From positions 3,108,501 through 3,172,500 of the forward strand of contig NZ_RCCC01000001.1 of NCBI RefSeq assembly GCF_003663825.1: 64,000 nt of DNA, in the 5' to 3' direction. Below the pieces are notes generated by a model. That model did not search any database. It saw nothing but the letters and a program-made list of their open reading frames with translations, and was not told where the DNA came from. Positions 1-64,000 of the stretch are shown in pieces. Within the stretch, counting starts at the first letter, position 1. Every line of letters starts with the position of its first letter. Made by a program: the position numbers and the translations under genes. Source of the stretch: Acidovorax sp. 106 (GTDB taxonomy: Bacteria; Pseudomonadota; Gammaproteobacteria; Burkholderiales; Burkholderiaceae_C).

Positions 1-1118
1 GCCACGGCCTGGGAGAACTGGCGCTGCTGGATGAGCTGCAGGGTGCGGGAAATTTCGACAAACCGCAGGATGCGCGGGCTGTTGGTGTTTTCGTGGCGCT
101 CGAGCAGGCGCGCGAAGTCCGCCATGCAGCGCTCAATGCCCTTGCGGTCGTTGTCGGCGAAGTAGGCGAACGTGAGCAGCACCAGTGACTGGCAGTCAAA
201 CAGCTTGGAGTCCAGCCCCAGAATGGCCGCCCGCGACAGCACCCGGGTGGCGGTGGCCCGCTCGCCCATGTAGTACGACATCATTCCCAACTTTTGCAGG
301 CGCACCACCGAGTCTGGGGTCAGTTCGCTCGCTGTGCGGTAGGTTTCGATGGCCTCGCTGAAGTGCCCGAGCTCCACTTGCGCGCGGCCCAGCACGTCGT
401 AGGCATCGGCAAACGATGCGTCTTCGCCAATCAGCCCTTGCAGGGTGGTGATGGCCCGCTGGGCCTGGCCCGACTCAATCTGTGCACGCGCCACCCCCAA
501 CTTGGCCCAGGGCAGGGCACGCGCTGCTATCACGGCCTCGAACAGGGTGCGGGCTTCGGCGTGGCGGCCCAGTCGCAGCAGCAGCTCGGTGCCAATGCGC
601 GCGGCATACAGCCAATACGGCTGGCGCGCCTCAAAGCGCTCTGCGCACAGGCTGGCGGCCAGCTTGAAGTCGTCTTGCTCAATGGCGTCGAAGATGGGTT
701 TGAGGTGAACTTTGCGCAGCCGCGCCAGGCTCAGTCGCTCAAACAGGGCGCTGGGGGTGAAGGGCTTGAGCAGGTAGCCGTCCAGCGCCGACTCGGCCGC
801 CTCGGCCACGGCTGCGTAGGACGCCTCCGCAGTCACCATGAAAAACACGGTGGAAAAGGGCAGTAGCTGCGCACGGCGCAGGTCATCCAGCAGGGTCTGG
901 CCCGAATGGTTGGATTCAGTGAAATATTGCTCGCACAGCACGTAGTCAAAGATGGTGTGCTCGAGTCGGTTGCGGGCATCTCGCACGCGGCTGCATTGCA
1001 CGATCTTGGTCACCCCATACTCGCGCAGCTGGGCTACCAAGATGCTGCGTGACGTGGCATTGCTGTCGATCACCAGTGCTTGGCTGTCCTGAGGGTCCTG
1101 ATCTTTGCCTGTGGCCAT
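1..1118 (-). CDS. Receiver-domain protein with TPR region (partial, C-terminus outside the window)
   Basis: The frame is open from an ATG at 1118 to the window edge. The first ~125 residues have the CheY-like layout: a degenerate acidic pair (Asp18-Ser19), a switch Thr96 and an invariant-type Lys118 followed by Pro-Phe. The position where the phosphoacceptor Asp is expected carries Glu63. The remainder is helical and TPR-like (for example the stretch with GEDASFADAYDVLGRAQVEL). There is no DNA-binding domain in the visible part, so it probably signals through protein contacts. It is divergent from the EEP-family gene that follows. The family is inferred from pattern; the partner is unknown. 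Confidence 0.8.
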   Translation of the reverse strand, partial: MATGKDQDPQDSQALVIDSNATSRSILVAQLREYGVTKIVQCSRVRDARNRLEHTIFDYVLCEQYFTESNHSGQTLLDDLRRAQLLPFSTVFFMVTAEASYAAVAEAAESALDGYLLKPFTPSALFERLSLARLRKVHLKPIFDAIEQDDFKLAASLCAERFEARQPYWLYAARIGTELLLRLGRHAEARTLFEAVIAARALPWAKLGVARAQIESGQAQRAITTLQGLIGEDASFADAYDVLGRAQVELGHFSEAIETYRTASELTPDSVVRLQKLGMMSYYMGERATATRVLSRAAILGLDSKLFDCQSLVLLTFAYFADNDRKGIERCMADFARLLERHENTNSPRILRFVEISRTLQLIQQRQFSQAV

Positions 1119-1359
1119 CGGGGGTGCTGTCTCGCAAATAACGGTCCGCTGAAATCGCGCGTTCACCTCTGCGACTGCGAAGGGCACGAGCCAAAGGCTT
1201 TGTTTCCCCCGCTCTCTCATGGCGCAGCCACTGGGTTGTGTTTAAGCACACGGCCTGTGGGTGAATTGCGGCTAGTGTATGCCCACTTTGGAGGCTTTGC
1301 GGATGGGGGAAAGCCCGTTGATGCGCTCTGTGCGGCGCCGTTGCGACACAATCAGCGCC

Positions 1360-2097
1360 ATGGATCACACCGATATCTTGCGCGTAGCCACGTACAACAT
1401 TCACAAAGGCGTGCAAGGCCTGGGGCCCGCGCGCAGGCTGGAAATCCACAACCTCGGCCTGGCCGTGGAGCAACTGGACGCCGACCTGGTCTGCCTGCAG
1501 GAAGTGCGCAAGCTGCACCGGCGCGAGCAGGCCTACTTTCACCACTGGCCCGAGTTGCCGCAGGCCGACTTTCTCGCCCCTGAGGGCTATGAGGCCGTGT
1601 ACCGCACCAATGCCGTGACCAAGCATGGCGAGCACGGCAACGCGCTGCTGACGCGCTGGCCCGTGGTGGGCCACCAGCATGAAGACATCTCCGACCACCG
1701 CTTTGAGCAGCGCGGGCTGCTGCATGTGCAGGTGCAGGTGCAGGGTCGGCCGCTGCATGCCATCGTGGTGCACCTGGGGCTGATTCCCGGCAGCCGCGTG
1801 CGGCAGGTCGAGCGGCTGCAGCAGTTCATCGAGCGCGAGGTTCCCCGCAGCGAACCCGTGGTGGTGGCGGGCGACTTCAACGACTGGGGGCCCCAGCTCA
1901 AGCGCATCCTGGCCGGGTACGGGCTGCACGAGTTCGATGCCCCCCGGGCCTACACCTATCCGGCGCGGTTGCCGCTGGCGCAGCTGGACCACGTCTATGT
2001 GCGGGGGCTCACGCCCCTGGGCCTGCATGTGCCGCGTGGCCGCATCTGGTGGCGCATGTCAGACCACCTGCCGTTGATTGCTGAATTCAAGCTCTGA
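1360..2097 (+). CDS. Endonuclease/exonuclease/phosphatase (EEP) family protein, YbhP-like
   Basis: The 245-residue protein has the EEP fold signature: TYNIHKG with Asn13, the metal-binding Glu48 in LQEVR, GDFNDW in the middle, and SDHLPL near the C-terminus with the catalytic Asp-His. An in-frame ATG 27 codons upstream (1279) exists, but homology starts at MDHTDILRVATYN, so I use 1360. It lies 33 bp upstream of clsB in the same direction, the arrangement of E. coli ybhP-clsB (ybhO). This suggests a role tied to phospholipid or phosphodiester metabolism, but the substrate is unknown. No signal peptide is visible. Confidence 0.87.
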   Translation: MDHTDILRVATYNIHKGVQGLGPARRLEIHNLGLAVEQLDADLVCLQEVRKLHRREQAYFHHWPELPQADFLAPEGYEAVYRTNAVTKHGEHGNALLTRWPVVGHQHEDISDHRFEQRGLLHVQVQVQGRPLHAIVVHLGLIPGSRVRQVERLQQFIEREVPRSEPVVVAGDFNDWGPQLKRILAGYGLHEFDAPRAYTYPARLPLAQLDHVYVRGLTPLGLHVPRGRIWWRMSDHLPLIAEFKL

Positions 2098-2130
2098 CCA
2101 CGTGGCCCTGTCTTTATCTCCGCCCAGGCT

Positions 2131-3357
2131 ATGACCCAGACGCCAGAGTTCGCACGCGACCACGACGTGCAGCTGTACCAGGGGGCGCAGGAGTTGTTTC
2201 CTGCGCTGGAGCAGGCCATGGACGCCGCGCTCAGCGACATCCAGTTTGAAACCTACATCTTCGACTTCACCGGCGCAGGCGCCAGTGTGGGCGAAGCATT
2301 GATCCGCGCAGCGCAGCGGGGCGTGCGCACCCAACTGGTGGTAGATGGCGTGGGCACTGGGCGCCTGCCCGAGCCCTGGGCGGCGCGCCTGAGCGCCGCC
2401 GGGGTGCAGTGGCGCGTGTACTCACCCCTGGGCACCTTGGGCCTGCTGCTGCCCCACCGCTGGCGGCGCCTGCACCGCAAGCTGTGTGTGGTCGATGGGC
2501 GGGTGCTGTTTTGTGGCGGCATCAATGTGCTGGACGATTTTCACGACCCCAACCACGGCACGCTCGACGCCCCGCGCTTTGACTTTGCCGTGCGCGCCAC
2601 GGGCAGCCTGGTGGCGCAGGCCAGCGACGCCATGGAGCAGCTGTGGTGGCGCATGCAGGCCGTGCGCGACGTGCGCAAACGCCGCCTGCCCGAAGCCCTG
2701 CTGGCGCTGCGCACGGCCAGTGCCCAGCATCATGCGCAGCAAACTGCCGGGCCAGGGCAGGGCTCGCCCCCCGTGCGCGCAGCCCTGGTGCTGCGCGACA
2801 ACGTGCGCAACCGCAGCCGCATTGAAAAAGCCTACCTGCGCGCCATTGGCGCAGCCCGGCACGAGGTCATCATCGCCAACGCCTACTTCATGCCGGGGCG
2901 CAAGCTGCGCAAGGCCCTGCTGATGGCCGCCCGCCGGGGCGTGCGTGTGCGCCTGCTGCTGCAGGGGCGCTACGAATACTTCATGCAGTACCACGCGGCG
3001 CGCCCCGTGTACGGCACGCTGCTGGAGGCGGGCGTGGAAATCCACGAGTACGAACCCAGCTTCTTGCACGCCAAGGTGGCCGTGGTCGATGCGCAGGGCG
3101 ACAAGCCCTGGGCCACGGTGGGCTCGTCCAACCTCGACCCCCTGAGCCTGCTGCTGGCCCGCGAGGCCAACGTGGTGGTGGAAGACGCCGCCTTTGCCAC
3201 CGACTTGCGCCAGCGATTGGTGCACGCCATGCAGCACGCCGGGCGGCGCATGGACCCGGCCCGCTACGCTGGTCGCCCCCTGCGCCAGCGCGTGTTGGAC
3301 CGCGTGGCCTTTGGCCTGATGCGGCTGGCGCTGTGGATCACCGGCAATCGCTACTGA
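2131..3357 (+). CDS. clsB: Cardiolipin synthase B (phospholipase D superfamily)
   Basis: The 408-residue protein has two HKD motifs: His115-x-Lys117-x4-Asp122 (HRKLCVVD) and His313-x-Lys315-x4-Asp320 (HAKVAVVD), each followed by the Gly-Gly or Gly-Ser-Ser-Asn segment typical of PLD enzymes. The absence of N-terminal membrane helices and the length match ClsB rather than ClsA. ClsB enzymes condense phosphatidyl donors into cardiolipin, and E. coli ClsB can also use phosphatidylethanolamine. The neighbouring EEP gene supports the ybhP-clsB assignment. A tandem-hairpin repeat begins 36 bp after the stop. Confidence 0.9.
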   Translation: MTQTPEFARDHDVQLYQGAQELFPALEQAMDAALSDIQFETYIFDFTGAGASVGEALIRAAQRGVRTQLVVDGVGTGRLPEPWAARLSAAGVQWRVYSPLGTLGLLLPHRWRRLHRKLCVVDGRVLFCGGINVLDDFHDPNHGTLDAPRFDFAVRATGSLVAQASDAMEQLWWRMQAVRDVRKRRLPEALLALRTASAQHHAQQTAGPGQGSPPVRAALVLRDNVRNRSRIEKAYLRAIGAARHEVIIANAYFMPGRKLRKALLMAARRGVRVRLLLQGRYEYFMQYHAARPVYGTLLEAGVEIHEYEPSFLHAKVAVVDAQGDKPWATVGSSNLDPLSLLLAREANVVVEDAAFATDLRQRLVHAMQHAGRRMDPARYAGRPLRQRVLDRVAFGLMRLALWITGNRY

Positions 3358-3393
3358 CGCAGTCTTCGGTCAGACGCCGTAGAGGTAATTGGG

Positions 3394-3443
3394 TTTGCTA
3401 TTATTTTTATAGCTTGTGGCGCTTGTCTGATAAGCGCTAGGGC
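3394..3443 (+). repeat. Tandem-hairpin intergenic repeat, copy A
   Basis: An AT-rich unit starting TTTGCTATT, with GCTATT/TATAGC-type arms, followed by GGCGCTT...AAGCGCTAG. It lies in the clsB-folE gap and points in the same direction as both genes. It matches the copies near 7961, 43604, 48287 and 51634 on this strand. Confidence 0.85.
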
Positions 3444-3493
3444 GTTAAAACCCTTGATGGTGCGGGGCGTGGGATCGCTGGTAGGATGTGTCC

Positions 3494-4222
3494 ATGTCCA
3501 GTCAACCCGCCGCTGCTATGACGACCCACCTGCCGGATGAAGAAGGCACCCCCGTTTCCGTGAAGATCCGCGAGCGGATCAACGCCTCTCGCAAACGCTT
3601 CAATGCCAACGACAACATTGCTGAATTCATCGAACCCGGCGAGCTGGAAAAGCTGCTGGACGAGGTGGAGGTCAAGATGCAGGGCGTGCTCGACAGCATG
3701 GTGATTGACACCGTGGGCGACCACAACACCAACAACACCGCACGCCGCGTAGCCAAGATGTACCTCAACGAGGTCTTCAAGGGCCGCTATGTGGCGCAGC
3801 CGCCCATCACCGAGTTTCCGAACGCAGAGCACCTCAACGAGCTGATGATCGTCGGCCCGCTCACCGTGCGCAGCGCCTGCAGCCACCACTTCTGCCCCGT
3901 CATCGGCAAGATCTGGATCGGCGTCATGCCCAACGAGCACACCAACGTGATCGGCCTGTCCAAGTACGCGCGCTTGGTCGACTGGATCATGGGCCGCCCC
4001 CAAATCCAGGAAGAGGCCGTCGTGCAACTGGCAGACCTCATCATGGAAAAGACCCAGCCCGACGGCCTGGCTATCGTTATGGAAGCCAGCCATTTCTGCA
4101 TGTCCTGGCGCGGCGTGCGTGACATGGACAGCAAGATGATCAACTCCGTCATGCGCGGCGTGTTCCTCAAGGACAGCGCCCTGCGCCGTGAATTCCTCTC
4201 TCTCATCCCCGGAAAGAACTGA
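3494..4222 (+). CDS. folE: GTP cyclohydrolase I, variant zinc motif
   Basis: Converts GTP to 7,8-dihydroneopterin triphosphate, the first step of folate/pterin synthesis. From the ATG at 3494 (a GTG at 3488 is also possible) the protein has 242 residues. Zinc ligands are Cys129, His132 and Cys202, with His131 and the GTP-binding Glu in PQIQEEAV; the RGVRD segment is intact. The canonical Cys-Glu-His-His is Cys-Ser-His-His here, so this belongs to a divergent but apparently active subgroup. It ends 2 bp before the BLUF gene, so the two are probably translated together. Confidence 0.9.
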   Translation: MSSQPAAAMTTHLPDEEGTPVSVKIRERINASRKRFNANDNIAEFIEPGELEKLLDEVEVKMQGVLDSMVIDTVGDHNTNNTARRVAKMYLNEVFKGRYVAQPPITEFPNAEHLNELMIVGPLTVRSACSHHFCPVIGKIWIGVMPNEHTNVIGLSKYARLVDWIMGRPQIQEEAVVQLADLIMEKTQPDGLAIVMEASHFCMSWRGVRDMDSKMINSVMRGVFLKDSALRREFLSLIPGKN

Positions 4223-4224
4223 CC

Positions 4225-4647
4225 ATGTTGGTACGTCTGCTTTACGCCAGCCGCGCGGTCGATACATCGCCCGCCGCCATCGAGGCCATCCTCACCCAGT
4301 CGCGCCAGCACAACCCTGGCAGCGGTATCACCGGCGTGCTGTGCTACGGCGGTGGTGTGTTCCTGCAAGCCATCGAAGGCGGCCGCTCGGCCGTCAGCGA
4401 GCTTTACGGCCACATCCAGCGCGACCCGCGCCACAAAGACGTGGAGCTGCTGCACTACGAAGAAATTGCCGAGCGCCGCTTTGGTGGCTGGACCATGGGG
4501 CAGGTCAATTTGAACAAGATCAACCATTCCATCTTGCTCAAGTACTCCGAAAAGCCCGAGCTGGACCCGTATGCGGTGTCGGGCAAGGTCTCTTTTGCGC
4601 TGCTCGAAGAGCTGATGGCCACGGCCTCCATCATCGGAAGGGCCTGA
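4225..4647 (+). CDS. BLUF-domain blue-light photoreceptor, single-domain
   Basis: The 140-residue protein is a BLUF (FAD blue-light sensing) domain with a short C-terminal extension. The residues of the flavin hydrogen-bond switch are present: Tyr7, Asn30 (in QHNPGSGITG) and Gln48 (in FLQAIEGG), plus Trp89 and Met91 in the GGWTMG segment. No output domain is attached, so it must act on another protein or on a neighbouring product. It starts two bases after the folE stop, which implies co-translation. A light-dependent link to pterin supply is an inference, not shown by the sequence. Confidence 0.93.
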   Translation: MLVRLLYASRAVDTSPAAIEAILTQSRQHNPGSGITGVLCYGGGVFLQAIEGGRSAVSELYGHIQRDPRHKDVELLHYEEIAERRFGGWTMGQVNLNKINHSILLKYSEKPELDPYAVSGKVSFALLEELMATASIIGRA

Positions 4648-4796
4648 AAAGCGGGGCGCTTTGCTACTGCGCGGCCTGATCCCGGGCCTGCGGTACTCGC
4701 CGCACGGGAGTGCGGCTGCGTTCCTCAACCCGGGCTGAGGTCGCTCGCTACGCAAATCGCCCCACTTTTCGTCACTGCTTAACCGACACAACTCCA

Positions 4797-4825
4797 GCCG
4801 CAGCCCCCAGGCGCTGCGGCTTTTT
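4797..4825 (+). terminator. Rho-independent terminator after folE-BLUF
   Basis: A 7-bp GC stem (GCCGCAG/CTGCGGC) with a 10-nt loop is followed at once by five T residues. It lies 150 bp after the BLUF stop and 28 bp before the EamA start, closing the folE-BLUF unit. Confidence 0.75.
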
Positions 4826-4852
4826 GCATTCAAGCCTGTCCTTTTTTCACCC

Positions 4853-5734
4853 GTGACCCTCAACGCCTTCGCCCTCATCATCCTGGCAGGGCTCATCCAT
4901 GCCTGCTGGAACATTGCCGCCAAGAAAGCGGGGGGCGATTCGCGGTTTGCGTTCTTCACCTCGGTGCTGATGATGCTGTTCTGGGCGCCGCTGGGCTGGT
5001 GGCTGGGGCGTGATGCTGTGCCGCTGTGGGGTGTGGTGGAGTGGGGCTTTGTGGTGGTCAGTGGCGTGCTGCATGTGCTGTATTACGTCATCTTGCTGCG
5101 CGGCTACCGCGTGGCCGATCTCACGGTGGTGTACCCACTGGCGCGGGGCTCGGGGCCGCTCTTGTCTTCGCTGGTGGCCATCACGCTGCTGGGCGAGCAG
5201 ATCTCGGCCCTGGGGGCTTTGGGCATTGCCGGTGTGGTGGGCGGGGTGTTTTTGATTGCCGGTGGCCCCGGCCTGCTGCGCGCGGCGCACGACCCCGCTG
5301 CGCGTGAGCGCGTGCATACGGGGCTGCGCTATGGCCTGCTCACCGGGGCCTTTATCGCCAGCTACACGGTGGTGGACGGCTACGCGGTCAAGGTGCTGCT
5401 GATGTCGCCCATCCTCATCGACTACATGGGCAACTTTGTGCGCGTGGGCCTGCTGGCCCCCGTGGTGCTGCGCGATTTGCCCACGGCCCGCACGCTGTGG
5501 CTTGCGCAATGGCGCTTTGCCCTGCTGGTGGCCGTGGTGAGCCCTGTGGCCTACGTGCTGGTGCTGTATGCCATGCAGCAGGCACCCCTGTCGCACGTGG
5601 CCCCGGCGCGCGAGGTGTCCATGCTGTTTGCTGCGCTCATTGGCGGGCATTTGCTGGGCGAGGGCGACCGGCTGGCGAGGGTGTGCGGGGCCGTGTGCAT
5701 TGCGGCCGGCGTCACGGCGCTGGCTTTAGGATGA
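4853..5734 (+). CDS. EamA/DMT-family transporter
   Basis: The 293-residue protein consists of about ten hydrophobic segments in two EamA halves (HACWNIAAKKAG near the N-terminus; LRYGLLTGAFIASYTVVDGY opening the second half). This drug/metabolite transporter family usually exports amino acids or metabolites; the substrate cannot be told. The start is GTG at 4853 directly after the terminator, with no good ribosome binding site visible. The stop lies next to a G/C-rich dispersed repeat. Confidence 0.85.
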   Translation: MTLNAFALIILAGLIHACWNIAAKKAGGDSRFAFFTSVLMMLFWAPLGWWLGRDAVPLWGVVEWGFVVVSGVLHVLYYVILLRGYRVADLTVVYPLARGSGPLLSSLVAITLLGEQISALGALGIAGVVGGVFLIAGGPGLLRAAHDPAARERVHTGLRYGLLTGAFIASYTVVDGYAVKVLLMSPILIDYMGNFVRVGLLAPVVLRDLPTARTLWLAQWRFALLVAVVSPVAYVLVLYAMQQAPLSHVAPAREVSMLFAALIGGHLLGEGDRLARVCGAVCIAAGVTALALG

Positions 5735-5741
5735 CAAGATG

Positions 5742-5818
5742 CACCCCCTGAGGCGCTGCGCGCCTTCCCCCTCTCTCGCCTCGCTGCGCGAGTTGGGTGG
5801 GGGACGCCCCCAGCGGGG
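5742..5818 (+). repeat. G/C-rich dispersed intergenic repeat, copy 1
   Basis: Begins ACCCCCTGAG a few bases after the EamA stop and continues through CGCGCCTTCCCCCTCTCTC and GGGTGGGGGACGC. The same sequence with a few changes recurs in inverted orientation at 18352-18424, there too immediately after a stop codon. The middle part can fold (CGCTGCGCG). Confidence 0.8.
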
Positions 5819-5905
5819 CGGCCCTTCCGCGGGGGCGCTGGCGTTTGTCGTGCCAGTAGCATAGGTTGCGTCCCGTGGGTAGTTCAGAGTCTGAAAGGAA
5901 TAGGC

Positions 5906-6748
5906 ATGTTAGTCGGCTGCGATTTCTCCAGCAGCCCCAGCCGCCGCAAACCCATCGTGCTGGCCTTGGGCCGCAGTGATGGTGTGCGTGTGCAATTGCT
6001 GGCGCTGGAGCGCATCGAGACCTTGCCCGCCTTTGCCCAGTGGCTGGGCCAGCCCAGGCCTTGGGTGGGCGGCTTCGATCTGCCCTTTGGCTTGCCGCGC
6101 GAGCTGGTCGAGACGCTGCACTGGCCCACCGATTGGCGCTCCTGCATGCAGCACTACCGCAGCCTCACGCGCGCGCAGATTCGCGAGGCCTTTGCGGGCT
6201 TTTGCAATGCCCGGCCCGTGGGTGGCAAGTTTGCCCACCGCGCCACCGACGGCCCTGCGGGCTCCAGCCCCTCGATGAAATGGGTGAACCCGCCCGTGGC
6301 GTACATGCTGCATGCGGGCCTGCCGCTGCTGCTCGATGCCGGGGTGTGGGTGCCCGGCCTGATGCCACCCGGCGCCGAGAGCACGGGCGATGCCCGACGC
6401 GTAGCGTTGGAGGCCTACCCCGGCCTGCTGGCGCGCGAGGTGCTGCAGCGGCGCAGCTACAAGAGCGACGACCGTGCCAAGCAAACGCCCGACCGCCTTA
6501 TCGCCCGCAAGGACTTGGTCAACGCGCTGGAGATGGAGCAGACCCGCCTGGGCCTGCGCCTCAAGCTCACCCACGCCCAACGCGATGCGCTGGTGGCAGA
6601 CGCCAGCGGCGACAGCCTGGACGCCACGCTGTGCCTGCTGCAAGCCGCCTGGGCGCAGCACCGGCACGCGCAGGGCGACCCGCTGTATGGCCTGCCACCG
6701 GGGCTTGATGCGCTGGAAGGCTGGATCGTGACCGCTCCTGTTCCCTAG
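5906..6748 (+). CDS. DUF429 family protein
   Basis: The 280-residue protein begins MLVGCDFSSSPSRRKPIV, the D-F-S-x-S-P pattern of DUF429, and carries GGFDLPFGLPR, which resembles the second acidic motif of this RNase-H-like family. The ATG at 5906 has a GAAAGGAA ribosome binding site 5 bp upstream. DUF429 proteins are uncharacterised; a nuclease-like fold is suspected from the acidic residues. The gene stands alone between a repeat and a small secreted-protein gene. Confidence 0.85.
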   Translation: MLVGCDFSSSPSRRKPIVLALGRSDGVRVQLLALERIETLPAFAQWLGQPRPWVGGFDLPFGLPRELVETLHWPTDWRSCMQHYRSLTRAQIREAFAGFCNARPVGGKFAHRATDGPAGSSPSMKWVNPPVAYMLHAGLPLLLDAGVWVPGLMPPGAESTGDARRVALEAYPGLLAREVLQRRSYKSDDRAKQTPDRLIARKDLVNALEMEQTRLGLRLKLTHAQRDALVADASGDSLDATLCLLQAAWAQHRHAQGDPLYGLPPGLDALEGWIVTAPVP

Positions 6749-6769
6749 TGCCTCGAGTCTGTGCTCACC

Positions 6770-7012
6770 ATGAACCACCCCAAACCCCTGCACTGGTGCA
6801 TTCGCCTGTTTGCCCTGGCCCTGTGCGCGGGCCTGGCCGCCACCGCGTTGCAGGCGGCCCCCGCACCCTGGTACTACTGGCGCAGCAAGGTCGATGGCGC
6901 GCGGGTGTGCGCCCAGACCTCGCCCGGCCCCGGCTGGGAGCGCGACAGCCCGCCCTACGACGGCCCCGGTTGCCAGCCCCGCCGCAAGGTCATCGTGGTG
7001 CCCGTGCGATAG
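6770..7012 (+). CDS. Small secreted protein of unknown function
   Basis: The 80-residue product has a clear Sec signal peptide (RLFALALCAGLAATALQA, cleavage near AQA-AP) and a mature part of about 50 residues rich in Trp, Tyr, Pro and Gly. Two cysteines frame the segment CAQTSPGPGWERDSPPYDGP and could form a disulphide. An in-frame GTG at 6761 is an alternative start. It follows the DUF429 gene by 21 bp. I recognise no family with a known function. Confidence 0.7.
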   Translation: MNHPKPLHWCIRLFALALCAGLAATALQAAPAPWYYWRSKVDGARVCAQTSPGPGWERDSPPYDGPGCQPRRKVIVVPVR

Positions 7013-7159
7013 CGCTTGTTGCGGCGCTGTGTCGGGGCTGCAGCGGCACAATGGCGGGTTGCTGCCCGGCGTGGCACGTCGGCCGACTTGTTTCGGTTGC
7101 CCGCCACTTTCGCCCTTGGCTTTTTTGCACCTTTGCGCCATTTGCGTGGCGATGGATTC

Positions 7160-7816
7160 ATGCCTTCTACCGATACCTTGCTGGCCTTTTTCGGCGTCTC
7201 CATTCTTCTGGGCCTGACCCCTGGGCCAGACAACCTCTTTGTGCTCCTGCAATCGGCCCAGCGTGGCTGGCGTGCGGGCATGGCTGTGGTCGTGGGGCTG
7301 TGCATAGGCCTGGTGGTGCACACGGCGGCTGTGGCGCTGGGGCTGGCGGCGGTGTTTGCCGCGTCGGCCATGGCGTTCACGGTGCTCAAGCTGCTGGGGG
7401 CCGCCTACCTGGCGTGGCTGGCCTGGCAAGCGCTGCGGGCCCCGGCGCCTTCGGGCGACGCGGGTGATTCGGGTGGTGCTGCGGCGGCATCTGCCAGCGC
7501 GGCCGCCCCCAGCCTGTGGCGCATGGTCGGGCGCGGCGTGGTCATGAACCTCAGCAACCCCAAGGTGCTGGTGTTCTTTTTGGCCTTTTTGCCGCAGTTT
7601 GCCGACCCTGCCCTTGGCCCCATGGGCGGCCAGCTCATGGTGCTGGGTCTGGTGTTCATCGTGGCGGCGTTGCTGGTGTTTGGTGCCATCGCCTGTTTCT
7701 CGGGCGTGTTTGGTGCGCTGCTGCTGCGCTCGCCCCGTGCGCAGCAGTGGCTCAACCGCATTGCAGGCATCGTGTTTTTGGGCCTGGCGGTGCGCCTGGC
7801 CACCGCGCAGCGTTGA
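7160..7816 (+). CDS. LysE/RhtB family amino-acid exporter
   Basis: The 218-residue protein has the LysE-family N-terminus (LLGLTPGPDNLFVLLQSAQRG, with the conserved GPDN segment) and about six hydrophobic helices, including LSNPKVLVFFLAFLPQF, another family hallmark. The frame is open 48 codons further upstream, but homology begins at MPSTDTLLAFF. Probably exports an amino acid or homoserine-type metabolite; the substrate is unknown. A linker with many Ala, Gly and Ser residues sits between helices 3 and 4. Confidence 0.88.
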   Translation: MPSTDTLLAFFGVSILLGLTPGPDNLFVLLQSAQRGWRAGMAVVVGLCIGLVVHTAAVALGLAAVFAASAMAFTVLKLLGAAYLAWLAWQALRAPAPSGDAGDSGGAAAASASAAAPSLWRMVGRGVVMNLSNPKVLVFFLAFLPQFADPALGPMGGQLMVLGLVFIVAALLVFGAIACFSGVFGALLLRSPRAQQWLNRIAGIVFLGLAVRLATAQR

Positions 7817-7840
7817 ACAGATCGCAGCGCTGAACACCTC

Positions 7841-7958
7841 GCAGCCTGATTCCATTTCCAAATCATTCCTGACTAGGCGCGAAGCCGCAGACAATGCTGA
7901 AGCACGGCAAGGCGAAGCAACAACGTCAGGGGTGATTTAGAAATGGAATGAGACCGCA
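7841..7958. repeat. Long inverted-repeat element downstream of the LysE gene
   Basis: Two 25-bp arms (7849-7873 and 7925-7949) are complementary at about 22 positions; the left arm starts ATTCCATTTCC and the right arm ends GGAAATGGAAT read in complement. The ~50-bp core contains repeated GCGAAGC motifs. There is no reading frame. It abuts copy B of the tandem-hairpin repeat, so this gap is made almost entirely of repeat elements. Confidence 0.75.
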
Positions 7959-7960
7959 GG

Positions 7961-8020
7961 TTTGCTATCAATTGAATAGCTGCTTGCGCTGATTGATAAA
8001 GCGCTAGGCCCTGTTTTTGC
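7961..8020 (+). repeat. Tandem-hairpin intergenic repeat, copy B
   Basis: TTTGCTATCAATTGAATAGC gives the first hairpin and TGCGCTTGATTGATAAAGCGCTA-like sequence the second, followed by GGCC and a T-rich tail. It lies between the LysE and phosphatase genes and points in their direction. Confidence 0.85.
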
Positions 8021-8055
8021 TTGTCATTTGGGGCCGTATCTTCAAAAATGACCCC

Positions 8056-8727
8056 ATGACCGAACTCATCCTCATCCGCCATGGCGAAACCGACTGGAAC
8101 CGGGAGCTGCGCTTTCAGGGGCATGTGGATGTACCCCTTAACGCCACCGGCCACGCGCAGGCCCGCCGCCTAGCAGAGCGCTTGGCGGCCGAAAAGCTGG
8201 TGGTGGATCGGCTGGTCTGCAGCGACCTCATCCGCACCCAGCAGACCGCCACGCCCAGCCTGCAGGTGCTCTTCCCGCAGGCCCGCATCGACACCCTGAT
8301 CGACAGCGCCTTGCGCGAGCAAGCCTTTGGTGTGGTGGACGGCAAGCGCGTAGACGACGTCAAGATCGAGCATGCCGACGCATGGAACCAGTGGCTGCGC
8401 TTTGAAGCCGACTACGGCATGCCCGGCGGCGAGACCACCCGCCAGTTCCACACCCGCGTGATGGGCGCCGTCTACCGTATCGCCCAGCAATACCAGGGCC
8501 AAAAGGTCATGGTGGTCACCCATGGCGGGGTGCTGGACATGATCTGGCGCACCGCGCGCGGCACGGGTCTGAACGGCCCGCGCCAGAGCGATATTCCCAA
8601 CGCCGGGCTCAACCGCGTGCGGGTGAGTGGTGATGCCGTGGAAGTGCTGGACTGGGCGGATGTGCGGCACCTGACGGACTTGCCGGAGCAGCCGGTGTAT
8701 GACCAGAGGAAGTTGGTGGTGCGGTGA
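8056..8727 (+). CDS. Histidine phosphatase (phosphoglycerate-mutase-like) family protein
   Basis: The 223-residue protein carries the RHG signature at residues 8-10 (LIRHGETDWN), conserved basic residues in SDLIRTQQTA and the second catalytic His in VVTHGGVLDM. This is the cobC/GpmB-type branch of the histidine phosphatase superfamily. The substrate is not predictable; in this branch members act on small phosphorylated metabolites. I use the ATG at 8056 because homology begins at TELILIRHG. It is convergent with the orphan gene that follows. Confidence 0.9.
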   Translation: MTELILIRHGETDWNRELRFQGHVDVPLNATGHAQARRLAERLAAEKLVVDRLVCSDLIRTQQTATPSLQVLFPQARIDTLIDSALREQAFGVVDGKRVDDVKIEHADAWNQWLRFEADYGMPGGETTRQFHTRVMGAVYRIAQQYQGQKVMVVTHGGVLDMIWRTARGTGLNGPRQSDIPNAGLNRVRVSGDAVEVLDWADVRHLTDLPEQPVYDQRKLVVR

Positions 8728-8773
8728 GCTGTGCAGTGACGTCGGGGATGTTGGACCGCTGGCACCGCGCCGC

Positions 8774-9202
8774 TCATTGAAGGTCTTTTTTAAGCTTGCT
8801 TCGTAGATGCTTGTGCAGTTGTAGCCATCCTTCTCCAGTGATGGTTTCCATGGCTGCGTTGAACGCCAATTGCTGCTCTTGATGAGTCAAGTTTGCAGAT
8901 CCACCAATTGACCCCACTGGATACGCGAGCCAGACGGTTGCAAGGATATGGATTACTTTGTGTCTCGGATGGCCTTCTGCCCGAAGCTTTTCAAGCGCCC
9001 TCGTTACGGGGCCTTTTCCCTGTAGCAGCATGTTTTCGATGTTCACATGAAGAAGTGCATGCATGCGGTTGTCGGAAACACTGATCCTGTTTTGCGCGTG
9101 GTGACTGATGACCAGCCGGACTCGGTCGTGGGCGTCGATAGATCTCCATGTGCTGGGATCTGGGTCAAAGTCTGGATCGTAAGTCGTAGACACCTGCATC
9201 AC
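8774..9202 (-). CDS. Uncharacterised 142-residue protein, low-GC orphan
   Basis: The frame is intact and starts ATGATGCAGGTG at 9202, abutting the stop of the TTC38-like gene upstream. The protein is soluble and has a His-rich middle (ISHHAQN, HALLHVNIENML, HPRHKVIHILATV) resembling a short module in uncharacterised bacterial proteins where His and Glu recur. I do not recognise a characterised family. Base composition is clearly poorer in G+C than both neighbours, with many A/T-ending codons, which suggests recent acquisition or weak codon selection. Confidence 0.65.
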   Translation of the reverse strand: MMQVSTTYDPDFDPDPSTWRSIDAHDRVRLVISHHAQNRISVSDNRMHALLHVNIENMLLQGKGPVTRALEKLRAEGHPRHKVIHILATVWLAYPVGSIGGSANLTHQEQQLAFNAAMETITGEGWLQLHKHLRSKLKKDLQ

Positions 9203-10590
9203 TAAAACATGCCTCTAACAGAATACTTGCTCTCACTCTTGAACTGCGTGCGTTCGGGCAACCCCAACACCCTATTCACCACCCCCACCTGCCGCGCCAG
9301 CCTCACAGACTCCGGCTGCCCATTCACCACCGGCTGCAACACGTTCTGCACCGCCGCCCACTGCCCGTTGCGCTGCAGCGCATCCAGCCAAATCTGGTGA
9401 AACAAATCCCGCTGCGCATGGCTGCCGCCAATCTCCACCAGCCGGGGCAGGGCCACGCCCAGCTGCTGTGCCGCCGTCGCCCAGTCGCCTTGCGCATGGG
9501 CCAGCAGGCCCTGCGCGGCGGGCACACAAGCCTGTTGCCACACGGTGCGTTCGTGCGCCTCGGTGCGGGTGGCGGCGTGGGCGGCGATGTTGTTTTGCAG
9601 CGTGCGTGCGGCCTCGGTGCGGCCTGCGCGGGCCAGACCGTAGAGGTATTGCAGGTCCAGAAAGGGCAGCACATGGTCGGCCACGCGTTGTGCGAGGTGA
9701 TCGGCCACGTCGACCCAGCGGGCGCCCACGTCCACGCCTGCCAGCTCCAGCCGCGCTAGTAGTGACACGGCGCCAATCTGGTCTTGCGTGTATTCCTTGA
9801 CCACGCCCCAGACTTGGCTGTCGTACAGCGCCAGCACTTCGGCGTGCCGGTCTTGCTCCAGCAGAAACAGCGCCTGGTGCCACCAGTTGTGCGTGACCAT
9901 GAAGGAGTTCAGCCCCGTCCAGGTGTCGCTCACGCTGGCCATGAAGTCGATACCTTCGCGGATGCGGCCCTGGGTCAGCATCACATGGGCCAGGGCGTGG
10001 TGAGCCCAGGGCTCTTTGCGGCACAGGGCGATGGCGTGGCGGGCGGCGGCCTCGGCTTCAGGCAGGCGGTGGCATTGCTCCCAGCCAAAGGCCAGCATGC
10101 CGTGCAGGTAGGGCACTTCCGCCGCAGCGGGTAGGGCTTGCAGCGCCAGGCGCAGCACGCCGGGCGAGTCGCCCCGGTTGAACAAGTGGTACTGGCCTAG
10201 CTTGATGGAGGCCAGGTCGCGCGGGTGCAGGCGGGCTTGCTCTTGGTGCAGTGCAATGGCGCGGGGCATATCGCCGTCTACCCAGGCTGCGACTGCGGCC
10301 ACAAAGCGTTGCTCGCGCTCGCTGGCCTGGGGCGCACTGGCCAGCGCCTGGGTGATGAAGGGGCGGGCGTTGCGCGGTGCGTCGGCCGATTCGGCAAACA
10401 TGTGCAGTGCGGCGCAGCAGGCCTGCACCATGGCGCTGGGGTCGTCTGCGGCCTGCAGCACGTTCACGGCCCGCGCTTCGCAGGCGATGAAGCCTTCGAC
10501 AAAGTCGTTCACCGCATCCACGCGGTCTGCACGCTGCAGCGTGAGTGGGTTGCCCAGGCTGTCGGTCAATGGCGCAGAGGGGGCTTGCAT
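9202..10590 (-). CDS. Tetratricopeptide protein, TTC38-like family
   Basis: The 462-residue all-helical protein has the TTC38 pattern: LHGMLAFGWEQC, WAHHALAHVMLTQGRIREGIDFM and HNWWHQALFLLE, with conserved His and Trp residues unusual for plain TPRs. Bacterial members are soluble and uncharacterised. The stop shares one base with the start of the downstream orphan gene. It starts 36 bp after the end of the next gene on the same strand, so the two may form an operon. Confidence 0.82.
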   Translation of the reverse strand: MQAPSAPLTDSLGNPLTLQRADRVDAVNDFVEGFIACEARAVNVLQAADDPSAMVQACCAALHMFAESADAPRNARPFITQALASAPQASEREQRFVAAVAAWVDGDMPRAIALHQEQARLHPRDLASIKLGQYHLFNRGDSPGVLRLALQALPAAAEVPYLHGMLAFGWEQCHRLPEAEAAARHAIALCRKEPWAHHALAHVMLTQGRIREGIDFMASVSDTWTGLNSFMVTHNWWHQALFLLEQDRHAEVLALYDSQVWGVVKEYTQDQIGAVSLLARLELAGVDVGARWVDVADHLAQRVADHVLPFLDLQYLYGLARAGRTEAARTLQNNIAAHAATRTEAHERTVWQQACVPAAQGLLAHAQGDWATAAQQLGVALPRLVEIGGSHAQRDLFHQIWLDALQRNGQWAAVQNVLQPVVNGQPESVRLARQVGVVNRVLGLPERTQFKSESKYSVRGMF

Positions 10591-10625
10591 CCGTTGGGGC
10601 CTGGCGGTGTGCCTGGGCGGTGTGG

Positions 10626-11234
10626 TTATGCGCCCTGGATCAGCGCCAGGTAGGCGCGCCGGGTGGTGTCAGAGACCGAGTCCACCAGTTGCGTGTGCGG
10701 CGTTTGGTGGCGCGCCATCATGCGGGCCGAGGCGATGGTTTTGGACTTGCAGTACCAGTGGCAGGTGTGCTGCATCAAAAACAGCTCGGCCGTCATCATG
10801 AAGGCGCGGTCTTTGGTGGCCAGGTGCGCGGTGTCTTGCACCACATGGGCGATGCCTTTGGCATGGATGGCCAGGGCCTGGCGCATGTCAAAGGTGACGG
10901 CAGGCAGCAGCTTGTCGGCAAAGGGCAGGGCGATGGGCAAGCGGCTCACGCGTGCATCCTCTTCGCTGACCTTGGCGAAATCGGCGGCAAACTGGCTGAA
11001 CTGCTCGCTGAGCTGGCGCTCGGTGGTGCTCAGCAGCGACCAGACTTGGTCGCGCCGCTCGGCGCTGCTCTCGCCCAGGGCGCGCATGTAGCCTTCGGTC
11101 AGGGCTTCCATGAGCTTTTCAATCTGGTAGTGGCTCAGGTGCATGCCCAAAATGGCGATGCGCTTGCGTTGCTCTTTGGCGTTGAGCATGTAGGTGCCGG
11201 AGGCGATGAGGATCGCCATGAGGAGAAGGTCCAT
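10626..11234 (-). CDS. Uncharacterised protein with N-terminal membrane segment
   Basis: The 202-residue product begins with a short hydrophobic stretch (MDLLLMAILIASGTYML) that could anchor it in the membrane; the rest is helical and soluble. I do not recognise the family. It is first in a probable unit with the TTC38-like gene downstream and is divergent from the YdgA-like gene. The ~295-bp upstream gap (11235-11530) holds no gene or repeat that I can identify. Confidence 0.65.
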   Translation of the reverse strand: MDLLLMAILIASGTYMLNAKEQRKRIAILGMHLSHYQIEKLMEALTEGYMRALGESSAERRDQVWSLLSTTERQLSEQFSQFAADFAKVSEEDARVSRLPIALPFADKLLPAVTFDMRQALAIHAKGIAHVVQDTAHLATKDRAFMMTAELFLMQHTCHWYCKSKTIASARMMARHQTPHTQLVDSVSDTTRRAYLALIQGA

Positions 11235-11530
11235 GAAGTGGTTCAGTGAAGACGTGAAAAAGGAGGGGGTTGGCCACCGGGGAGGTCTCGCCCAAAGATA
11301 GCGGATATTCCCGCAGAGTCAACGCGGCAGCGCAAAAAGGCTGCGCTGGCCGGTGTGTGGCGGGCGTGGGCCTTGTGGCGGCTGTGCCAGCTCAATTTTT
11401 AGGCGGGTGTGCCTACAAATGCACATCTGCTTGCATATGGGGCGTAGGGGCTTGGCTTGGGAGTGCAGGGGCGCTGTTATTCTCCCGCGCACCATCCGAG
11501 GGGGTGGGTAACCCAATTCACAGATTCAAA

Positions 11531-12955
11531 ATGAGCAAAAAAACAGCTTTGGGCGCCGCCGTGGCGCTGGCCGTGGTGGCCTATGGTGGCGCCACTTGGT
11601 ACATGGGCCAACGTGCACAGGCCAGCTACAACGAGGCGCTGGAGGAAGTGCGCAAGGTGCTGGGCGCTGAGGCCGTGGTGTCGCAGGACTACCAAAAGGG
11701 CTTTTTCTCGTCGCAGGCCAAGCTGGTACTGCAATGGACACCGCCCGCCGATGCAGACGCCAGCAAGCCCGCCGAGCCTGTGCGCGTGGTCGTGAGCAGC
11801 GCTGTGCGCCATGGCCCGCTGGCCGGTGCCCGCCTGGCCGCCGCCGTTGTGGACATGCGCTTTGCCCTGGAAGGCCTGGACGAAAAAGCCACCAAGGACT
11901 TTGCCAAGGTGACTGCCCCCACGCTCACCACCGTGCACGGCCTGATGGGCGGCCACGATGCCACGCTGCTGGTGCCTGCGGGCGAGGTGGGGGACGAAGA
12001 GGTGACGCTGCGCTGGCAAGAAATGAAGACCGAGTTCTCGATCAATGGCGACCGCACCCGCGTCAAGGGCAACCTCCAGTGGCCTGAGATGGCGTTCTCG
12101 GGGATCAACAAGTCTGCGGACGAAGACCTGGGTGGGTCGGGCGAGCGCTTTGCCATGTCGATCAAGGGCATGACGGGCGACTTCGAGAACCAGATCATCG
12201 ATGGCCTGTGGATGCTGGCCCCTGGCAAGGGCAACATGCGCTTTGCGCAAATTGATGCGACCAGCACCCCCAAGGACGGCGCTGCCAAGCCGCTGATGTC
12301 TCTGAAAGACCTGACGGGCACCACCACCATTGACCGTGCTGACAAACTGATGAGCGTGAGCACGTCGATCAAGGGCAAGGGCCTGATTGGCCCGGTGGAC
12401 TTTGAGTCGATTGGCTTTGAAGAGAAGCTCCAGCGCATCGATGCCGACGTGGTCAAGAGCCTGCAGATGCTGATGGTCGAGAGTTACAGCAAGGACGGGT
12501 TCAAGGCCATGACCATGGCCAATGAGGAGCAGGGCGGCAAGCTGGTGAAGCTGCTGACCGACAACGCCCAGCGCCTCACGGCCGCGTTGCCTGCGTATTC
12601 GATGAAGTTCTTTGCCACGCTGGGCGGGCAACAAGGCGAGCTGTCGTACGGCGGCGAGGTGACCCGCGCCCCGAGCGCAGATGAAGTGACCCAGGCCGGT
12701 TGGGGCCCTGTGCTGCTCAAGAACTCGACCTTGCACGCCGATGTGCGCCTGCCCAAGGCATGGCTGCCCCAGTTGGCCAAGGCTGCAGGCCAGGAAGAGT
12801 TCAAGGCTGAAGACATGGACGGCTTGATCGGCATGGCCCAGGCGGCAGGCTACGTGCGCCAAGAGGGCGACAACCTGACCAGCTCGCTGAAGATGGAAGG
12901 TGGTCAGGCCAAGCTCAATGGCAAGGTCATGGATTTGCCTAACTTCATGCAGTAA
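11531..12955 (+). CDS. YdgA/DUF945 family protein
   Basis: The 474-residue protein starts MSKKTALGAAVALAVVAYGG, a signal anchor, followed by WYMGQRAQASYNEAL and YQKGFFSSQAKLVL, which match the N-terminal block of the DUF945 (YdgA) family. These are periplasm-facing, mostly beta proteins of unknown function. The frame runs 87 codons further upstream (11270), but the homology and signal anchor place the start at 11531. A strong terminator follows. Confidence 0.85.
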   Translation: MSKKTALGAAVALAVVAYGGATWYMGQRAQASYNEALEEVRKVLGAEAVVSQDYQKGFFSSQAKLVLQWTPPADADASKPAEPVRVVVSSAVRHGPLAGARLAAAVVDMRFALEGLDEKATKDFAKVTAPTLTTVHGLMGGHDATLLVPAGEVGDEEVTLRWQEMKTEFSINGDRTRVKGNLQWPEMAFSGINKSADEDLGGSGERFAMSIKGMTGDFENQIIDGLWMLAPGKGNMRFAQIDATSTPKDGAAKPLMSLKDLTGTTTIDRADKLMSVSTSIKGKGLIGPVDFESIGFEEKLQRIDADVVKSLQMLMVESYSKDGFKAMTMANEEQGGKLVKLLTDNAQRLTAALPAYSMKFFATLGGQQGELSYGGEVTRAPSADEVTQAGWGPVLLKNSTLHADVRLPKAWLPQLAKAAGQEEFKAEDMDGLIGMAQAAGYVRQEGDNLTSSLKMEGGQAKLNGKVMDLPNFMQ

Positions 12956-13005
12956 GAGCAGCGCTCACCCTGCCAAGCGTGCCCGCAGGGGCCGCGCCAC
13001 GGCAT

Positions 13006-13047
13006 AAAAAAGCCCCGGTCACCTGTGTGGTGGCCGGGGCTTTTTTT
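13006..13047 (+). terminator. Bidirectional rho-independent terminator
   Basis: A 13-bp stem (13011-13023 with 13029-13041, one mismatch) built on AGCCCCGG/CCGGGGCT is flanked by an A-tract on the left and a run of seven T on the right. It can end transcription of the YdgA-like gene and of the opposing amidase operon. Confidence 0.85.
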
Positions 13048-13085
13048 GTGGGCAGGCTTTTGTGGCCGCTTTGAACTTGAAATAT

Positions 13086-13145
13086 CCGTTCGGGTTGAGC
13101 TTGTCGAAACCGTGCGCGGCGCTTCGACAGGCTCAGTGTGAGCGG
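13086..13145. repeat. REP-like palindromic repeat
   Basis: The arms CCGTTCGGGTTGAGCTTGTC and GACAGGCTCAGTGTGAGCGG flank a central CGAAACCGTG...GCGCTTC. The sequence matches the widespread GCTTGTCGAA/TTCGACAGGCTCA extragenic palindrome of Gram-negative genomes. It lies 13 bp downstream of the amidase stop. Confidence 0.75.
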
Positions 13146-13157
13146 TTTGAGGCGCGG

Positions 13158-14564
13158 TCAATCAAGAAGTGAGGGTTGCGGCCAAGGCCTCTGCCGGTCG
13201 CGGATCAGCTCAAAGGCCCGTGCCACCTGCAGTACGCCCAGGTCGTCAAAGCGTGCCCCCGCAATTTGCAGCCCGATGGGAAGGCCGCTGGCGGTGTAGC
13301 CGCAGTTGACCGACGCTGCAGGCTGCTCGGACATGTTGAACGGCACCGTGAAGCCAATGTGCTCCAGCGGGCGCAGCGGGTCGTTGGTGGGCGAGGGCAG
13401 TTCGGCCGCAAAGGCAGGCATGGGGGCCACGGGTGAGAGGACATAGTCGAACGCGCTGCACGCCCTGACGGTGACTACGCGCGTTTGGTGGAACTGCTGG
13501 CTGGCCTGGAACACCTGCGTGCCCGTCATGCCCGCCGCACTCTCGGCCCAGGCGCGGATGTAGGGCAGCACCTTGGCGCGCTGCGCATCGGGCAGGGCTT
13601 GCAGGTCCATGTGCGAGCGCATGCGCCAGAAGTGGTCCATGCCGTCGAGCATGGTCTGGGTCATGAAGGGTTGCATCAGCGTCACGCGGGCACCGGCTTG
13701 CTCGAACAGGCGAGCAGCGTGCTCCACCGCGGCGCGCACTTCGTCCTCTACCGGCAGGCCACATCCCGCATCCAGCAGCAGGCCCAGGTGCAGGCCCCGC
13801 AGGCGCTGCACGCCCTGGTCGAAGTCGTCCCAGGCAATGGTCTGCGCAGGCAGGCTCATGCTGTCGCGTGCATCCGGCTGGCTCAGCACCCGCATCATCA
13901 GTGCGGCGTCTTGCACGGTGCGGGTCATGGGGCCTGCTGCGCGGCCGGTGTAGGGCGGGTCGATGGGAATGCGCCCTAAGCTGGGCTTGAGGCTGAAGAT
14001 GCCGCACCAGCTGGCAGGCAAGCGCAGCGAGCCACCGATGTCGGTGCCGATGTGCAGCGGTCCGTAGCCCGCCGCTGCGGCAGCGCCGCCCCCGGCGCTG
14101 GAGCCGCCGGGGCCCTTGCTCACGTCCCAAGGGTTGCGCGAGAGGGGGTGAAAGCTGGACAACCCTGAGGACAGCATGCCGTAGTCGGGCATGGTGGTCT
14201 TGGCCACCATCACGGCGCCGGCCTCGCGCAGGCGGGCTGCCGGGGGCGCATCGGCCAGCGCAGGCACCAGCGGCACAGCGGCGGTGCCCAGCGGCGTGGG
14301 GTCGCCCTGGGTTGCGATGTTTTCTTTGATGGTGACGGGCACGCCGTCGAGCAGGCCCTGGGGCTCGCCGTGCTGCCACCGGGCTTCGCTTTGGCGGGCC
14401 TGCGCCAGCGCGTGCTCAGGCCGCAGCAGGTAGGTGGCGCGGATATGGGGCTCCCAGCGCTCCATGTGCGCCAGCACGGCCTGCGTGACCTCCACGGGGG
14501 ACAGCGTGCGCTGGCGGTAGGCGGCAAGCAGGTCGTGGGCGGGCAGGTCGTGCAGTGCGGTCAT
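13158..14564 (-). CDS. Amidase-signature family hydrolase
   Basis: The 468-residue protein has the Ser-cisSer-Lys triad of amidases: Lys80 (VPVTIKEN), the Gly/Ser-rich loop GPGGSSAGGG at ~151-160 and the nucleophile Ser179 in GTDIGGSLRLP. It hydrolyses an amide bond, probably in a small molecule. It is the last gene of a minus-strand ABC operon, suggesting that the imported compound is an amide or peptide-like substrate that it cleaves in the cytoplasm. A tandem-hairpin repeat separates it from the binding-protein gene. Confidence 0.9.
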   Translation of the reverse strand: MTALHDLPAHDLLAAYRQRTLSPVEVTQAVLAHMERWEPHIRATYLLRPEHALAQARQSEARWQHGEPQGLLDGVPVTIKENIATQGDPTPLGTAAVPLVPALADAPPAARLREAGAVMVAKTTMPDYGMLSSGLSSFHPLSRNPWDVSKGPGGSSAGGGAAAAAGYGPLHIGTDIGGSLRLPASWCGIFSLKPSLGRIPIDPPYTGRAAGPMTRTVQDAALMMRVLSQPDARDSMSLPAQTIAWDDFDQGVQRLRGLHLGLLLDAGCGLPVEDEVRAAVEHAARLFEQAGARVTLMQPFMTQTMLDGMDHFWRMRSHMDLQALPDAQRAKVLPYIRAWAESAAGMTGTQVFQASQQFHQTRVVTVRACSAFDYVLSPVAPMPAFAAELPSPTNDPLRPLEHIGFTVPFNMSEQPAASVNCGYTASGLPIGLQIAGARFDDLGVLQVARAFELIRDRQRPWPQPSLLD

Positions 14565-14590
14565 GGCGGGGGGTGGGGTTCTATCAATGA

Positions 14591-14642
14591 AAATGGCTGC
14601 TAGCGCCTATGAATAAAGCGCTGGAAGCTATCATTTAAGGAG
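14591..14642 (-). repeat. Tandem-hairpin intergenic repeat, copy C
   Basis: Read on the minus strand: AAATGATAGCTTCCAGCGCT, then a TTATTCATA-type loop and GGCGCTAGCAGCCATTTT. It begins about 30 bp after the stop of the binding-protein gene and precedes the amidase; its direction matches the operon. Confidence 0.75.
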
Positions 14643-14672
14643 TAATCCGCTGCCGCAGAGGCAGCATGGGCA

Positions 14673-16163
14673 TCATGACCAAGAGAGGGCGGAGAGGTCG
14701 TTCACAAACACCGGCATGTCCTTCCACAACCCCTTGAGGTTTTTGTTCGCCACGGTGATCCACTGCGGCTGGTACAGAAAGGCGTGCACCGCGTCCTCGG
14801 CCAGCAGCTTTTGCGCGTCGCCTAGCAGGCGGGCCCGGTCTTGCGGGCGGGCGGCGTTTTTGATCTGGTTGAACAGCTCGTTGAACTTGGGCGACTGGTA
14901 GCCCCAGTAGTAGTCGGGCTTGGTGAAGTTGACCAGGTCGAACGGCTCGACATGCGAAATGATGGTCAGGTCGTAGTTCTTGTTGCCGTAAGTGCCGCTG
15001 AGCCACTGCGCCCATTCCACGTTTTGCGTCTTGGCCACGATGCCCACTTTGGCCAACTGGGCCACGATGACCTCACCGCCCTGGCGTGCATAGGGCGTGG
15101 GGGGCAAGGTGAGGGTCAGCTCCAGCGGGGTCTTGACGCCTGCCTCGGCCAGCAGCTTCTTGGACTTTTCAATGTCGAACGGGTTGACGCCCGTGGTGTC
15201 CACATAGCCAAACGCACCGGGCACATAGTGGCTGCCGATGGGGGCGCCGTAGCCATCGCCCGCGCCTTCGATCACGGCCTTGCGGTCAATGGCCGCAGCG
15301 ATGGCGCGGCGCACGCGCACATCCTGAAGCGGCGTCTTGGCGTTGTTGATGGCCAAAATGGTCTTGGCCCGCGAGCCACAGACCAGCAACTGAAAGCGCG
15401 GGTTGGCTTTGAACTGCGCCACGCTGCGCGGTGTGACGCGGGGGAACAGGTCCACATCGCCCGCCAGCAGTGCGGCCACCTGGGCGGCGGGGTCCGAGAT
15501 GAAGCGAAAGGTGGCGCGGCGGATCTTGATGGTGGCCGGGGCGCGAAAGCCATCCCACGCCGTCAGCACCACAGACGAGCCCTTGTTCCAGGCCCCCAGC
15601 TGGTAGGGGCCGGTGCCCACGGGCTTGGTGGCGTTGGTGTCGGCGCTTTTGGGCTCCACGATGATGGAGGTGGCCTGGCCCAGCGCAAACAGCAGGTCGG
15701 GGTCGATGTCCTTGTTCAGTACGACCAGGGTGTGCTCGTCCACCACTTGGGTGGTCAGGTTGGCAAAGGTGCGCTTGTCTTTGTTGGTGCTCTTGTCGCC
15801 GCCTGCGCGGTCGTACGAAAACTTCACTGCAGCGGCGTTGAAGGGCTCGCCGTTTTGGAACTTCACGCCACGGCGCAGCTTGAAGGTATAGGTCTTGAGG
15901 TCGGGCGAGACCTCCCAGCTTTCGGCCAGCAGGGGCGCCACCGTGCCGTCAGCGTTGATCTTGGTGAGCGTCTCGAACACGTTGTATTGCACGATCTCTG
16001 CAATGGCGGACGCTGCACCGGCCGTGGGGTCCAAGCCCGGGGGCTCCAGGGTCATGGCCAGCACCACGGCATCTTTGCGGCCCTGGGCCAGTGCACCCAC
16101 GGGGGTGGCGAGGGGGATGGCGGCCAAGGCGCCAGTGGCGAGAACGGATCGGCGGTTCAGCAT
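14673..16163 (-). CDS. ABC transporter substrate-binding protein, peptide/nickel (family 5)
   Basis: The 496-residue protein starts MLNRRSVLATGALAAIPLAT, a signal peptide with twin arginines that may direct it to the Tat route, cleaved near ALA-QG. The mature part has the family 5 layout (LEPPGLDPTAGAASAIAEIV, LLAESWEVSPDLKTYTFKLR, FSYDRAGG). It would bind an oligopeptide-like or amide solute in the periplasm. The frame continues 108 codons upstream, but the signal peptide fixes the start at 16163. It follows the two ATPase genes and precedes the amidase. Confidence 0.93.
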   Translation of the reverse strand: MLNRRSVLATGALAAIPLATPVGALAQGRKDAVVLAMTLEPPGLDPTAGAASAIAEIVQYNVFETLTKINADGTVAPLLAESWEVSPDLKTYTFKLRRGVKFQNGEPFNAAAVKFSYDRAGGDKSTNKDKRTFANLTTQVVDEHTLVVLNKDIDPDLLFALGQATSIIVEPKSADTNATKPVGTGPYQLGAWNKGSSVVLTAWDGFRAPATIKIRRATFRFISDPAAQVAALLAGDVDLFPRVTPRSVAQFKANPRFQLLVCGSRAKTILAINNAKTPLQDVRVRRAIAAAIDRKAVIEGAGDGYGAPIGSHYVPGAFGYVDTTGVNPFDIEKSKKLLAEAGVKTPLELTLTLPPTPYARQGGEVIVAQLAKVGIVAKTQNVEWAQWLSGTYGNKNYDLTIISHVEPFDLVNFTKPDYYWGYQSPKFNELFNQIKNAARPQDRARLLGDAQKLLAEDAVHAFLYQPQWITVANKNLKGLWKDMPVFVNDLSALSWS

Positions 16164-16290
16164 GTTCGCAAACTCCAGACTAAGACCAGACAAAAACCTG
16201 CAGCCGCCCGCGCACCGGTGCGTGGCAGCGGGGCGGGAGACAGAGCGCTTTGTACACCATCGACTGCCCTGCGGGGACCGTCTGAGCGAA

Positions 16291-17193
16291 TCACGCCGCA
16301 GGCGTGGGGACAGCACTGTTGGCGCGCGCCGCCGCTGCTGCCAGCCGCCTTGCACGCGCCCGCCCCGGCTGCACCTGGGGCACAGCGGCCACCAGGGCCT
16401 GGGTGTAGGGGTGCTGCGCGTGGTGGAACAGTTGCGCCGGTGCACCGCGTTCCACAATCTGCCCCTGGTAGAGCACCACGACCTCATCGCACAGGTGGTT
16501 GACCACGGCCAGGTCGTGGCTGATGAGCAGGTAGCTCACGCCAAAGGTTTGCTGCAAATCCTGCAGCAGGTTGAGCACCTGGGCTTGCACCGACACATCC
16601 AGGGCGCTGACCGGCTCGTCTGCCACGATGAGTCGGGGCCGGGTGATAAGGGCCCGCGCAATGGCAATGCGCTGGCGCTGCCCGCCTGAGAATTCATGCG
16701 GGTACTTGTCCAGGTCGTTGGTGCGCAGGCCCACTTGGGCCAGCACCTCGGCGGCTTGCTCGCGCTGCATGGCACGGGTGGTTTCGCCTTGGGCTTGCAG
16801 GGGTTCGCTCACGATGCGCTCTACCGTCTGGCGCGGGTCCAGCGAGCCGTAGGGGTCTTGGAACACCATCTGAAAATCCCGCCTGGCCTGGCGCAGCGCT
16901 GCCGGGGCCAACTGGTGCAGGTTGCGGCCCAGCAGGTGCACGCTGCCGGAGGTAGGGGCGTCCAGCGCCATCACCGTGCGGGCCAGCGTGGATTTGCCCG
17001 ACCCTGACTCGCCCACGATGCCCAGGCTGCGGCCGCTGGGCATGGAGAAGCTCACGCCTTTGAGGGCCTGTACCTTGCCCGGTGGGCGCAGCAGGTGCTC
17101 GCGGGGCAGGGTGTATTCACGCACCAGGTCGGTCACTTCCAACAGAGGCGCGTCGGGGGCTGGTGAGGCCGAGGAGGTCTGAGGCGTGGTCAT
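16291..17193 (-). CDS. ABC transporter ATP-binding protein, DppF/OppF-like
   Basis: The 300-residue ATPase has Walker A GESGSGKS (61-68), signature SGGQRQR, Walker B LIVADEPVSALD and the switch His in LLISHDL. The N-terminal EYTLPREHLLRPPGKVQALK is typical of DppF-type subunits. The start overlaps the stop of the DppD-like gene by 4 bp (ATGA), so translation is coupled. The C-terminus is Ala/Arg-rich and lacks the oligopeptide/dipeptide C-terminal cysteine cluster. Confidence 0.93.
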   Translation of the reverse strand: MTTPQTSSASPAPDAPLLEVTDLVREYTLPREHLLRPPGKVQALKGVSFSMPSGRSLGIVGESGSGKSTLARTVMALDAPTSGSVHLLGRNLHQLAPAALRQARRDFQMVFQDPYGSLDPRQTVERIVSEPLQAQGETTRAMQREQAAEVLAQVGLRTNDLDKYPHEFSGGQRQRIAIARALITRPRLIVADEPVSALDVSVQAQVLNLLQDLQQTFGVSYLLISHDLAVVNHLCDEVVVLYQGQIVERGAPAQLFHHAQHPYTQALVAAVPQVQPGRARARRLAAAAARANSAVPTPAA

Positions 17194-18218
17194 GCGGCGG
17201 CTGAGGTGGCGGTGGCTTGGGCTGCAGTGGGGGCCTGCATGGCTTCGGGGCGCAGGCAGCGCACCTCGTGCACGCCCTCTGCATCGTGGGCGACCACGGT
17301 GGCTTGAGGGCGGGTGCTGTGGCAGGCCTGCGCAGTGAAGGCACAGCGGCCTGCAAAGGTGCAGCCCGTAGGCAAATCCACCAGCTCAGGCACTGTGCCT
17401 GCGATGGTGGCGAGCCGCGCCATGGGTGCCCGCTGCGCGCCCATCTGCGGGCGTGCGGCCAGCAGGCCGCGCGTGTAGGGGTGGGCCATGGCCGCAAACA
17501 CCGAGGCGGTGGGGCCGCTCTCGACCACGCTGCCGCCGTACATCACCAGCATGCGGTCCACGTTCTGCGAGATCACGCCCAGGTCGTGCGAGATGAGGAT
17601 GAGCGCCATGTGGCGCTCGGCCACCAGGTCGCTGATGAGGTCCAGAATCTGCTGCTGGATGGTCACATCCAGCGCGGTGGTGGGCTCGTCGGCAATCAGC
17701 AGGTCTGGCCCGCAGGCCAGTGCCATGGCGATGGTGATGCGCTGGCGCTGGCCGCCAGAGAACTGGTGTGGGTAGGCGTCAAAGCGCTGCGCCGCGCTGG
17801 GGATGCCTACGCGGTCGAGCAGGGCAATGGCTTGCTGCCGCGCTGTGCTGGCATCCAGGCCCAGGTGCCTGCGCAAGGGCTCAGCCACCTGGCGGCCTAT
17901 GGTGTGCACAGGGTTGAGCGCGGTCATGGGCTCCTGGAACACCATGCCGATGCGGTGGCCGCGCAACTGGCACATCTGCGCATCGCTGCGGCCCACCAGT
18001 TCCTGCCCGTCAAACTGGATGCTGCCCGAGACTTCTGCGCTGTCAGGCAGCAAACCCATGAGCGCCATGGCGGTGAGCGATTTGCCGCAACCCGACTCGC
18101 CAATCAGCCCCAGCGTCTCGCCACGCCCCAGCGCAAAGTTCACGCCGCGCACGGCATCGGCCGGACCCCGGTGGGTCTGCAGGCGGACGCGGAGGTTGGA
18201 GACTTCAAGCAAAGGCAT
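17190..18218 (-). CDS. ABC transporter ATP-binding protein, DppD/OppD-like
   Basis: The 342-residue ATPase has Walker A GESGCGKS, signature SGGQRQR, Walker [13 protein letters not shown] and switch His in LISHDLGV. The C-terminus carries the oligopeptide-transporter domain with Cys residues in [16 protein letters not shown]. It pairs with the DppF-like subunit encoded next with a 4-bp overlap. A G/C-rich repeat copy lies between it and the permease gene upstream. Confidence 0.93.
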
Positions 18219-18351
18219 GGCTGCGGGTTTTCATCGGTTGCGGTGCTTTCATGTCAGTAACCCCGATACATGAAACTGGCGCGGCCCAAGACAGGGCAAC
18301 CGCGCAAGGGCCGCCAACCCGCGCAGGCGGCGTATGGCTTGTGTGCGCTGG

Positions 18352-18424
18352 CTGCGTCCCCCACCCGTAGCGCGCAGCGCGTAGAGAGAGGGGGAAGGCG
18401 CGAAGCGACTCAGGGGGTGTCATC
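18352..18424 (-). repeat. G/C-rich dispersed intergenic repeat, copy 2
   Basis: On the minus strand: ACACCCCCTGAGTCGCTTCG, CGCCTTCCCCCTCTCTC, a CGCGCTGCGCGC palindrome and GGGTGGGGGACGC. It is the counterpart of 5742-5818 and starts at the stop codon of the DppC-like permease gene, inside the ABC operon. Confidence 0.8.
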
Positions 18425-19328
18425 TTTTTCTGGCCAGGCGTGGGTCCATCAGATCGCGCAGGCCGTCGCCCAGCAGGTTCAGCCCCAGCACGGCCAAGGC
18501 AATGGCCACGCCGGGCCAGACGGCCAGCATGGGGGCCTGGAACATGAGGGTCTGGGCCTCGCTCAGCATGCGGCCCCACGAGGGCTCGGGTGGCTGCGTG
18601 CCCAAGCCCAGGTACGACAAAGCGGCCTCGGCCAGGATGGCCAGCGCAAACTGGATGGTGGCCTGAACAATCAGTGCCGACAGGATGTTGGGCAGCACAT
18701 GCTCGAGCGTGATGCGCCAGGGCCCCTTGCCGCAGGCACGGGCTGCCAGGATGTACTCGCGCGACCACACGGCATTGGCCGACGCCCGGGTGACCCGCGC
18801 GAAGGTCGGGATGTAGAAGATGCCGATGGCAATGATGGAGTTGACGATGCCCGCGCCAAACACGGCTGTGAGCATGATGGCCAGGAGCAAGGCAGGGAAG
18901 GCGAAGGTGAAGTCGGCCATGCGCATGATGGCTTCTTCTACCCAGCCGCGCCGTGCAGCGGCCAGCAGGCCCAGCGCGGTGCCGATGCCCATGCCGATGC
19001 CCACCGCAATCACGCCGACCAGGATGGAGTTGCGCGCGCCCACCATGATGAGCGAGACGATGTCGCGCCCAAATGCATCGGTGCCCAGCCAGTGCGCGCC
19101 CGAAGGGGCCTGCAGCTTGCTGGCCATGTCCACCTCATAGGGCGACCAGGGTGTCCAGACCAGGGACAGCGCGGCGGTGCCGAGCATGAACAGCGTGAGC
19201 ACGGCACCCAGCACAAAGCTGCGGTGGCGCAGTGCGCGCTGCGCCCAGGTGGGCGGGCGCAAGGCAGCGGGCGCGGGCTGTGGGCCTGCGGCCTGCGGCG
19301 AAGCGAGTGTGGAGGTGTCTTTGGCCAT
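18420..19328 (-). CDS. ABC transporter permease, DppC-like
   Basis: The 302-residue protein has an N-terminal helix after a basic/Pro region, the conserved HWLGTDAFGRDIVS segment of DppC-type permeases, and the EAA loop ILAARACGKGPWRITLEHVLPN. Five to six membrane helices are visible. It forms the channel with the DppB-like subunit. It is separated from that gene by a 162-bp self-complementary element and from the ATPase gene by another repeat. Confidence 0.93.
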   Translation of the reverse strand: MAKDTSTLASPQAAGPQPAPAALRPPTWAQRALRHRSFVLGAVLTLFMLGTAALSLVWTPWSPYEVDMASKLQAPSGAHWLGTDAFGRDIVSLIMVGARNSILVGVIAVGIGMGIGTALGLLAAARRGWVEEAIMRMADFTFAFPALLLAIMLTAVFGAGIVNSIIAIGIFYIPTFARVTRASANAVWSREYILAARACGKGPWRITLEHVLPNILSALIVQATIQFALAILAEAALSYLGLGTQPPEPSWGRMLSEAQTLMFQAPMLAVWPGVAIALAVLGLNLLGDGLRDLMDPRLARKR

Positions 19329-19339
19329 GGGGCAGGTTC

Positions 19340-19499
19340 AGAGGCTGAGAGTTTTTTGCCAGTGCCCGAAAGGTGCGTCAAAACGCCGCTGATCGAGGCG
19401 CAAAGCACAGCCATAGCGCGGGCTATGGCGCGCATTTGCAACGACGAGCAGCGGTGTTTTGACGTGCAAGGCGGGCATAGGCAAAAGACTCTCAGCCTC

Positions 19500-19501
<2 letters not shown>
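19340..19501. repeat. 162-bp self-complementary hairpin element inside an operon
   Basis: Outer arms AGAGGCTGAGAGTTTTTTGC and its near-exact complement end at the stop codon of the DppB-like gene. Further pairing runs inwards: TGCCCG/CGGGCA, GTGCGTCAAAACGCCGCTG with CAGCGGTGTTTTGACGTGC, and the central AGCCATAGC/GCTATGGC. Nearly the whole element can form one long stem with small bulges. It fills the DppB-DppC junction and has no reading frame. Confidence 0.88.
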
Positions 19502-20948
<1,447 letters not shown>

Positions 20949-21065
20949 GGCGGTGGGGTCTGCATGGCCCCGCAATGCTTGGGGCGATAGTGCGCTTGGG
21001 CTCGTCATCCCAGCGGGGCGGCTGGGGATATGCCACCGTTTGTTGGAGAATTTATGACCCAATTT

Positions 21066-21117
21066 GGCCTCTAGCGCTTATCAATCAAGCGCTAGCAGCT
21101 ATATAAAACATAGCAGT
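21066..21117 (-). repeat. Tandem-hairpin intergenic repeat, copy D
   Basis: On the minus strand: ACTGCTATGTTTTATATAGC, then TGC and TAGCGCTTGATTGATAAGCG with CTA completing a perfect 8-bp stem, then GAGGCC. It begins 12 bp after the pth stop, in pth direction, in the gap towards the ferredoxin gene. Confidence 0.9.
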
Positions 21118-21128
21118 TTTTTGAAGAG

Positions 21129-21740
21129 TCAGAGCGTTTCGGCAGGCCGAGGCGGTTTGGGGCGCGGGGGCTTGGTGGTGTGCACCAGCAAGGTGGCTTT
21201 GTCCATGTCGCCTGCCAGCAGGGCGGGGTGGGCCTTGAGCGAGTGAGCAATGCTGTCTTCAATCAGCGTGCGCTGGTCGGGGGCTGGTTTTTTGAGCACC
21301 CAATGGGGGACTTCGGCTTTGTCGCCCGGGTGGCCGATGCCGATACGCAAGCGCCAGTAGTCGGGCGAGCCCAGTTGGGCATGGATGTCTCTCAATCCGT
21401 TGTGGCCTGCGTGGCTGCCGCCGCGCTTGAGCTTGACCTGGCCTGGTGGGAGGTCCAGCTCGTCGTGCACCACCAAAATCTCATCCGGCTGGATCTTGAA
21501 GAAGCGCGCCAGCGATGCGACCGATTTGCCGGAGAGGTTCATGAAGGTCTGCGGTTGCAGTAGCCAGACGCTTTGCCCGTGCACCGTGGCGCGGCCCGCC
21601 AGCCCGTAGTAGCTGCGCTCAGGCACCAAGTGCACTTTCAACTCGCGTGCCAGTGCATCAATCCACCAGAACCCGGCGTTGTGGCGCGTGGCCTCATAGT
21701 CTGGCCCGGGATTGCCCAGGCCTACAAACAGCTTGATCAT
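21129..21740 (-). CDS. pth: Peptidyl-tRNA hydrolase
   Basis: Releases tRNA from peptidyl-tRNAs that dropped off ribosomes. The 203-residue protein has [18 protein letters not shown] with the catalytic His, [12 protein letters not shown] with Asn, and [11 protein letters not shown] and [13 protein letters not shown] with further catalytic-site residues. An in-frame extension to 21839 is out of family; the ATG at 21740 starts the family sequence [10 protein letters not shown]. It follows rplY, the usual order in betaproteobacteria. Confidence 0.96.
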
Positions 21741-21763
21741 GTCGGCGATTATCTGTGGAGCAG

Positions 21764-21796
21764 AAAAAAAAAACGGCCCACATGGGTGGGCCGTTT
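21764..21796 (-). terminator. Rho-independent terminator after rplY
   Basis: On the minus strand a 9-bp stem (ACGGCCCAC/GTGGGCCGT, loop 4) is followed by a run of T residues. It lies between the rplY stop and the pth start, leaving only ~24 bp before pth. Confidence 0.85.
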
Positions 21797-21852
21797 GGGC
21801 TGCCAATCCTCTATAAGAGGGCGGCGGCAGGGGAGTCAATGTAAGCCTGAGC

Positions 21853-22485
21853 TTACTTCTTGCCCTTGCCCTTGCCCTTGGCGTCAGCAGCAGGAGCGGC
21901 TTCCGCTGGGGTGTCTTCCACCACCACTGGAGGCACTACCGACACGAGCACAGGGTTTTGCTTGTTGCCACGGATCACAGCGCTCACGCCCTTGGGCAGC
22001 TTGATGTCCTTGAGGTTCAGGGACACGCCCTTTTCCAGCTTGGACAGATCGACAGCGATGAACTCTGGCAGGTCCGAAGGCATGCAGGTCACATCGAGTT
22101 CGTTCACGATGGGGTTGACCATGCACTTGTCCACCTTGACGGCAGGGGACTCTTCTGCACCGCTGAAGTGCAGTGGCACCTTCAGGTGCAGCTTGGTCTT
22201 GTCGTCCACGCGCTGGAAGTCGATGTGCAGAACCAGTTGCTTGTAAGGGTGGTATTGCACGTCGCGCAGCACCACCTTGGCAGTCTTGCCAGCCACTTCC
22301 ATGTCCAGCACGCTGGAGTGGAAGGCTTCCTTCTTGAGGGCGTGCCACAGAGCGTTGTGGTCGATCTCGATCAGTTGGGGTTCCGCAGCACCGCCGTACA
22401 CGATGCCAGGCGTCTTGCCCGAATTGCGCAGACGGCGGCTCGCACCCGTACCTTGCTTGGCGCGCTCAAAAGCGACGAAGTTCAT
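21853..22485 (-). CDS. rplY: 50S ribosomal protein L25, long (CTC) form
   Basis: The 210-residue protein has the N-terminal 5S-rRNA-binding L25 domain ([21 protein letters not shown] near the start, [20 protein letters not shown]) and the C-terminal beta CTC/TL5 domain, ending in a Lys/Gly-rich tail. The ribosome binding site AGGAG lies 7 bp before the ATG. The leader contains a hairpin followed by six T residues (22529-22567), which may stop or modulate transcription from the prs side. Confidence 0.96.
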
Positions 22486-22528
22486 AGTTAGCTCCTGGAA
22501 AGGGTCGACCGCGACCAGTCGTTCCCTG

Positions 22529-22567
22529 TTAAAAAAGATCTGCCTGCGTATTGCGTATGGCAGATCT
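22529..22567 (-). promoter_or_regulatory. Terminator-like hairpin in the rplY leader
   Basis: On the minus strand AGATCTGCC and GGCAGATCT form a perfect 9-bp stem with a 14-nt loop made of a duplicated ATACGCA, followed by six T. It lies 44 bp before the rplY start. It is either a second terminator after prs or an attenuator for rplY. I see no clear promoter between it and rplY. Confidence 0.65.
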
Positions 22568-22588
22568 ACTGGGTTGTTCCCGAACGGA

Positions 22589-22610
22589 CAAGCCTCCCGA
22601 AGGAGGCTTG
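22589..22610 (-). promoter_or_regulatory. Stable hairpin upstream of the rplY leader terminator
   Basis: A perfect 9-bp stem (CAAGCCTCC/GGAGGCTTG) with a 4-nt loop lies between the prs terminator and the rplY leader hairpin. There is no T-tract after it, so it is not a terminator by itself; it may be part of a leader RNA fold or a processing site. Confidence 0.5.
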
Positions 22611-22623
22611 TTGCAGCGTCGAT

Positions 22624-22651
22624 GAAAAAGCGGCTTCCCTTGAGGGAAGCC
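22624..22651 (-). terminator. Rho-independent terminator after prs
   Basis: On the minus strand GGCTTCCC/GGGAAGCC (8 bp, loop TCAA) is followed by GC and five T. It lies 10 bp after the prs stop codon. Confidence 0.85.
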
Positions 22652-22660
22652 CGCTGGTCA

Positions 22661-23638
22661 TCAGGCGTTGTCTTGGTCCGAGAACAGGCTCATCACCGAC
22701 TCGCCCTTGGCAATGCGCTGGATCGTCTCTGCAATCAGCGGTGCCACGGACAATTGGCGAATCTTGGAACATCCCTTGGCGGTTTCGCTCAATGGGATGG
22801 TGTTGGTCACCACGATCTCATCCAGGGCCGAGCCCTTGGAAATGCGTTCGATGGCAGGACCCGAGAAAATGGGGTGGGTACAGTAGGCGTACACCTTCTT
22901 GGCGCCGCGCTCCTTGAGCACTTCGGCGGCTTTGACCAGCGTGCCAGCCGTGTCGATCATGTCGTCCATGATGACGCAGTTGCGGCCTTCGATCTCACCG
23001 ATCACGTGCATCACTTCCGAAACGTTGGCCTTGGGGCGACGCTTGTCGATGATGGCCAGATCGCAACCCAGTTGCTTGGCCAATGCGCGAGCACGCACCA
23101 CACCGCCCACGTCGGGGGAGACCACAATCAGGTCTTCGTAGTTCTTTTGGCGCAGGTCACCCAGCAGCACAGGCGATGCGTAGATGTTGTCTACGGGAAT
23201 ATCGAAGAACCCTTGAATCTGGTCCGCGTGCAGATCCATCGTCAGCACACGGGCCACACCGACGGCCTGCAACATGTTGGCCACCACCTTGGCGGTGATG
23301 GGCACGCGTGTGGAGCGGGGACGGCGGTCTTGGCGGGCGTAGCCAAAATAGGGAATCACGGCACTGATGCGTTCGGCCGATGCGCGCTTGAGCGCATCCA
23401 CCATGATCAGCAATTCCATGAGGTTGTCGTTCGTTGGCGCGCAAGTGGACTGAACCACGAACACATCGCGTGCACGAACGTTTTGCTTGATTTCGACGGT
23501 GACTTCACCGTCAGAGAATCGGCCCACATCGGCTGCGCCCAATTGGGTGCCAAGGTGTTTTGCAATTTCAGCTGCCATGCCAGGATTGGCATTGCCGGTG
23601 AAAACCATGAAGTCGGGTTGGTTGGCTTGCATGAGCAT
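22661..23638 (-). CDS. prs: Ribose-phosphate pyrophosphokinase
   Basis: Makes PRPP from ribose 5-phosphate and ATP for nucleotide, His, Trp and NAD synthesis. The ~325-residue protein has [20 protein letters not shown] (ATP site), [18 protein letters not shown], and the PRPP-binding signature [18 protein letters not shown]. Two in-frame ATGs at 23638 and 23632 are both possible. It lies downstream of ispE and tRNA-Gln on the same strand, a conserved order, and ends at a strong terminator. Confidence 0.97.
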
Positions 23639-23680
23639 CCCAGCAGTCTGAAAAAAAGCCTGTATGCGTAAACGAGAATT

Positions 23681-23757
23681 TGGCAGGGGAAGAAGGATTC
23701 GAACCTTCGCATGCCGGAATCAAAATCCGGTGCCTTAACCAGCTTGGCGACTCCCCT
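23681..23757 (-). tRNA. tRNA-Gln (anticodon TTG)
   Basis: On the minus strand the 77-nt gene runs from AGGGGAG to the encoded CCA. The anticodon stem CCGGA/TCCGG closes the loop TTTTGAT with anticodon TTG, and the T-arm has GGTTCGAATCC. It is embedded between ispE and prs with gaps of about 36 and 42 bp, so it is probably processed from their shared transcript. Confidence 0.96.
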
Positions 23758-23793
23758 ACACGGGTCAACTGCCGAAGGCAATCAACCTTAATT

Positions 23794-24645
23794 TCACTCT
23801 GAAACCCACCCTGCCAGAGGATGAATCATCAGATTGCCGCATGTTTTAATTTTCCATTCGCTGGGAGCGTCCTGAAAATTGACATCGCGCGGCATTTGTG
23901 CAAACACTGCACTACCCGAGCCCGTCATTCTAGCATGCATTCCTTTGGACTTCAGCCAATTTATGGCTTTTTTCACATCGGGGCACAAACTTTCTGCGAC
24001 TGGCTGCAAGTCGTTACGACCAAAATCGTAGTGTGCTGCAGCAAAGCCTAAGATTATAGCATGACTTGAATCACGCTTCAGAAAGGGTGAAGAAAAAATT
24101 GCTTTTGTCTCCAATCCAGCCTGAGGTTTGACCACCACAAACTGCGTTGGTGGTGGTTGTTGTCCTAGCTCAAGGGGCTGGATTGTCTCACCAATTCCTT
24201 CCACCCAGGCGTTATGCCCGCGCAAAAAAAATGGAACGTCTGCGCCTAATGTCAGGCCGATGCGCTCCAGGGCTGGGCGGGGAAGGTTCAGCTTCCAGAG
24301 GCGGTTGAGGGCGATCAGGGTGGTTGCTGCATCTGACGAGCCGCCGCCCATGCCTGCTTGCGCTGGAATGCTTTTTTGCACTCCAATGTGCGCGCCTGCG
24401 CGGCAGCCCGTGGCCTCTTGCAGTGCGTGGGCTGCTCGCAGGGTCAGGTCCATGGCAGGCAGCTCGGTGTCGAGATCCTCGCGGCTGAGTCTCCCGTCGG
24501 GCCGCAGTTCAAAGTGGAGCGTGTCGCACCAGTCCAGCAGCATGAAGACTGACTGAAGGAGGTGATATCCGTCCTCTCTGCGGCCGGTGATATGCAAAAA
24601 CAGATTCAGCTTTGCAGGGGCGGGAACGTCGTAAAGCGCTTGCAT
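23794..24645 (-). CDS. ispE: 4-diphosphocytidyl-2-C-methyl-D-erythritol kinase
   Basis: A GHMP kinase of the non-mevalonate isoprenoid pathway. The 283-residue protein has PAPAKLNLFLHITGRREDGY at the N-terminus, the ATP loop IPAQAGMGGGSSDAATTL, the GADVPFF segment and MTGSGSAVFA near the C-terminus. It lies 20 bp downstream of lolB. The codons after about 23,900 are notably A/T-richer than in the first half. Confidence 0.96.
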   Translation of the reverse strand: MQALYDVPAPAKLNLFLHITGRREDGYHLLQSVFMLLDWCDTLHFELRPDGRLSREDLDTELPAMDLTLRAAHALQEATGCRAGAHIGVQKSIPAQAGMGGGSSDAATTLIALNRLWKLNLPRPALERIGLTLGADVPFFLRGHNAWVEGIGETIQPLELGQQPPPTQFVVVKPQAGLETKAIFSSPFLKRDSSHAIILGFAAAHYDFGRNDLQPVAESLCPDVKKAINWLKSKGMHARMTGSGSAVFAQMPRDVNFQDAPSEWKIKTCGNLMIHPLAGWVSE

Positions 24646-24665
24646 ACGTTGGTGATGAGTCTGGC

Positions 24666-25196
24666 TTAGTGGGACAGCGAGATGCGCAGCGTCGCCTTGG
24701 GCTCGGGGAGGACCCGCTGCGCCGTGATGCGACCTTGGTGGGCCGCACTCAAGTCAGAAGTCCAGCCGGCTGCCTCTGCTTGGGAGCCCTTCAGCCAATG
24801 AAAAATGGCTTTGACTGGCAATGCTGCACCAGTCAGTTGGACCACCAGGGCGTCCAGCGAGTCGGAGCGCTGAATTTGTTGACCGGTTTGCAAGGTTGCG
24901 GTGCCTGCATCCCAGCGCAATTGCCCCAGCGTAGTGCCCAGGGGGCTGAGCAGCGTGAGCTGGCCTTGGCTTTCTTCGCCTTCCAGTTCAAACAAGGCGG
25001 CAAACGATTGGGGTGTGTCGCCTTCTACCTGTAGCGCAATGCGCCCCGACCAGTATGGAGCCTCTGCATTGCTGGGGCGAGGGGGGAGTGCGCAGCCCAT
25101 AAGCCCTCCCAGCAGGGTGCTTGAGATACTCAGAAGCATCCCTCTGCGCAGGGAGGATTGCGGTGCATCACATGTCAAATAGCGCGCACCACGCAT
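24666..25196 (-). CDS. lolB: Outer-membrane lipoprotein insertion protein LolB
   Basis: Receives lipoproteins from LolA and inserts them into the outer membrane. The 176-residue product has a lipobox LMGC at about residue 35 after a hydrophobic LLSISSTLLGG, and the family body (YWSGRIALQVEG, LTLLSPLGTTLGQLRWD, FHWLKGS). The start ATG shares one base with the stop of the upstream TPR gene (TGATG), so they are coupled. A TTG one codon earlier is unlikely to be used. Confidence 0.93.
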   Translation of the reverse strand: MRGARYLTCDAPQSSLRRGMLLSISSTLLGGLMGCALPPRPSNAEAPYWSGRIALQVEGDTPQSFAALFELEGEESQGQLTLLSPLGTTLGQLRWDAGTATLQTGQQIQRSDSLDALVVQLTGAALPVKAIFHWLKGSQAEAAGWTSDLSAAHQGRITAQRVLPEPKATLRISLSH

Positions 25197-26956
25197 CAAA
25201 ATGAAACCCCGAGGCGCTTGAGCGTTTCTTTGAGCGTCTGGTTGTCGGGGTTCAGTCGCAAGCCCTCTTTCCAGATGGCTTTGGCTTTCTCTGTATTGCC
25301 CTGGCTCCAGAGCACTTCTCCCAGGTGGGCTGCTATTTCAGCATCGGGCTTTTTGGAAAAGGCAGATTGCAGCAGTTGCTGTGCCTGGGCCTTGTTGCCC
25401 AAGCGGAATTCCGCCCACGCCAAGCTGTCTGTGATGAATGGGTCACCGGGGGCGAGGTCAAGGGCTTTTTGAATGAGCTGCTTGGCTTCGTTCAACCGCA
25501 CCCCTCGGTCTGCAAGCGAATAGCCCAGAGCGTTGTAGGCATGGTGGTAGTCGGGCTGCCGTGCGATGACTTGGCGCAGCAGCTTTTCCATGACATCCAG
25601 TCGCCCCGTCTTTTCTGCCAGCATGGCTTGGTCATAGGCCAAGTCGTTGTCTTCTGGTGACTCGTTCAGTGCTTTGCCCTGCAGTTGAAAAGCTTCTTCG
25701 TTTTGGTTGTGCTCTTTGAGCAATTGCACTTCGGCCAACAGTTTCATCCGTTGCTCTTCTGCGTTGCTGCCTGGCAGCTCTTTCAGCAAGGCCCTTGCTT
25801 CATTCATGCGCCCTTGCTTGGCCAGAATGGACGCGCGTTGGCGTTGCACGCTGAAAGAATCGTTGGGACTTTCGATGCGATCCAACCAGCCCTGTGCCGC
25901 CTTCAGGTCGCCTTGCTTTTCTGCAATTTGCGCTGCCAGCACATAGGCTTGGGTCATGATCCGCTGGTTGATCTCGGTATCACCCGCAGCTTGGGCGATG
26001 TCCATGAACTTGCGCAAGGATTCGGCTGCCAGCGCCAGCTTTTGATCCTGCACCTGCAGGCTGGCGAGCACAAGCCATGCCTCGGCCATATCGGGCTTGT
26101 CCTGTGTGACCCGATGCAGTTGGTCCGATGCTTCTGTAAATTGGGATTGGGCAAGCAGAACCCGTGCATAGAGCATCCGGATTTCAGGGGCTGGCTGCTG
26201 TTGTAGAAAGTGTGTAACAAAAGGCTTTGCTTCGTTACGACCTTCATCCAGAAGCTCCAACGCGAGTCTGGCCAAACCCTCATAAGCGGGGTCGATGGCC
26301 TGCGCCTTCGCGATGCTCTCCAGTGATCCGGCTTGGTCGCCAGCTGCCAAGCGCATGCGCCCCACGGTAATCCAGGCCGCAGCCCCAGTGGACGGGTTGG
26401 CTATTTCGGCTTTGAGTGCTTCTTGCACTGCTCTGGCTGCCGCGGCTTTATCGCTCACGCGCCCATACATCTGTGGGATGGCGCTCAAAATGCCGACTTT
26501 GCTGGGTGCAGGCGCGTGCTGGATGAGTTGCTGCAATGGCGCCGCAGTTTCGCTGACTCTGTTGAGGGCAATCAGAATCTGGAGCACATAGCGATTGGCC
26601 TCCCGGGATTGGGGATGGTCTTCTTGCCATGCCTTGGCTGCTGCCAACGCATATTCGCCAGAGCGTGATTGCAAGGCAATGTCAGCGGCCCGTTGATACA
26701 GCTGGCTGCTGTGGCTGCGCCGGGCGGCGTCCAGCATCAAGGCATAGCCTGCACCTGGGTCGCCCGTGCGTGTGGTGACTTCTCCAAGCAAAACTTCGTA
26801 GAAAAGGTTACCGTCTGCCGGCATACCTTCCTCTGCGACGTCGGTCGTGGCTGTTTTTTGTTTGGCTGTTTGTACTGGTTGAGCCCAACTGCAAGTCGCG
26901 GCAAGCGCCAAAACAGTGGTCAGGGGGATCAAGCGAAAGCGATGAATATGCTCCAT
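25196..26956 (-). CDS. TPR-repeat protein with signal peptide
   Basis: The 586-residue protein has a signal sequence (RLIPLTTVLALAATCSWA) and about ten TPR-like units (for example PDYHHAYNALGYSLADRGV and AEIAAHLGEVLWSQGNTEKA). It is a periplasmic scaffold-like protein of unknown partner. It is first in the lolB-ispE-tRNA-prs run and divergent from mutM with ~49 bp between. The position next to lolB hints at envelope function; that is inference. The start ATG 26956 fits the signal peptide; the longer frame to 27058 does not. Confidence 0.88.
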   Translation of the reverse strand: MEHIHRFRLIPLTTVLALAATCSWAQPVQTAKQKTATTDVAEEGMPADGNLFYEVLLGEVTTRTGDPGAGYALMLDAARRSHSSQLYQRAADIALQSRSGEYALAAAKAWQEDHPQSREANRYVLQILIALNRVSETAAPLQQLIQHAPAPSKVGILSAIPQMYGRVSDKAAAARAVQEALKAEIANPSTGAAAWITVGRMRLAAGDQAGSLESIAKAQAIDPAYEGLARLALELLDEGRNEAKPFVTHFLQQQPAPEIRMLYARVLLAQSQFTEASDQLHRVTQDKPDMAEAWLVLASLQVQDQKLALAAESLRKFMDIAQAAGDTEINQRIMTQAYVLAAQIAEKQGDLKAAQGWLDRIESPNDSFSVQRQRASILAKQGRMNEARALLKELPGSNAEEQRMKLLAEVQLLKEHNQNEEAFQLQGKALNESPEDNDLAYDQAMLAEKTGRLDVMEKLLRQVIARQPDYHHAYNALGYSLADRGVRLNEAKQLIQKALDLAPGDPFITDSLAWAEFRLGNKAQAQQLLQSAFSKKPDAEIAAHLGEVLWSQGNTEKAKAIWKEGLRLNPDNQTLKETLKRLGVSF

Positions 26957-27005
26957 CGAATCATAATAATCCACATGTACGCCCCCTTGCTCGAAGAGAC
27001 TGCAT

Positions 27006-27818
27006 ATGCCTGAGTTGCCAGAGGTTGAGGTCACTCGACGCAGCTTTGCGGACGCCATTGCGGGTGCTCAGGTACTCTCCATGCGAATGGGGAAACCCTT
27101 GCGTTGGCCCTTGGGGTGTGAGCCGCACGCGGTGATTGGTCGATTCGTGGTGGGGGTTCGGCGCCGTGGCAAGTACCTGTTGCTGGACCTAGATCGGGGG
27201 ATGCTGCTGGTTCACTTGGGAATGTCGGGGAGTTTGCGCTTTGCGTCGTATTTGCCCGAAGCGGGCAAGCATGACCACTGGGATTTGGTGACTTCCCGCG
27301 GAACGCTGCGCTTGCATGACCCACGGCGTTTTGGCGCTGTGGTTTACGCAGTGGACGAGGGTGATCCTGTCGCGGTCAAGTTGCTCGGAGGTTTGGGCAT
27401 GGAGCCTCTGGGAGGCGCCTTTGTCATTGATGCGTTTGTGCAAGGCGTGCGGTCGAGCCGTTTGCCAATCAAGCAACTGCTGCTTGCAGGGCGCTTGGTG
27501 GTGGGGGTAGGCAATATTTATGCGTCAGAAGCCCTTTTTTTGGCAGGCATACGCCCAACAGTACGGTCTTCTGCGTTAACGATTGCCCGGGTCAAGCGCT
27601 TGCACCAGAGTATTTGCGATGTGCTGGAGAGGGCTGTGCAAATGGGAGGAAGTAGCCTGAAGGACTTTTCTAGCGCAGATGGCGCCAGTGGCCATTTTCA
27701 GACGGCGGCTCAGGTGTATGGACGTGCCCAAGCGCCCTGCCATGTGTGCGCCACGCCCATTAAAATGGTGCGCCAGGGGCAACGCAGCAGCTTTTATTGT
27801 CCTGTTTGCCAACGATAG
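27006..27818 (+). CDS. mutM: Formamidopyrimidine-DNA glycosylase (Fpg)
   Basis: Removes 8-oxoguanine and other oxidised purines from DNA and nicks the backbone. The 270-residue protein starts with the invariant Pro-Glu-Leu-Pro-Glu (the catalytic Pro is the mature N-terminus), has [15 protein letters not shown] with the H2TH region, and ends with a zinc finger CxxC-x16-CxxC (CHVCATP...FYCPVCQ). It is followed by the GTPase and mutY, the second GO-system glycosylase, which strengthens the assignment. Confidence 0.97.
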
Positions 27819-27928
27819 TTGTAACAGCTTGATGGGCTGATCATCGGCCGCGTTATGTAGGCAGAGCGGTCGGTGCTATATTTTGTTCATGTCTGCTTGC
27901 AGACCGACTATCGCATTCCGGGAGCAAA

Positions 27929-29890
27929 GTGGGACCCTCATTCAACGAACAGTTCGACCAGCATGGTGCATGGCGACGTGCATTTGCGCAGCAGCTCAAG
28001 CAGCTCGCTGAGTGGATGTCTGGCCATGATCTTATGGATGCTGCTGTGCAGGAGCGGCTTCAGCGCTTGGAAAATCAGGTCCGGACTGACAAAGTCATGG
28101 TGGCCTTCGTAGCCGAGTTTTCGCGTGGCAAGTCGGAGTTGATCAACTCCATTTTCTTTGCCGACTATGGTCGGCGCATCATGCCTGCCAGCGCTGGGCG
28201 CACGACGATGTGCCCCACCGAGTTGGGTTACGACCCCGCATTCGCTCCAAGTTTGCGACTACTTCCTATTGAGACGCGTCTGCAGATGCAAGGCTTGGCA
28301 GAGTGGCGTCTTAAGCATGATCGTTGGGTTGAGATTCCGCTGGATGTGAATGACGCGGATCAGATTGCGAAAGCCCTCGAAAAAGTCGCGGAAATTCGGC
28401 GGGTGAGTCTCGACAATGCCAGGGCCTTGGGCTTTTGGCACGACGATCTTGCCGAAGAAAACCCTGTGCCAGACGCTGAAGGCATGGTGGAAGTGCCCAT
28501 GTGGCGCCATGCGTTGATCAACATTCCGCATCCGTTGCTTAAACAAGGGCTGGTTATCCTGGATACGCCCGGACTTAATGCGGTTGGGGCAGAGCCAGAG
28601 CTGACGGTGAACCTGATTCCGCAGGCGCATGCGGTGGTGTTCATCCTTAGTGCGGATACTGGGGTGACCCGCTCGGACCTCTCTATTTGGCGAGAGCATC
28701 TGGCCACATCCACTGACAGCATGGATGCGCGGCTTGTTGTTCTGAACAAGATCGACACCTTGTGGGATGCCTTGAATTCGCCAGAGCAGGTGCAGGCACA
28801 ACTGGATCGCCAATGCCGGACTTCTGCAGAGATGCTGGGCATTCCGTTGGATCAGGTGGTGCCCGTCTCAGCCCAAAAAGGATTGGTCGCAAAAATTGCC
28901 TGTGACGACCTGTTGCTGGAGTCCAGTGGACTTCCTGCATTGGAAGAGGCACTTGCGCAAGGCGTGATGGGGCGACGGCAAGCCATTTTGCGTGCCGCTG
29001 TGGCCACGGGCGTTGCCAATCTCCGCTCTGAAACATCGCGTGTCATCAACATCCGGCGCCGTGATCTGGATGACCAGATGGCGGAGCTGCGTAGCTTGCG
29101 CGGCAAGAATATCTCGGTCATTGAGAGCATGCGGCATCGCATCGAGCAGGAGCAGCAGGAGTTTGATCTCAGCACTGCGAAGATCCAGGCTGTGCGTGCC
29201 GTGCACCTCAAGCTGTTGCGTGAGGTGTTTCATCAGCTCGGATCCAAGGCGCTGAAGACCGAGTTGACGGAGTTGTCGCAGTTGCTCCAGCAAAAGGGCT
29301 TGAAGCTCGGGGTGCGCAAGATCTATCTGGAAACCTTTGACAGATTGCGCGGCACCTTGGACAAAGCCCAGGCTTCCGGTACCGAGATCCAGGCGATGCT
29401 GGGCGGCACATTTAGGCAATTGAATGCGGAGTTCGGGTTCTCTTTGCAAGTGCCACCGCCACCTCAGCTTGAGCACTTTTTGCACGACTTGGCCCAAATT
29501 GAGCAAAGCCATTTGCAGTACCTTGGTGTGAGCAATGCGCTGAAGCTGGCCCAACCAGAGTTTTCCGAGCGCTTGGTGCGCGCACTTGGAACGCGTTTGC
29601 GTACCGTGTACGAATCGGCAGCCAACGATCTGGAGTTGTGGAGCAAGTCCGCGACAGCACAGCTCGACGCTCAATTAAGGGAGCGTCGGCGCAGTTTCTC
29701 CCGCCGCATTGAGGCGGTGGACCGCATTCAGCAAGCTGCCAGCGGACTGGTTGAGCGCATTGCCGAAATTGAGGCGGGCGAGGATGAGTTGATTCAGCTT
29801 GAGCACCGGCTGCAGGAACTCACTGCTCAATTGATTTCGTTGCCACAAGAAGAGCATCAAGACGCTTCACTGGACTTCTTGATCGCATGA
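27929..29890 (+). CDS. Dynamin-like GTPase, co-translated with mutY
   Basis: The 653-residue protein has a GTPase domain with P-loop EFSRGKSE (63-70), a G2 Thr in RTTMCPTEL, G3 DTPG (212-215) and G4 NKID (273-276), followed by long helical, coiled-coil-like regions typical of dynamin-family proteins. No transmembrane helix is obvious. The GTG at 27929 has GGGAG about 5 bp upstream. The stop overlaps the mutY start by 4 bp. Function is unknown; membrane remodelling or a DNA-repair link is inference. Confidence 0.85.
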   Translation: MGPSFNEQFDQHGAWRRAFAQQLKQLAEWMSGHDLMDAAVQERLQRLENQVRTDKVMVAFVAEFSRGKSELINSIFFADYGRRIMPASAGRTTMCPTELGYDPAFAPSLRLLPIETRLQMQGLAEWRLKHDRWVEIPLDVNDADQIAKALEKVAEIRRVSLDNARALGFWHDDLAEENPVPDAEGMVEVPMWRHALINIPHPLLKQGLVILDTPGLNAVGAEPELTVNLIPQAHAVVFILSADTGVTRSDLSIWREHLATSTDSMDARLVVLNKIDTLWDALNSPEQVQAQLDRQCRTSAEMLGIPLDQVVPVSAQKGLVAKIACDDLLLESSGLPALEEALAQGVMGRRQAILRAAVATGVANLRSETSRVINIRRRDLDDQMAELRSLRGKNISVIESMRHRIEQEQQEFDLSTAKIQAVRAVHLKLLREVFHQLGSKALKTELTELSQLLQQKGLKLGVRKIYLETFDRLRGTLDKAQASGTEIQAMLGGTFRQLNAEFGFSLQVPPPPQLEHFLHDLAQIEQSHLQYLGVSNALKLAQPEFSERLVRALGTRLRTVYESAANDLELWSKSATAQLDAQLRERRRSFSRRIEAVDRIQQAASGLVERIAEIEAGEDELIQLEHRLQELTAQLISLPQEEHQDASLDFLIA

Positions 29891-30936
29891 CCGTGGTTGC
29901 TGATTCAGTGGCCACGCGTGTTGTGCAGTGGCAGGTTGAGCACGGGCGCAGTCATTTGCCTTGGCAGCAAACCAGAGATCCTTACCGGGTTTGGCTCTCA
30001 GAGATCATGCTGCAGCAAACCCAGGTGGTGACAGTCCTCGACTATTACGCCCGATTTTTGGCGCGTTTTCCAGATGTGAGAGCGTTGGCGTCGGCTTCTC
30101 TGGATGAAGTTCTGGGCCTGTGGAGTGGCCTGGGATACTACAGCCGCGCACGCAATCTGCATCGCTGTGCCCAACGGGTGGTCGCTGAGTACGGCGGTCT
30201 CTTCCCCGGTACGGTTGCATTGCTGGCCGATCTCCCTGGGATTGGTCGGTCTACGGCCGGTGCCATCGCGGCTTTTTGTTTTTCACAGCGCGCCCCCATT
30301 CTGGATGCCAATGTCCGCAGGGTTCTCACGCGGCTGCTGGGATTTGATGCGGATTTGTCCGTTGCCAAAAACGAGCGGGCTCTATGGGACCACGCAGAAT
30401 CTTTGCTGCCGGTGGATGAGCTTTCGGTGAGCATGCCGCGCTACACGCAGGGAATGATGGACTTGGGTGCCACCCTCTGTGTGCCTAAGAATCCTCAGTG
30501 CCTGATCTGCCCCTTGATGGACCTGTGCGCCGCACAAAAATCGGGCGAGCCAGAGAAGTACCCTGTCAAGACACGCAAGCTCTCGCGCCGTTCTGAGTCT
30601 TGGTGGCTTTTGGTTGTGCTACGGGATGATGGTGCCGTCTGGTTGGAAACACGCCCTCCCAAAGGCATCTGGGCAGGCCTGCAATGTGTGCCTGCATTTT
30701 CGGACTGTGATGCTTTGTGGGCGTTGGCTTCGTCACTGAGCTCTGTAGATCGGACTCGGGAAGTGGATGCATTTCTGCACGTTTTGACGCATAGGGATCT
30801 GCACTTGCACCCCGTTGTGGCTCAGGTACCGATAGGCTCCTGCCCCAATGGAGACGGGCAGTGGTTGACGAAGGCGCAGTGGTCCAAGTCCGGTTTGCCT
30901 GCGCCGATTCGCAAGATGTTGGACGCTTTGGTCTAA
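29887..30936 (+). CDS. mutY: Adenine DNA glycosylase
   Basis: Removes A mispaired with 8-oxoguanine. The 349-residue protein has the HhH region LADLPGIGRSTAGAIAAF with the conserved Asp in PILDANVRRVL, the Glu in SEIMLQQTQV, and the iron-sulphur motif Cys-x6-Cys-x2-Cys-x5-Cys (CVPKNPQCLICPLMDLC). The C-terminal MutT-like domain is present. It overlaps the GTPase stop by ATGA and lies ~2 kb from mutM, so two GO-system enzymes flank the GTPase. Confidence 0.97.
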   Translation: MTVVADSVATRVVQWQVEHGRSHLPWQQTRDPYRVWLSEIMLQQTQVVTVLDYYARFLARFPDVRALASASLDEVLGLWSGLGYYSRARNLHRCAQRVVAEYGGLFPGTVALLADLPGIGRSTAGAIAAFCFSQRAPILDANVRRVLTRLLGFDADLSVAKNERALWDHAESLLPVDELSVSMPRYTQGMMDLGATLCVPKNPQCLICPLMDLCAAQKSGEPEKYPVKTRKLSRRSESWWLLVVLRDDGAVWLETRPPKGIWAGLQCVPAFSDCDALWALASSLSSVDRTREVDAFLHVLTHRDLHLHPVVAQVPIGSCPNGDGQWLTKAQWSKSGLPAPIRKMLDALV

Positions 30937-30957
30937 CTGCTCTCGGCGTGCGGCACT

Positions 30958-31821
30958 TCAGCGTCCATCCAGCTCTCGGTGCCGCCGCAGAACCTTCCAG
31001 CGTGTTTCGAAGATCTGCGCCAGTTGCTCTACCAGGTACACCGAACGGTGTTGGCCTCCGGTGCATCCAATGGCCACAGTGACATAGCTCCTGTGGTTTT
31101 GTTCCAAAACGTCCAGCCAGTGGGTCAAAAATTGCTCGATGTGTTGGCGCATGGTGGATACGTCCGGCTGCTGCTGCAAAAAATCAGCTACAGGCGCGTC
31201 CAACCCGGTGAGGTCTCGCAATGCATTCTCGTAGTGGGGGTTCGGCAGCATGCGCACGTCAAACACATAGTCAGCGTCCACCGGAATGCCCCGTTTGAAG
31301 GCAAATGACTGGAACACCAGCGTCATGCCCCCCGGCGCTACGGACAACAGCCCCTTGACATAGCTTTGCAATTGGGAGGCGCGGATGTTGCTGGTGTCGA
31401 TGACATGGGCTTGTTCGCGCAGGTCGGCCAGCAGCTCCCGCTCCAACTCAATGATTTGCACCAGTGCTTGGCGTCCCTGTTGGGTTTCGTCGTGGGAGAG
31501 AGGGTGCCGTCGCCTTGTCTCTGAAAACCGGCGTACCAAAGTGCCTGTGGTTGCATCCAAGAACAGGGACTGAACGACGACCCCTTGGGACTTTAGTCGG
31601 TTGAGTTCTTTGGGGACCTGGGGCAACGAGGTGGCGCTGCGCACATCCATTGCAATCGCCACTCTGTTGCCGTGGTGCTGATGCTCCAGAGCAACAAATG
31701 CGGTCAGCAGTTCGGGAGGCAAATTGTCGACGCAGTAGTAGCCTGCATCTTCCATGGCATGGAGTGCCACCGACTTTCCAGAACCCGACATTCCGGTGAT
31801 CAAGACGATTTCAAGCGCCAT
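30958..31821 (-). CDS. rapZ: RNase adapter protein / nucleotide-binding RapZ
   Basis: The 287-residue P-loop protein has Walker [13 protein letters not shown] near residue 10, DVRS in the Walker B region, and the conserved C-terminal block [20 protein letters not shown]. In E. coli it guides RNase E to the sRNA GlmZ. The start lies inside the end of recN (11-bp overlap). The longer frame (to 31917) precedes the conserved [10 protein letters not shown] and is not used. Confidence 0.95.
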
Positions 31822-33487
31822 GGGTTTCCCCACATTCGCTGTTGGCCGCTTGCAGCATTTCCGCGGCATGGGCCAAGCTGGTTGCCGTGGAGCGCTCGCC
31901 CCCGAGCATGCGCGCAATCTCAGCAGTTCGCGCTGCTTTGGTAACGTGCCTCACCGTGCTGGTGGTGCCTGTGCTGGATCGCAGCTTGGAGACCTGCAAA
32001 TGCTGGTGGGCGTATGCGGCCACTTGTGGCAGATGGGTGACTGCCAAGACCTGCCTATCCGCGCCCAGCTTTTGCATCAGGCGACCCACAGTCTCGGCGA
32101 CGGCGCCGCCCACTCCGGAATCCACTTCATCGAAGATCAAAGTGGGGGCTTTACCCAACTGGCTGGTGGTCACGGCAATAGCCAGTGAGATGCGCGATAG
32201 CTCCCCGCCAGACGCGACCTTTCCAATGGGTTTGGGTGCCATGCCAGGATGACCTGCGACGAGAAAGGACACTTCGTCCAAGCCATGCGATGCCGGCTCG
32301 TGCAATTTGCGCAACTCCACCTCAAATTTGCCGCCTTGCATGCCCAGCCCTTGCATGGCCTTGGTGATCGCCAACGACAGCCGTGGTGCCGCCTTGGTTC
32401 TTTGCCCTGACAAGGCCCTGGCCGCAGCGTGAAAGGCCTTGCTGCTGGCATCCGCTTTGGCCATAAGAGCGGCGAGATCACTGGAGGCGTCCAGCTGTGC
32501 AAGCGAAGTTTTCCAGTCCTTGAGCAGAGCCGGTAGGTCGCGCGGGGGGCGCTTGTGCCTGCGGGCCAGTTGGAGCCATTGCGAAATCCGTGCATCCAGC
32601 TCTGCCAATCGTGTGGGATCAATCTCAGTGCGCCGTAAATAGCTTTGCAATGAGTGTGCAACATCGCTAGCTTGGGCCAAGCTGGATGCCAGTATGTCGG
32701 CCATGCTGCTGAAATCGGCCTCGATATGCTCTTGATTTTGTAGCAGAAGATGAGACCTGGAAAGCGCTGCCAGCACACCGGAATCTTCGTCTTCCAAGAG
32801 GTCAATAGCCGACTGCGCGGCTTCGATCAATGCATGGGCGTTGGACAGGCGTTTGTGCGTTGACTCCAGCTCATCCCATTCATCGGGCTGCGGGGCGAGC
32901 TTGTCCAGTTCTGAAATTTGCCACTGAAGGCGGTCGCGTTCCTGTTGCAGCGTAGCCTGCGCTTCGTGCGCTTGTTGTGCAGCTTTTTGATCTTGCCGCC
33001 ACTGTGCCCAGAGCGCTGCCGTCAAACTGGGATCTGTGTTGGCATAGGCGTCCAGCAGTCCACGGACAGACTCGGGGCGGGTCAAACTCTGCCACGCGTG
33101 CTGCCCGTGGATGTCCAGCAACTGCTCCCCCAAAGCCCGCAATTGGGTGGCTGTGACGGGTGTGCCGTTCATCCAGGCGCGACTTCGACCGTGGGTATCC
33201 ACCGTGCGCCGCAATAAAACGGTGCTGTCGGCATCAATGCCTAAATGCTCCAGCCACGGCCGCAAATGGTCTGGTACGTCAAACTCAGCACAGATGTCCG
33301 CCTTGGTAGCGCGCTCTCGTACTACGCTGGCATCTGCCCGCGAGCCTAGGGCGATTTGCAAAGCATCCACCAAGATAGATTTGCCTGCACCGGTCTCCCC
33401 TGTCAGAACGGTAAATCCCTCTTGCAACTCCAGTTCAAGCGATTCCACGATGACAAAATCGCGCAGCACCATCCGCTTGAGTGACAT
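31811..33487 (-). CDS. recN: DNA repair ATPase RecN
   Basis: SMC-like protein of double-strand break repair. The 558-residue protein has Walker [16 protein letters not shown] near residue 35, a central coiled coil, and the C-terminal [15 protein letters not shown] signature with Walker [14 protein letters not shown]. The length matches the family. It lies 2 bp downstream of nadK and overlaps rapZ, so nadK-recN-rapZ is one transcription unit. No LexA box was identified by eye. Confidence 0.96.
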
Positions 33488-33489
33488 GG

Positions 33490-34383
33490 TCAGGACCCTC
33501 CCTCATTCCAGCGGAGCTTTTTCCTCAATGTCGCAAAGTAGTTCCAGCCGACCGGATGCAAAAAGCGCACGCAATGTTCCGACCTGCGCACAAGGATGCG
33601 ATCTCCGTGCTGAAGCGAGGCCAGCGATTGCATATCAAAATTGGCGCTGACATCGCGTCCGCTCACCACTTCCACCGCCACCTCGGTCGCGTCAGATAGA
33701 ACAATGGGGCGATTGGACAATGTGTGGGGGGCAATAGGAACCAGCACCCAGCCCGGAATGGAGGGGTGAAGCATGGGGCCGCCAGCAGACAAAGAGTACG
33801 CTGTGGACCCCGTAGGTGATGCAATGATCAAGCCGTCAGCACGCTGATTGGATACGAATCTGCCTCCCACTTCCACGCGCAACTCCACCATGCCAGAGGT
33901 TCCGCCTCGGTTTACCACCACATCGTTCATGGCAAAGGCTTCGAAAACCATTTCATCGTTGCGCATGACTCTGGCGTGCATCAATGGCCGGGAATCTTCT
34001 TCATATTCACCTCGCAACATGGGCCCCAGTGTGGTTTGATAGGCATCGAAAGGGATATCGGTGATAAAACCCAATCGACCTTGGTTAATCCCAATCAGCG
34101 GCGTACCGTGCCGAGCAAGCCTTCTGGCAATCCCAAGCATGGTGCCGTCACCTCCAACGACCAGCCCGACATCACAGTTGGCAATCGCATCAACCTCTAT
34201 GGACGCATATTGCCGCAGACCTGTGTTCGCAGCGGTCTCAGCCTCCAGCATGACTTCACAGCCCATATGGGTCATGAAGCTGGCAATTTCTTCCAGAGCC
34301 TGCAAGCTGCTGTCAGTCATGCCGGACGCTGCAGAGGCTTGGTATTTGCCAATCAAGGCGACGCGACGGAGTTTCGGGGTCAT
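33490..34383 (-). CDS. nadK: NAD kinase
   Basis: Phosphorylates NAD to NADP. The 297-residue protein carries the [13 protein letters not shown] catalytic motif, [16 protein letters not shown] and the [15 protein letters not shown] substrate loop. It is divergent from hrcA with only 28 bp between the two start codons, and is followed by recN. I see no Shine-Dalgarno sequence before the ATG, so the transcript may be leaderless or start inside hrcA. Confidence 0.96.
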
Positions 34384-34411
34384 TTGGAAATTACATCATT
34401 AAAATCAAACA

Positions 34412-35416
34412 ATGCTCGATGACCGTGCCAAGTTGTTGCTCAAAGCGCTTGTCGAGCGCTATATCGCTGATGGGCAGCCCGTAGGCTCGCGCACCCTTTC
34501 ACGTGCGTCTGGGCTGGATCTTTCGCCAGCCACGATCCGCAATGTGATGTCGGATCTGGAAGAGCTGGGACTGATCGCCAGCCCGCACACCTCCGCCGGG
34601 CGTATTCCGACCGCTCGGGGCTATCGGCTTTTTGTGGACACGATGCTCACGGTTCAGCGCGATGGACTGGATACGCCACAACTGAGGCCAGAGCAGCCGC
34701 AAAAGGTCATTGCCAATGCAGCCCATCTGCTCTCAAACTTGTCTCAGTTTGTAGGCGTGGTCATGGCTCCGCGCCGTACCTCGGTGTTTCGGCACATTGA
34801 GTTCTTGCGGCTCTCTGAGCGACGCTTTCTGGTCATCATTGTCTCCCCTGAAGGTGATGTTCAGAACCGCGTGATCTTTACGGACGCCGACTATTCCCAG
34901 TCACAGTTGATAGAGGCCGCCAATTTTCTCAATGCCCACTATGCGGGGCTTGCAATGGAGCAGGTGCGCGAGCGCCTCAAGTCAGAGGTGGATTTGCTGC
35001 GGGGGGAAATCGCCGCATTGATGCAAGCGGCGGTGACTGTCAGCTCTGAGGTGCTTTCACAAGCGCAAGATGAAGTCGTGATTTCTGGTGAGCGCAACCT
35101 GCTGTCCGTCAGTGACTTCTCTAGCGACATGGGCAACCTGCGCAGGGCCTTCGACCTTTTTGAGCAAAAGACGCAGATACTGCGGTTGCTCGACATCTCC
35201 AGCCAGGCGGAGGGTGTGCGTATCTATATTGGCGGTGAGAGCCAAGTGGTACCATTTGAAGAGCTGTCTGTTGTAAGTGCGCCCTACGAAGTCGATGGCA
35301 AAGTGGTTGGCACTCTGGGGGTGATCGGGCCTACGCGCATGCCGTATGACAAGATGATTCAGATCGTGGACATCACCTCCAAGTTGGTTTCCAACGCGCT
35401 CAGCTACCGCAAATAA
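34412..35416 (+). CDS. hrcA: Heat-inducible transcription repressor HrcA
   Basis: The 334-residue repressor of chaperone genes starts [20 protein letters not shown] and has the winged-helix segment [20 protein letters not shown], both canonical. It binds CIRCE elements, but I found no CIRCE near its own start, so it is probably not autoregulated here through that site. A TAAAAT at 34400-34405 could be the -10 region of a leaderless transcript. Confidence 0.95.
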
Positions 35417-35458
35417 ACACCTTACAATCCGGGGCTTCCGCGAGAGCGGGTTGGTACC

Positions 35459-35535
35459 GGGGCGTTAGCTCAGTTGGTTAGAGCAGAGGACTCATAATCC
35501 TTTGGTCGACAGTTCAAGTCTGTCACGCCCTACCA
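35459..35535 (+). tRNA. tRNA with anticodon CAT (Ile2 favoured over elongator Met)
   Basis: The 77-nt gene runs from GGGGCGT to the encoded CCA; anticodon loop ACTCATAAT with anticodon CAT. The GGACTCATAATCC stem-loop followed by TTTGGTC and GTTCAAGTC resembles the lysidine-modified tRNA-Ile2 (E. coli ileX) more than elongator tRNA-Met. The first pair is G1-T72 (a wobble). A program that looks only at the anticodon would call it Met. Identity is uncertain; that it is a tRNA is not. Confidence 0.9.
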
Positions 35536-35676
35536 AAGCCAGCGGTTGTTTGTTCTCTTACTTTTTTATGAAAAGTTGAGGTTTTGGGGAAAATACCCAT
35601 CAGAGTGCATTACAATCTGAGGCATGCGATGAAGTTGATGTCTTCGTTAAGTTGGCAAAAACAAGTTGCATAAATT

Positions 35677-35705
35677 TTTAGAGTTATAAAAATTTATGCT
35701 ATAAT
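35677..35705 (+). promoter_or_regulatory. Putative sigma-70 promoter of tRNA-Arg
   Basis: A perfect TATAAT (35700-35705) lies 10 bp before the tRNA-Arg gene, with a weak TTTAGA at 17-bp spacing. The ~180 bp between the two tRNA genes is strongly AT-rich compared with its surroundings and otherwise holds no gene. Confidence 0.6.
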
Positions 35706-35715
35706 TCAAAGCTTA

Positions 35716-35792
35716 GCGGCTGTAGCTCAGCTGGATAGAGTACTTGGCTACGAACCAAGGGGTCGTGGGTTCGATTCCTGCCAGCCGCACCA
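35716..35792 (+). tRNA. tRNA-Arg (anticodon ACG)
   Basis: 77 nt from GCGGCTG to the encoded CCA; anticodon stem CTTGG/CCAAG closes a loop with ACG; T-arm GGGTTCGATTCC. The A34 would be edited to inosine by TadA to read CGU/CGC/CGA. It is followed 8 bp later by a strong terminator. Confidence 0.97.
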
Positions 35793-35799
35793 ATGTTTA

Positions 35800-35831
35800 A
35801 AGCCTGCAACTGAAAAGTTGCAGGCTTTTTC
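35800..35831 (+). terminator. Rho-independent terminator after tRNA-Arg
   Basis: A perfect 12-bp stem (AAGCCTGCAACT/AGTTGCAGGCTT, loop GAAA) ending in a run of T. It lies 42 bp before the greB start. Confidence 0.9.
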
Positions 35832-35872
35832 ATTTGTCTGATCGCTTGATTCTTTTTGGGGATGAGCGCGCT

Positions 35873-36436
35873 ATGAGTAAAGCCTTTACCAAAGAGTCTG
35901 ATGGAGATGAGGGTGATGAAGTCGCTCTGCCGCCCATCCCAGCCGGTGGAAAAAACTACATCACCCCCGCGGGATATGCCCGTTTGCGTTCTGAGCTACT
36001 GGACCTCATCGACAGCGAGCGGCCCAAGATGGTTGAGACGGTGCACTGGGCGGCCAGCAATGGCGACCGCTCGGAGAATGGGGACTACCTGTATGGCAAA
36101 AAGCGCCTACGCGAGATAGACCGGCGCATTCGATTTTTGACCAAGCGACTGGAGATTGCCGAGGTGGTCGATCCCAGTTTGCATGCTGGCAGTGACCAAG
36201 TCTTCTTTGGCGCAACGGTCACCTATGGCGACGATGAGGGCATCGATCGCACCATCACTATCATGGGGATTGACGAGGCCGACAGCCATGCAGGCCAAGT
36301 CAGTTGGATTTCTCCAGTAGCGCGTGCGCTGCTCAAGGCGCGTGTGGGCGATGAGGTGCCTTTGCCTACGCCGGGCGGGGTGAGGTCGTTGGAGGTTTTG
36401 TCCGTGATTTATCCAAAGCCTGCATTGCCCAGTTGA
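35873..36436 (+). CDS. greB: Transcript cleavage factor GreB
   Basis: Rescues backtracked RNA polymerase by stimulating transcript cleavage. The 187-residue protein has the N-terminal coiled coil with the signature GDRSENGDYLYGKKRLREID, including the acidic tip residues, and the C-terminal FKBP-like domain (QVSWISPVARALLKARVGDE). Length and the YLYGKKRLR segment favour GreB over GreA. The start is ATG at 35873; the frame open to 35834 lies inside the tRNA terminator region. Confidence 0.94.
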   Translation: MSKAFTKESDGDEGDEVALPPIPAGGKNYITPAGYARLRSELLDLIDSERPKMVETVHWAASNGDRSENGDYLYGKKRLREIDRRIRFLTKRLEIAEVVDPSLHAGSDQVFFGATVTYGDDEGIDRTITIMGIDEADSHAGQVSWISPVARALLKARVGDEVPLPTPGGVRSLEVLSVIYPKPALPS

Positions 36437-36441
36437 GACCC

Positions 36442-36468
36442 AAGCCATCCTGGATTGGTGGATGGCTT
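36442..36468. terminator. Possible hairpin terminator between convergent greB and spoT
   Basis: AAGCCATCC and GGATGGCTT form a perfect 9-bp stem with a 9-nt loop, 5 bp after the greB stop and 17 bp before the spoT stop. No good T-tract follows on either strand, so the terminator role is uncertain. Confidence 0.45.
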
Positions 36469-36484
36469 GAGGTGCTTGTGGTTG

Positions 36485-38761
36485 TCAGGTGGCTTGCGGA
36501 GTGATCCGCGAAGCACGGAGGACGGCCTGGGTGCGGCGGAGGTTGCGCAAGGCGGCTTCCAGGTGGGCCTGGTCTCTGACGGCGACGATGAAGCGCAGGT
36601 CCGTGGTGTCCAGGGCGACTTCATCGTCCATGTCCACATGGGTGATGTCCGCTTCGGAGTTGGCGAGTTCCTGCGCTATGCGAGCCAGCACGCCCTTGCC
36701 ATTGGCAACGGTGACCACCACGCCGGTTTCAAACATCCGTGTTGGTTCATCGGCCCAGTCCACTGCGATAAAGCGTTCACTGTCTTTGTGTTGCAGCCGC
36801 TTGGCCACACTGCAGTGGGCGTTGTGTACAACCAGCCCTTCGCCGCGTCCTAGGTAGCCCACGATGCGATCCCCGGGCACAGGGCGGCAGCAAGGCGCGT
36901 ACTGCACGGACGCATTTTCACTGCCATCCAGTGTGACGGCCCCCTGTGACAGCGTCTCGTGCGAGGTGTAGCGTTCTCGGGTGAGCAGCAGTGCGTCAGG
37001 GCGATGCCCGGTTTCGCTCAGCAGCACCACCAGCCGTTTGGCCACGATGCCTGCGATGCGCTTGCCCAGTCCCAGGTCTGTCATCAGCTCACTGCGATTG
37101 CGGTTGCCCGTGAATCGCAGCAGTCTCTCCCATAGGACATGTGTGTCGCCTTCATCCGGCGGCAGTTGCTCCAGGCCCTCTGCCCGAATAGCCTGGGTGA
37201 GCAGCTTTTCGCCCAGGCCCTCGGACTCGGTTTGGGCCAGGGTTTTGAGGTAGTGGCGAATCTTGGAGCGTGCACGCCCCGTGCGCACAAACCCCAGCCA
37301 AGCGGGGTTTGGTGTGGACACGGGGGCTGTGATGATTTCCACCACGTCGCCGTTCTTGAGCTCGGTGCGCAGGGGAACCTGCTCATTGTTGATCTTGGCT
37401 GCTGTCGTGCGGTCGCCCACGTTGCTGTGGATGGCGTAAGCAAAATCCACCAAGGTCGCGCCACGGGGTAGGGCCATGATTTGGCTCTTGGGGGTGAAGA
37501 CGTACACGGCGTCTGGGAACAGATCCACTTTGACGTGGTCCCAGAATTCGGCCGCGTCCCGGGTTTCATTCTGAATATCCAGCAGCGATTGCAGCCACTT
37601 GGTGCCCAGGCGCTCGGCCGATGTGCCCTCTGCGTCTTGTGCCTTGTACAGCCAATGCGCAGCCACACCAGCCTCTGCAATCACATGCATTTCGTCGGTT
37701 CGCATCTGGAACTCAATGTTCACCCCGGATGGGCCTACCAGGGTGGTGTGCAAGGACTGGTAGCCATTGAGCTTGGCAATCGCAATGTGGTCCTTGAACT
37801 TACCTGGCACCGGCTTGTACATCTGGTGCAAAACCCCCAGGGCGGTATAACAGTCAGTCACCGTGGGCACGATCACGCGAAAGCCGTAGATGTCTGTGAC
37901 CTGCGCAAAGCTCAGGTGCTTGAGGTCCATCTTTTGGTAGATGGCGTACAGCGTTTTCTCGCGGCCCGCGAGACGGACCTTCATGCCGATGCGATTGAAG
38001 GCGGCATCGACTTCTGTTTGCACTTTTTGCACCAGATCGCGTCGCCGGTTGCGTGATTTGTTCACGGCTTTGGACAGCGTGGCGTAGCGCCAAGGGTGCA
38101 GGTGCCTGAAAGACAGGTCTTGCAACTCCCGATAAGTCTGGTTCAGCCCCAGGCGGTGCGCGATGGGGGCATAGATTTCGAGGGTCTCGGAGGAAATGCG
38201 CCCCCATTTGCTGCGCGGCATATCCGATAGCGTGCGCATGTTGTGCGTGCGGTCGGCCAGCTTGATGAGGATGACACGTACGTCGCGTGCCATGGCCAGC
38301 AGCATTTTGCGAAAAGACTCGGCCTGGTTTTCTTCGCGGGTGTTGAACTGCAGCTTGTCCAGCTTGGTCAGCCCGTCCACCAGTTCGGCCACTGGCGCGC
38401 CAAAGCGGTCGATCAGGTCGGCCTTGGTCACGCCGCAATCTTCCATGGCGTCGTGGAGCAGTGCCGCCATCAGGGCTTGGGCATCCAGCTTCCAGGTGGC
38501 GCATTGGGCGGCCACTGCGATGGGGTGGGTGATGTAGGGCTCGCCGCTGTTGCGTAACTGGCCCAGGTGGGCCTCATCTGCAAAGCGATAAGCCTGGCGT
38601 ACCTGCTCAATGCTGCTGGCATCCAGGTAGTCCAGGTTTTCTGTCAGCGCAGCAAAGCTGGCTGCAGCTGCGTTAGCGGCTGCAGCGGTTTGGCTGGCAG
38701 GGGTTTGGCTGTCGCCAGGTCGGGTCTGCGTTGCAGAAGTTGAATTGAGCACCGCGTTCAT
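36485..38761 (-). CDS. spoT: Bifunctional (p)ppGpp synthetase/hydrolase
   Basis: The 758-residue protein has an Ala-rich N-terminal extension of ~35 residues, an HD hydrolase domain with His79 and HDAMED (103-108) intact, a synthetase domain with GYRVI-type segment and LNGYQSLHTT, a TGS domain and a C-terminal ACT domain. The KFKD sequence in the synthetase domain is the bifunctional SpoT type rather than the RelA EFDD type. It follows rpoZ but a terminator lies between, so an own promoter or read-through is needed. Confidence 0.95.
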   Translation of the reverse strand: MNAVLNSTSATQTRPGDSQTPASQTAAAANAAAASFAALTENLDYLDASSIEQVRQAYRFADEAHLGQLRNSGEPYITHPIAVAAQCATWKLDAQALMAALLHDAMEDCGVTKADLIDRFGAPVAELVDGLTKLDKLQFNTREENQAESFRKMLLAMARDVRVILIKLADRTHNMRTLSDMPRSKWGRISSETLEIYAPIAHRLGLNQTYRELQDLSFRHLHPWRYATLSKAVNKSRNRRRDLVQKVQTEVDAAFNRIGMKVRLAGREKTLYAIYQKMDLKHLSFAQVTDIYGFRVIVPTVTDCYTALGVLHQMYKPVPGKFKDHIAIAKLNGYQSLHTTLVGPSGVNIEFQMRTDEMHVIAEAGVAAHWLYKAQDAEGTSAERLGTKWLQSLLDIQNETRDAAEFWDHVKVDLFPDAVYVFTPKSQIMALPRGATLVDFAYAIHSNVGDRTTAAKINNEQVPLRTELKNGDVVEIITAPVSTPNPAWLGFVRTGRARSKIRHYLKTLAQTESEGLGEKLLTQAIRAEGLEQLPPDEGDTHVLWERLLRFTGNRNRSELMTDLGLGKRIAGIVAKRLVVLLSETGHRPDALLLTRERYTSHETLSQGAVTLDGSENASVQYAPCCRPVPGDRIVGYLGRGEGLVVHNAHCSVAKRLQHKDSERFIAVDWADEPTRMFETGVVVTVANGKGVLARIAQELANSEADITHVDMDDEVALDTTDLRFIVAVRDQAHLEAALRNLRRTQAVLRASRITPQAT

Positions 38762-38803
38762 GCCTTAAATGTAGCGTGGGAGCGCGAGGGCCGACGGGGA
38801 CGC

Positions 38804-38829
38804 AAAAAAAAGCACCGCAGAGCGGTGCT
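38804..38829 (-). terminator. Terminator between rpoZ and spoT
   Basis: On the minus strand AGCACCGC/GCGGTGCT (8 bp, loop TCT) is followed by seven T. It lies 27 bp after the rpoZ stop and 43 bp before the spoT start. Confidence 0.85.
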
Positions 38830-38855
38830 TTTCGGAGGGCATTGCCTGACCAAGC

Positions 38856-39059
38856 TCAACCGGGAACCTTCTTGAGCATTTCCAGGCCGACTTTGCCTTC
38901 GGCGATTTCGCGCAGGGCTGTCACGGCAGGCTTGTTGCGGCTTTCGATGCGAGGGGCGTGGCCTTGGCTCAGCATGCGTGCGCGGTACGTGGCGGCCAAC
39001 ACAAGCTGGAAGCGGTTGGGGATCTTTTCCAGACAGTCTTCTACGGTGATGCGTGCCAT
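38856..39059 (-). CDS. rpoZ: RNA polymerase omega subunit
   Basis: The 67-residue protein starts [20 protein letters not shown], the family hallmark, and continues [11 protein letters not shown] and [15 protein letters not shown]. It helps RNA polymerase assembly and is part of a ppGpp site. It lies 17 bp downstream of gmk, and spoT follows, the usual gmk-rpoZ-spoT order linking (p)ppGpp and RNA polymerase. Confidence 0.97.
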
Positions 39060-39076
39060 CGTTTTACTCCGGGGAT

Positions 39077-39697
39077 TCAGGTGATATTGAGCGACTTGAA
39101 GGTGTCAGCACGGGCGCGGCGCTGTGCGGCGTACTTGAGTCGCTGGGCGTGAACTACGGCTTTCAGGTCGAAAAGCGCGCGCTCAAACAACTCGTTGATT
39201 ATAACGAAGTCGAATTTGTTGACCTGTTCCATCTCGGTGGCTGCATTTTTCAGTCGCAACTCGATGGTTTCTGGCGAGTCTTCGCCGCGTCGTTCCAGGC
39301 GGGAGCGCAATTCTTCCCAGCTCGGGGGCAGGATGAACACCAGTACCGCATTGGCAAAGGCCTGTTTGACTTGGAGTGCGCCTTGAAAGTCGATTTCCAG
39401 GATCACGTCAGCTCCTTGGGCAATCCGATCTTCGATGGCTTTTTTGGACGTGCCGTAGCGGTTACCGTGCACATGCGCCCACTCTACGAAAGCGTTGCCC
39501 TGCACCATGGCGTCAAATTCGGACTGAGATGCAAAGTAGTAGTTGCGACCATGCTTTTCCTGTCCGCGGGGCGCGCGGGTGGTATGAGAGATCGATAGGT
39601 GAACGTGGGAGTCTAGCTCCAGAAGGGCTTTGACAAGGCTGGATTTGCCCGCCCCGCTGGGGGCTGCAACAACGAATAAATTTCCGGGATAGTCCAT
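39077..39697 (-). CDS. gmk: Guanylate kinase
   Basis: Converts GMP to GDP. The 206-residue protein has the P-loop [36 protein letters not shown] and [13 protein letters not shown]. It starts directly behind a degenerate copy of the tandem-hairpin repeat. The gene follows yicC. Confidence 0.97.
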
Positions 39698-39732
39698 AGC
39701 TGGTAAGCGCTAAGCGCTATCAAAAAATGAGT
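39698..39732 (-). repeat. Tandem-hairpin intergenic repeat, copy I (partial)
   Basis: On the minus strand TTTTTTGATAGCGCTTAGCG and CTTACCAGCTATGG contain the TAGCGCTT arms of the family but lack the full second arm. It begins 3-4 bp after the yicC stop and touches the gmk start, in the direction of both genes. Confidence 0.55.
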
Positions 39733-39733
39733 G

Positions 39734-40651
39734 TTACTCGATATTTTGCACTTGTTCGCGCATCTGCTCGATCAGCACCTTCATGTCCACGCTGATGCGG
39801 GTCAGGTCCAGTGCTGCAGATTTGGAGCCCATGGTGTTGGCTTCGCGGTGCAATTCCTGGATGAGAAAGTCCAGGCGCTTGCCGACTTCTCCGCCCTTTT
39901 TCAAGAGGCGCTCGATCTCGTCCAGGTGCGATTCCAGTCGCGTGATTTCTTCTGCCACATCAATGCGGATGGCAAAGGCGGTGGCTTCGGTCAACGCACG
40001 GTCGCGGGCTGCTTCGGGCAGGGTGGAGCCGTCGGTCAAAGCCATGGCTTCTTTCCAGCGCTCCATGAAGCGCTGGCGTTGCTGCTCCACCAGTTGGGGC
40101 ACCAGCGGCACGGCTTGCTGGGCCAGCGCGCGCAGCTGTTTGGCGCGGTCCAGCACCATGGCGGCCAGGCGCTTGCCTTCGCGCTCGCGGGCAGACAACA
40201 GGGCGGTGAGGGCTTCTTCGGCCAGCGCTGGCACGGCTTCGCTCCAGTCTTCCGATCCGGTGTTGGCGTTGGCGCACAGGCGCAGGGCATCTGCCACGCT
40301 CAGCGGCGCGGCGCCTGGCAGCCAGGCCTTGACGGAATCTTGCAAGGTGTTGAGGCGCTGCAGCAGGCGCGCTGGCGGGTCTTGCAGGGTGTTGCTGTCT
40401 TCGTTTTCGATGGCCGCGCGCACTTCGACCTTGCCGCGCTTGAGGCGGGCTGTGAGCAGGCTGCGCAGTGTGGGCTCCAGCGCGCGCAGGTCGTCGGGCA
40501 GGCGAAAGGACAGGTCCAGAAAGCGGCTGTTGACCGAACGGATCTCCAGGCCCAGCCTGCGATTTTGGGGGGCGCGGCCCTCGGTTTCAGCGCCAGCGGC
40601 AGACGCGCCTTGCTGTGCACTGGCGTATCCGGTCATGCTGTAAACTGGCAT
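39734..40651 (-). CDS. yicC: YicC-family endoribonuclease-like protein
   Basis: The 305-residue protein has the N-terminal MTGYASAQ motif, LEIRSVNSRFLDLSFRLPD, and a C-terminal HREANTMGSKSA segment, all typical of YicC (DUF1732). E. coli YicC is a ribonuclease acting on certain RNAs. It precedes gmk on the same strand and is divergent from the kinase gene with ~75 bp between. Confidence 0.93.
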   Translation of the reverse strand: MPVYSMTGYASAQQGASAAGAETEGRAPQNRRLGLEIRSVNSRFLDLSFRLPDDLRALEPTLRSLLTARLKRGKVEVRAAIENEDSNTLQDPPARLLQRLNTLQDSVKAWLPGAAPLSVADALRLCANANTGSEDWSEAVPALAEEALTALLSAREREGKRLAAMVLDRAKQLRALAQQAVPLVPQLVEQQRQRFMERWKEAMALTDGSTLPEAARDRALTEATAFAIRIDVAEEITRLESHLDEIERLLKKGGEVGKRLDFLIQELHREANTMGSKSAALDLTRISVDMKVLIEQMREQVQNIE

Positions 40652-40726
40652 TGGACTTTTTGATGGTTGCTTGCGATCCGGCGATTATCCGGGTTCCGCC
40701 TTACCCCCGAGTCATCTTCGCAAAAT

Positions 40727-41743
40727 ATGTCAAAAATCAAGCCGGCTCCATTGCCGCCAGACACCGTTCTTGGTGGGTACCGCGTGGTTCGCAGGGTCTC
40801 CTCGGGGGGCTTTGGTGTGGTGTACCTCGCCATGGACCCTGAGGGCCAACAGGTCGCTATCAAGGAATACCTGCCATCGTCTCTGGCCACGCGCGGCCCG
40901 GGCGAGTTGCTGCCCAAGGTACCCTCCGAAAAGCTCTCGCTGTACCGACTGGGGCTCAAAAGCTTCTTTGAAGAAGGGCGCTCGCTGGCTCAGATCTCGC
41001 ACGCCTCGGTGGTCAGCGTGCTCAACTTCTTTCGAGAAAACGAAACCGTCTACATGGTGATGAATTATCTGGAGGGCGCGACCCTGCAGGATTTCATCAT
41101 CACCGCACGCGATTTGAAGACGCAGAAGGTCTTTCGCGAGTCCACCATCCGCTCGCTGTTTGACGAGGTGCTGCGCGGCTTGCGCATCGTGCACCAGCAC
41201 AAGATGCTGCACCTCGATATCAAGCCCGCCAATATCTTCATCACCGACGACAACAAGGCCGTGTTGATTGACTTTGGCGCGGCACGCGAAGTGCTGAGCA
41301 AAGAGGGCAACTTCATCCGCCCGATGTACACCCCCGGCTTTGCGGCCCCCGAGATGTACCGGCGTGACTCCTCCATGGGGCCATGGACGGACATCTACGC
41401 CATTGGCGCCTGCATCTACGCCTGCATGCAAGGTTTTCCGCCCAACGAGGCGCCGCAGCGCATCGAAAAAGACCGCCTGTCTCTGGCATTGACCAAGCTG
41501 CGTGGCGTGTACTCTGACAACCTGATCGAGGTGGTGGAGTGGTGCATGGCGCTGGACCCCTTGTCGCGCCCGCAGTCTGTGTTTGCCTTGCAAAAGGAAC
41601 TGAGCCGCGAGGGCGAGCGCCGTTACACCAAGCTCACGGTGGCGGAAAAAATGCGCCTGCAGCTGGACACCCTGGTGTCTGACACCAAAAAGAACGTGCA
41701 AAAGGTGGGTGAAGCCACCGGCATCGGAGCCAAGCCCAAATGA
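40727..41743 (+). CDS. Serine/threonine protein kinase
   Basis: The 338-residue Hanks-type kinase has a Gly loop SSGGFGVVY (25-33), Lys46 in VAIKEY, a catalytic HLDIKPAN (His162, Asp164, Lys166, Asn169) where the usual Arg is Leu, DFG (182-184) and an APE-type segment FAAPEM. No membrane helix or sensor domain is present; the last ~45 residues are basic. The ATG at 40727 starts the conserved part. A PP2C phosphatase gene follows 82 bp later; the two probably counteract each other. Confidence 0.93.
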   Translation: MSKIKPAPLPPDTVLGGYRVVRRVSSGGFGVVYLAMDPEGQQVAIKEYLPSSLATRGPGELLPKVPSEKLSLYRLGLKSFFEEGRSLAQISHASVVSVLNFFRENETVYMVMNYLEGATLQDFIITARDLKTQKVFRESTIRSLFDEVLRGLRIVHQHKMLHLDIKPANIFITDDNKAVLIDFGAAREVLSKEGNFIRPMYTPGFAAPEMYRRDSSMGPWTDIYAIGACIYACMQGFPPNEAPQRIEKDRLSLALTKLRGVYSDNLIEVVEWCMALDPLSRPQSVFALQKELSREGERRYTKLTVAEKMRLQLDTLVSDTKKNVQKVGEATGIGAKPK

Positions 41744-41825
41744 AGGCGACCCACGCAAAGCGGGTTGGGGCAAGGCACATCTTCATTGACGATGCCTGCG
41801 TGCATCCCTGTTTGCGTGAGTCGCT

Positions 41826-42728
41826 ATGAAATTTTCGGTTTTCCAGATCAGCCGCCGTGGTGGCCGCGAAAAGAACGAAGACCGCATGGGCTATTGCTAC
41901 ACGCGCGAATCGGGCCTGTTTGTTTTGGCCGACGGCATGGGCGGCCACCCCGAGGGGGAAGTGGCTGCGCAAATCGCGCTGCAAACCGTGTCGGCCCTGT
42001 TCCAGCGCCAAGCCAAGCCCCAGATTCAGGATGTGCAGGAATTCCTGTCGGGCGCACTGCTGGCGGCCCACCACCAGATTCTGCGGTACGCCTCCGAGAA
42101 GGGCATGATCGACACGCCGCGCACCACGCTGGTGGCTGCGGTGCTGCAGGGCGGCTCTGCCTCGTGGATCCATTGCGGCGACTCGCGCCTGTACATGGTG
42201 CGCGATGGTGAGCTGCTGACCCGCACGCGCGACCACTCGTACCTGGAGCTGCGCAACGCGCCGCCCCCTGGGCTGGACCGCATCAACCGCAACGTGTTGT
42301 TCACCTGCCTGGGCTCGCCGACCAAGCCCATCTACGACATCACCGGCCCGGTGTACCTGGAGCAGGGCGACCGCATTCTGCTGTGCTCGGATGGCCTGTG
42401 GGGAACCTTGAGCGACGAAGAAATCGCCAAGCAAATGGCCCGCCAGGCGGTGTCGCATGCCGTGCCCGACCTGGTCGAAGAAGCGCTGCGCAAGGCAGGC
42501 GAAAGCAGCGACAACGTGACGGTGGTGGCGCTGGAATGGGAAACGCCCGATGCGTTTGAATCGACCCAGGGCGTGTCCACCGACAGCATCAGCGACGATG
42601 TGTTCGCCTCCACCATCCAGGCAGGGCCGCTGGATGGCTTGGTCGATGACCTGGACGACGCCGCCATCGAGCGCTCGATCGCTGAAATCAACGAAGCCAT
42701 CCGCCGCTCTGCTGCCCGCAGGGGTTGA
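41826..42728 (+). CDS. PP2C-family serine/threonine phosphatase
   Basis: The 300-residue protein has the metal-binding motifs of PP2C: KNEDRMGY, VLADGMGGHP, WIHCGDSRLY, LLCSDGLWG and the final SSDNVTVV. It is a soluble, single-domain enzyme with an acidic C-terminal tail of ~55 residues. It follows the kinase gene and precedes rph, so it is probably the counterpart of the kinase. Targets are unknown. Confidence 0.94.
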   Translation: MKFSVFQISRRGGREKNEDRMGYCYTRESGLFVLADGMGGHPEGEVAAQIALQTVSALFQRQAKPQIQDVQEFLSGALLAAHHQILRYASEKGMIDTPRTTLVAAVLQGGSASWIHCGDSRLYMVRDGELLTRTRDHSYLELRNAPPPGLDRINRNVLFTCLGSPTKPIYDITGPVYLEQGDRILLCSDGLWGTLSDEEIAKQMARQAVSHAVPDLVEEALRKAGESSDNVTVVALEWETPDAFESTQGVSTDSISDDVFASTIQAGPLDGLVDDLDDAAIERSIAEINEAIRRSAARRG

Positions 42729-42870
42729 GGGGCGCTGACCCTTTTGCACCGGGGCTATTGGTGGCTACTGGTGTCTATTGGCGGCCCTGGTCCGCCCTTG
42801 GCGCTCCATTGCAGCCTTGCCTGCTCCTGTCTTTTCCTGTCTTTTCTTTTGCGATGCCATCGCTTGTGCC

Positions 42871-43599
<729 letters not shown>

Positions 43600-43603
43600 T
43601 TTA

Positions 43604-43660
43604 TTTGCTATTTATTTGATAGCTTCTAGCGCTTGGTAAATAAGCGCTAAGGCCTGATTT
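43604..43660 (+). repeat. Tandem-hairpin intergenic repeat, copy E
   Basis: TTTGCTATTTATTTGATAGC then TTC and TAGCGCTTGGTAAATAAGCG with CTA closing a perfect 8-bp arm, then AGGCC and a T-rich tail. It starts 4 bp after the rph stop and ends at the rdgB start region, in gene direction. Confidence 0.92.
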
Positions 43661-43664
43661 GACT

Positions 43665-44264
43665 ATGAAACTCGTATTGGCATCCAACAACCAGGGCAAG
43701 CTCGCCGAGCTGCAGGCCATGTTCGCCCCGCTGGGCGTGGAACTGGTGCGCCAGGGCGACCTGGGTGTGGGCGAGGCCGAAGAACCCTTTCGCACCTTTG
43801 TCGAGAACGCGCTGACCAAGGCGCGCTTCGCCTCGCAGCACACAGGCCTGCCCGCGCTGGCCGACGATGCAGGCATGTGTGTGGACGCCTTTGGCGGCCT
43901 GCCGGGCGTCGATACGGCCTACTACTGCACCCAGTTCGGCTACGAAAAAAGCGATGCCAACAACGTGCGCGCATTGCTGGAGCAACTGCAGGGCGTGGCC
44001 AACCGCCGCGCCGCCATGGTCAGCACCCTGGTGGCCGTACGCAGCCCGCAAGACCCCGAGCCGCTGATTGCCGTGGGCCGCGTGGTGGGCGAGATCACCA
44101 CCGAACCGCGTGGCAGCAATGGCTTTGGGTTCGACCCGATCATGTTCATCCCTGAATTTGGCAAGACCTTTGCTGAGCTGCCCGTGGAGGTGAAGAACGC
44201 TAACAGCCACCGTGGCCGCTCCGCCGTGCAGATGCTGAGCTTGATGCGTGAGCGCTGGTTTTGA
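43665..44264 (+). CDS. rdgB: Non-canonical purine NTP pyrophosphatase RdgB/HAM1
   Basis: Hydrolyses ITP, dITP and XTP to keep them out of DNA and RNA. The 199-residue protein has LASNNQGKLAELQ at the start, the TFVENALTKARFAS motif, ALADDAGMCVDAFGG and the substrate loop GSNGFGFDPIMF. A TTG two codons upstream is possible, but ATG at 43665 fits. The start lies directly after the repeat copy E. Confidence 0.97.
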   Translation: MKLVLASNNQGKLAELQAMFAPLGVELVRQGDLGVGEAEEPFRTFVENALTKARFASQHTGLPALADDAGMCVDAFGGLPGVDTAYYCTQFGYEKSDANNVRALLEQLQGVANRRAAMVSTLVAVRSPQDPEPLIAVGRVVGEITTEPRGSNGFGFDPIMFIPEFGKTFAELPVEVKNANSHRGRSAVQMLSLMRERWF

Positions 44265-44291
44265 ACATTGAGTGGTGAGAAGAGCCTGCCT

Positions 44292-45539
44292 GTGACCCAT
44301 ATCCCTATTGCCCCGCACACCGACGACGCCCCCGCCGTGGTGCGCGACATCCAGCACTACATGCGCCCCGGCCTGCTGCAGCTGACCAGCCTGCCGCCGC
44401 TGTCGCTGTACGTGCATCTGCCCTGGTGCCTGAAGAAGTGCCCTTATTGCGACTTCAATTCGCACGAAGCGCGCGGTGGTCATGCGGCGGGTGAGGTGCC
44501 AGAGCAGCGCTACATCGACGCGCTCATGGCCGACCTGGAGGCCGCGCTGCCGCTGATCTGGGGCCGCTCGGTGCACAGCATCTTTATCGGGGGCGGCACG
44601 CCCAGCCTTTTCGCACCGCAGGCGATAGATCGCCTGCTCAGCGACATCCGCGCCCGCTTGCGGCTGGAGGCTGACTGCGAGATCACCATGGAGGCCAACC
44701 CCGGCACGTTTGAGAAGGACCGGTTTCGTGCCTACCGCAGCGCGGGCGTCACGCGCCTGTCCATCGGGGTGCAGAGCTTCAACGACGCGCACCTGAAGGC
44801 CCTGGGCCGTGTGCACGACCGCTCGCAAGCCCTGGCGGCGGTGCAAGAGGCTGCCAGCGCGTTCGACACCTTCAATCTCGACATCATGTACGCGCTGCCG
44901 GGCCAGACTCTGGCGCAGATGGAGCAGGACATGCAGCAGGCGCTGCAACTGGCGCCGCCGCACATCTCCATCTACCACCTGACCATCGAGCCCAACACCT
45001 ACTTCGCCAAGTTCCCGCCCGCCATCCCTGAGGACGACCTGGCCTACGCCATGCTCGACCGCATCACCGAGATGACGGGCGCTGCAGGGCTGTCGCGGTA
45101 CGAGATTTCGGCCTATGCCCGTGAGGGCCACCCGTGCTTTCACAACACCAACTACTGGCAGTTTGGCGACTACCTGGGCATTGGTGCGGGCGCGCACAGC
45201 AAGCTCAGCTTTGCGCACCGGGTGGTGCGGCAGGTGCGTTTTCGTGACCCGGCCCGCTACATGGACAACGCCCTGGCCGGCCACGCCGTGGCGCAGGACG
45301 ACGATGTGCGCCGGGCAGATTTGCCGTTTGAATACATGCTCAACGCGCTGCGCCTGCGTGGTGGGTTTGCGCTGCCCGAGTTCACCGAACGCACTGGCTT
45401 GCCGATCAGCGCCATTGCCAAGGGGCTGGAGGCCGCAGAGCGCAAGGGCTTGATCGTGCGCGAGGGCGTGCAGGTACGCCCCACCGAGCGGGGCTTTGAC
45501 TTTTTGAGCGACCTGCAGGAATTGTTTTTGGCGGACTGA
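44292..45539 (+). CDS. hemW: Radical SAM protein HemW (heme chaperone)
   Basis: The protein carries the radical SAM motif CxxxCxYC in VHLPWCLKKCPYCDFNSH followed by GGGTPSLF, the Glu in MEANPGT and the GVQSFNDAHLKALGR segment. It lacks the fourth cysteine environment of true HemN, as expected for HemW, which binds heme. I favour the GTG at 44292, preceded by GAGAAGAG; a TTG at 44268 and an ATG at 44361 are also in frame. It ends the kinase-rph-rdgB-hemW run. Confidence 0.93.
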   Translation: MTHIPIAPHTDDAPAVVRDIQHYMRPGLLQLTSLPPLSLYVHLPWCLKKCPYCDFNSHEARGGHAAGEVPEQRYIDALMADLEAALPLIWGRSVHSIFIGGGTPSLFAPQAIDRLLSDIRARLRLEADCEITMEANPGTFEKDRFRAYRSAGVTRLSIGVQSFNDAHLKALGRVHDRSQALAAVQEAASAFDTFNLDIMYALPGQTLAQMEQDMQQALQLAPPHISIYHLTIEPNTYFAKFPPAIPEDDLAYAMLDRITEMTGAAGLSRYEISAYAREGHPCFHNTNYWQFGDYLGIGAGAHSKLSFAHRVVRQVRFRDPARYMDNALAGHAVAQDDDVRRADLPFEYMLNALRLRGGFALPEFTERTGLPISAIAKGLEAAERKGLIVREGVQVRPTERGFDFLSDLQELFLAD

Positions 45540-45610
45540 GCAGGGCCTGGCGATCTGCGCGACGCAGGTCCGTCACTGACCCGCCAGCCCTTGCCCCGCA
45601 GCAACCCCGC

Positions 45611-45937
45611 TCAGCCGCAGCGCACGGCGGTGATGCGGCCGCTGTCGTCCACCAGCAGGTTCAGGCGCTGCTCGTTGTATTCCTTGGTGATCAGCTGGCC
45701 GGGCCGCAGCACCCGCGCCATGTGGGCGCCGGATTGCACGCGTGCCGCTTCGACCACGCTGGCGGTGCTGTCCTTGCCCACAAACGACTGCGCGGGCGCT
45801 GCATTGCACTGCCCGCCCACGGGCGGGGCGCCGGGTGCGGTCGGGGTGGGGTTGGCGCCTGCGCCGTGGCCTGCGCAGCCTGCCATCAAACCAGCGGCCA
45901 CGGTGCTGCAGGCCACCATCCAGAGGGTGTGTCTCAT
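45611..45937 (-). CDS. Peptidase inhibitor I78-type lipoprotein
   Basis: The 108-residue product has a lipobox LMAGC (Cys21) after a hydrophobic stretch, a Pro/Ala-rich linker, and a C-terminal I78 domain (CNAAPAQSFVGKDST, VRVLRPGQ-like segment and YNEQRLNLLVDDSGRITAVRC). Two cysteines bracket the domain. The family contains fungal elastase inhibitors; in bacteria these are periplasmic lipoproteins presumed to inhibit serine proteases. Convergent with hemW. Confidence 0.87.
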   Translation of the reverse strand: MRHTLWMVACSTVAAGLMAGCAGHGAGANPTPTAPGAPPVGGQCNAAPAQSFVGKDSTASVVEAARVQSGAHMARVLRPGQLITKEYNEQRLNLLVDDSGRITAVRCG

Positions 45938-46105
45938 ACCAATACTCCTAGTGCCGAAAAATGAACCACACCATAGCGCAGTTGGACTGGGCTGCGGTGT
46001 CGGCGCGTAACGGGCTGTGCGCTGGCTGGCTTGGGTGCCAGCAGCGTCACAGCGCTGTCAAACTGTCTTTACACACTCGTGGTTTTGTTTCTTCCTGGGT
46101 TCCCC

Positions 46106-48199
<2,094 letters not shown>

Positions 48200-48251
48200 G
48201 CCGGTCGGCCGTCCGCCTGATGGGCGGGCGGCTGCTGAGGTATCGGATGGG

Positions 48252-48289
48252 AGCCACCCCGTAGGCATCTATGGGGTGGCTTTGCTTTT
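48252..48289 (+). terminator. Terminator after the CpdB-like gene
   Basis: AGCCACCCC/GGGGTGGCT (9 bp, 12-nt loop) is followed by TTGCTTTT. It lies 53 bp after the stop and runs into repeat copy F. Confidence 0.75.
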
Positions 48290-48345
48290 GCTATTAAATA
48301 TATAGCTGCTAGCGCTTGTGGTTAAAGCGCTATAGCCTGTTTCAA
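48287..48345 (+). repeat. Tandem-hairpin intergenic repeat, copy F
   Basis: TTTGCTATTAAATATATAGC, TGC, then TAGCGCTTGTGGTTAAAGCG with CTA, followed by TAGCCTG and a T/A-rich tail. It lies after the CpdB-like gene in its direction; the next gene (Smr) is convergent. Confidence 0.92.
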
Positions 48346-48360
48346 TAAAAATTCAGGGCC

Positions 48361-49326
48361 TCAGGTGTTGCGCCCGCCCGCAGGCTGCAGCAGCACCAGC
48401 AGCGCCCCGGCGCCGCCATCCATGGGGCGGGCCTGCACAAAGGCCAGCACTTCCTTCTTTTGCACCAGCCAGCCCTGCACGCGCCCTTTGAGCACTGGGC
48501 TTTTGCCGGGCGAGCCCAGGCCCTTGCCGTGCACCACGCGCACGCAGCGCACGCCCAGCTTGTGGGCATGGCGAATGAAGTCGCCCAGGGCCTCGCGGGC
48601 CTCATCCACGCGCAGGCCGTGCAGGTCCAGCTGGCGCTGAATGCTCCAGTGGCCTGACCGCAGGCGGCGCGTGATCTCCACCCCGATGCCCGTGCGGCGA
48701 AAGCTCAGCTGGTCATCGGTGTCGAGCAAGGTGCTCACGTCAAAGTCATCGCTGATGGATTCCATCAGCACCCGTTCTTCGTCCAGCCAGTGCTGCACCG
48801 GCAGGGGCGGGGGCAGCTGCGGCTCCAGTTGCGCCAGGTTGGGCTGGGGCAGGGGCGTGATGGGCCCTACGGCGCGGCTGAACAGGGTGCGTTCGGCCGC
48901 TTGTCGGGCCGCAGCTTCGCGGCGGGCCTGCGCCTCGGCTTCAGCGCGCTGTTGCTCTTCGCGCAGTTGTCGGGCCACGGTGGCCAGGTCGTGCAAATCG
49001 TGCAGGCGCACGCTGGGGCGGCGCGGGGCGGCGGGCGTGCGCCGGGCCTTGGTGGGCTGTGTTGTGCCTTGCGCGCCTGGGGTGTTAGGCAACGGTGCGC
49101 GCGGCGGTGTTTGGCGCCAGGCTTGCAGCGCCGCCGTGCGGGCTGCGGCGGCCGACCGGCGCGCTGCGCGAGAGGGGGATGCTGGCGTCTTCGCGGCTTG
49201 TTTTGTGGGTTCTTTGGCAGGTCCGGCGGGCTGCGCCGCGCGTGTCAAAGCGGCGGCCAGGGCGCCACCCAGCTCTGGCGCCGTGGGGGCTGCGGGCGGC
49301 TGCCGTGGCGGGGTGGGCTGCGTCAC
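48361..49326 (-). CDS. Smr-domain protein (nuclease-like)
   Basis: The 321-residue protein has a long Pro/Ala/Arg-rich, low-complexity N-terminal half and a C-terminal Smr domain: [30 protein letters not shown] and GALLVLL. Smr domains nick DNA or RNA; the LDxHG and HGKG motifs are present. The start overlaps the radC stop by 4 bp (ATGA), so the two are co-translated. The role is probably nucleic-acid processing, not proven. Confidence 0.88.
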
Positions 49327-50036
49327 ACCAGCCCCTGTTCTGCCATCGACAAGGCCTGGCCCGGCGCCACGATGACGTGGTCCAGCACACGCACATCCAC
49401 CAGCGCCAGCGTGGTTTTGAGGGTCTGCGTCAGCGCCTCGTCGGCCCGGCTGGGCTGCACGCTGCCGCTGGGGTGGTTGTGGGCCAGCACCACGGCGGCG
49501 GCCTGGTGGTGCAGGGCGCGCAGCACCACTTCGCGGGGGTAGACGCTGGTTTGCGTGAGCGTGCCGCGAAACAGCTCCTCCAGCGCCAGCAGGCGGTTTT
49601 GCGCGTCCAGAAACAGCACCGCAAACACCTCGTGCCCCTTGGCGGCCAGATGCAGTTGCAGGTAGTGCTTGACGGCGTTGGGCGAGTCGAACACCTCGCG
49701 CTCGCGCAGTTGCTGGGCCAGGGCCCGGCGGGCGAGTTCGAGCACGGCGACCAGCTCGGCGCGCTTGGCAGGGCCCAGGCCCTTGATGCGTTCCAGGTCG
49801 GCCGCGCTGGTGTTCAGCAGCCCGGCAATACCGCCAAAGCCGCCGGTGAGGTGGCCCGTATCCGGGTCTAGGGCAGGCGGATCCAGCAGCTCCTGCGCCA
49901 TTTGCAGCACGCCTTTGCCCACGATGCCGGTGCGCAGCAAGATGGCCAGCAGCTCGGCATCGGCCAGAGCGGCGGGGCCACGGGCCAGCAGTTTTTCGCG
50001 CGGCTGGGCGTCGGTGGGCAGGTCTTTGATGGCCAT
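49323..50036 (-). CDS. radC: DNA repair protein RadC homologue
   Basis: The 237-residue protein has an N-terminal HhH/UPF0758 region ([34 protein letters not shown]) and the C-terminal JAMM metalloprotease-like motif [15 protein letters not shown]. Despite the name, a direct repair role is doubtful in the family. The frame continues to 50168, but the family starts [16 protein letters not shown]. It is followed by the Smr-domain gene with a 4-bp overlap and is divergent from fkpB. Confidence 0.93.
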
Positions 50037-50160
50037 GGCGCGGGTCTGTTGCTGAGGTGGGGGAGGGCGGGCTGGTCGGGTGGCTGGGCGCACAGCCCAG
50101 TCGGAGATCAGTAGGGGTTTGCCCGGTTTTCTACAATCGGGGCAGTTTATCGGGACTTTC

Positions 50161-50634
50161 ATGACCACTACAGCCGCCCCACTTCCCGCCGTTCCAACCG
50201 TTCAGCCCGGTTCCTTTCTCACCTTGCATTACCGCCTGGCAGGCCCTGCCGGTGATGTGATCAACACCTTCACCGACAAGCCCGCCACGCTGTCGCTGGG
50301 CACAGGCGAGCTGTCGCCCGCCATGGAGCAGCGCCTGCTGGGCCTGCCCGAAGGCACGCGCACCACGTTTGAGCTGCCTGCGGGCGAGGCCTTTGGTGAG
50401 CGCAATGCCGACATGCAGCAATGGGTGGCGCGCAAGCTGCTGAGCGAGCTGGGCGACCCGGATGAGAAGTACAACGTGGGCGATGTGGTGCAGTTCCCCA
50501 CCCCCGACGGCCTGGGCAGCTATGCCGGCGCCGTGCAGCAAGTGCGAGAAGACGGCGCCGTGCTGTTTGACTTCAACCACCCGCTGGCAGGCCAGCCGGT
50601 CACGTTTGAAGTGCAATTGATCGGGATTTTGTAA
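50161..50634 (+). CDS. fkpB: FKBP-type peptidyl-prolyl isomerase, SlpA/FkpB-like
   Basis: The 157-residue protein has the FKBP start [18 protein letters not shown], the [25 protein letters not shown] segment and the inserted flap with [14 protein letters not shown]. The stop TAA and the ispH start ATG share one A, so translation is coupled; the fkpB-ispH pair is conserved in many proteobacteria. It works in the cytoplasm as a prolyl isomerase/chaperone. Confidence 0.92.
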
Positions 50635-51629
50635 TGATCAGCCCCCAGGAGATTTTGCTGGCCGAGCCGCGCGGCTTTTGCGCGGGCGTGGACCGCGCCA
50701 TCGAGATCGTTGAGCGTGCCATCCAGAAATTTGGCGCGCCCATCTATGTGCGCCACGAAATCGTGCACAACACCTATGTGGTGAACGACCTCAAGGCCAA
50801 GGGCGCCATCTTCATCGAAGAGTTGTCGGACGTGCCGCCCGGCGCCACGCTGGTCTTCAGCGCCCACGGTGTGAGCCGTGCGGTGCAATTGGAAGCCGAG
50901 CAGCGCGGCTTCAGCATTTTTGACGCCACCTGCCCCCTGGTGACCAAGGTGCACGTCGAGGTGGCCAAGCTCGCCAAAGAGGGCTACGAGTTCATCATGA
51001 TCGGCCACAAGGGGCACCCCGAGGTCGAAGGCACCATGGGCCAGCTGGACCACGGCATTCACTTGGTGGAAGACGTGGAAGACGTTGCCCGCGTGCAGCC
51101 CGCGCAGACGGCCAAGCTGGCCGTGGTGACCCAGACCACATTGAGCGTGGACGATGCCGCCGAGATCACGGCAGCGGTGCGCGCGCGCTTTCCGAGCGTG
51201 CGCGAGCCCAAGCAGCAAGACATCTGCTACGCCACGCAAAACCGCCAGGACGCGGTGAAGGTGCTGAGTCCGCAGGTGGATGTGGTGATTGTGGTGGGCA
51301 GCCCCACCAGCTCCAACAGCAACCGCCTGCGTGAGCTGGCGGCGCGCCTGGGCACCCAGGCTTACATGGTCGACAGCGCCGAAGAACTGCGCACCGAGTG
51401 GTTTGCGGGCGCGGCCCGCGTGGGCCTGACGGCAGGGGCGTCGGCACCAGAAATCCTGGTGCAACAGGTCATCGACCGCATCAAGGCGCTGGGCGCGGTG
51501 TCGGTGCGCAGCATGTCGGGCATTGAAGAAACCATCAAGTTCCCGCTGCCCAAGGGCCTGAAGATCGACGCGGCCACGGGGCTGGAGATCACTCAGCGCA
51601 TGCCAGAGACGGGCCCGGCAGCGCATTGA
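50634..51629 (+). CDS. ispH: 4-hydroxy-3-methylbut-2-enyl diphosphate reductase
   Basis: The last step of the non-mevalonate pathway, an iron-sulphur enzyme. The 331-residue protein has the three cluster cysteines in [25 protein letters not shown] and [10 protein letters not shown], and conserved [14 protein letters not shown] and [12 protein letters not shown]. It works with ispE encoded at 23.8-24.6 kb. It is followed 4 bp later by a tandem-hairpin repeat. Confidence 0.97.
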
Positions 51630-51633
51630 GGTG

Positions 51634-51692
51634 TTTGCTATTTATTTAATAGCTGCTAGCGCTTTCTGGTAGGGCGCTAGAGTCATTTTTGA
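51634..51692 (+). repeat. Tandem-hairpin intergenic repeat, copy G
   Basis: TTTGCTATTTATTTAATAGC gives a perfect GCTATT/AATAGC stem; then TGC and TAGCGCTTTCTGGTAGGGCG with CTA, then AGAGTC and ATTTTTGAC. It starts 4 bp after the ispH stop, in ispH direction, and fills the gap to the convergent CBS gene. Confidence 0.93.
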
Positions 51693-51693
51693 C

Positions 51694-52392
51694 TTAGGAG
51701 TGGTCAGGCGCAGGCCCGCTCCACAAATCCAGCGGCGGGTCTGCCGCCACGGCGCGCAGGATGTCGGTGCGCGAGATGAACCCGGCCAGCACGCCCGCCT
51801 CGTCGGTCACAGGCAAACCCGGCAGGCCGGTAGACAGCAACACACCCGCCACCCGGCGCAAGGCGGTGTCTGCCGCTACGGCAGGCACGGGGGTGAGCAT
51901 GACTTCGGAGACCGGGCGGCGCGCCAGCTCAATCGCCTCCTTCACGGCCCCCGGCTCGGGCAGCAAGTCCAGCGGCGCCATGTCGGCCCGCAACAGCAGG
52001 CCCACCACGCGGCCCAGCTCGTCGACCACGGGGGCCTGCGCCACGCGGTGTTCGGCCAGCGTTTGCCAGGCGTCGTTCACGCGCATGGACGGCGCCACGC
52101 TCAACGCCCCGTGGCTCATCACATCGCTCACCAGCGTCAGCGGCTCGCGCCGCCGCTGGGGCCCCTGCCCGGTCTGGATGTAAGCGGCCACGGCGTCGTG
52201 CAGCCGCAGGTTCACCACGGGCGCGTGTTCGCGCGCCAAGGGGGCTGGCGCAGGGGCTGCGTTGGCCTCGGCGTCCATACTGCGAGTACGCAGCGCCTGC
52301 GGTCGGCCCACGGGCCGCACCGCTGCGATCTGGCTCAGGTTTTCAGGGCCGCCCCGGTAGATCTGGCCCGAAGGGCCGAACACAAAAAACAT
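51694..52392 (-). CDS. CBS-domain protein
   Basis: The 232-residue protein has a short N-terminal FGPSGQIYRGG region, an Ala/Pro linker and two CBS motifs in the C-terminal two thirds (VSDVMSHGALSVAPSMRVND, VSEVMLTPVPAVAADTALRR, GFISRTDILRAV). CBS pairs bind adenylates and act as sensors. The ATG at 52392 has a strong AGGAGG ribosome binding site; a frame extending to 52434 is not needed. No catalytic domain is attached; the partner is unknown. Confidence 0.87.
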   Translation of the reverse strand: MFFVFGPSGQIYRGGPENLSQIAAVRPVGRPQALRTRSMDAEANAAPAPAPLAREHAPVVNLRLHDAVAAYIQTGQGPQRRREPLTLVSDVMSHGALSVAPSMRVNDAWQTLAEHRVAQAPVVDELGRVVGLLLRADMAPLDLLPEPGAVKEAIELARRPVSEVMLTPVPAVAADTALRRVAGVLLSTGLPGLPVTDEAGVLAGFISRTDILRAVAADPPLDLWSGPAPDHS

Positions 52393-52565
52393 CACCACCT
52401 CCTGTGGGCTGTGCACGCGCCCAACCCTGCACACATGGTATCGGCATGCGGGTGCGGCCCGTTAAGGCGGGTTCGGCGCCGCTCAGGCGCAGGCTTGGGG
52501 CTCGGTCTTGGTGTGAAGGAGGGGTTCTACACTCTGCCCACCTTTCATGACCGGAGCCTTCTTTG

Positions 52566-53507
52566 ATGATTGACCGTGCTGCCATCTCTGCCGCCCGCCA
52601 GCGCCTGGCGCTTCACCCCCATTTTTTGCGCACCACGCCCCTGTTGCGCCTGCCCGGGCAGGCGTTGGGCGTGGACTGTGCAGAGGTCTGGCTCAAGCTG
52701 GAGCACCTGCAAGTGGGCGGCAGCTTCAAGGCCCGCGGCATGCTGTACCGCCTGCTGGCCAACCCGGTGCCCGACAGCGGCGTGATCATTGCCTCAGGCG
52801 GCAACGCAGGCATTGCCGTGGCGGCCGCAGCGCAGGCCCTGGGTGTGCGCTGTGAAGTCTTTGTGCCCGAGGTCTCGCCCGAGGCCAAGCGCGCCCGCCT
52901 GCGTGCGCTGGGTGCCGAAGTGGTGGTCACCGGTGCGGCTTACTCCGAAGCGTTTGAGGCCTGCGTGGCGCGCCAGCAAGCCACCGGCGCATTGCAAGCC
53001 CATGCCTACGACCAGCCCGAGGTGGTGGCCGGAGCAGGCACCCTGGCGCTGGAGCTGGAAGAACAAGCCGGCCGCCTGCCCGACACGGTACTGGTCAGCG
53101 TGGGCGGCGGTGGCCTGATCGGCGGCGTGGCCGCGTGGGTCGAGAGCCGCGCCCATGTGGTGGCCCTCGAGCCCGAGGGAGCGCCTACGCTGCATGCCGC
53201 GCGCGCTGCGGGCCAGCCCGTGGACGTGGCGGTGGGTGGCGTGGCCGCAGATTCCCTGGGGGCCAAACGCATCGGTGCCATCGGCTGGGAGGTGAGCCAG
53301 CGCCACGTGCACGATGCCTTGCTGCTGCCCGACGAAGCCATCCGCGCCGCCCAGTTGTGGCTGTGGAAAGAGCTGAAACTGGCCGTGGAACCCGCTGCCG
53401 CGCTGGGCCTGGCCGCGCTGCAAACCGGCGCCTACAAGAGCCAGCCGCAGGAGACCGTGGCGTTGATCCTGTGCGGTGCGAATTTTGATCCGACAACGCT
53501 GGCCTGA
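52566..53507 (+). CDS. PLP-dependent threonine/serine dehydratase-like protein
   Basis: The ~313-residue protein is a fold-type II PLP enzyme: the Lys in GGSFKARGM, the Asn/Gly loop SGGNAGIAVA, and the phosphate loop SVGGGGLIGGVAAW. It could be a threonine/serine dehydratase or a serine racemase-type enzyme; there is no regulatory ACT domain. A TTG immediately upstream is in frame, but the ATG at 52566 is preferred. It is followed 33 bp later by serS. Confidence 0.88.
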   Translation: MIDRAAISAARQRLALHPHFLRTTPLLRLPGQALGVDCAEVWLKLEHLQVGGSFKARGMLYRLLANPVPDSGVIIASGGNAGIAVAAAAQALGVRCEVFVPEVSPEAKRARLRALGAEVVVTGAAYSEAFEACVARQQATGALQAHAYDQPEVVAGAGTLALELEEQAGRLPDTVLVSVGGGGLIGGVAAWVESRAHVVALEPEGAPTLHAARAAGQPVDVAVGGVAADSLGAKRIGAIGWEVSQRHVHDALLLPDEAIRAAQLWLWKELKLAVEPAAALGLAALQTGAYKSQPQETVALILCGANFDPTTLA

Positions 53508-53531
53508 GCCCAGCGCCGAGCGCCCCTTTAA

Positions 53532-54863
<1,332 letters not shown>

Positions 54864-54892
54864 GCACAAACCTCTGCTGAGCTTCTTGCACA

Positions 54893-54914
54893 ACGGGCCT
54901 TCGGGCCCGTTTTT
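54893..54914 (+). terminator. Rho-independent terminator after serS
   Basis: A 7-bp stem ACGGGCC/GGCCCGT with a UUCG-type tetraloop is followed by four to five T residues. Confidence 0.85.
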
Positions 54915-55038
54915 CATGCCCGGTAGGTATTAGGGTGACGCCGCCAGCAGCTTCCTGTGCGTTGTGGTGCAATCCGTTGCCGCAGCGGGCGCCGTGCCGC
55001 AGCGTCACGAACCCCCCCACCTACCAGGACCGATTTCC

Positions 55039-55551
55039 ATGACCTATCCCATGCACACCTCCAGCGTCCCCGTGTTTCGCCAGATGTTGGGCGCTTTGAA
55101 GGACGTGCTTGCCAAGACCGAGGCCCACGCCACCGCCCGCAAGATCGAGCCCGACGCCCTGCTGCAAGCCCGGCTCTACCCCGACATGTTCCCCATGGCC
55201 CGCCAGGTGCTGATCGCTTGCGACTTCGCGAAGGGCGTCTGCGCCCGTCTGGCTGGTGTTGAGGTGCCCTCTTATCCTGATGGCGAGCGCCCGGGCTTTG
55301 CAGAGCTGAATGAACGCATTGACACCGTGCTGGCGTTCATCGAAGGCCTGCCCGCCGAGAACTTTGCCGAAGCCGCCACCCGCCAGATCACCCTGCAGCC
55401 CGGCACCCCGCGTGAAAAGCAGTTTGTGGGCCAGGCCTACTTGTTGCACTACGGTTTGCCGCAATTCTTCTTCCACGCCACCACCGCCTATGCGCTGGCA
55501 CGCCACAACGGGGTGGAAGTGGGCAAGCGCGACTACATGGGCAAGGTCTGA
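55039..55551 (+). CDS. DUF1993 family protein
   Basis: The 170-residue protein matches DUF1993 in pattern: TSSVPVFRQMLGALKDVL at the start, ARLYPDMFPMARQVLIACDFAKG, and the C-terminal LHYGLPQFFFHATTAYALARHNGVEVGKRDYMG. The compact helical layout resembles DinB-type bundles, with His residues near the C-terminus. AGGA lies 9 bp before the ATG at 55039. Function is unknown. Confidence 0.85.
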   Translation: MTYPMHTSSVPVFRQMLGALKDVLAKTEAHATARKIEPDALLQARLYPDMFPMARQVLIACDFAKGVCARLAGVEVPSYPDGERPGFAELNERIDTVLAFIEGLPAENFAEAATRQITLQPGTPREKQFVGQAYLLHYGLPQFFFHATTAYALARHNGVEVGKRDYMGKV

Positions 55552-55630
55552 GCGAACACTGCGCCCAGTGCCGAGCGTGCACCCGCGCTCGTTAAGCGAG
55601 AGCAGGTGCGTGCTGTTCAAAAAAGCTTGC

Positions 55631-55636
55631 TATAAT
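55631..55636 (+). promoter_or_regulatory. -10 element of tRNA-Ser promoter
   Basis: A perfect TATAAT lies 18 bp before the tRNA-Ser gene. No good -35 hexamer is seen at the usual spacing. Confidence 0.55.
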
Positions 55637-55654
55637 CGCAGGCTTCGACACATT

Positions 55655-55744
<90 letters not shown>

Positions 55745-55760
55745 TTAGGCAAACAGACAA

Positions 55761-55782
55761 GCACCCCTCGGGGTGCTTTTTT
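55761..55782 (+). terminator. Rho-independent terminator after tRNA-Ser
   Basis: GCACCCC/GGGGTGC (7 bp, tight loop) followed by six T, 16 bp after the tRNA end. Confidence 0.87.
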
Positions 55783-55838
55783 GTTTCTGCCCACATTTCC
55801 ACCCTGCTCTGGGGTGGTGAATCAAAACCCCCGTCCCA

Positions 55839-56675
55839 TCAATCGATGAGTTGCCCATCCGGCTCATGGAATGGGAACGGCCCTTCAAATGACCCACTGG
55901 CTGCCAAATGAGACACCATGCGCGCCCCGCGTGGCAGGGCGTGGATGGCGAAGCCTGGGGGCTCCAGCATCCAGGTGGATGGCGCTTGCGGCGACAGGTC
56001 CAGGCTGACCTGGTGCGCGGGGGCGGGGACGGTGGAGGCGATGCTGCCGCCAAAGCGCACCTGGATGCTGCGGTGCAGGTGGCCGCAAATGACGCGCTCG
56101 ACGTTGGGGTGGCGGGCCACGATGGCCTCTAGCGCCTGGGCGCCTTCGAGCAGACCAATCTTGTCCATGTGGCCGATCAGTGTTTGAAACGGCGGGTGGT
56201 GCATGGCGATGACCACGGGGCGGTGGCTCTGGCGCTCTAGCTCGGCCTCCAGCCACGCAAGGCGCTGGGTGCACAGGCTGCCTGCGCTGGCCCCGGGCAC
56301 CACGGTGTCCAGCGCAATCAACTGCATTTCGCCCACGGGTACGCTGTATTGCACAAACCCGTCGTGGCCCAGGTAATGGGCGTGTTCTGGAAAGCTGGCG
56401 CGCAGTTGGCTGCGATCGTCGTGGTTGCCCGGCAGCAGGTAGATGGGCATGGACCCCAGCGGGGCCAGCAGGGCGCGCAGGTGGTCGTACTCGGCTGCGC
56501 GGCCAAAGTCGGTCAGGTCGCCGGTGATGACCACGGCATCGGGGCGCTGGGGCAGGCGGGTGATGCTGTGCACCGCCTGCTGCAGGTACGGTGCCGTGTT
56601 GATGCGGCCATAGGCCAGGCGGCCTGGCTCGCGGATGTGCAGGTCAGACAGTTGCAGCAGCAAGGTGGTGGTCAT
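55839..56675 (-). CDS. Class III metallophosphodiesterase, CpdA/GpdQ-like
   Basis: The 278-residue protein has the five metal-binding blocks of calcineurin-like phosphoesterases: LSDLHIRE, VITGDLTDFG, LPGNHDD, AMHHPPF and ICGHLHR. The layout and length resemble GpdQ/CpdA, which act on glycerophosphodiesters or cyclic nucleotides. It is the last gene of the LacI-regulated ABC operon and overlaps the ATPase stop by 4 bp. This implies that it hydrolyses the imported solute, perhaps a phosphodiester; the substrate is inferred from context. Confidence 0.88.
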   Translation of the reverse strand: MTTTLLLQLSDLHIREPGRLAYGRINTAPYLQQAVHSITRLPQRPDAVVITGDLTDFGRAAEYDHLRALLAPLGSMPIYLLPGNHDDRSQLRASFPEHAHYLGHDGFVQYSVPVGEMQLIALDTVVPGASAGSLCTQRLAWLEAELERQSHRPVVIAMHHPPFQTLIGHMDKIGLLEGAQALEAIVARHPNVERVICGHLHRSIQVRFGGSIASTVPAPAHQVSLDLSPQAPSTWMLEPPGFAIHALPRGARMVSHLAASGSFEGPFPFHEPDGQLID

Positions 56676-57757
56676 GGCGTGGTCTCCTCGGCCAAGGGCA
56701 TCAGGCGTTCGGGGTGGATGCGGATGCCGACGGTGTCGCCCGTGCGTGCAGGGTGGTCGCGGGCCACATCGGCGCGCAGCAGGCTGCTTTGGTCGACCAC
56801 GCGCAGGCTGAGCTGCACGCGGTCGCCCAGAAAGCTGCGCTGAATAACCTCTGCACGGCCCCAGGCCATGGTGAATGCGTCGCCTGTGGTGTCCAGGGCC
56901 ACTTCCAGGTCTTCAGGGCGTGCCAGCAAGGTGTCCAGCCCTTGGCAGGATACGGGGCAGGGCAGGTCGATGCCGCCCAGGGGCAGCACCTGGCGGTCGC
57001 GGGCAGCGGCGTCGCGTTCAAGGCGATTGACTTTGCCCAGAAAGGCCGCCACAAACGGGTGCGCCGGGGTGCGGTACAGCGTCTCGCCATCGCCCACTTG
57101 CACGATGTGGCCCGCACGCATCACGGCCAGCCGGTCGGCAATGGCCAGGGCTTCTTGCTGGTCGTGCGTGACGTGGATGGCGGTGATGTGCAGGCGGCGC
57201 AGCAGCTCGGCCAGCTCGTCGCGCAGCGATTCTTTGAGCTTGGCATCCAGCGCCGTGAGTGGCTCGTCCAGCAGCAGCACGCGCGGGCGCACGGCCACGG
57301 CGCGGGCCAGGGCCACGCGCTGGCGTTGGCCGCCCGATAGCTCGGCGGGGCGTTTTTTCTCCAGGCCGTTCAGGCGCACCAGGTCGACCAGCTCGCCCAC
57401 CGTGCGGCGGCGCTCGTCTTCGGCCACTCCGCGAATCTTGAGGCCGTAGCCAATGTTGGCCTCCACGCTCATCTGCGGAAACAGCGCGTAGTGCTGGAAC
57501 ACCATGCCCACGCCGCGCCGCTCAATGGGCAACTGCGTCACATCGGTGCCACCAAAGGCGATACGGCTGCCTGCATCGGGGGCCTCCAGCCCCGCAATCA
57601 GGCGCAGCAGCGTGGTCTTGCCGCAGCCCGAGGGACCGAGCAGCGCGAGCACTTCGCCGGGCTCCACCACCAAGTCGGTGGGCTGTAGGCCGCGTGTGCC
57701 GTCGGCATAGGTTTTGGCGCACTGGACGATGTCCACGCGCGTGCGTTCAAGTTCCAT
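56672..57757 (-). CDS. ABC transporter ATP-binding protein with TOBE-type C-terminus
   Basis: The 361-residue ATPase has Walker A LLGPSGCGKTTLL, signature LSGGQRQRVALARA, Walker B VLLLDEPLTALD and switch His in HVTHDQQEAL, the pattern of PotA/FbpC-type importers. The C-terminal third holds a TOBE regulatory domain. The ATG at 57757 fits homology and overlaps the permease stop by 11 bp. It powers the two permeases encoded upstream. Confidence 0.93.
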   Translation of the reverse strand: MELERTRVDIVQCAKTYADGTRGLQPTDLVVEPGEVLALLGPSGCGKTTLLRLIAGLEAPDAGSRIAFGGTDVTQLPIERRGVGMVFQHYALFPQMSVEANIGYGLKIRGVAEDERRRTVGELVDLVRLNGLEKKRPAELSGGQRQRVALARAVAVRPRVLLLDEPLTALDAKLKESLRDELAELLRRLHITAIHVTHDQQEALAIADRLAVMRAGHIVQVGDGETLYRTPAHPFVAAFLGKVNRLERDAAARDRQVLPLGGIDLPCPVSCQGLDTLLARPEDLEVALDTTGDAFTMAWGRAEVIQRSFLGDRVQLSLRVVDQSSLLRADVARDHPARTGDTVGIRIHPERLMPLAEETTP

Positions 57758-58553
57758 GGTGTTTTTCGATGAGGGCGCCGATGGCCTGAAGGCCCCAGAG
57801 CACGGGCAGGATGACGATGAGGAAGACCAGCGTGTAGGCCGATCCGATTTCGATGCGCATGGAGGCATAGCTGTCGGCCAGGCCCACGGGCAGCGTGCGG
57901 GTGAGCGGCGTGTGCAGCATCCAGGTGAGGTTGAATTCGCCCACCGACAGCGTGAACACCATCAGGCTGCCGGCCACGATGGCGGGCAGCACGGCGGGCA
58001 CCAGCACGCCCAAAAAGCGCTGGGCAAAGCTGGCGCCCAGCGAGCGCGCAGCCTCTTCGAGCGCGCGCAGCTCACCCTTGCGAAAGGCCGCACCCACGGT
58101 GCGCACCATGAAGGGCAGCGTGAACACCATGTGGCCCACGAGGATGAAGGCGAAGCTCTGGCGAAAGCCCGAAAGCGTGCCGTAGGCCAAGATAAGCGCC
58201 AGCGCGCTGGCCAGGCCGGGCACCGCCACGGGCAGGGTGAGCAGCTCTTCAAACCACCGCGCCGCGCGCGACGGGCTGCGCGCCAGTGCGTAGGCGCAGG
58301 GCACGCCCAGCAGCAAATTGCCCACCACGCACAGCAGTGCAATCCACAGCGACGAGGCCACCGTGCCGCCGTAAAGCTGCCAGACCTCGGCGAGCCAGCG
58401 TGTGGTGAGCCCGCTGGCCAAGCCCTTGCTGTAGTTGACCACCAGCCCCGTCATCACCGACAAGGCGATGGGGGCCAGCATGAAAAAAGCCACCAGCGTG
58501 GTGAGCGCGATGAGCAGCCAGGGGGCCTGGCGCGCGTTGCGTGGGGTGGACAT
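57747..58553 (-). CDS. ABC transporter permease (second)
   Basis: The 268-residue protein has about six membrane helices and the EAA-type loop ALEEAARSLGASFAQRFLGVLVPA. It is the PotC-like partner of the preceding permease. Its ATG shares one base with the stop of that gene (TGATG). The frame open to 58592 lies in the upstream gene and is not used. Confidence 0.92.
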   Translation of the reverse strand: MSTPRNARQAPWLLIALTTLVAFFMLAPIALSVMTGLVVNYSKGLASGLTTRWLAEVWQLYGGTVASSLWIALLCVVGNLLLGVPCAYALARSPSRAARWFEELLTLPVAVPGLASALALILAYGTLSGFRQSFAFILVGHMVFTLPFMVRTVGAAFRKGELRALEEAARSLGASFAQRFLGVLVPAVLPAIVAGSLMVFTLSVGEFNLTWMLHTPLTRTLPVGLADSYASMRIEIGSAYTLVFLIVILPVLWGLQAIGALIEKHHGT

Positions 58554-59368
58554 CAAAACGCCTCCTTGCCGCCTACGCGGCGCGCCAGCCACAGCACCAG
58601 CCAGGTGATGAGCCCCAGCGCAATCGACAGGCTGGCCGCCAAGGAAAAGTTGGCGTAGTTGGTGAACTCGTTGTAGATGGTGATGGGCAGCACCTCAAAT
58701 TTGCTGGCCAGCGTGAAGGCCGTGCCAAACGCCCCCATGGCCGTGGCGAACACGATGGCGCCGCAGGCCAGCGTGGTGGGGGCCAGCTCGGGCATCCACA
58801 CATCGCGTGCCACGCGCCAGCGTGATGCGCCCAGCGAGCGTGCGGCCTCTTCCAGCTGCGCGTCCATGGCCTCGGCGGCGGCGGTGTAGGTGGTGATGGC
58901 GCGGGGCAGCGAGAAGTACAGGTACGCCAGGAACAAGCCCGTGAGCCCATAGGCAAAGGTGATGCGCTCGCCGCCCAGGTGTGCAGACAGGTCCGCCACC
59001 AACCCCTGGCGCCCGCCCAGCAAGATCATGAAGAACCCGACGATCACCCCCGGAAACGACAGCGGCAGCGTGAGCAGTGACAAGAGCAGCCTGCGCCCCG
59101 CAAACCGCTGGCGCGCCAGCGTGATGCCCACCAGGGCCCCCAGCACCAGCGTGGCCAGGGTGACGACGATGGACAGCCCCAGCGTTTGCAGCAGGCTTTG
59201 CAGGTAGCGGCCGTGGCTGAGCACGGCAAAGTAAGTCGCCCAGCCTTGGTGGGCGGGCAGCGCAATCAGCCGCGCCACCGGCAGCAGCCAGAACGCGGCA
59301 AAGAAGGCCGCCGCCGGTGCGGCGCAGGCCAGCAGCAGCGTGCGGGAAGGAGCAAAGCCGGAGCGCAT
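58553..59368 (-). CDS. ABC transporter permease (first)
   Basis: The 271-residue protein has about six membrane helices and the EAA loop QLEEAARSLGASRWRVARDVWMPEL. It is PotB-like and pairs with the second permease. A TTG 6 codons upstream (59386) is in frame, but the ATG at 59368 starts a normal membrane N-terminus. It lies 51 bp downstream of the binding-protein gene. Confidence 0.92.
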   Translation of the reverse strand: MRSGFAPSRTLLLACAAPAAAFFAAFWLLPVARLIALPAHQGWATYFAVLSHGRYLQSLLQTLGLSIVVTLATLVLGALVGITLARQRFAGRRLLLSLLTLPLSFPGVIVGFFMILLGGRQGLVADLSAHLGGERITFAYGLTGLFLAYLYFSLPRAITTYTAAAEAMDAQLEEAARSLGASRWRVARDVWMPELAPTTLACGAIVFATAMGAFGTAFTLASKFEVLPITIYNEFTNYANFSLAASLSIALGLITWLVLWLARRVGGKEAF

Positions 59369-59419
59369 GGCGGTGGCAGATTGCAAGAGGAGGTCGCTGG
59401 AGGCAGTGGCCGCAGCGGC

Positions 59420-60433
59420 TTACTGCACGTCCTTCAGGTAGCGCTCAGAGAACGCCTTTTGCACGGTGGCCATTTTTTGGTAGTCCACCGTCTTGGCGCG
59501 GGCGTATTCGCTGGCGGGCAGGAAGCGGGCCTGCACCTCTTTGGGCATGGCCGCCGCACGCACCGGGCGCAGGTAGGCGTTGGCCCAGATGGCCTGGCCT
59601 TCGTCCGACAGCACAAAGTCCAGCACCTTCTTGCCATCGGCTTCGTGCGGGGCGTTGGCCACCAGGCTCATCACGTAGGGCACCACCACTGTGCCTTCGG
59701 CAGGGATCACAAACTGCACGTTGGCCTGGTCCTTGTACTTGGCGCGGTAGGCGTTGAAGTCGTAGTCCAGCAAGATGGCGATTTCGCCCGACAGCACGCG
59801 GGCATACGAGGTCTGCTTGGGCACGATGGGCTCGTTCTTTTGCAGCGCCTTGAAGTAGTCGATGCCCGGGGCAAAGTTGTCCAGCGTGCCGCCGCGTGCC
59901 TGGTTCACGGCCACCGCACCCACATAGCCGACAAAGGCAGAGGCGGGGTCGAGGTAGCCGATCAGGCCCTTGTAGTCGGGCTTGAGCAAATCGGCCCACG
60001 ACTTGGGCACAGGCTTACCCTTGAGGGCATCGACATTGACCATGAAACCGAGGGTGCCCGAGTGGATGGTGAACCACTGGCCGTTGGGGTCCTTGAGACC
60101 GTCAGGGATGTCGGCCCAGGCGGCGGGCTTGTAGCTGCCCACCACGCCGTCTTTTTGCGCCTGGATGGCAAAGGTGACGCCGAGGTAGGTCACGTCGGCC
60201 ACGGGGCGGGCCTTCTCGGCCACCAGCTGCGCCAGCGACTGGCCCGAGTTCTTGTTGTCAGGCGGCACGGTGACGCCCGTCTTGGCCTTGATGGCCTTGA
60301 TCTGGCTGCCCCAGTCGGCCCATTCGGGCGGGCAGTTGTAGCAAATGGCCGTCTGGGCCATGGCCAGGGTGGAGGCGGTGAGGCCAATGGCCAGCGCTGT
60401 GGTGCGCAAGAGGGAGGGCAGCATGGAACGCAT
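59420..60433 (-). CDS. ABC transporter substrate-binding protein
   Basis: The 337-residue protein has a Sec signal peptide (MRSMLPSLLRTTALAIGLTA, cleavage near AMA-QT) and an extracellular solute-binding fold similar to Fe3+/phosphonate/polyamine-type proteins. The mature N-terminus carries ICYNCPPEWADWG, two cysteines three apart that could form a disulphide. GGAG lies 8 bp before the ATG at 60433. It is the second gene of the operon, right after lacI. Confidence 0.93.
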   Translation of the reverse strand: MRSMLPSLLRTTALAIGLTASTLAMAQTAICYNCPPEWADWGSQIKAIKAKTGVTVPPDNKNSGQSLAQLVAEKARPVADVTYLGVTFAIQAQKDGVVGSYKPAAWADIPDGLKDPNGQWFTIHSGTLGFMVNVDALKGKPVPKSWADLLKPDYKGLIGYLDPASAFVGYVGAVAVNQARGGTLDNFAPGIDYFKALQKNEPIVPKQTSYARVLSGEIAILLDYDFNAYRAKYKDQANVQFVIPAEGTVVVPYVMSLVANAPHEADGKKVLDFVLSDEGQAIWANAYLRPVRAAAMPKEVQARFLPASEYARAKTVDYQKMATVQKAFSERYLKDVQ

Positions 60434-60485
60434 GGGAGAAGCTCCGTGGGTTGAGGGAAAAAAGGTGAAGGAGAAATAGCGGGTG

Positions 60486-61502
60486 TCAGGAAGAACCGCT
60501 GGGCGCTTGGCCGCACGATTCGCCTGCACGCCAGGCATGCGGCAGCGTCAGGCTGGCTTGGGCAGGCAGCAGTGCCTGGCGGGCCATGGCCTGCACCAGC
60601 AGCTCCACACTGGCATGGCCCAGGTCGGCATTGGGCTGGGCCACGGTGCTCAGCTGCGGCGCCAGGTCTTCGCCCAGCGCAATGCCGTCAAAGCCCACCA
60701 CGCTCACATCGCGCGGCACCGACAGGCCCGCCAAGTGGGCGCTGCGCAGCGCGCGGATGGCCAGCAGGTCGTTGGAGCACACCAGTGCGGTGGGGCGCTC
60801 GCGGGCTTGCAGCAGGCCGCAGATGGACTGGATGGCCGTTTCCACAAAGGGCACCTCCAGCACCGGGGCACTGGTGCCGTCGCCCAGCCCTGCTTGCGCC
60901 ATACCGCGCTGAAAGCCCCGGCAGCGTTGCTGCGCGCGGTCTGAGGCGTGGAGCTGGCCTGTGACCATGGCGATGCGCCGGTGGCCCAGGCTTGCAAGGC
61001 GCGCCACCAGTTCGGCCACGGCCTGCTCGCCATCCACCGACACGCAAGGGTGCTCGGCATGCCGGTTGTAGGCCAGCACGTAGGGCAGGCCCGTGTCTGC
61101 CAGGCGGCGCAGCGCCAGGGAGGTGCCGGGGTTGGACACGGTCAGGATCATCCCGTCCACGTTGCCCGCGATGAGCAGGGACGCTGCCCGCTCTTCCTGG
61201 TCTAGCCGGTAGTCGGTGGTGAAGGGCAAGATGGCGTAGCCCGCCGCAGCCGCAGCGCGGGCAATGCCTTCAAGGCATTCGGCAAAGACCGGGTTGGTGA
61301 GGGTGGGCAGCACCACGCCCACCACGCGGCTGCGCTGCGTGCGCAGGGTGCGGGCGCTGGCATTGGGCTGGTAGCCCAGGGTGCGAGCCACCTGCGTCAC
61401 ATGCGCACGCGTGGCGGGGGTGACCTTGTCCGGCAGGTTGAAAACCCGCGAGACGGTGGCGACTGAGACGCCCGCAGCTTGGGCAACATCCTGGATATTC
61501 AC
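60486..61502 (-). CDS. LacI-family transcriptional regulator of the ABC operon
   Basis: The 338-residue protein has the N-terminal LacI HTH (MNIQDVAQAAGVSVATVSRV, then NLPDKVTPATRAHV and the hinge GYQPNASARTLRTQRS) and a periplasmic-binding-protein-like sensor domain. It is the first gene of the operon and has a palindromic operator 18 bp before its start, so it is probably autoregulated together with the transporter genes. The effector is unknown, likely the transported compound or a breakdown product. Confidence 0.94.
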   Translation of the reverse strand: MNIQDVAQAAGVSVATVSRVFNLPDKVTPATRAHVTQVARTLGYQPNASARTLRTQRSRVVGVVLPTLTNPVFAECLEGIARAAAAAGYAILPFTTDYRLDQEERAASLLIAGNVDGMILTVSNPGTSLALRRLADTGLPYVLAYNRHAEHPCVSVDGEQAVAELVARLASLGHRRIAMVTGQLHASDRAQQRCRGFQRGMAQAGLGDGTSAPVLEVPFVETAIQSICGLLQARERPTALVCSNDLLAIRALRSAHLAGLSVPRDVSVVGFDGIALGEDLAPQLSTVAQPNADLGHASVELLVQAMARQALLPAQASLTLPHAWRAGESCGQAPSGSS

Positions 61503-61519
61503 GCAGCTCCTTGGCCTGA

Positions 61520-61533
61520 TGTAATCGATTACA
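61520..61533. promoter_or_regulatory. LacI-type operator
   Basis: TGTAATCGATTACA is a perfect 14-bp palindrome with the central CG pair typical of LacI/GalR operators. It lies 18 bp before the lacI start, in the expected promoter region. Confidence 0.85.
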
Positions 61534-61696
61534 TTGGGCCGCGCTCGTGTGACCTGGGTGTGACAGGACTCTGCGGGGTGGGCTTACACCGCTGCGCTGC
61601 GGTGTGGCTGGCCGACGCTCAAAAAGCGTGTGAGAGACGGCGCCAGCAAGCGTTGGATGGTGAGGTGTTTTGGGGGCACGCCAACCCCACGGGCTC

Positions 61697-62557
61697 TCAG
61701 GTGTAGCGCTTTTCCAGCGCGTCCCACGCAGGCTTGCCGACCAGGCGCTGGCGCTCTGCAAACGGGGTGACGAGGCCGCTGTCTTCGCGCACCTCCTTGG
61801 CGTCGCGCAGCGTGGTCAGCGCGTTTTGCATGCCCATCACCGCGCCTTGCAGCGCGGCGTTGGCGTACAGCACGATGCCGTAGCCCAGCGCGCCCAACTG
61901 GTCGGCGTTGAAGAGGGGTGTCTTGCCGCCAATCACCATGTTCATGAGCTGGGGCTTAGCGAGCCGCTGGGGCAGGGCGCGCACCTCTTCGGCCTGCGTC
62001 ACGGCCTCTACAAACAAGATGTCGGCCCCCGCCTCGGCAAACTTTTGCGCACGCTCCACCGCTGCTTCAAAGCCGTGGGTTGCTGCCGCGTCGGTGCGCG
62101 CCATGATGAGGAAGTCCGGGTCGCGCCGCGCGTCCACTGCCGCCTTGATCTTGCTGACGGCCTCTTCGGTGCTGATGACCTCCTTGCCGCTGAAGTGCCC
62201 GCAGCGTTTGGGCGCGACCTGGTCTTCGAGCTGGATGCAGTCGGCCCCAGCGCGCTCCAGCGTGCGCACCGTGTGCACCACGTTCAGTGCGTTGCCAAAG
62301 CCGGTGTCGGCGTCCACGATCAGTGGCACATCGACGGCATCGCGGATGCGGGCCGTGTGGTCGGCAATCTCGTGCAGGCCCATGAAGCCCTGGTCGGGCA
62401 TGCCAAACCACATATTGGTCACGCCCGCGCCGGTGATGTAAATCGCCTGGAAGCCCAGGTCGGCAATCACCTTGGCGGAGAGGGCGTTGAAGGCGCCGGG
62501 CACGATCAGGCCGTTGCGGGCTTCGACGAGTTGCTTGAGTTGTTTGCGTGTAGACAT
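61697..62557 (-). CDS. Isocitrate lyase/PEP mutase superfamily lyase
   Basis: The 286-residue protein has the superfamily metal site (Asp82, Asp84 in VDADTGFG; Glu111-Asp112) and PKRCGH with Cys119. This Cys is the catalytic residue of the lyases (methylisocitrate, 2,3-dimethylmalate) and is absent from oxaloacetate decarboxylases. It would cleave a substituted malate/citrate-type acid. The adjacent PrpF-family gene supports a methylcitrate-like or dicarboxylate pathway. The exact substrate is not known. Confidence 0.85.
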   Translation of the reverse strand: MSTRKQLKQLVEARNGLIVPGAFNALSAKVIADLGFQAIYITGAGVTNMWFGMPDQGFMGLHEIADHTARIRDAVDVPLIVDADTGFGNALNVVHTVRTLERAGADCIQLEDQVAPKRCGHFSGKEVISTEEAVSKIKAAVDARRDPDFLIMARTDAAATHGFEAAVERAQKFAEAGADILFVEAVTQAEEVRALPQRLAKPQLMNMVIGGKTPLFNADQLGALGYGIVLYANAALQGAVMGMQNALTTLRDAKEVREDSGLVTPFAERQRLVGKPAWDALEKRYT

Positions 62558-62570
62558 GGTGGTTTTGAAT

Positions 62571-62626
62571 GAAAAATGCCGCTAGCACTTATAAATAAAG
62601 CGCAGGCAGCTATCAAATCAGGAGTA
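62571..62626 (-). repeat. Tandem-hairpin intergenic repeat, copy H
   Basis: On the minus strand: TTTGATAGCTGCCTGCGCTT, a TATTTAT loop and AAGTGCTAGCGGCATTTTT. It lies between the PrpF-like and lyase genes and points in their direction, about 120 bp after the PrpF-like stop. Confidence 0.8.
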
Positions 62627-62746
62627 AGTGCTGCGGGGCTTTGGGCACCGCTCACACCTCCCGGCGAAGTGGCCCTGGCCAGGCGTTGCGTCGCAGGCAT
62701 TAGGGGTACGACCAGACGAGACAACGACGCCAAGGGGGGCGCTGCT

Positions 62747-63952
62747 CTAAGCCAGATCGCCCGGCACCCTCACCCAGCCTTCCATCAGGATGCGTGCGCT
62801 GCGGCTCATCAGGGCCTTGGTCACCTTCCACTGGCCGTTGACCAGCGCCGCCTCGGCCCCCACGCGCAGCGTGCCGGAGGGATGGCCGAAACGCACCGAC
62901 CCCGGCACGGCGTTGCGCATGCCGCCGCCCGCTGCCAGGTGGACCAGCGTGCCGGGCACTGCAGCGGCGGTGCCAATGGCCACAGCCGCCGTGCCCATCA
63001 TGGCGTGGTGCAGTTTGCCCATCGACAGGGCCCGCACCAGCAGGTCCACATCGCTTGCCTGCACGGCCTTGCCGCTGGATGCCGTGTAGGCCGCAGGCGG
63101 CGCGACGAAAGCGATCTTGGGTGTGTGCTGGCGCGTGGCGGCTTCGGCCACGTCCTGGATCAAGCCCATCTTTACGGCGCCCCAGGCGCGAATGGTTTCC
63201 AGGCGGGCGAGGGCTGCCTTGTCTTCGTTGATGTCGCCCTGCAGCTCGGTGCCGGTGTAGCCTAGGTCGCGCGCGTTGAGGAAGATGGTGGGAATGCCCG
63301 CGTTGATCAGCGTGGCCTGGAACTGGCCCACGCCGGGCACCTCCAGCGCATCGACCACGTTGCCCGTGGGGAACATCGCGCCACCACCATCGCCCTCGCC
63401 TTCGTCGGCAGGGTCGAGAAACTCCAGCGCCACCTCGGCGGCCGGGAAGGTCACGCCGTCCAGCTCAAAGTCGCCCGTCTCTTGCACCTGTCCCTCGGTG
63501 ATGGGCACATGCGCCACGATGGTCTTGCCGATGTTGGCCTGCCAGATGCGCACGATGCACACGCCGCTGTGCGGGACGCGCGCCGCGTCGATCAGCCCCA
63601 TGTGGATGGCGCAGGGCCCCACGGCGGCCGAGAGGTTGCCGCAGTTGCCGCTCCAGTCCACAAAGGGCTGGTCGATGGACACCTGGCCAAACAGGTAGTC
63701 CACATCGTGCCCCGGCTGCGTGGCGGGCGAGAGGATCACCACCTTGGACGTGGACGAGGTGGCGCCGCCCATGCCATCGGTCTGCTTGCCATACGGATCG
63801 GGGCTGCCCACCACGCGCAGCAGCAACGCGTCGCGCGCGGGGCCTGGCAGTCGCGCGGCCTCGGGCAAGTCTTGCAGGCGAAAGAAAACGCCCTTGCTGG
63901 TGCCGCCGCGCAGGTAGGTGGCGGGGATTTTGATTTGGGGGGAGTGGATCAT
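62747..63952 (-). CDS. PrpF-family isomerase (2-methylaconitate/4-oxalomesaconate type)
   Basis: The 401-residue protein starts MIHSPQIKIPATYLRGGTSK and has the PrpF patterns PYGKQTDGMGGATSSTSKVVIL, DWSGNCGNLSAAVGPCAI (the Cys expected in the active site) and GHPSGTLRVGA. PrpF enzymes shift a double bond in methylaconitate or oxalomesaconate. It is transcribed with the lyase downstream, so the two may serve one catabolic path. The start is ATG at 63952; the frame is open to 63997, near the window edge. Confidence 0.9.
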   Translation of the reverse strand: MIHSPQIKIPATYLRGGTSKGVFFRLQDLPEAARLPGPARDALLLRVVGSPDPYGKQTDGMGGATSSTSKVVILSPATQPGHDVDYLFGQVSIDQPFVDWSGNCGNLSAAVGPCAIHMGLIDAARVPHSGVCIVRIWQANIGKTIVAHVPITEGQVQETGDFELDGVTFPAAEVALEFLDPADEGEGDGGGAMFPTGNVVDALEVPGVGQFQATLINAGIPTIFLNARDLGYTGTELQGDINEDKAALARLETIRAWGAVKMGLIQDVAEAATRQHTPKIAFVAPPAAYTASSGKAVQASDVDLLVRALSMGKLHHAMMGTAAVAIGTAAAVPGTLVHLAAGGGMRNAVPGSVRFGHPSGTLRVGAEAALVNGQWKVTKALMSRSARILMEGWVRVPGDLA

Positions 63953-63967
63953 GGGGTGGTGTTGCAA

Positions 63968-64000
63968 ACCCCCTCTCCCCCGGCCCCTCTCCCGCAAGGG
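63968..64000. repeat. Edge fragment of a C-rich dispersed repeat
   Basis: AACCCCCTCTCCCCCGGCCC and CTCTCCCGCAAGGG resemble the CCCTCTCCC...GCAAGGG intergenic repeat common in high-GC proteobacteria. It runs off the window, so the full unit and its inverted arm cannot be seen. Confidence 0.5.

Follow-up and report, generated by a model that had tools for sequence, protein, structure and literature searches.

What is the short two-hairpin repeat that follows a stop codon at position 51,634: an element that works in the RNA of the gene upstream, or a unit of dispersed DNA that has come to lie at gene ends? The original prediction counted nine copies in the window (the whole stretch of 64,000 nt analysed here), all of them intergenic and oriented like the gene that ends just upstream, and took this to suggest a role in RNA. 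A covariance model built from the six full copies (the first model), together with search patterns for the repeat, gives the following assessment of these places.

3393..3462, + strand: full two-hairpin unit (model match 3390-3455, E 2.5e-19, training copy; limits from the conservation profile)
7960..8029, + strand: full two-hairpin unit (model match 7957-8022, E 4.5e-20, training copy)
14580..14647, - strand: variant 5' part (ACTCCT...TGATAGC), main hairpin present (model E 0.0027; pattern match with 1 mismatch)
21049..21118, - strand: full two-hairpin unit (model match 21056-21121, E 1.7e-18, training copy)
39690..39735, - strand: doubtful; conserved gene junction with ACTCATTTTTTGATAGC, without the main hairpin (no model match at E up to 10)
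43603..43672, + strand: full two-hairpin unit in a codirectional gap (model match 43600-43665, E 2.9e-22, training copy)
48286..48355, + strand: full two-hairpin unit in a convergent gap (model match 48283-48348, E 5.2e-20, training copy)
51633..51702, + strand: full two-hairpin unit in a convergent gap (model match 51630-51695, E 1e-21, training copy)
62562..62629, - strand: variant 5' part, main hairpin present (model E 0.00049; second model E 2.9e-6)

Six of the nine proposed two-hairpin copies (3394, 7961, 21066, 43604, 48287 and 51634) carry the full unit. At 14591 and 62571 the second hairpin and the tail are present, but the TTTGCTATT...AATAGC part is replaced by ACTCCT...TGATAGC and the model matches are weak. 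The place near 39698 is doubtful as a copy, given that it lacks both a model match and the core pattern, the latter being absent from this gap in the window and in the 22 relatives that have the gap. Many relatives keep ACTCATTTTTTGATAGC without the main hairpin at this junction, which precedes the gene ending at 39697; the start of that gene resembles guanylate kinase. By the gene calls made here, all nine places are intergenic, all nine lie in the orientation of the gene ending upstream, and the spacing of about 4 bp claimed between stop codon and repeat at 43604, 51634 and 39698 is correct. Since the copies at 48287 and 51634 occupy convergent gaps, where either orientation would agree, seven of the nine are informative. 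The copy at 43603..43672 lies between two codirectional genes, presumably rph-like and then rdgB-like, and its tail reaches the start of the second. The window also holds two other inverted repeats, one at 5742-5815 and 18346-18419 (arms of 74 nt, 85%, across 12.5 kb) and one at 19340-19395 and 19445-19500 (arms of 56 nt, 80%, 49 nt between them).

The repeat family exists beyond chance, and it is far commoner in the 4.88-Mb source chromosome (one contig) than the window shows. The core pattern has 204 matches in the genome and its reversed control none, while a pattern for the variant 5' part, allowing up to 2 mismatches, has 145 against 1 in the control. At least 150 places match the first model at E <= 4.5e-5 (150 of 1995 candidates were scored, and all 150 match); with the first and the second model alike, at most 150 candidates were scored per genome. 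Joining the lists gives about 270 places among the matches listed, a rough count given that 5 of 30 variant-pattern matches inspected fall inside predicted genes. Among the 150 model matches listed, the smallest spacing is 929 bp and the median 22 kb, and there are neither tandem copies nor pairs in opposite orientation.

When 110 copies are aligned on the model, their conservation profile delimits a unit of about 70 nt with sharp edges, background on both sides and no terminal inverted repeats. The limits of 52 further copies, obtained only with a second, core-only model (its alignment, A2, omits the 7 atypical ones among 55 sequences), are identical. The 5' hairpin (GCTAT...ATAGC) is weak; the spacer TGC separates it from a stronger one (CTAGCGCTT...AAGCGCTAG), after which comes a tail rich in A and T. 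The main palindrome alone spans about 25 nt, and the full unit is made of two palindromes. The majority consensus of the 162 copies, flanking letters included, reads ggATTTGCTATTaAATTaATAGCTGCTAGCGCTTaTTtAaTAAGCGCTAGAGGCcaTTTTtATTtAAAatt, and the mean GC content of the unit is 0.39. Stem conservation is overstated in these alignments, because the copies were found with models that reward the consensus. No two of the copies compared are nearly identical: identity between pairs peaks at 88%, the median being 66%, and these copies therefore show no sign of recent copying.

To place these copies relative to genes, about 3 kb of sequence around each of the 162 was run through a simple gene caller based on a codon model (110 examined of the 150 model matches and 52 from the second model). 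Convergent gaps contain 46 of them, divergent gaps 7, and codirectional gaps 49 in the orientation of the genes and 49 in the opposite one; 7 lie inside predicted genes and 4 could not be placed. The claim that the copies are intergenic holds for most of them genome-wide, but not for those seven. Placement is clearly non-random: 144 of 162 copies fall in codirectional or convergent gaps, and against 46 copies in convergent and 7 in divergent gaps, the remaining gaps of 40-1000 bp in these stretches number 21 convergent and 39 divergent (p 1.4e-8). Within codirectional gaps, 60 of 98 copies are nearer to the stop than to the start codon.

The orientation lock, in contrast, fails genome-wide. 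The 49:49 count of orientations in codirectional gaps is the very result that the original prediction had named as speaking against itself. The nine-of-nine agreement in the window is a small-sample result; the repeat prefers gene 3' ends, and is not oriented by them. This count already refutes the orientation-locked form of an explanation in which the repeat serves the sense strand of the upstream gene as a terminator, a processing or stability signal or the target of a protein. Apart from the agreement in the window, that explanation can draw on the location of the copies close to stop codons and in convergent gaps, and on a difference in spacing: copies in the same orientation as their codirectional genes lie nearer to the stop (median 23 bp, versus 71 bp to the start), those in the opposite orientation less so (39 versus 37 bp). 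It can also draw on folding, as 6 of the 9 window copies fold better than shuffled sequences (z -2.35 to -3.71), with three not clearly better (z -1.18, -1.15 and, for the copy at 7960..8029, -0.42).

The tail argues against termination in particular. A T-rich tail exists, as had been claimed, but it begins only about 6 nt after the stem. In neither direction do the eight bases next to the stem contain five T in any of the 162 copies; in the sense direction, a stretch rich in T is present at 6-13 nt from the stem in 92 of them. A more lenient terminator scan, which lets the stretch start up to 2 bases later, accepts one window copy (51656-51680). Several copies occupy short codirectional gaps, 11-50 bp from the next gene, where a strong terminator would be costly. 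Moreover, a 15-pair terminator-like hairpin at 48250-48283 ends just before the repeat at 48287, so that the gene upstream already has a terminator candidate of its own. The repeat is not an ordinary intrinsic terminator, and with covariation in the 110 aligned copies going no further than column composition, we consider an orientation-locked RNA element very unlikely.

Failure of the lock removes the orientation-locked form alone, and an RNA role of another kind is possible. Given that the main stem is palindromic, a transcript from either side carries the same hairpin, and a repeat that supplies a 3' hairpin in either orientation might be preserved at some gene ends by selection. Persistence at orthologous positions bears on this idea. 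Of 80 loci from relatives, 45 were searched for copies and 30 entered the gap comparison. The RdgB-like protein encoded at 43665 is 96% identical to an Acidovorax temperans protein, the best of 80 named loci, and by its named relatives the window belongs to Acidovorax. The gap before this gene (43599-43665) could be mapped in 29 relatives, of which 16 match the core pattern there and others show remains of the repeat by eye; in several, the repeat includes the upstream gene's stop codon. A. temperans also has the copies at 48287 and 51634 (the latter in locus L166). Gains or losses can be seen as well, two relatives (L174 and L182) having a copy after 45539 where the window has none. No clean pair of an empty and a filled site could be aligned in the 15 gaps examined, 11 of which were mappable in at least one relative. 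In an Acidovorax metagenome-assembled genome (L173, about 5470-5635), the rph-rdgB gap measures 210 bp and contains, next to the repeat, a further long palindrome formed by CCCGTTCGGACTGAGCCTGTCGAAGC and its complement.

Compensatory stem changes, which the original prediction had expected, turned out to be few. The 110 aligned copies have none beyond column composition: stem pairing is about that expected from the columns, and at one stem position 29 of 110 copies have T opposite T. A mixed set of 48 sequences has 4 double-change cells versus 1.2 in shuffles; its covariation score is equalled in 1 of 500 shuffles, but no more than 2 pairs show a double change (134 of 500 shuffles). Covariation of the main stem is weak. 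At gap 43599-43665, 27 orthologous sequences have 78.2% of cells paired versus 73.7% in shuffles (0 of 500), 10 double-change cells versus 4.6 (1 of 500) and a covariation score of 0.225 versus 0.160 (0 of 500), figures that come from this one gap and from shuffles that ignore relatedness. Against them, the count of double-changed pairs is unremarkable (92 of 500 shuffles), and partners slid by -1 or -3 columns give 15 or 11 double-change cells, albeit with lower scores. The alignment thus lends modest support to a hairpin kept at this gap, and its modest covariation fits a selected RNA hairpin better than inert DNA. As a general account of the repeat, an orientation-independent RNA element under selection seems unlikely to us.

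If the repeat is not an RNA signal set by its gene, it could have spread as DNA, and the distribution of copies over the two replication strands at first sight favours such a process. With the origin placed near 1.71 Mb (dnaA position and GC skew), 106 of the 150 copies in the first list, and 79 of the best 100, are on the leading strand; five relatives give 29 of 42, 25 of 33, 16 of 24, 4 of 8 and 1 of 1 among the matches listed. However, five leading copies and a single lagging one made up the training set of the first model. The two classes of copy differ in 21 of 69 columns (p<0.05, uncorrected); in 20 of these 21 the leading strand favours T over C or G over A, and in one the opposite holds. 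The upstream flank carries the identical signature, leading copies again being richer in T and G. A leading-heavy training set combined with T- and G-rich leading copies makes the first model rank leading copies higher, and outside its list only 49 of 120 copies are leading.

Other counts leave little of the bias. The union of the lists has 155 of 270 copies on the leading strand (p 0.017), with 60 of 111 in the best-covered region and 46 of 79 and 48 of 73 in two others; core-pattern rows entered this count up to 1,587,133, minus three mirror-strand duplicates (100 of 204 listed, uneven by strand), and variant-pattern rows as 100 of 145 listed. The second model, which leans on leading copies too, yields 88 of 147 in the source genome (p 0.02) and 82 of 139 in a second genus (p 0.04). 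Strand-specific mutation of old residents explains most of the replication-strand signal, and a small true bias is possible. Replication-oriented spread by single-strand transposition was rejected as an explanation, the bias of 106 in 150 being largely an artefact of the leading-trained model. A division into two subtypes, TTTGCTATT versus ACTCC, was likewise rejected, since these are largely two replication-strand states of one unit. Two points follow for work on such elements: a replication-strand bias can be produced by a profile whose training copies all come from a single chromosomal stretch, and repeat copies record replication-strand mutation inside a repeat family.

A mover could still be sought in the transposases of the genome. 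The source genome has one gene for a Y1 (HUH) tyrosine transposase (L067, 870003-870698), the sole match to that family there, and this single-copy enzyme might move the repeat in trans, as RAYT does REP. A relative of the gene (loci including L068-L079 and L278-L317) is present in all 72 family genomes tested, but this does not discriminate: 31 of them have the repeat and 41 do not (0-2 pattern matches), and an association by presence was accordingly rejected. In Acidovorax-type loci, the Y1 gene lies, as we take it, before a gltB-like gene. A suggestive observation is that the repeat stands antisense directly after the Y1 stop codon, on one side only, in 7 of 52 loci at E <= 0.2 (a search that left out L074, L080 and L081-L084), with two more loci at E 1.2 and 1.9; the rest of the 204 kb searched around Y1 loci has six places that reach E <= 0.2, and two of these immediately precede the gene. 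These seven copies sit at orthologous positions, however, and may descend from one old insertion. In the source genome itself no copy lies beside the Y1 gene, the nearest being about 3 kb away. Furthermore, the gene has GGGGACA-like ends of its own in many loci, resembling the GGGGWSAS terminal repeats that PMC3733652 describes for TIR-associated transposases. With the leading-strand bias that would have backed single-strand transposition being largely an artefact, movement by this enzyme strikes us as quite improbable.

The family is restricted in its distribution. At least one core-pattern match occurs in 65 of 250 genomes sampled from the family of the source organism, with strong variation within genera and a highest count of 347 in one genome. 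For 17 of the 141 genera in this sample, at least one genome has five or more matches. In other families of the order, 8 of 195 genomes have one match each. Since the core pattern needs near-exact stems, diverged variants could be missed and these taxonomic limits may be drawn too narrowly. Copies are found on three plasmid records from Comamonadaceae (Diaphorobacter, Polaromonas and Acidovorax). A phage origin was rejected, there being no match among phage records.

Taken together, we favour, with a probability of roughly 60%, an old, lineage-restricted family of dispersed, REP-like hairpin repeats that lack a tag, are ageing in place and are tolerated or kept at gene 3' ends. The discrete edges, the high copy number and the location in gaps near gene ends argue for this reading, as do an orientation unrelated to transcription, the absence of any near-identical pair among the copies compared and the strand-mutation signature. 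The units would once have spread as small mobile DNA by means of some enzyme, and they show no sign of recent spreading in the source genome; copies would have been lost from most coding and promoter positions and retained at 3' ends. If they have any effect, the likeliest may be that of a stem-loop behind the stop codon which delays degradation by exonucleases or reduces read-through to a modest degree.

The repeat is taken as undescribed within Rfam and the open-access literature, in keeping with the earlier remark that no named description was known. Within the window, only four tRNAs reach Rfam gathering scores, and two matches at the 51634 copy are at chance level. Open-access papers on these bacteria yielded no named description, BRE (the Beta-proteobacterial repeat element) being the sole relevant title; a string search of papers with four substrings returned, among the matches listed, none on these bacteria by title, and the genus names tried are absent from the main text of the REP surveys PMC3733652 and PMC2817692. 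BRE resembles the repeat in occurring in Comamonadaceae genomes, usually between genes and in an orientation not fixed by function, yet Hot et al. (2011; PMC3110155) describe it as about 90 bp long, frequently arranged in tandem and with a GC content of 69% in Bordetella, compared with about 70 nt, 39% GC and single copies for the repeat. Identity with BRE was rejected on these grounds of length, GC and arrangement. Intrinsic terminators share with the repeat a GC-containing stem near gene ends and a T-rich stretch downstream in one direction, but their T-run follows the stem directly, which no copy among the 162 reproduces in either direction. With IS200/IS605 elements and their derivatives (PMC5371812 and PMC6006769), the repeat has in common two hairpins of subterminal type, a lack of terminal inverted repeats and, in the first list, what looked like a replication polarity. 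In our case the polarity is largely a matter of ascertainment, and the sole Y1 gene has other ends.

REPs come closest. As described in PMC3733652, they are short palindromic units restricted to certain lineages and present in more than 100 copies per genome; most stand outside genes, where the neighbours are convergent or codirectional, and close to stop codons and 3' ends. The repeat, with at least 150 model matches, 204 pattern matches and 144 of 162 copies in such gaps, agrees on each of these counts. It departs from the same account in size, the REP palindromic unit being 20-40 nt and the present one about 70 nt with two hairpins. The GTAG and CGTC superfamilies of REPs carry an unpaired tag at the end of the palindrome, and the repeat has neither: of 162 copies, 14 have GTAG immediately 5' of the main stem and none has it on the other side, and for CGTC the counts at the two stem ends are 0 and 2. 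Many REP families are paired in opposite orientation, unlike the 150 matches listed here. GTAG REP units flank their RAYT gene; of the Y1 loci, 7 of 52 have a copy of the repeat beside the gene, on one side only, and the source genome has none there. The Y1 gene itself has other ends. Lacking the tags and being longer, the repeat is not filed as a GTAG or CGTC REP.

A bolder proposal, which we put forward tentatively and regard as doubtful, is that it represents an unnamed class of untagged two-hairpin repeats, old enough to occupy the same gap in several Comamonadaceae genera, placing an orientation-independent 3' hairpin at an estimated several percent of gene ends and being selected at some of them. 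Should the favoured reading be right, such repeats would offer a natural test of the effect of a hairpin that follows a gene and points either way. Likewise, a bacterial family unnamed in both REP surveys would have a REP-like class of its own without GTAG or CGTC, abundant in several genera.
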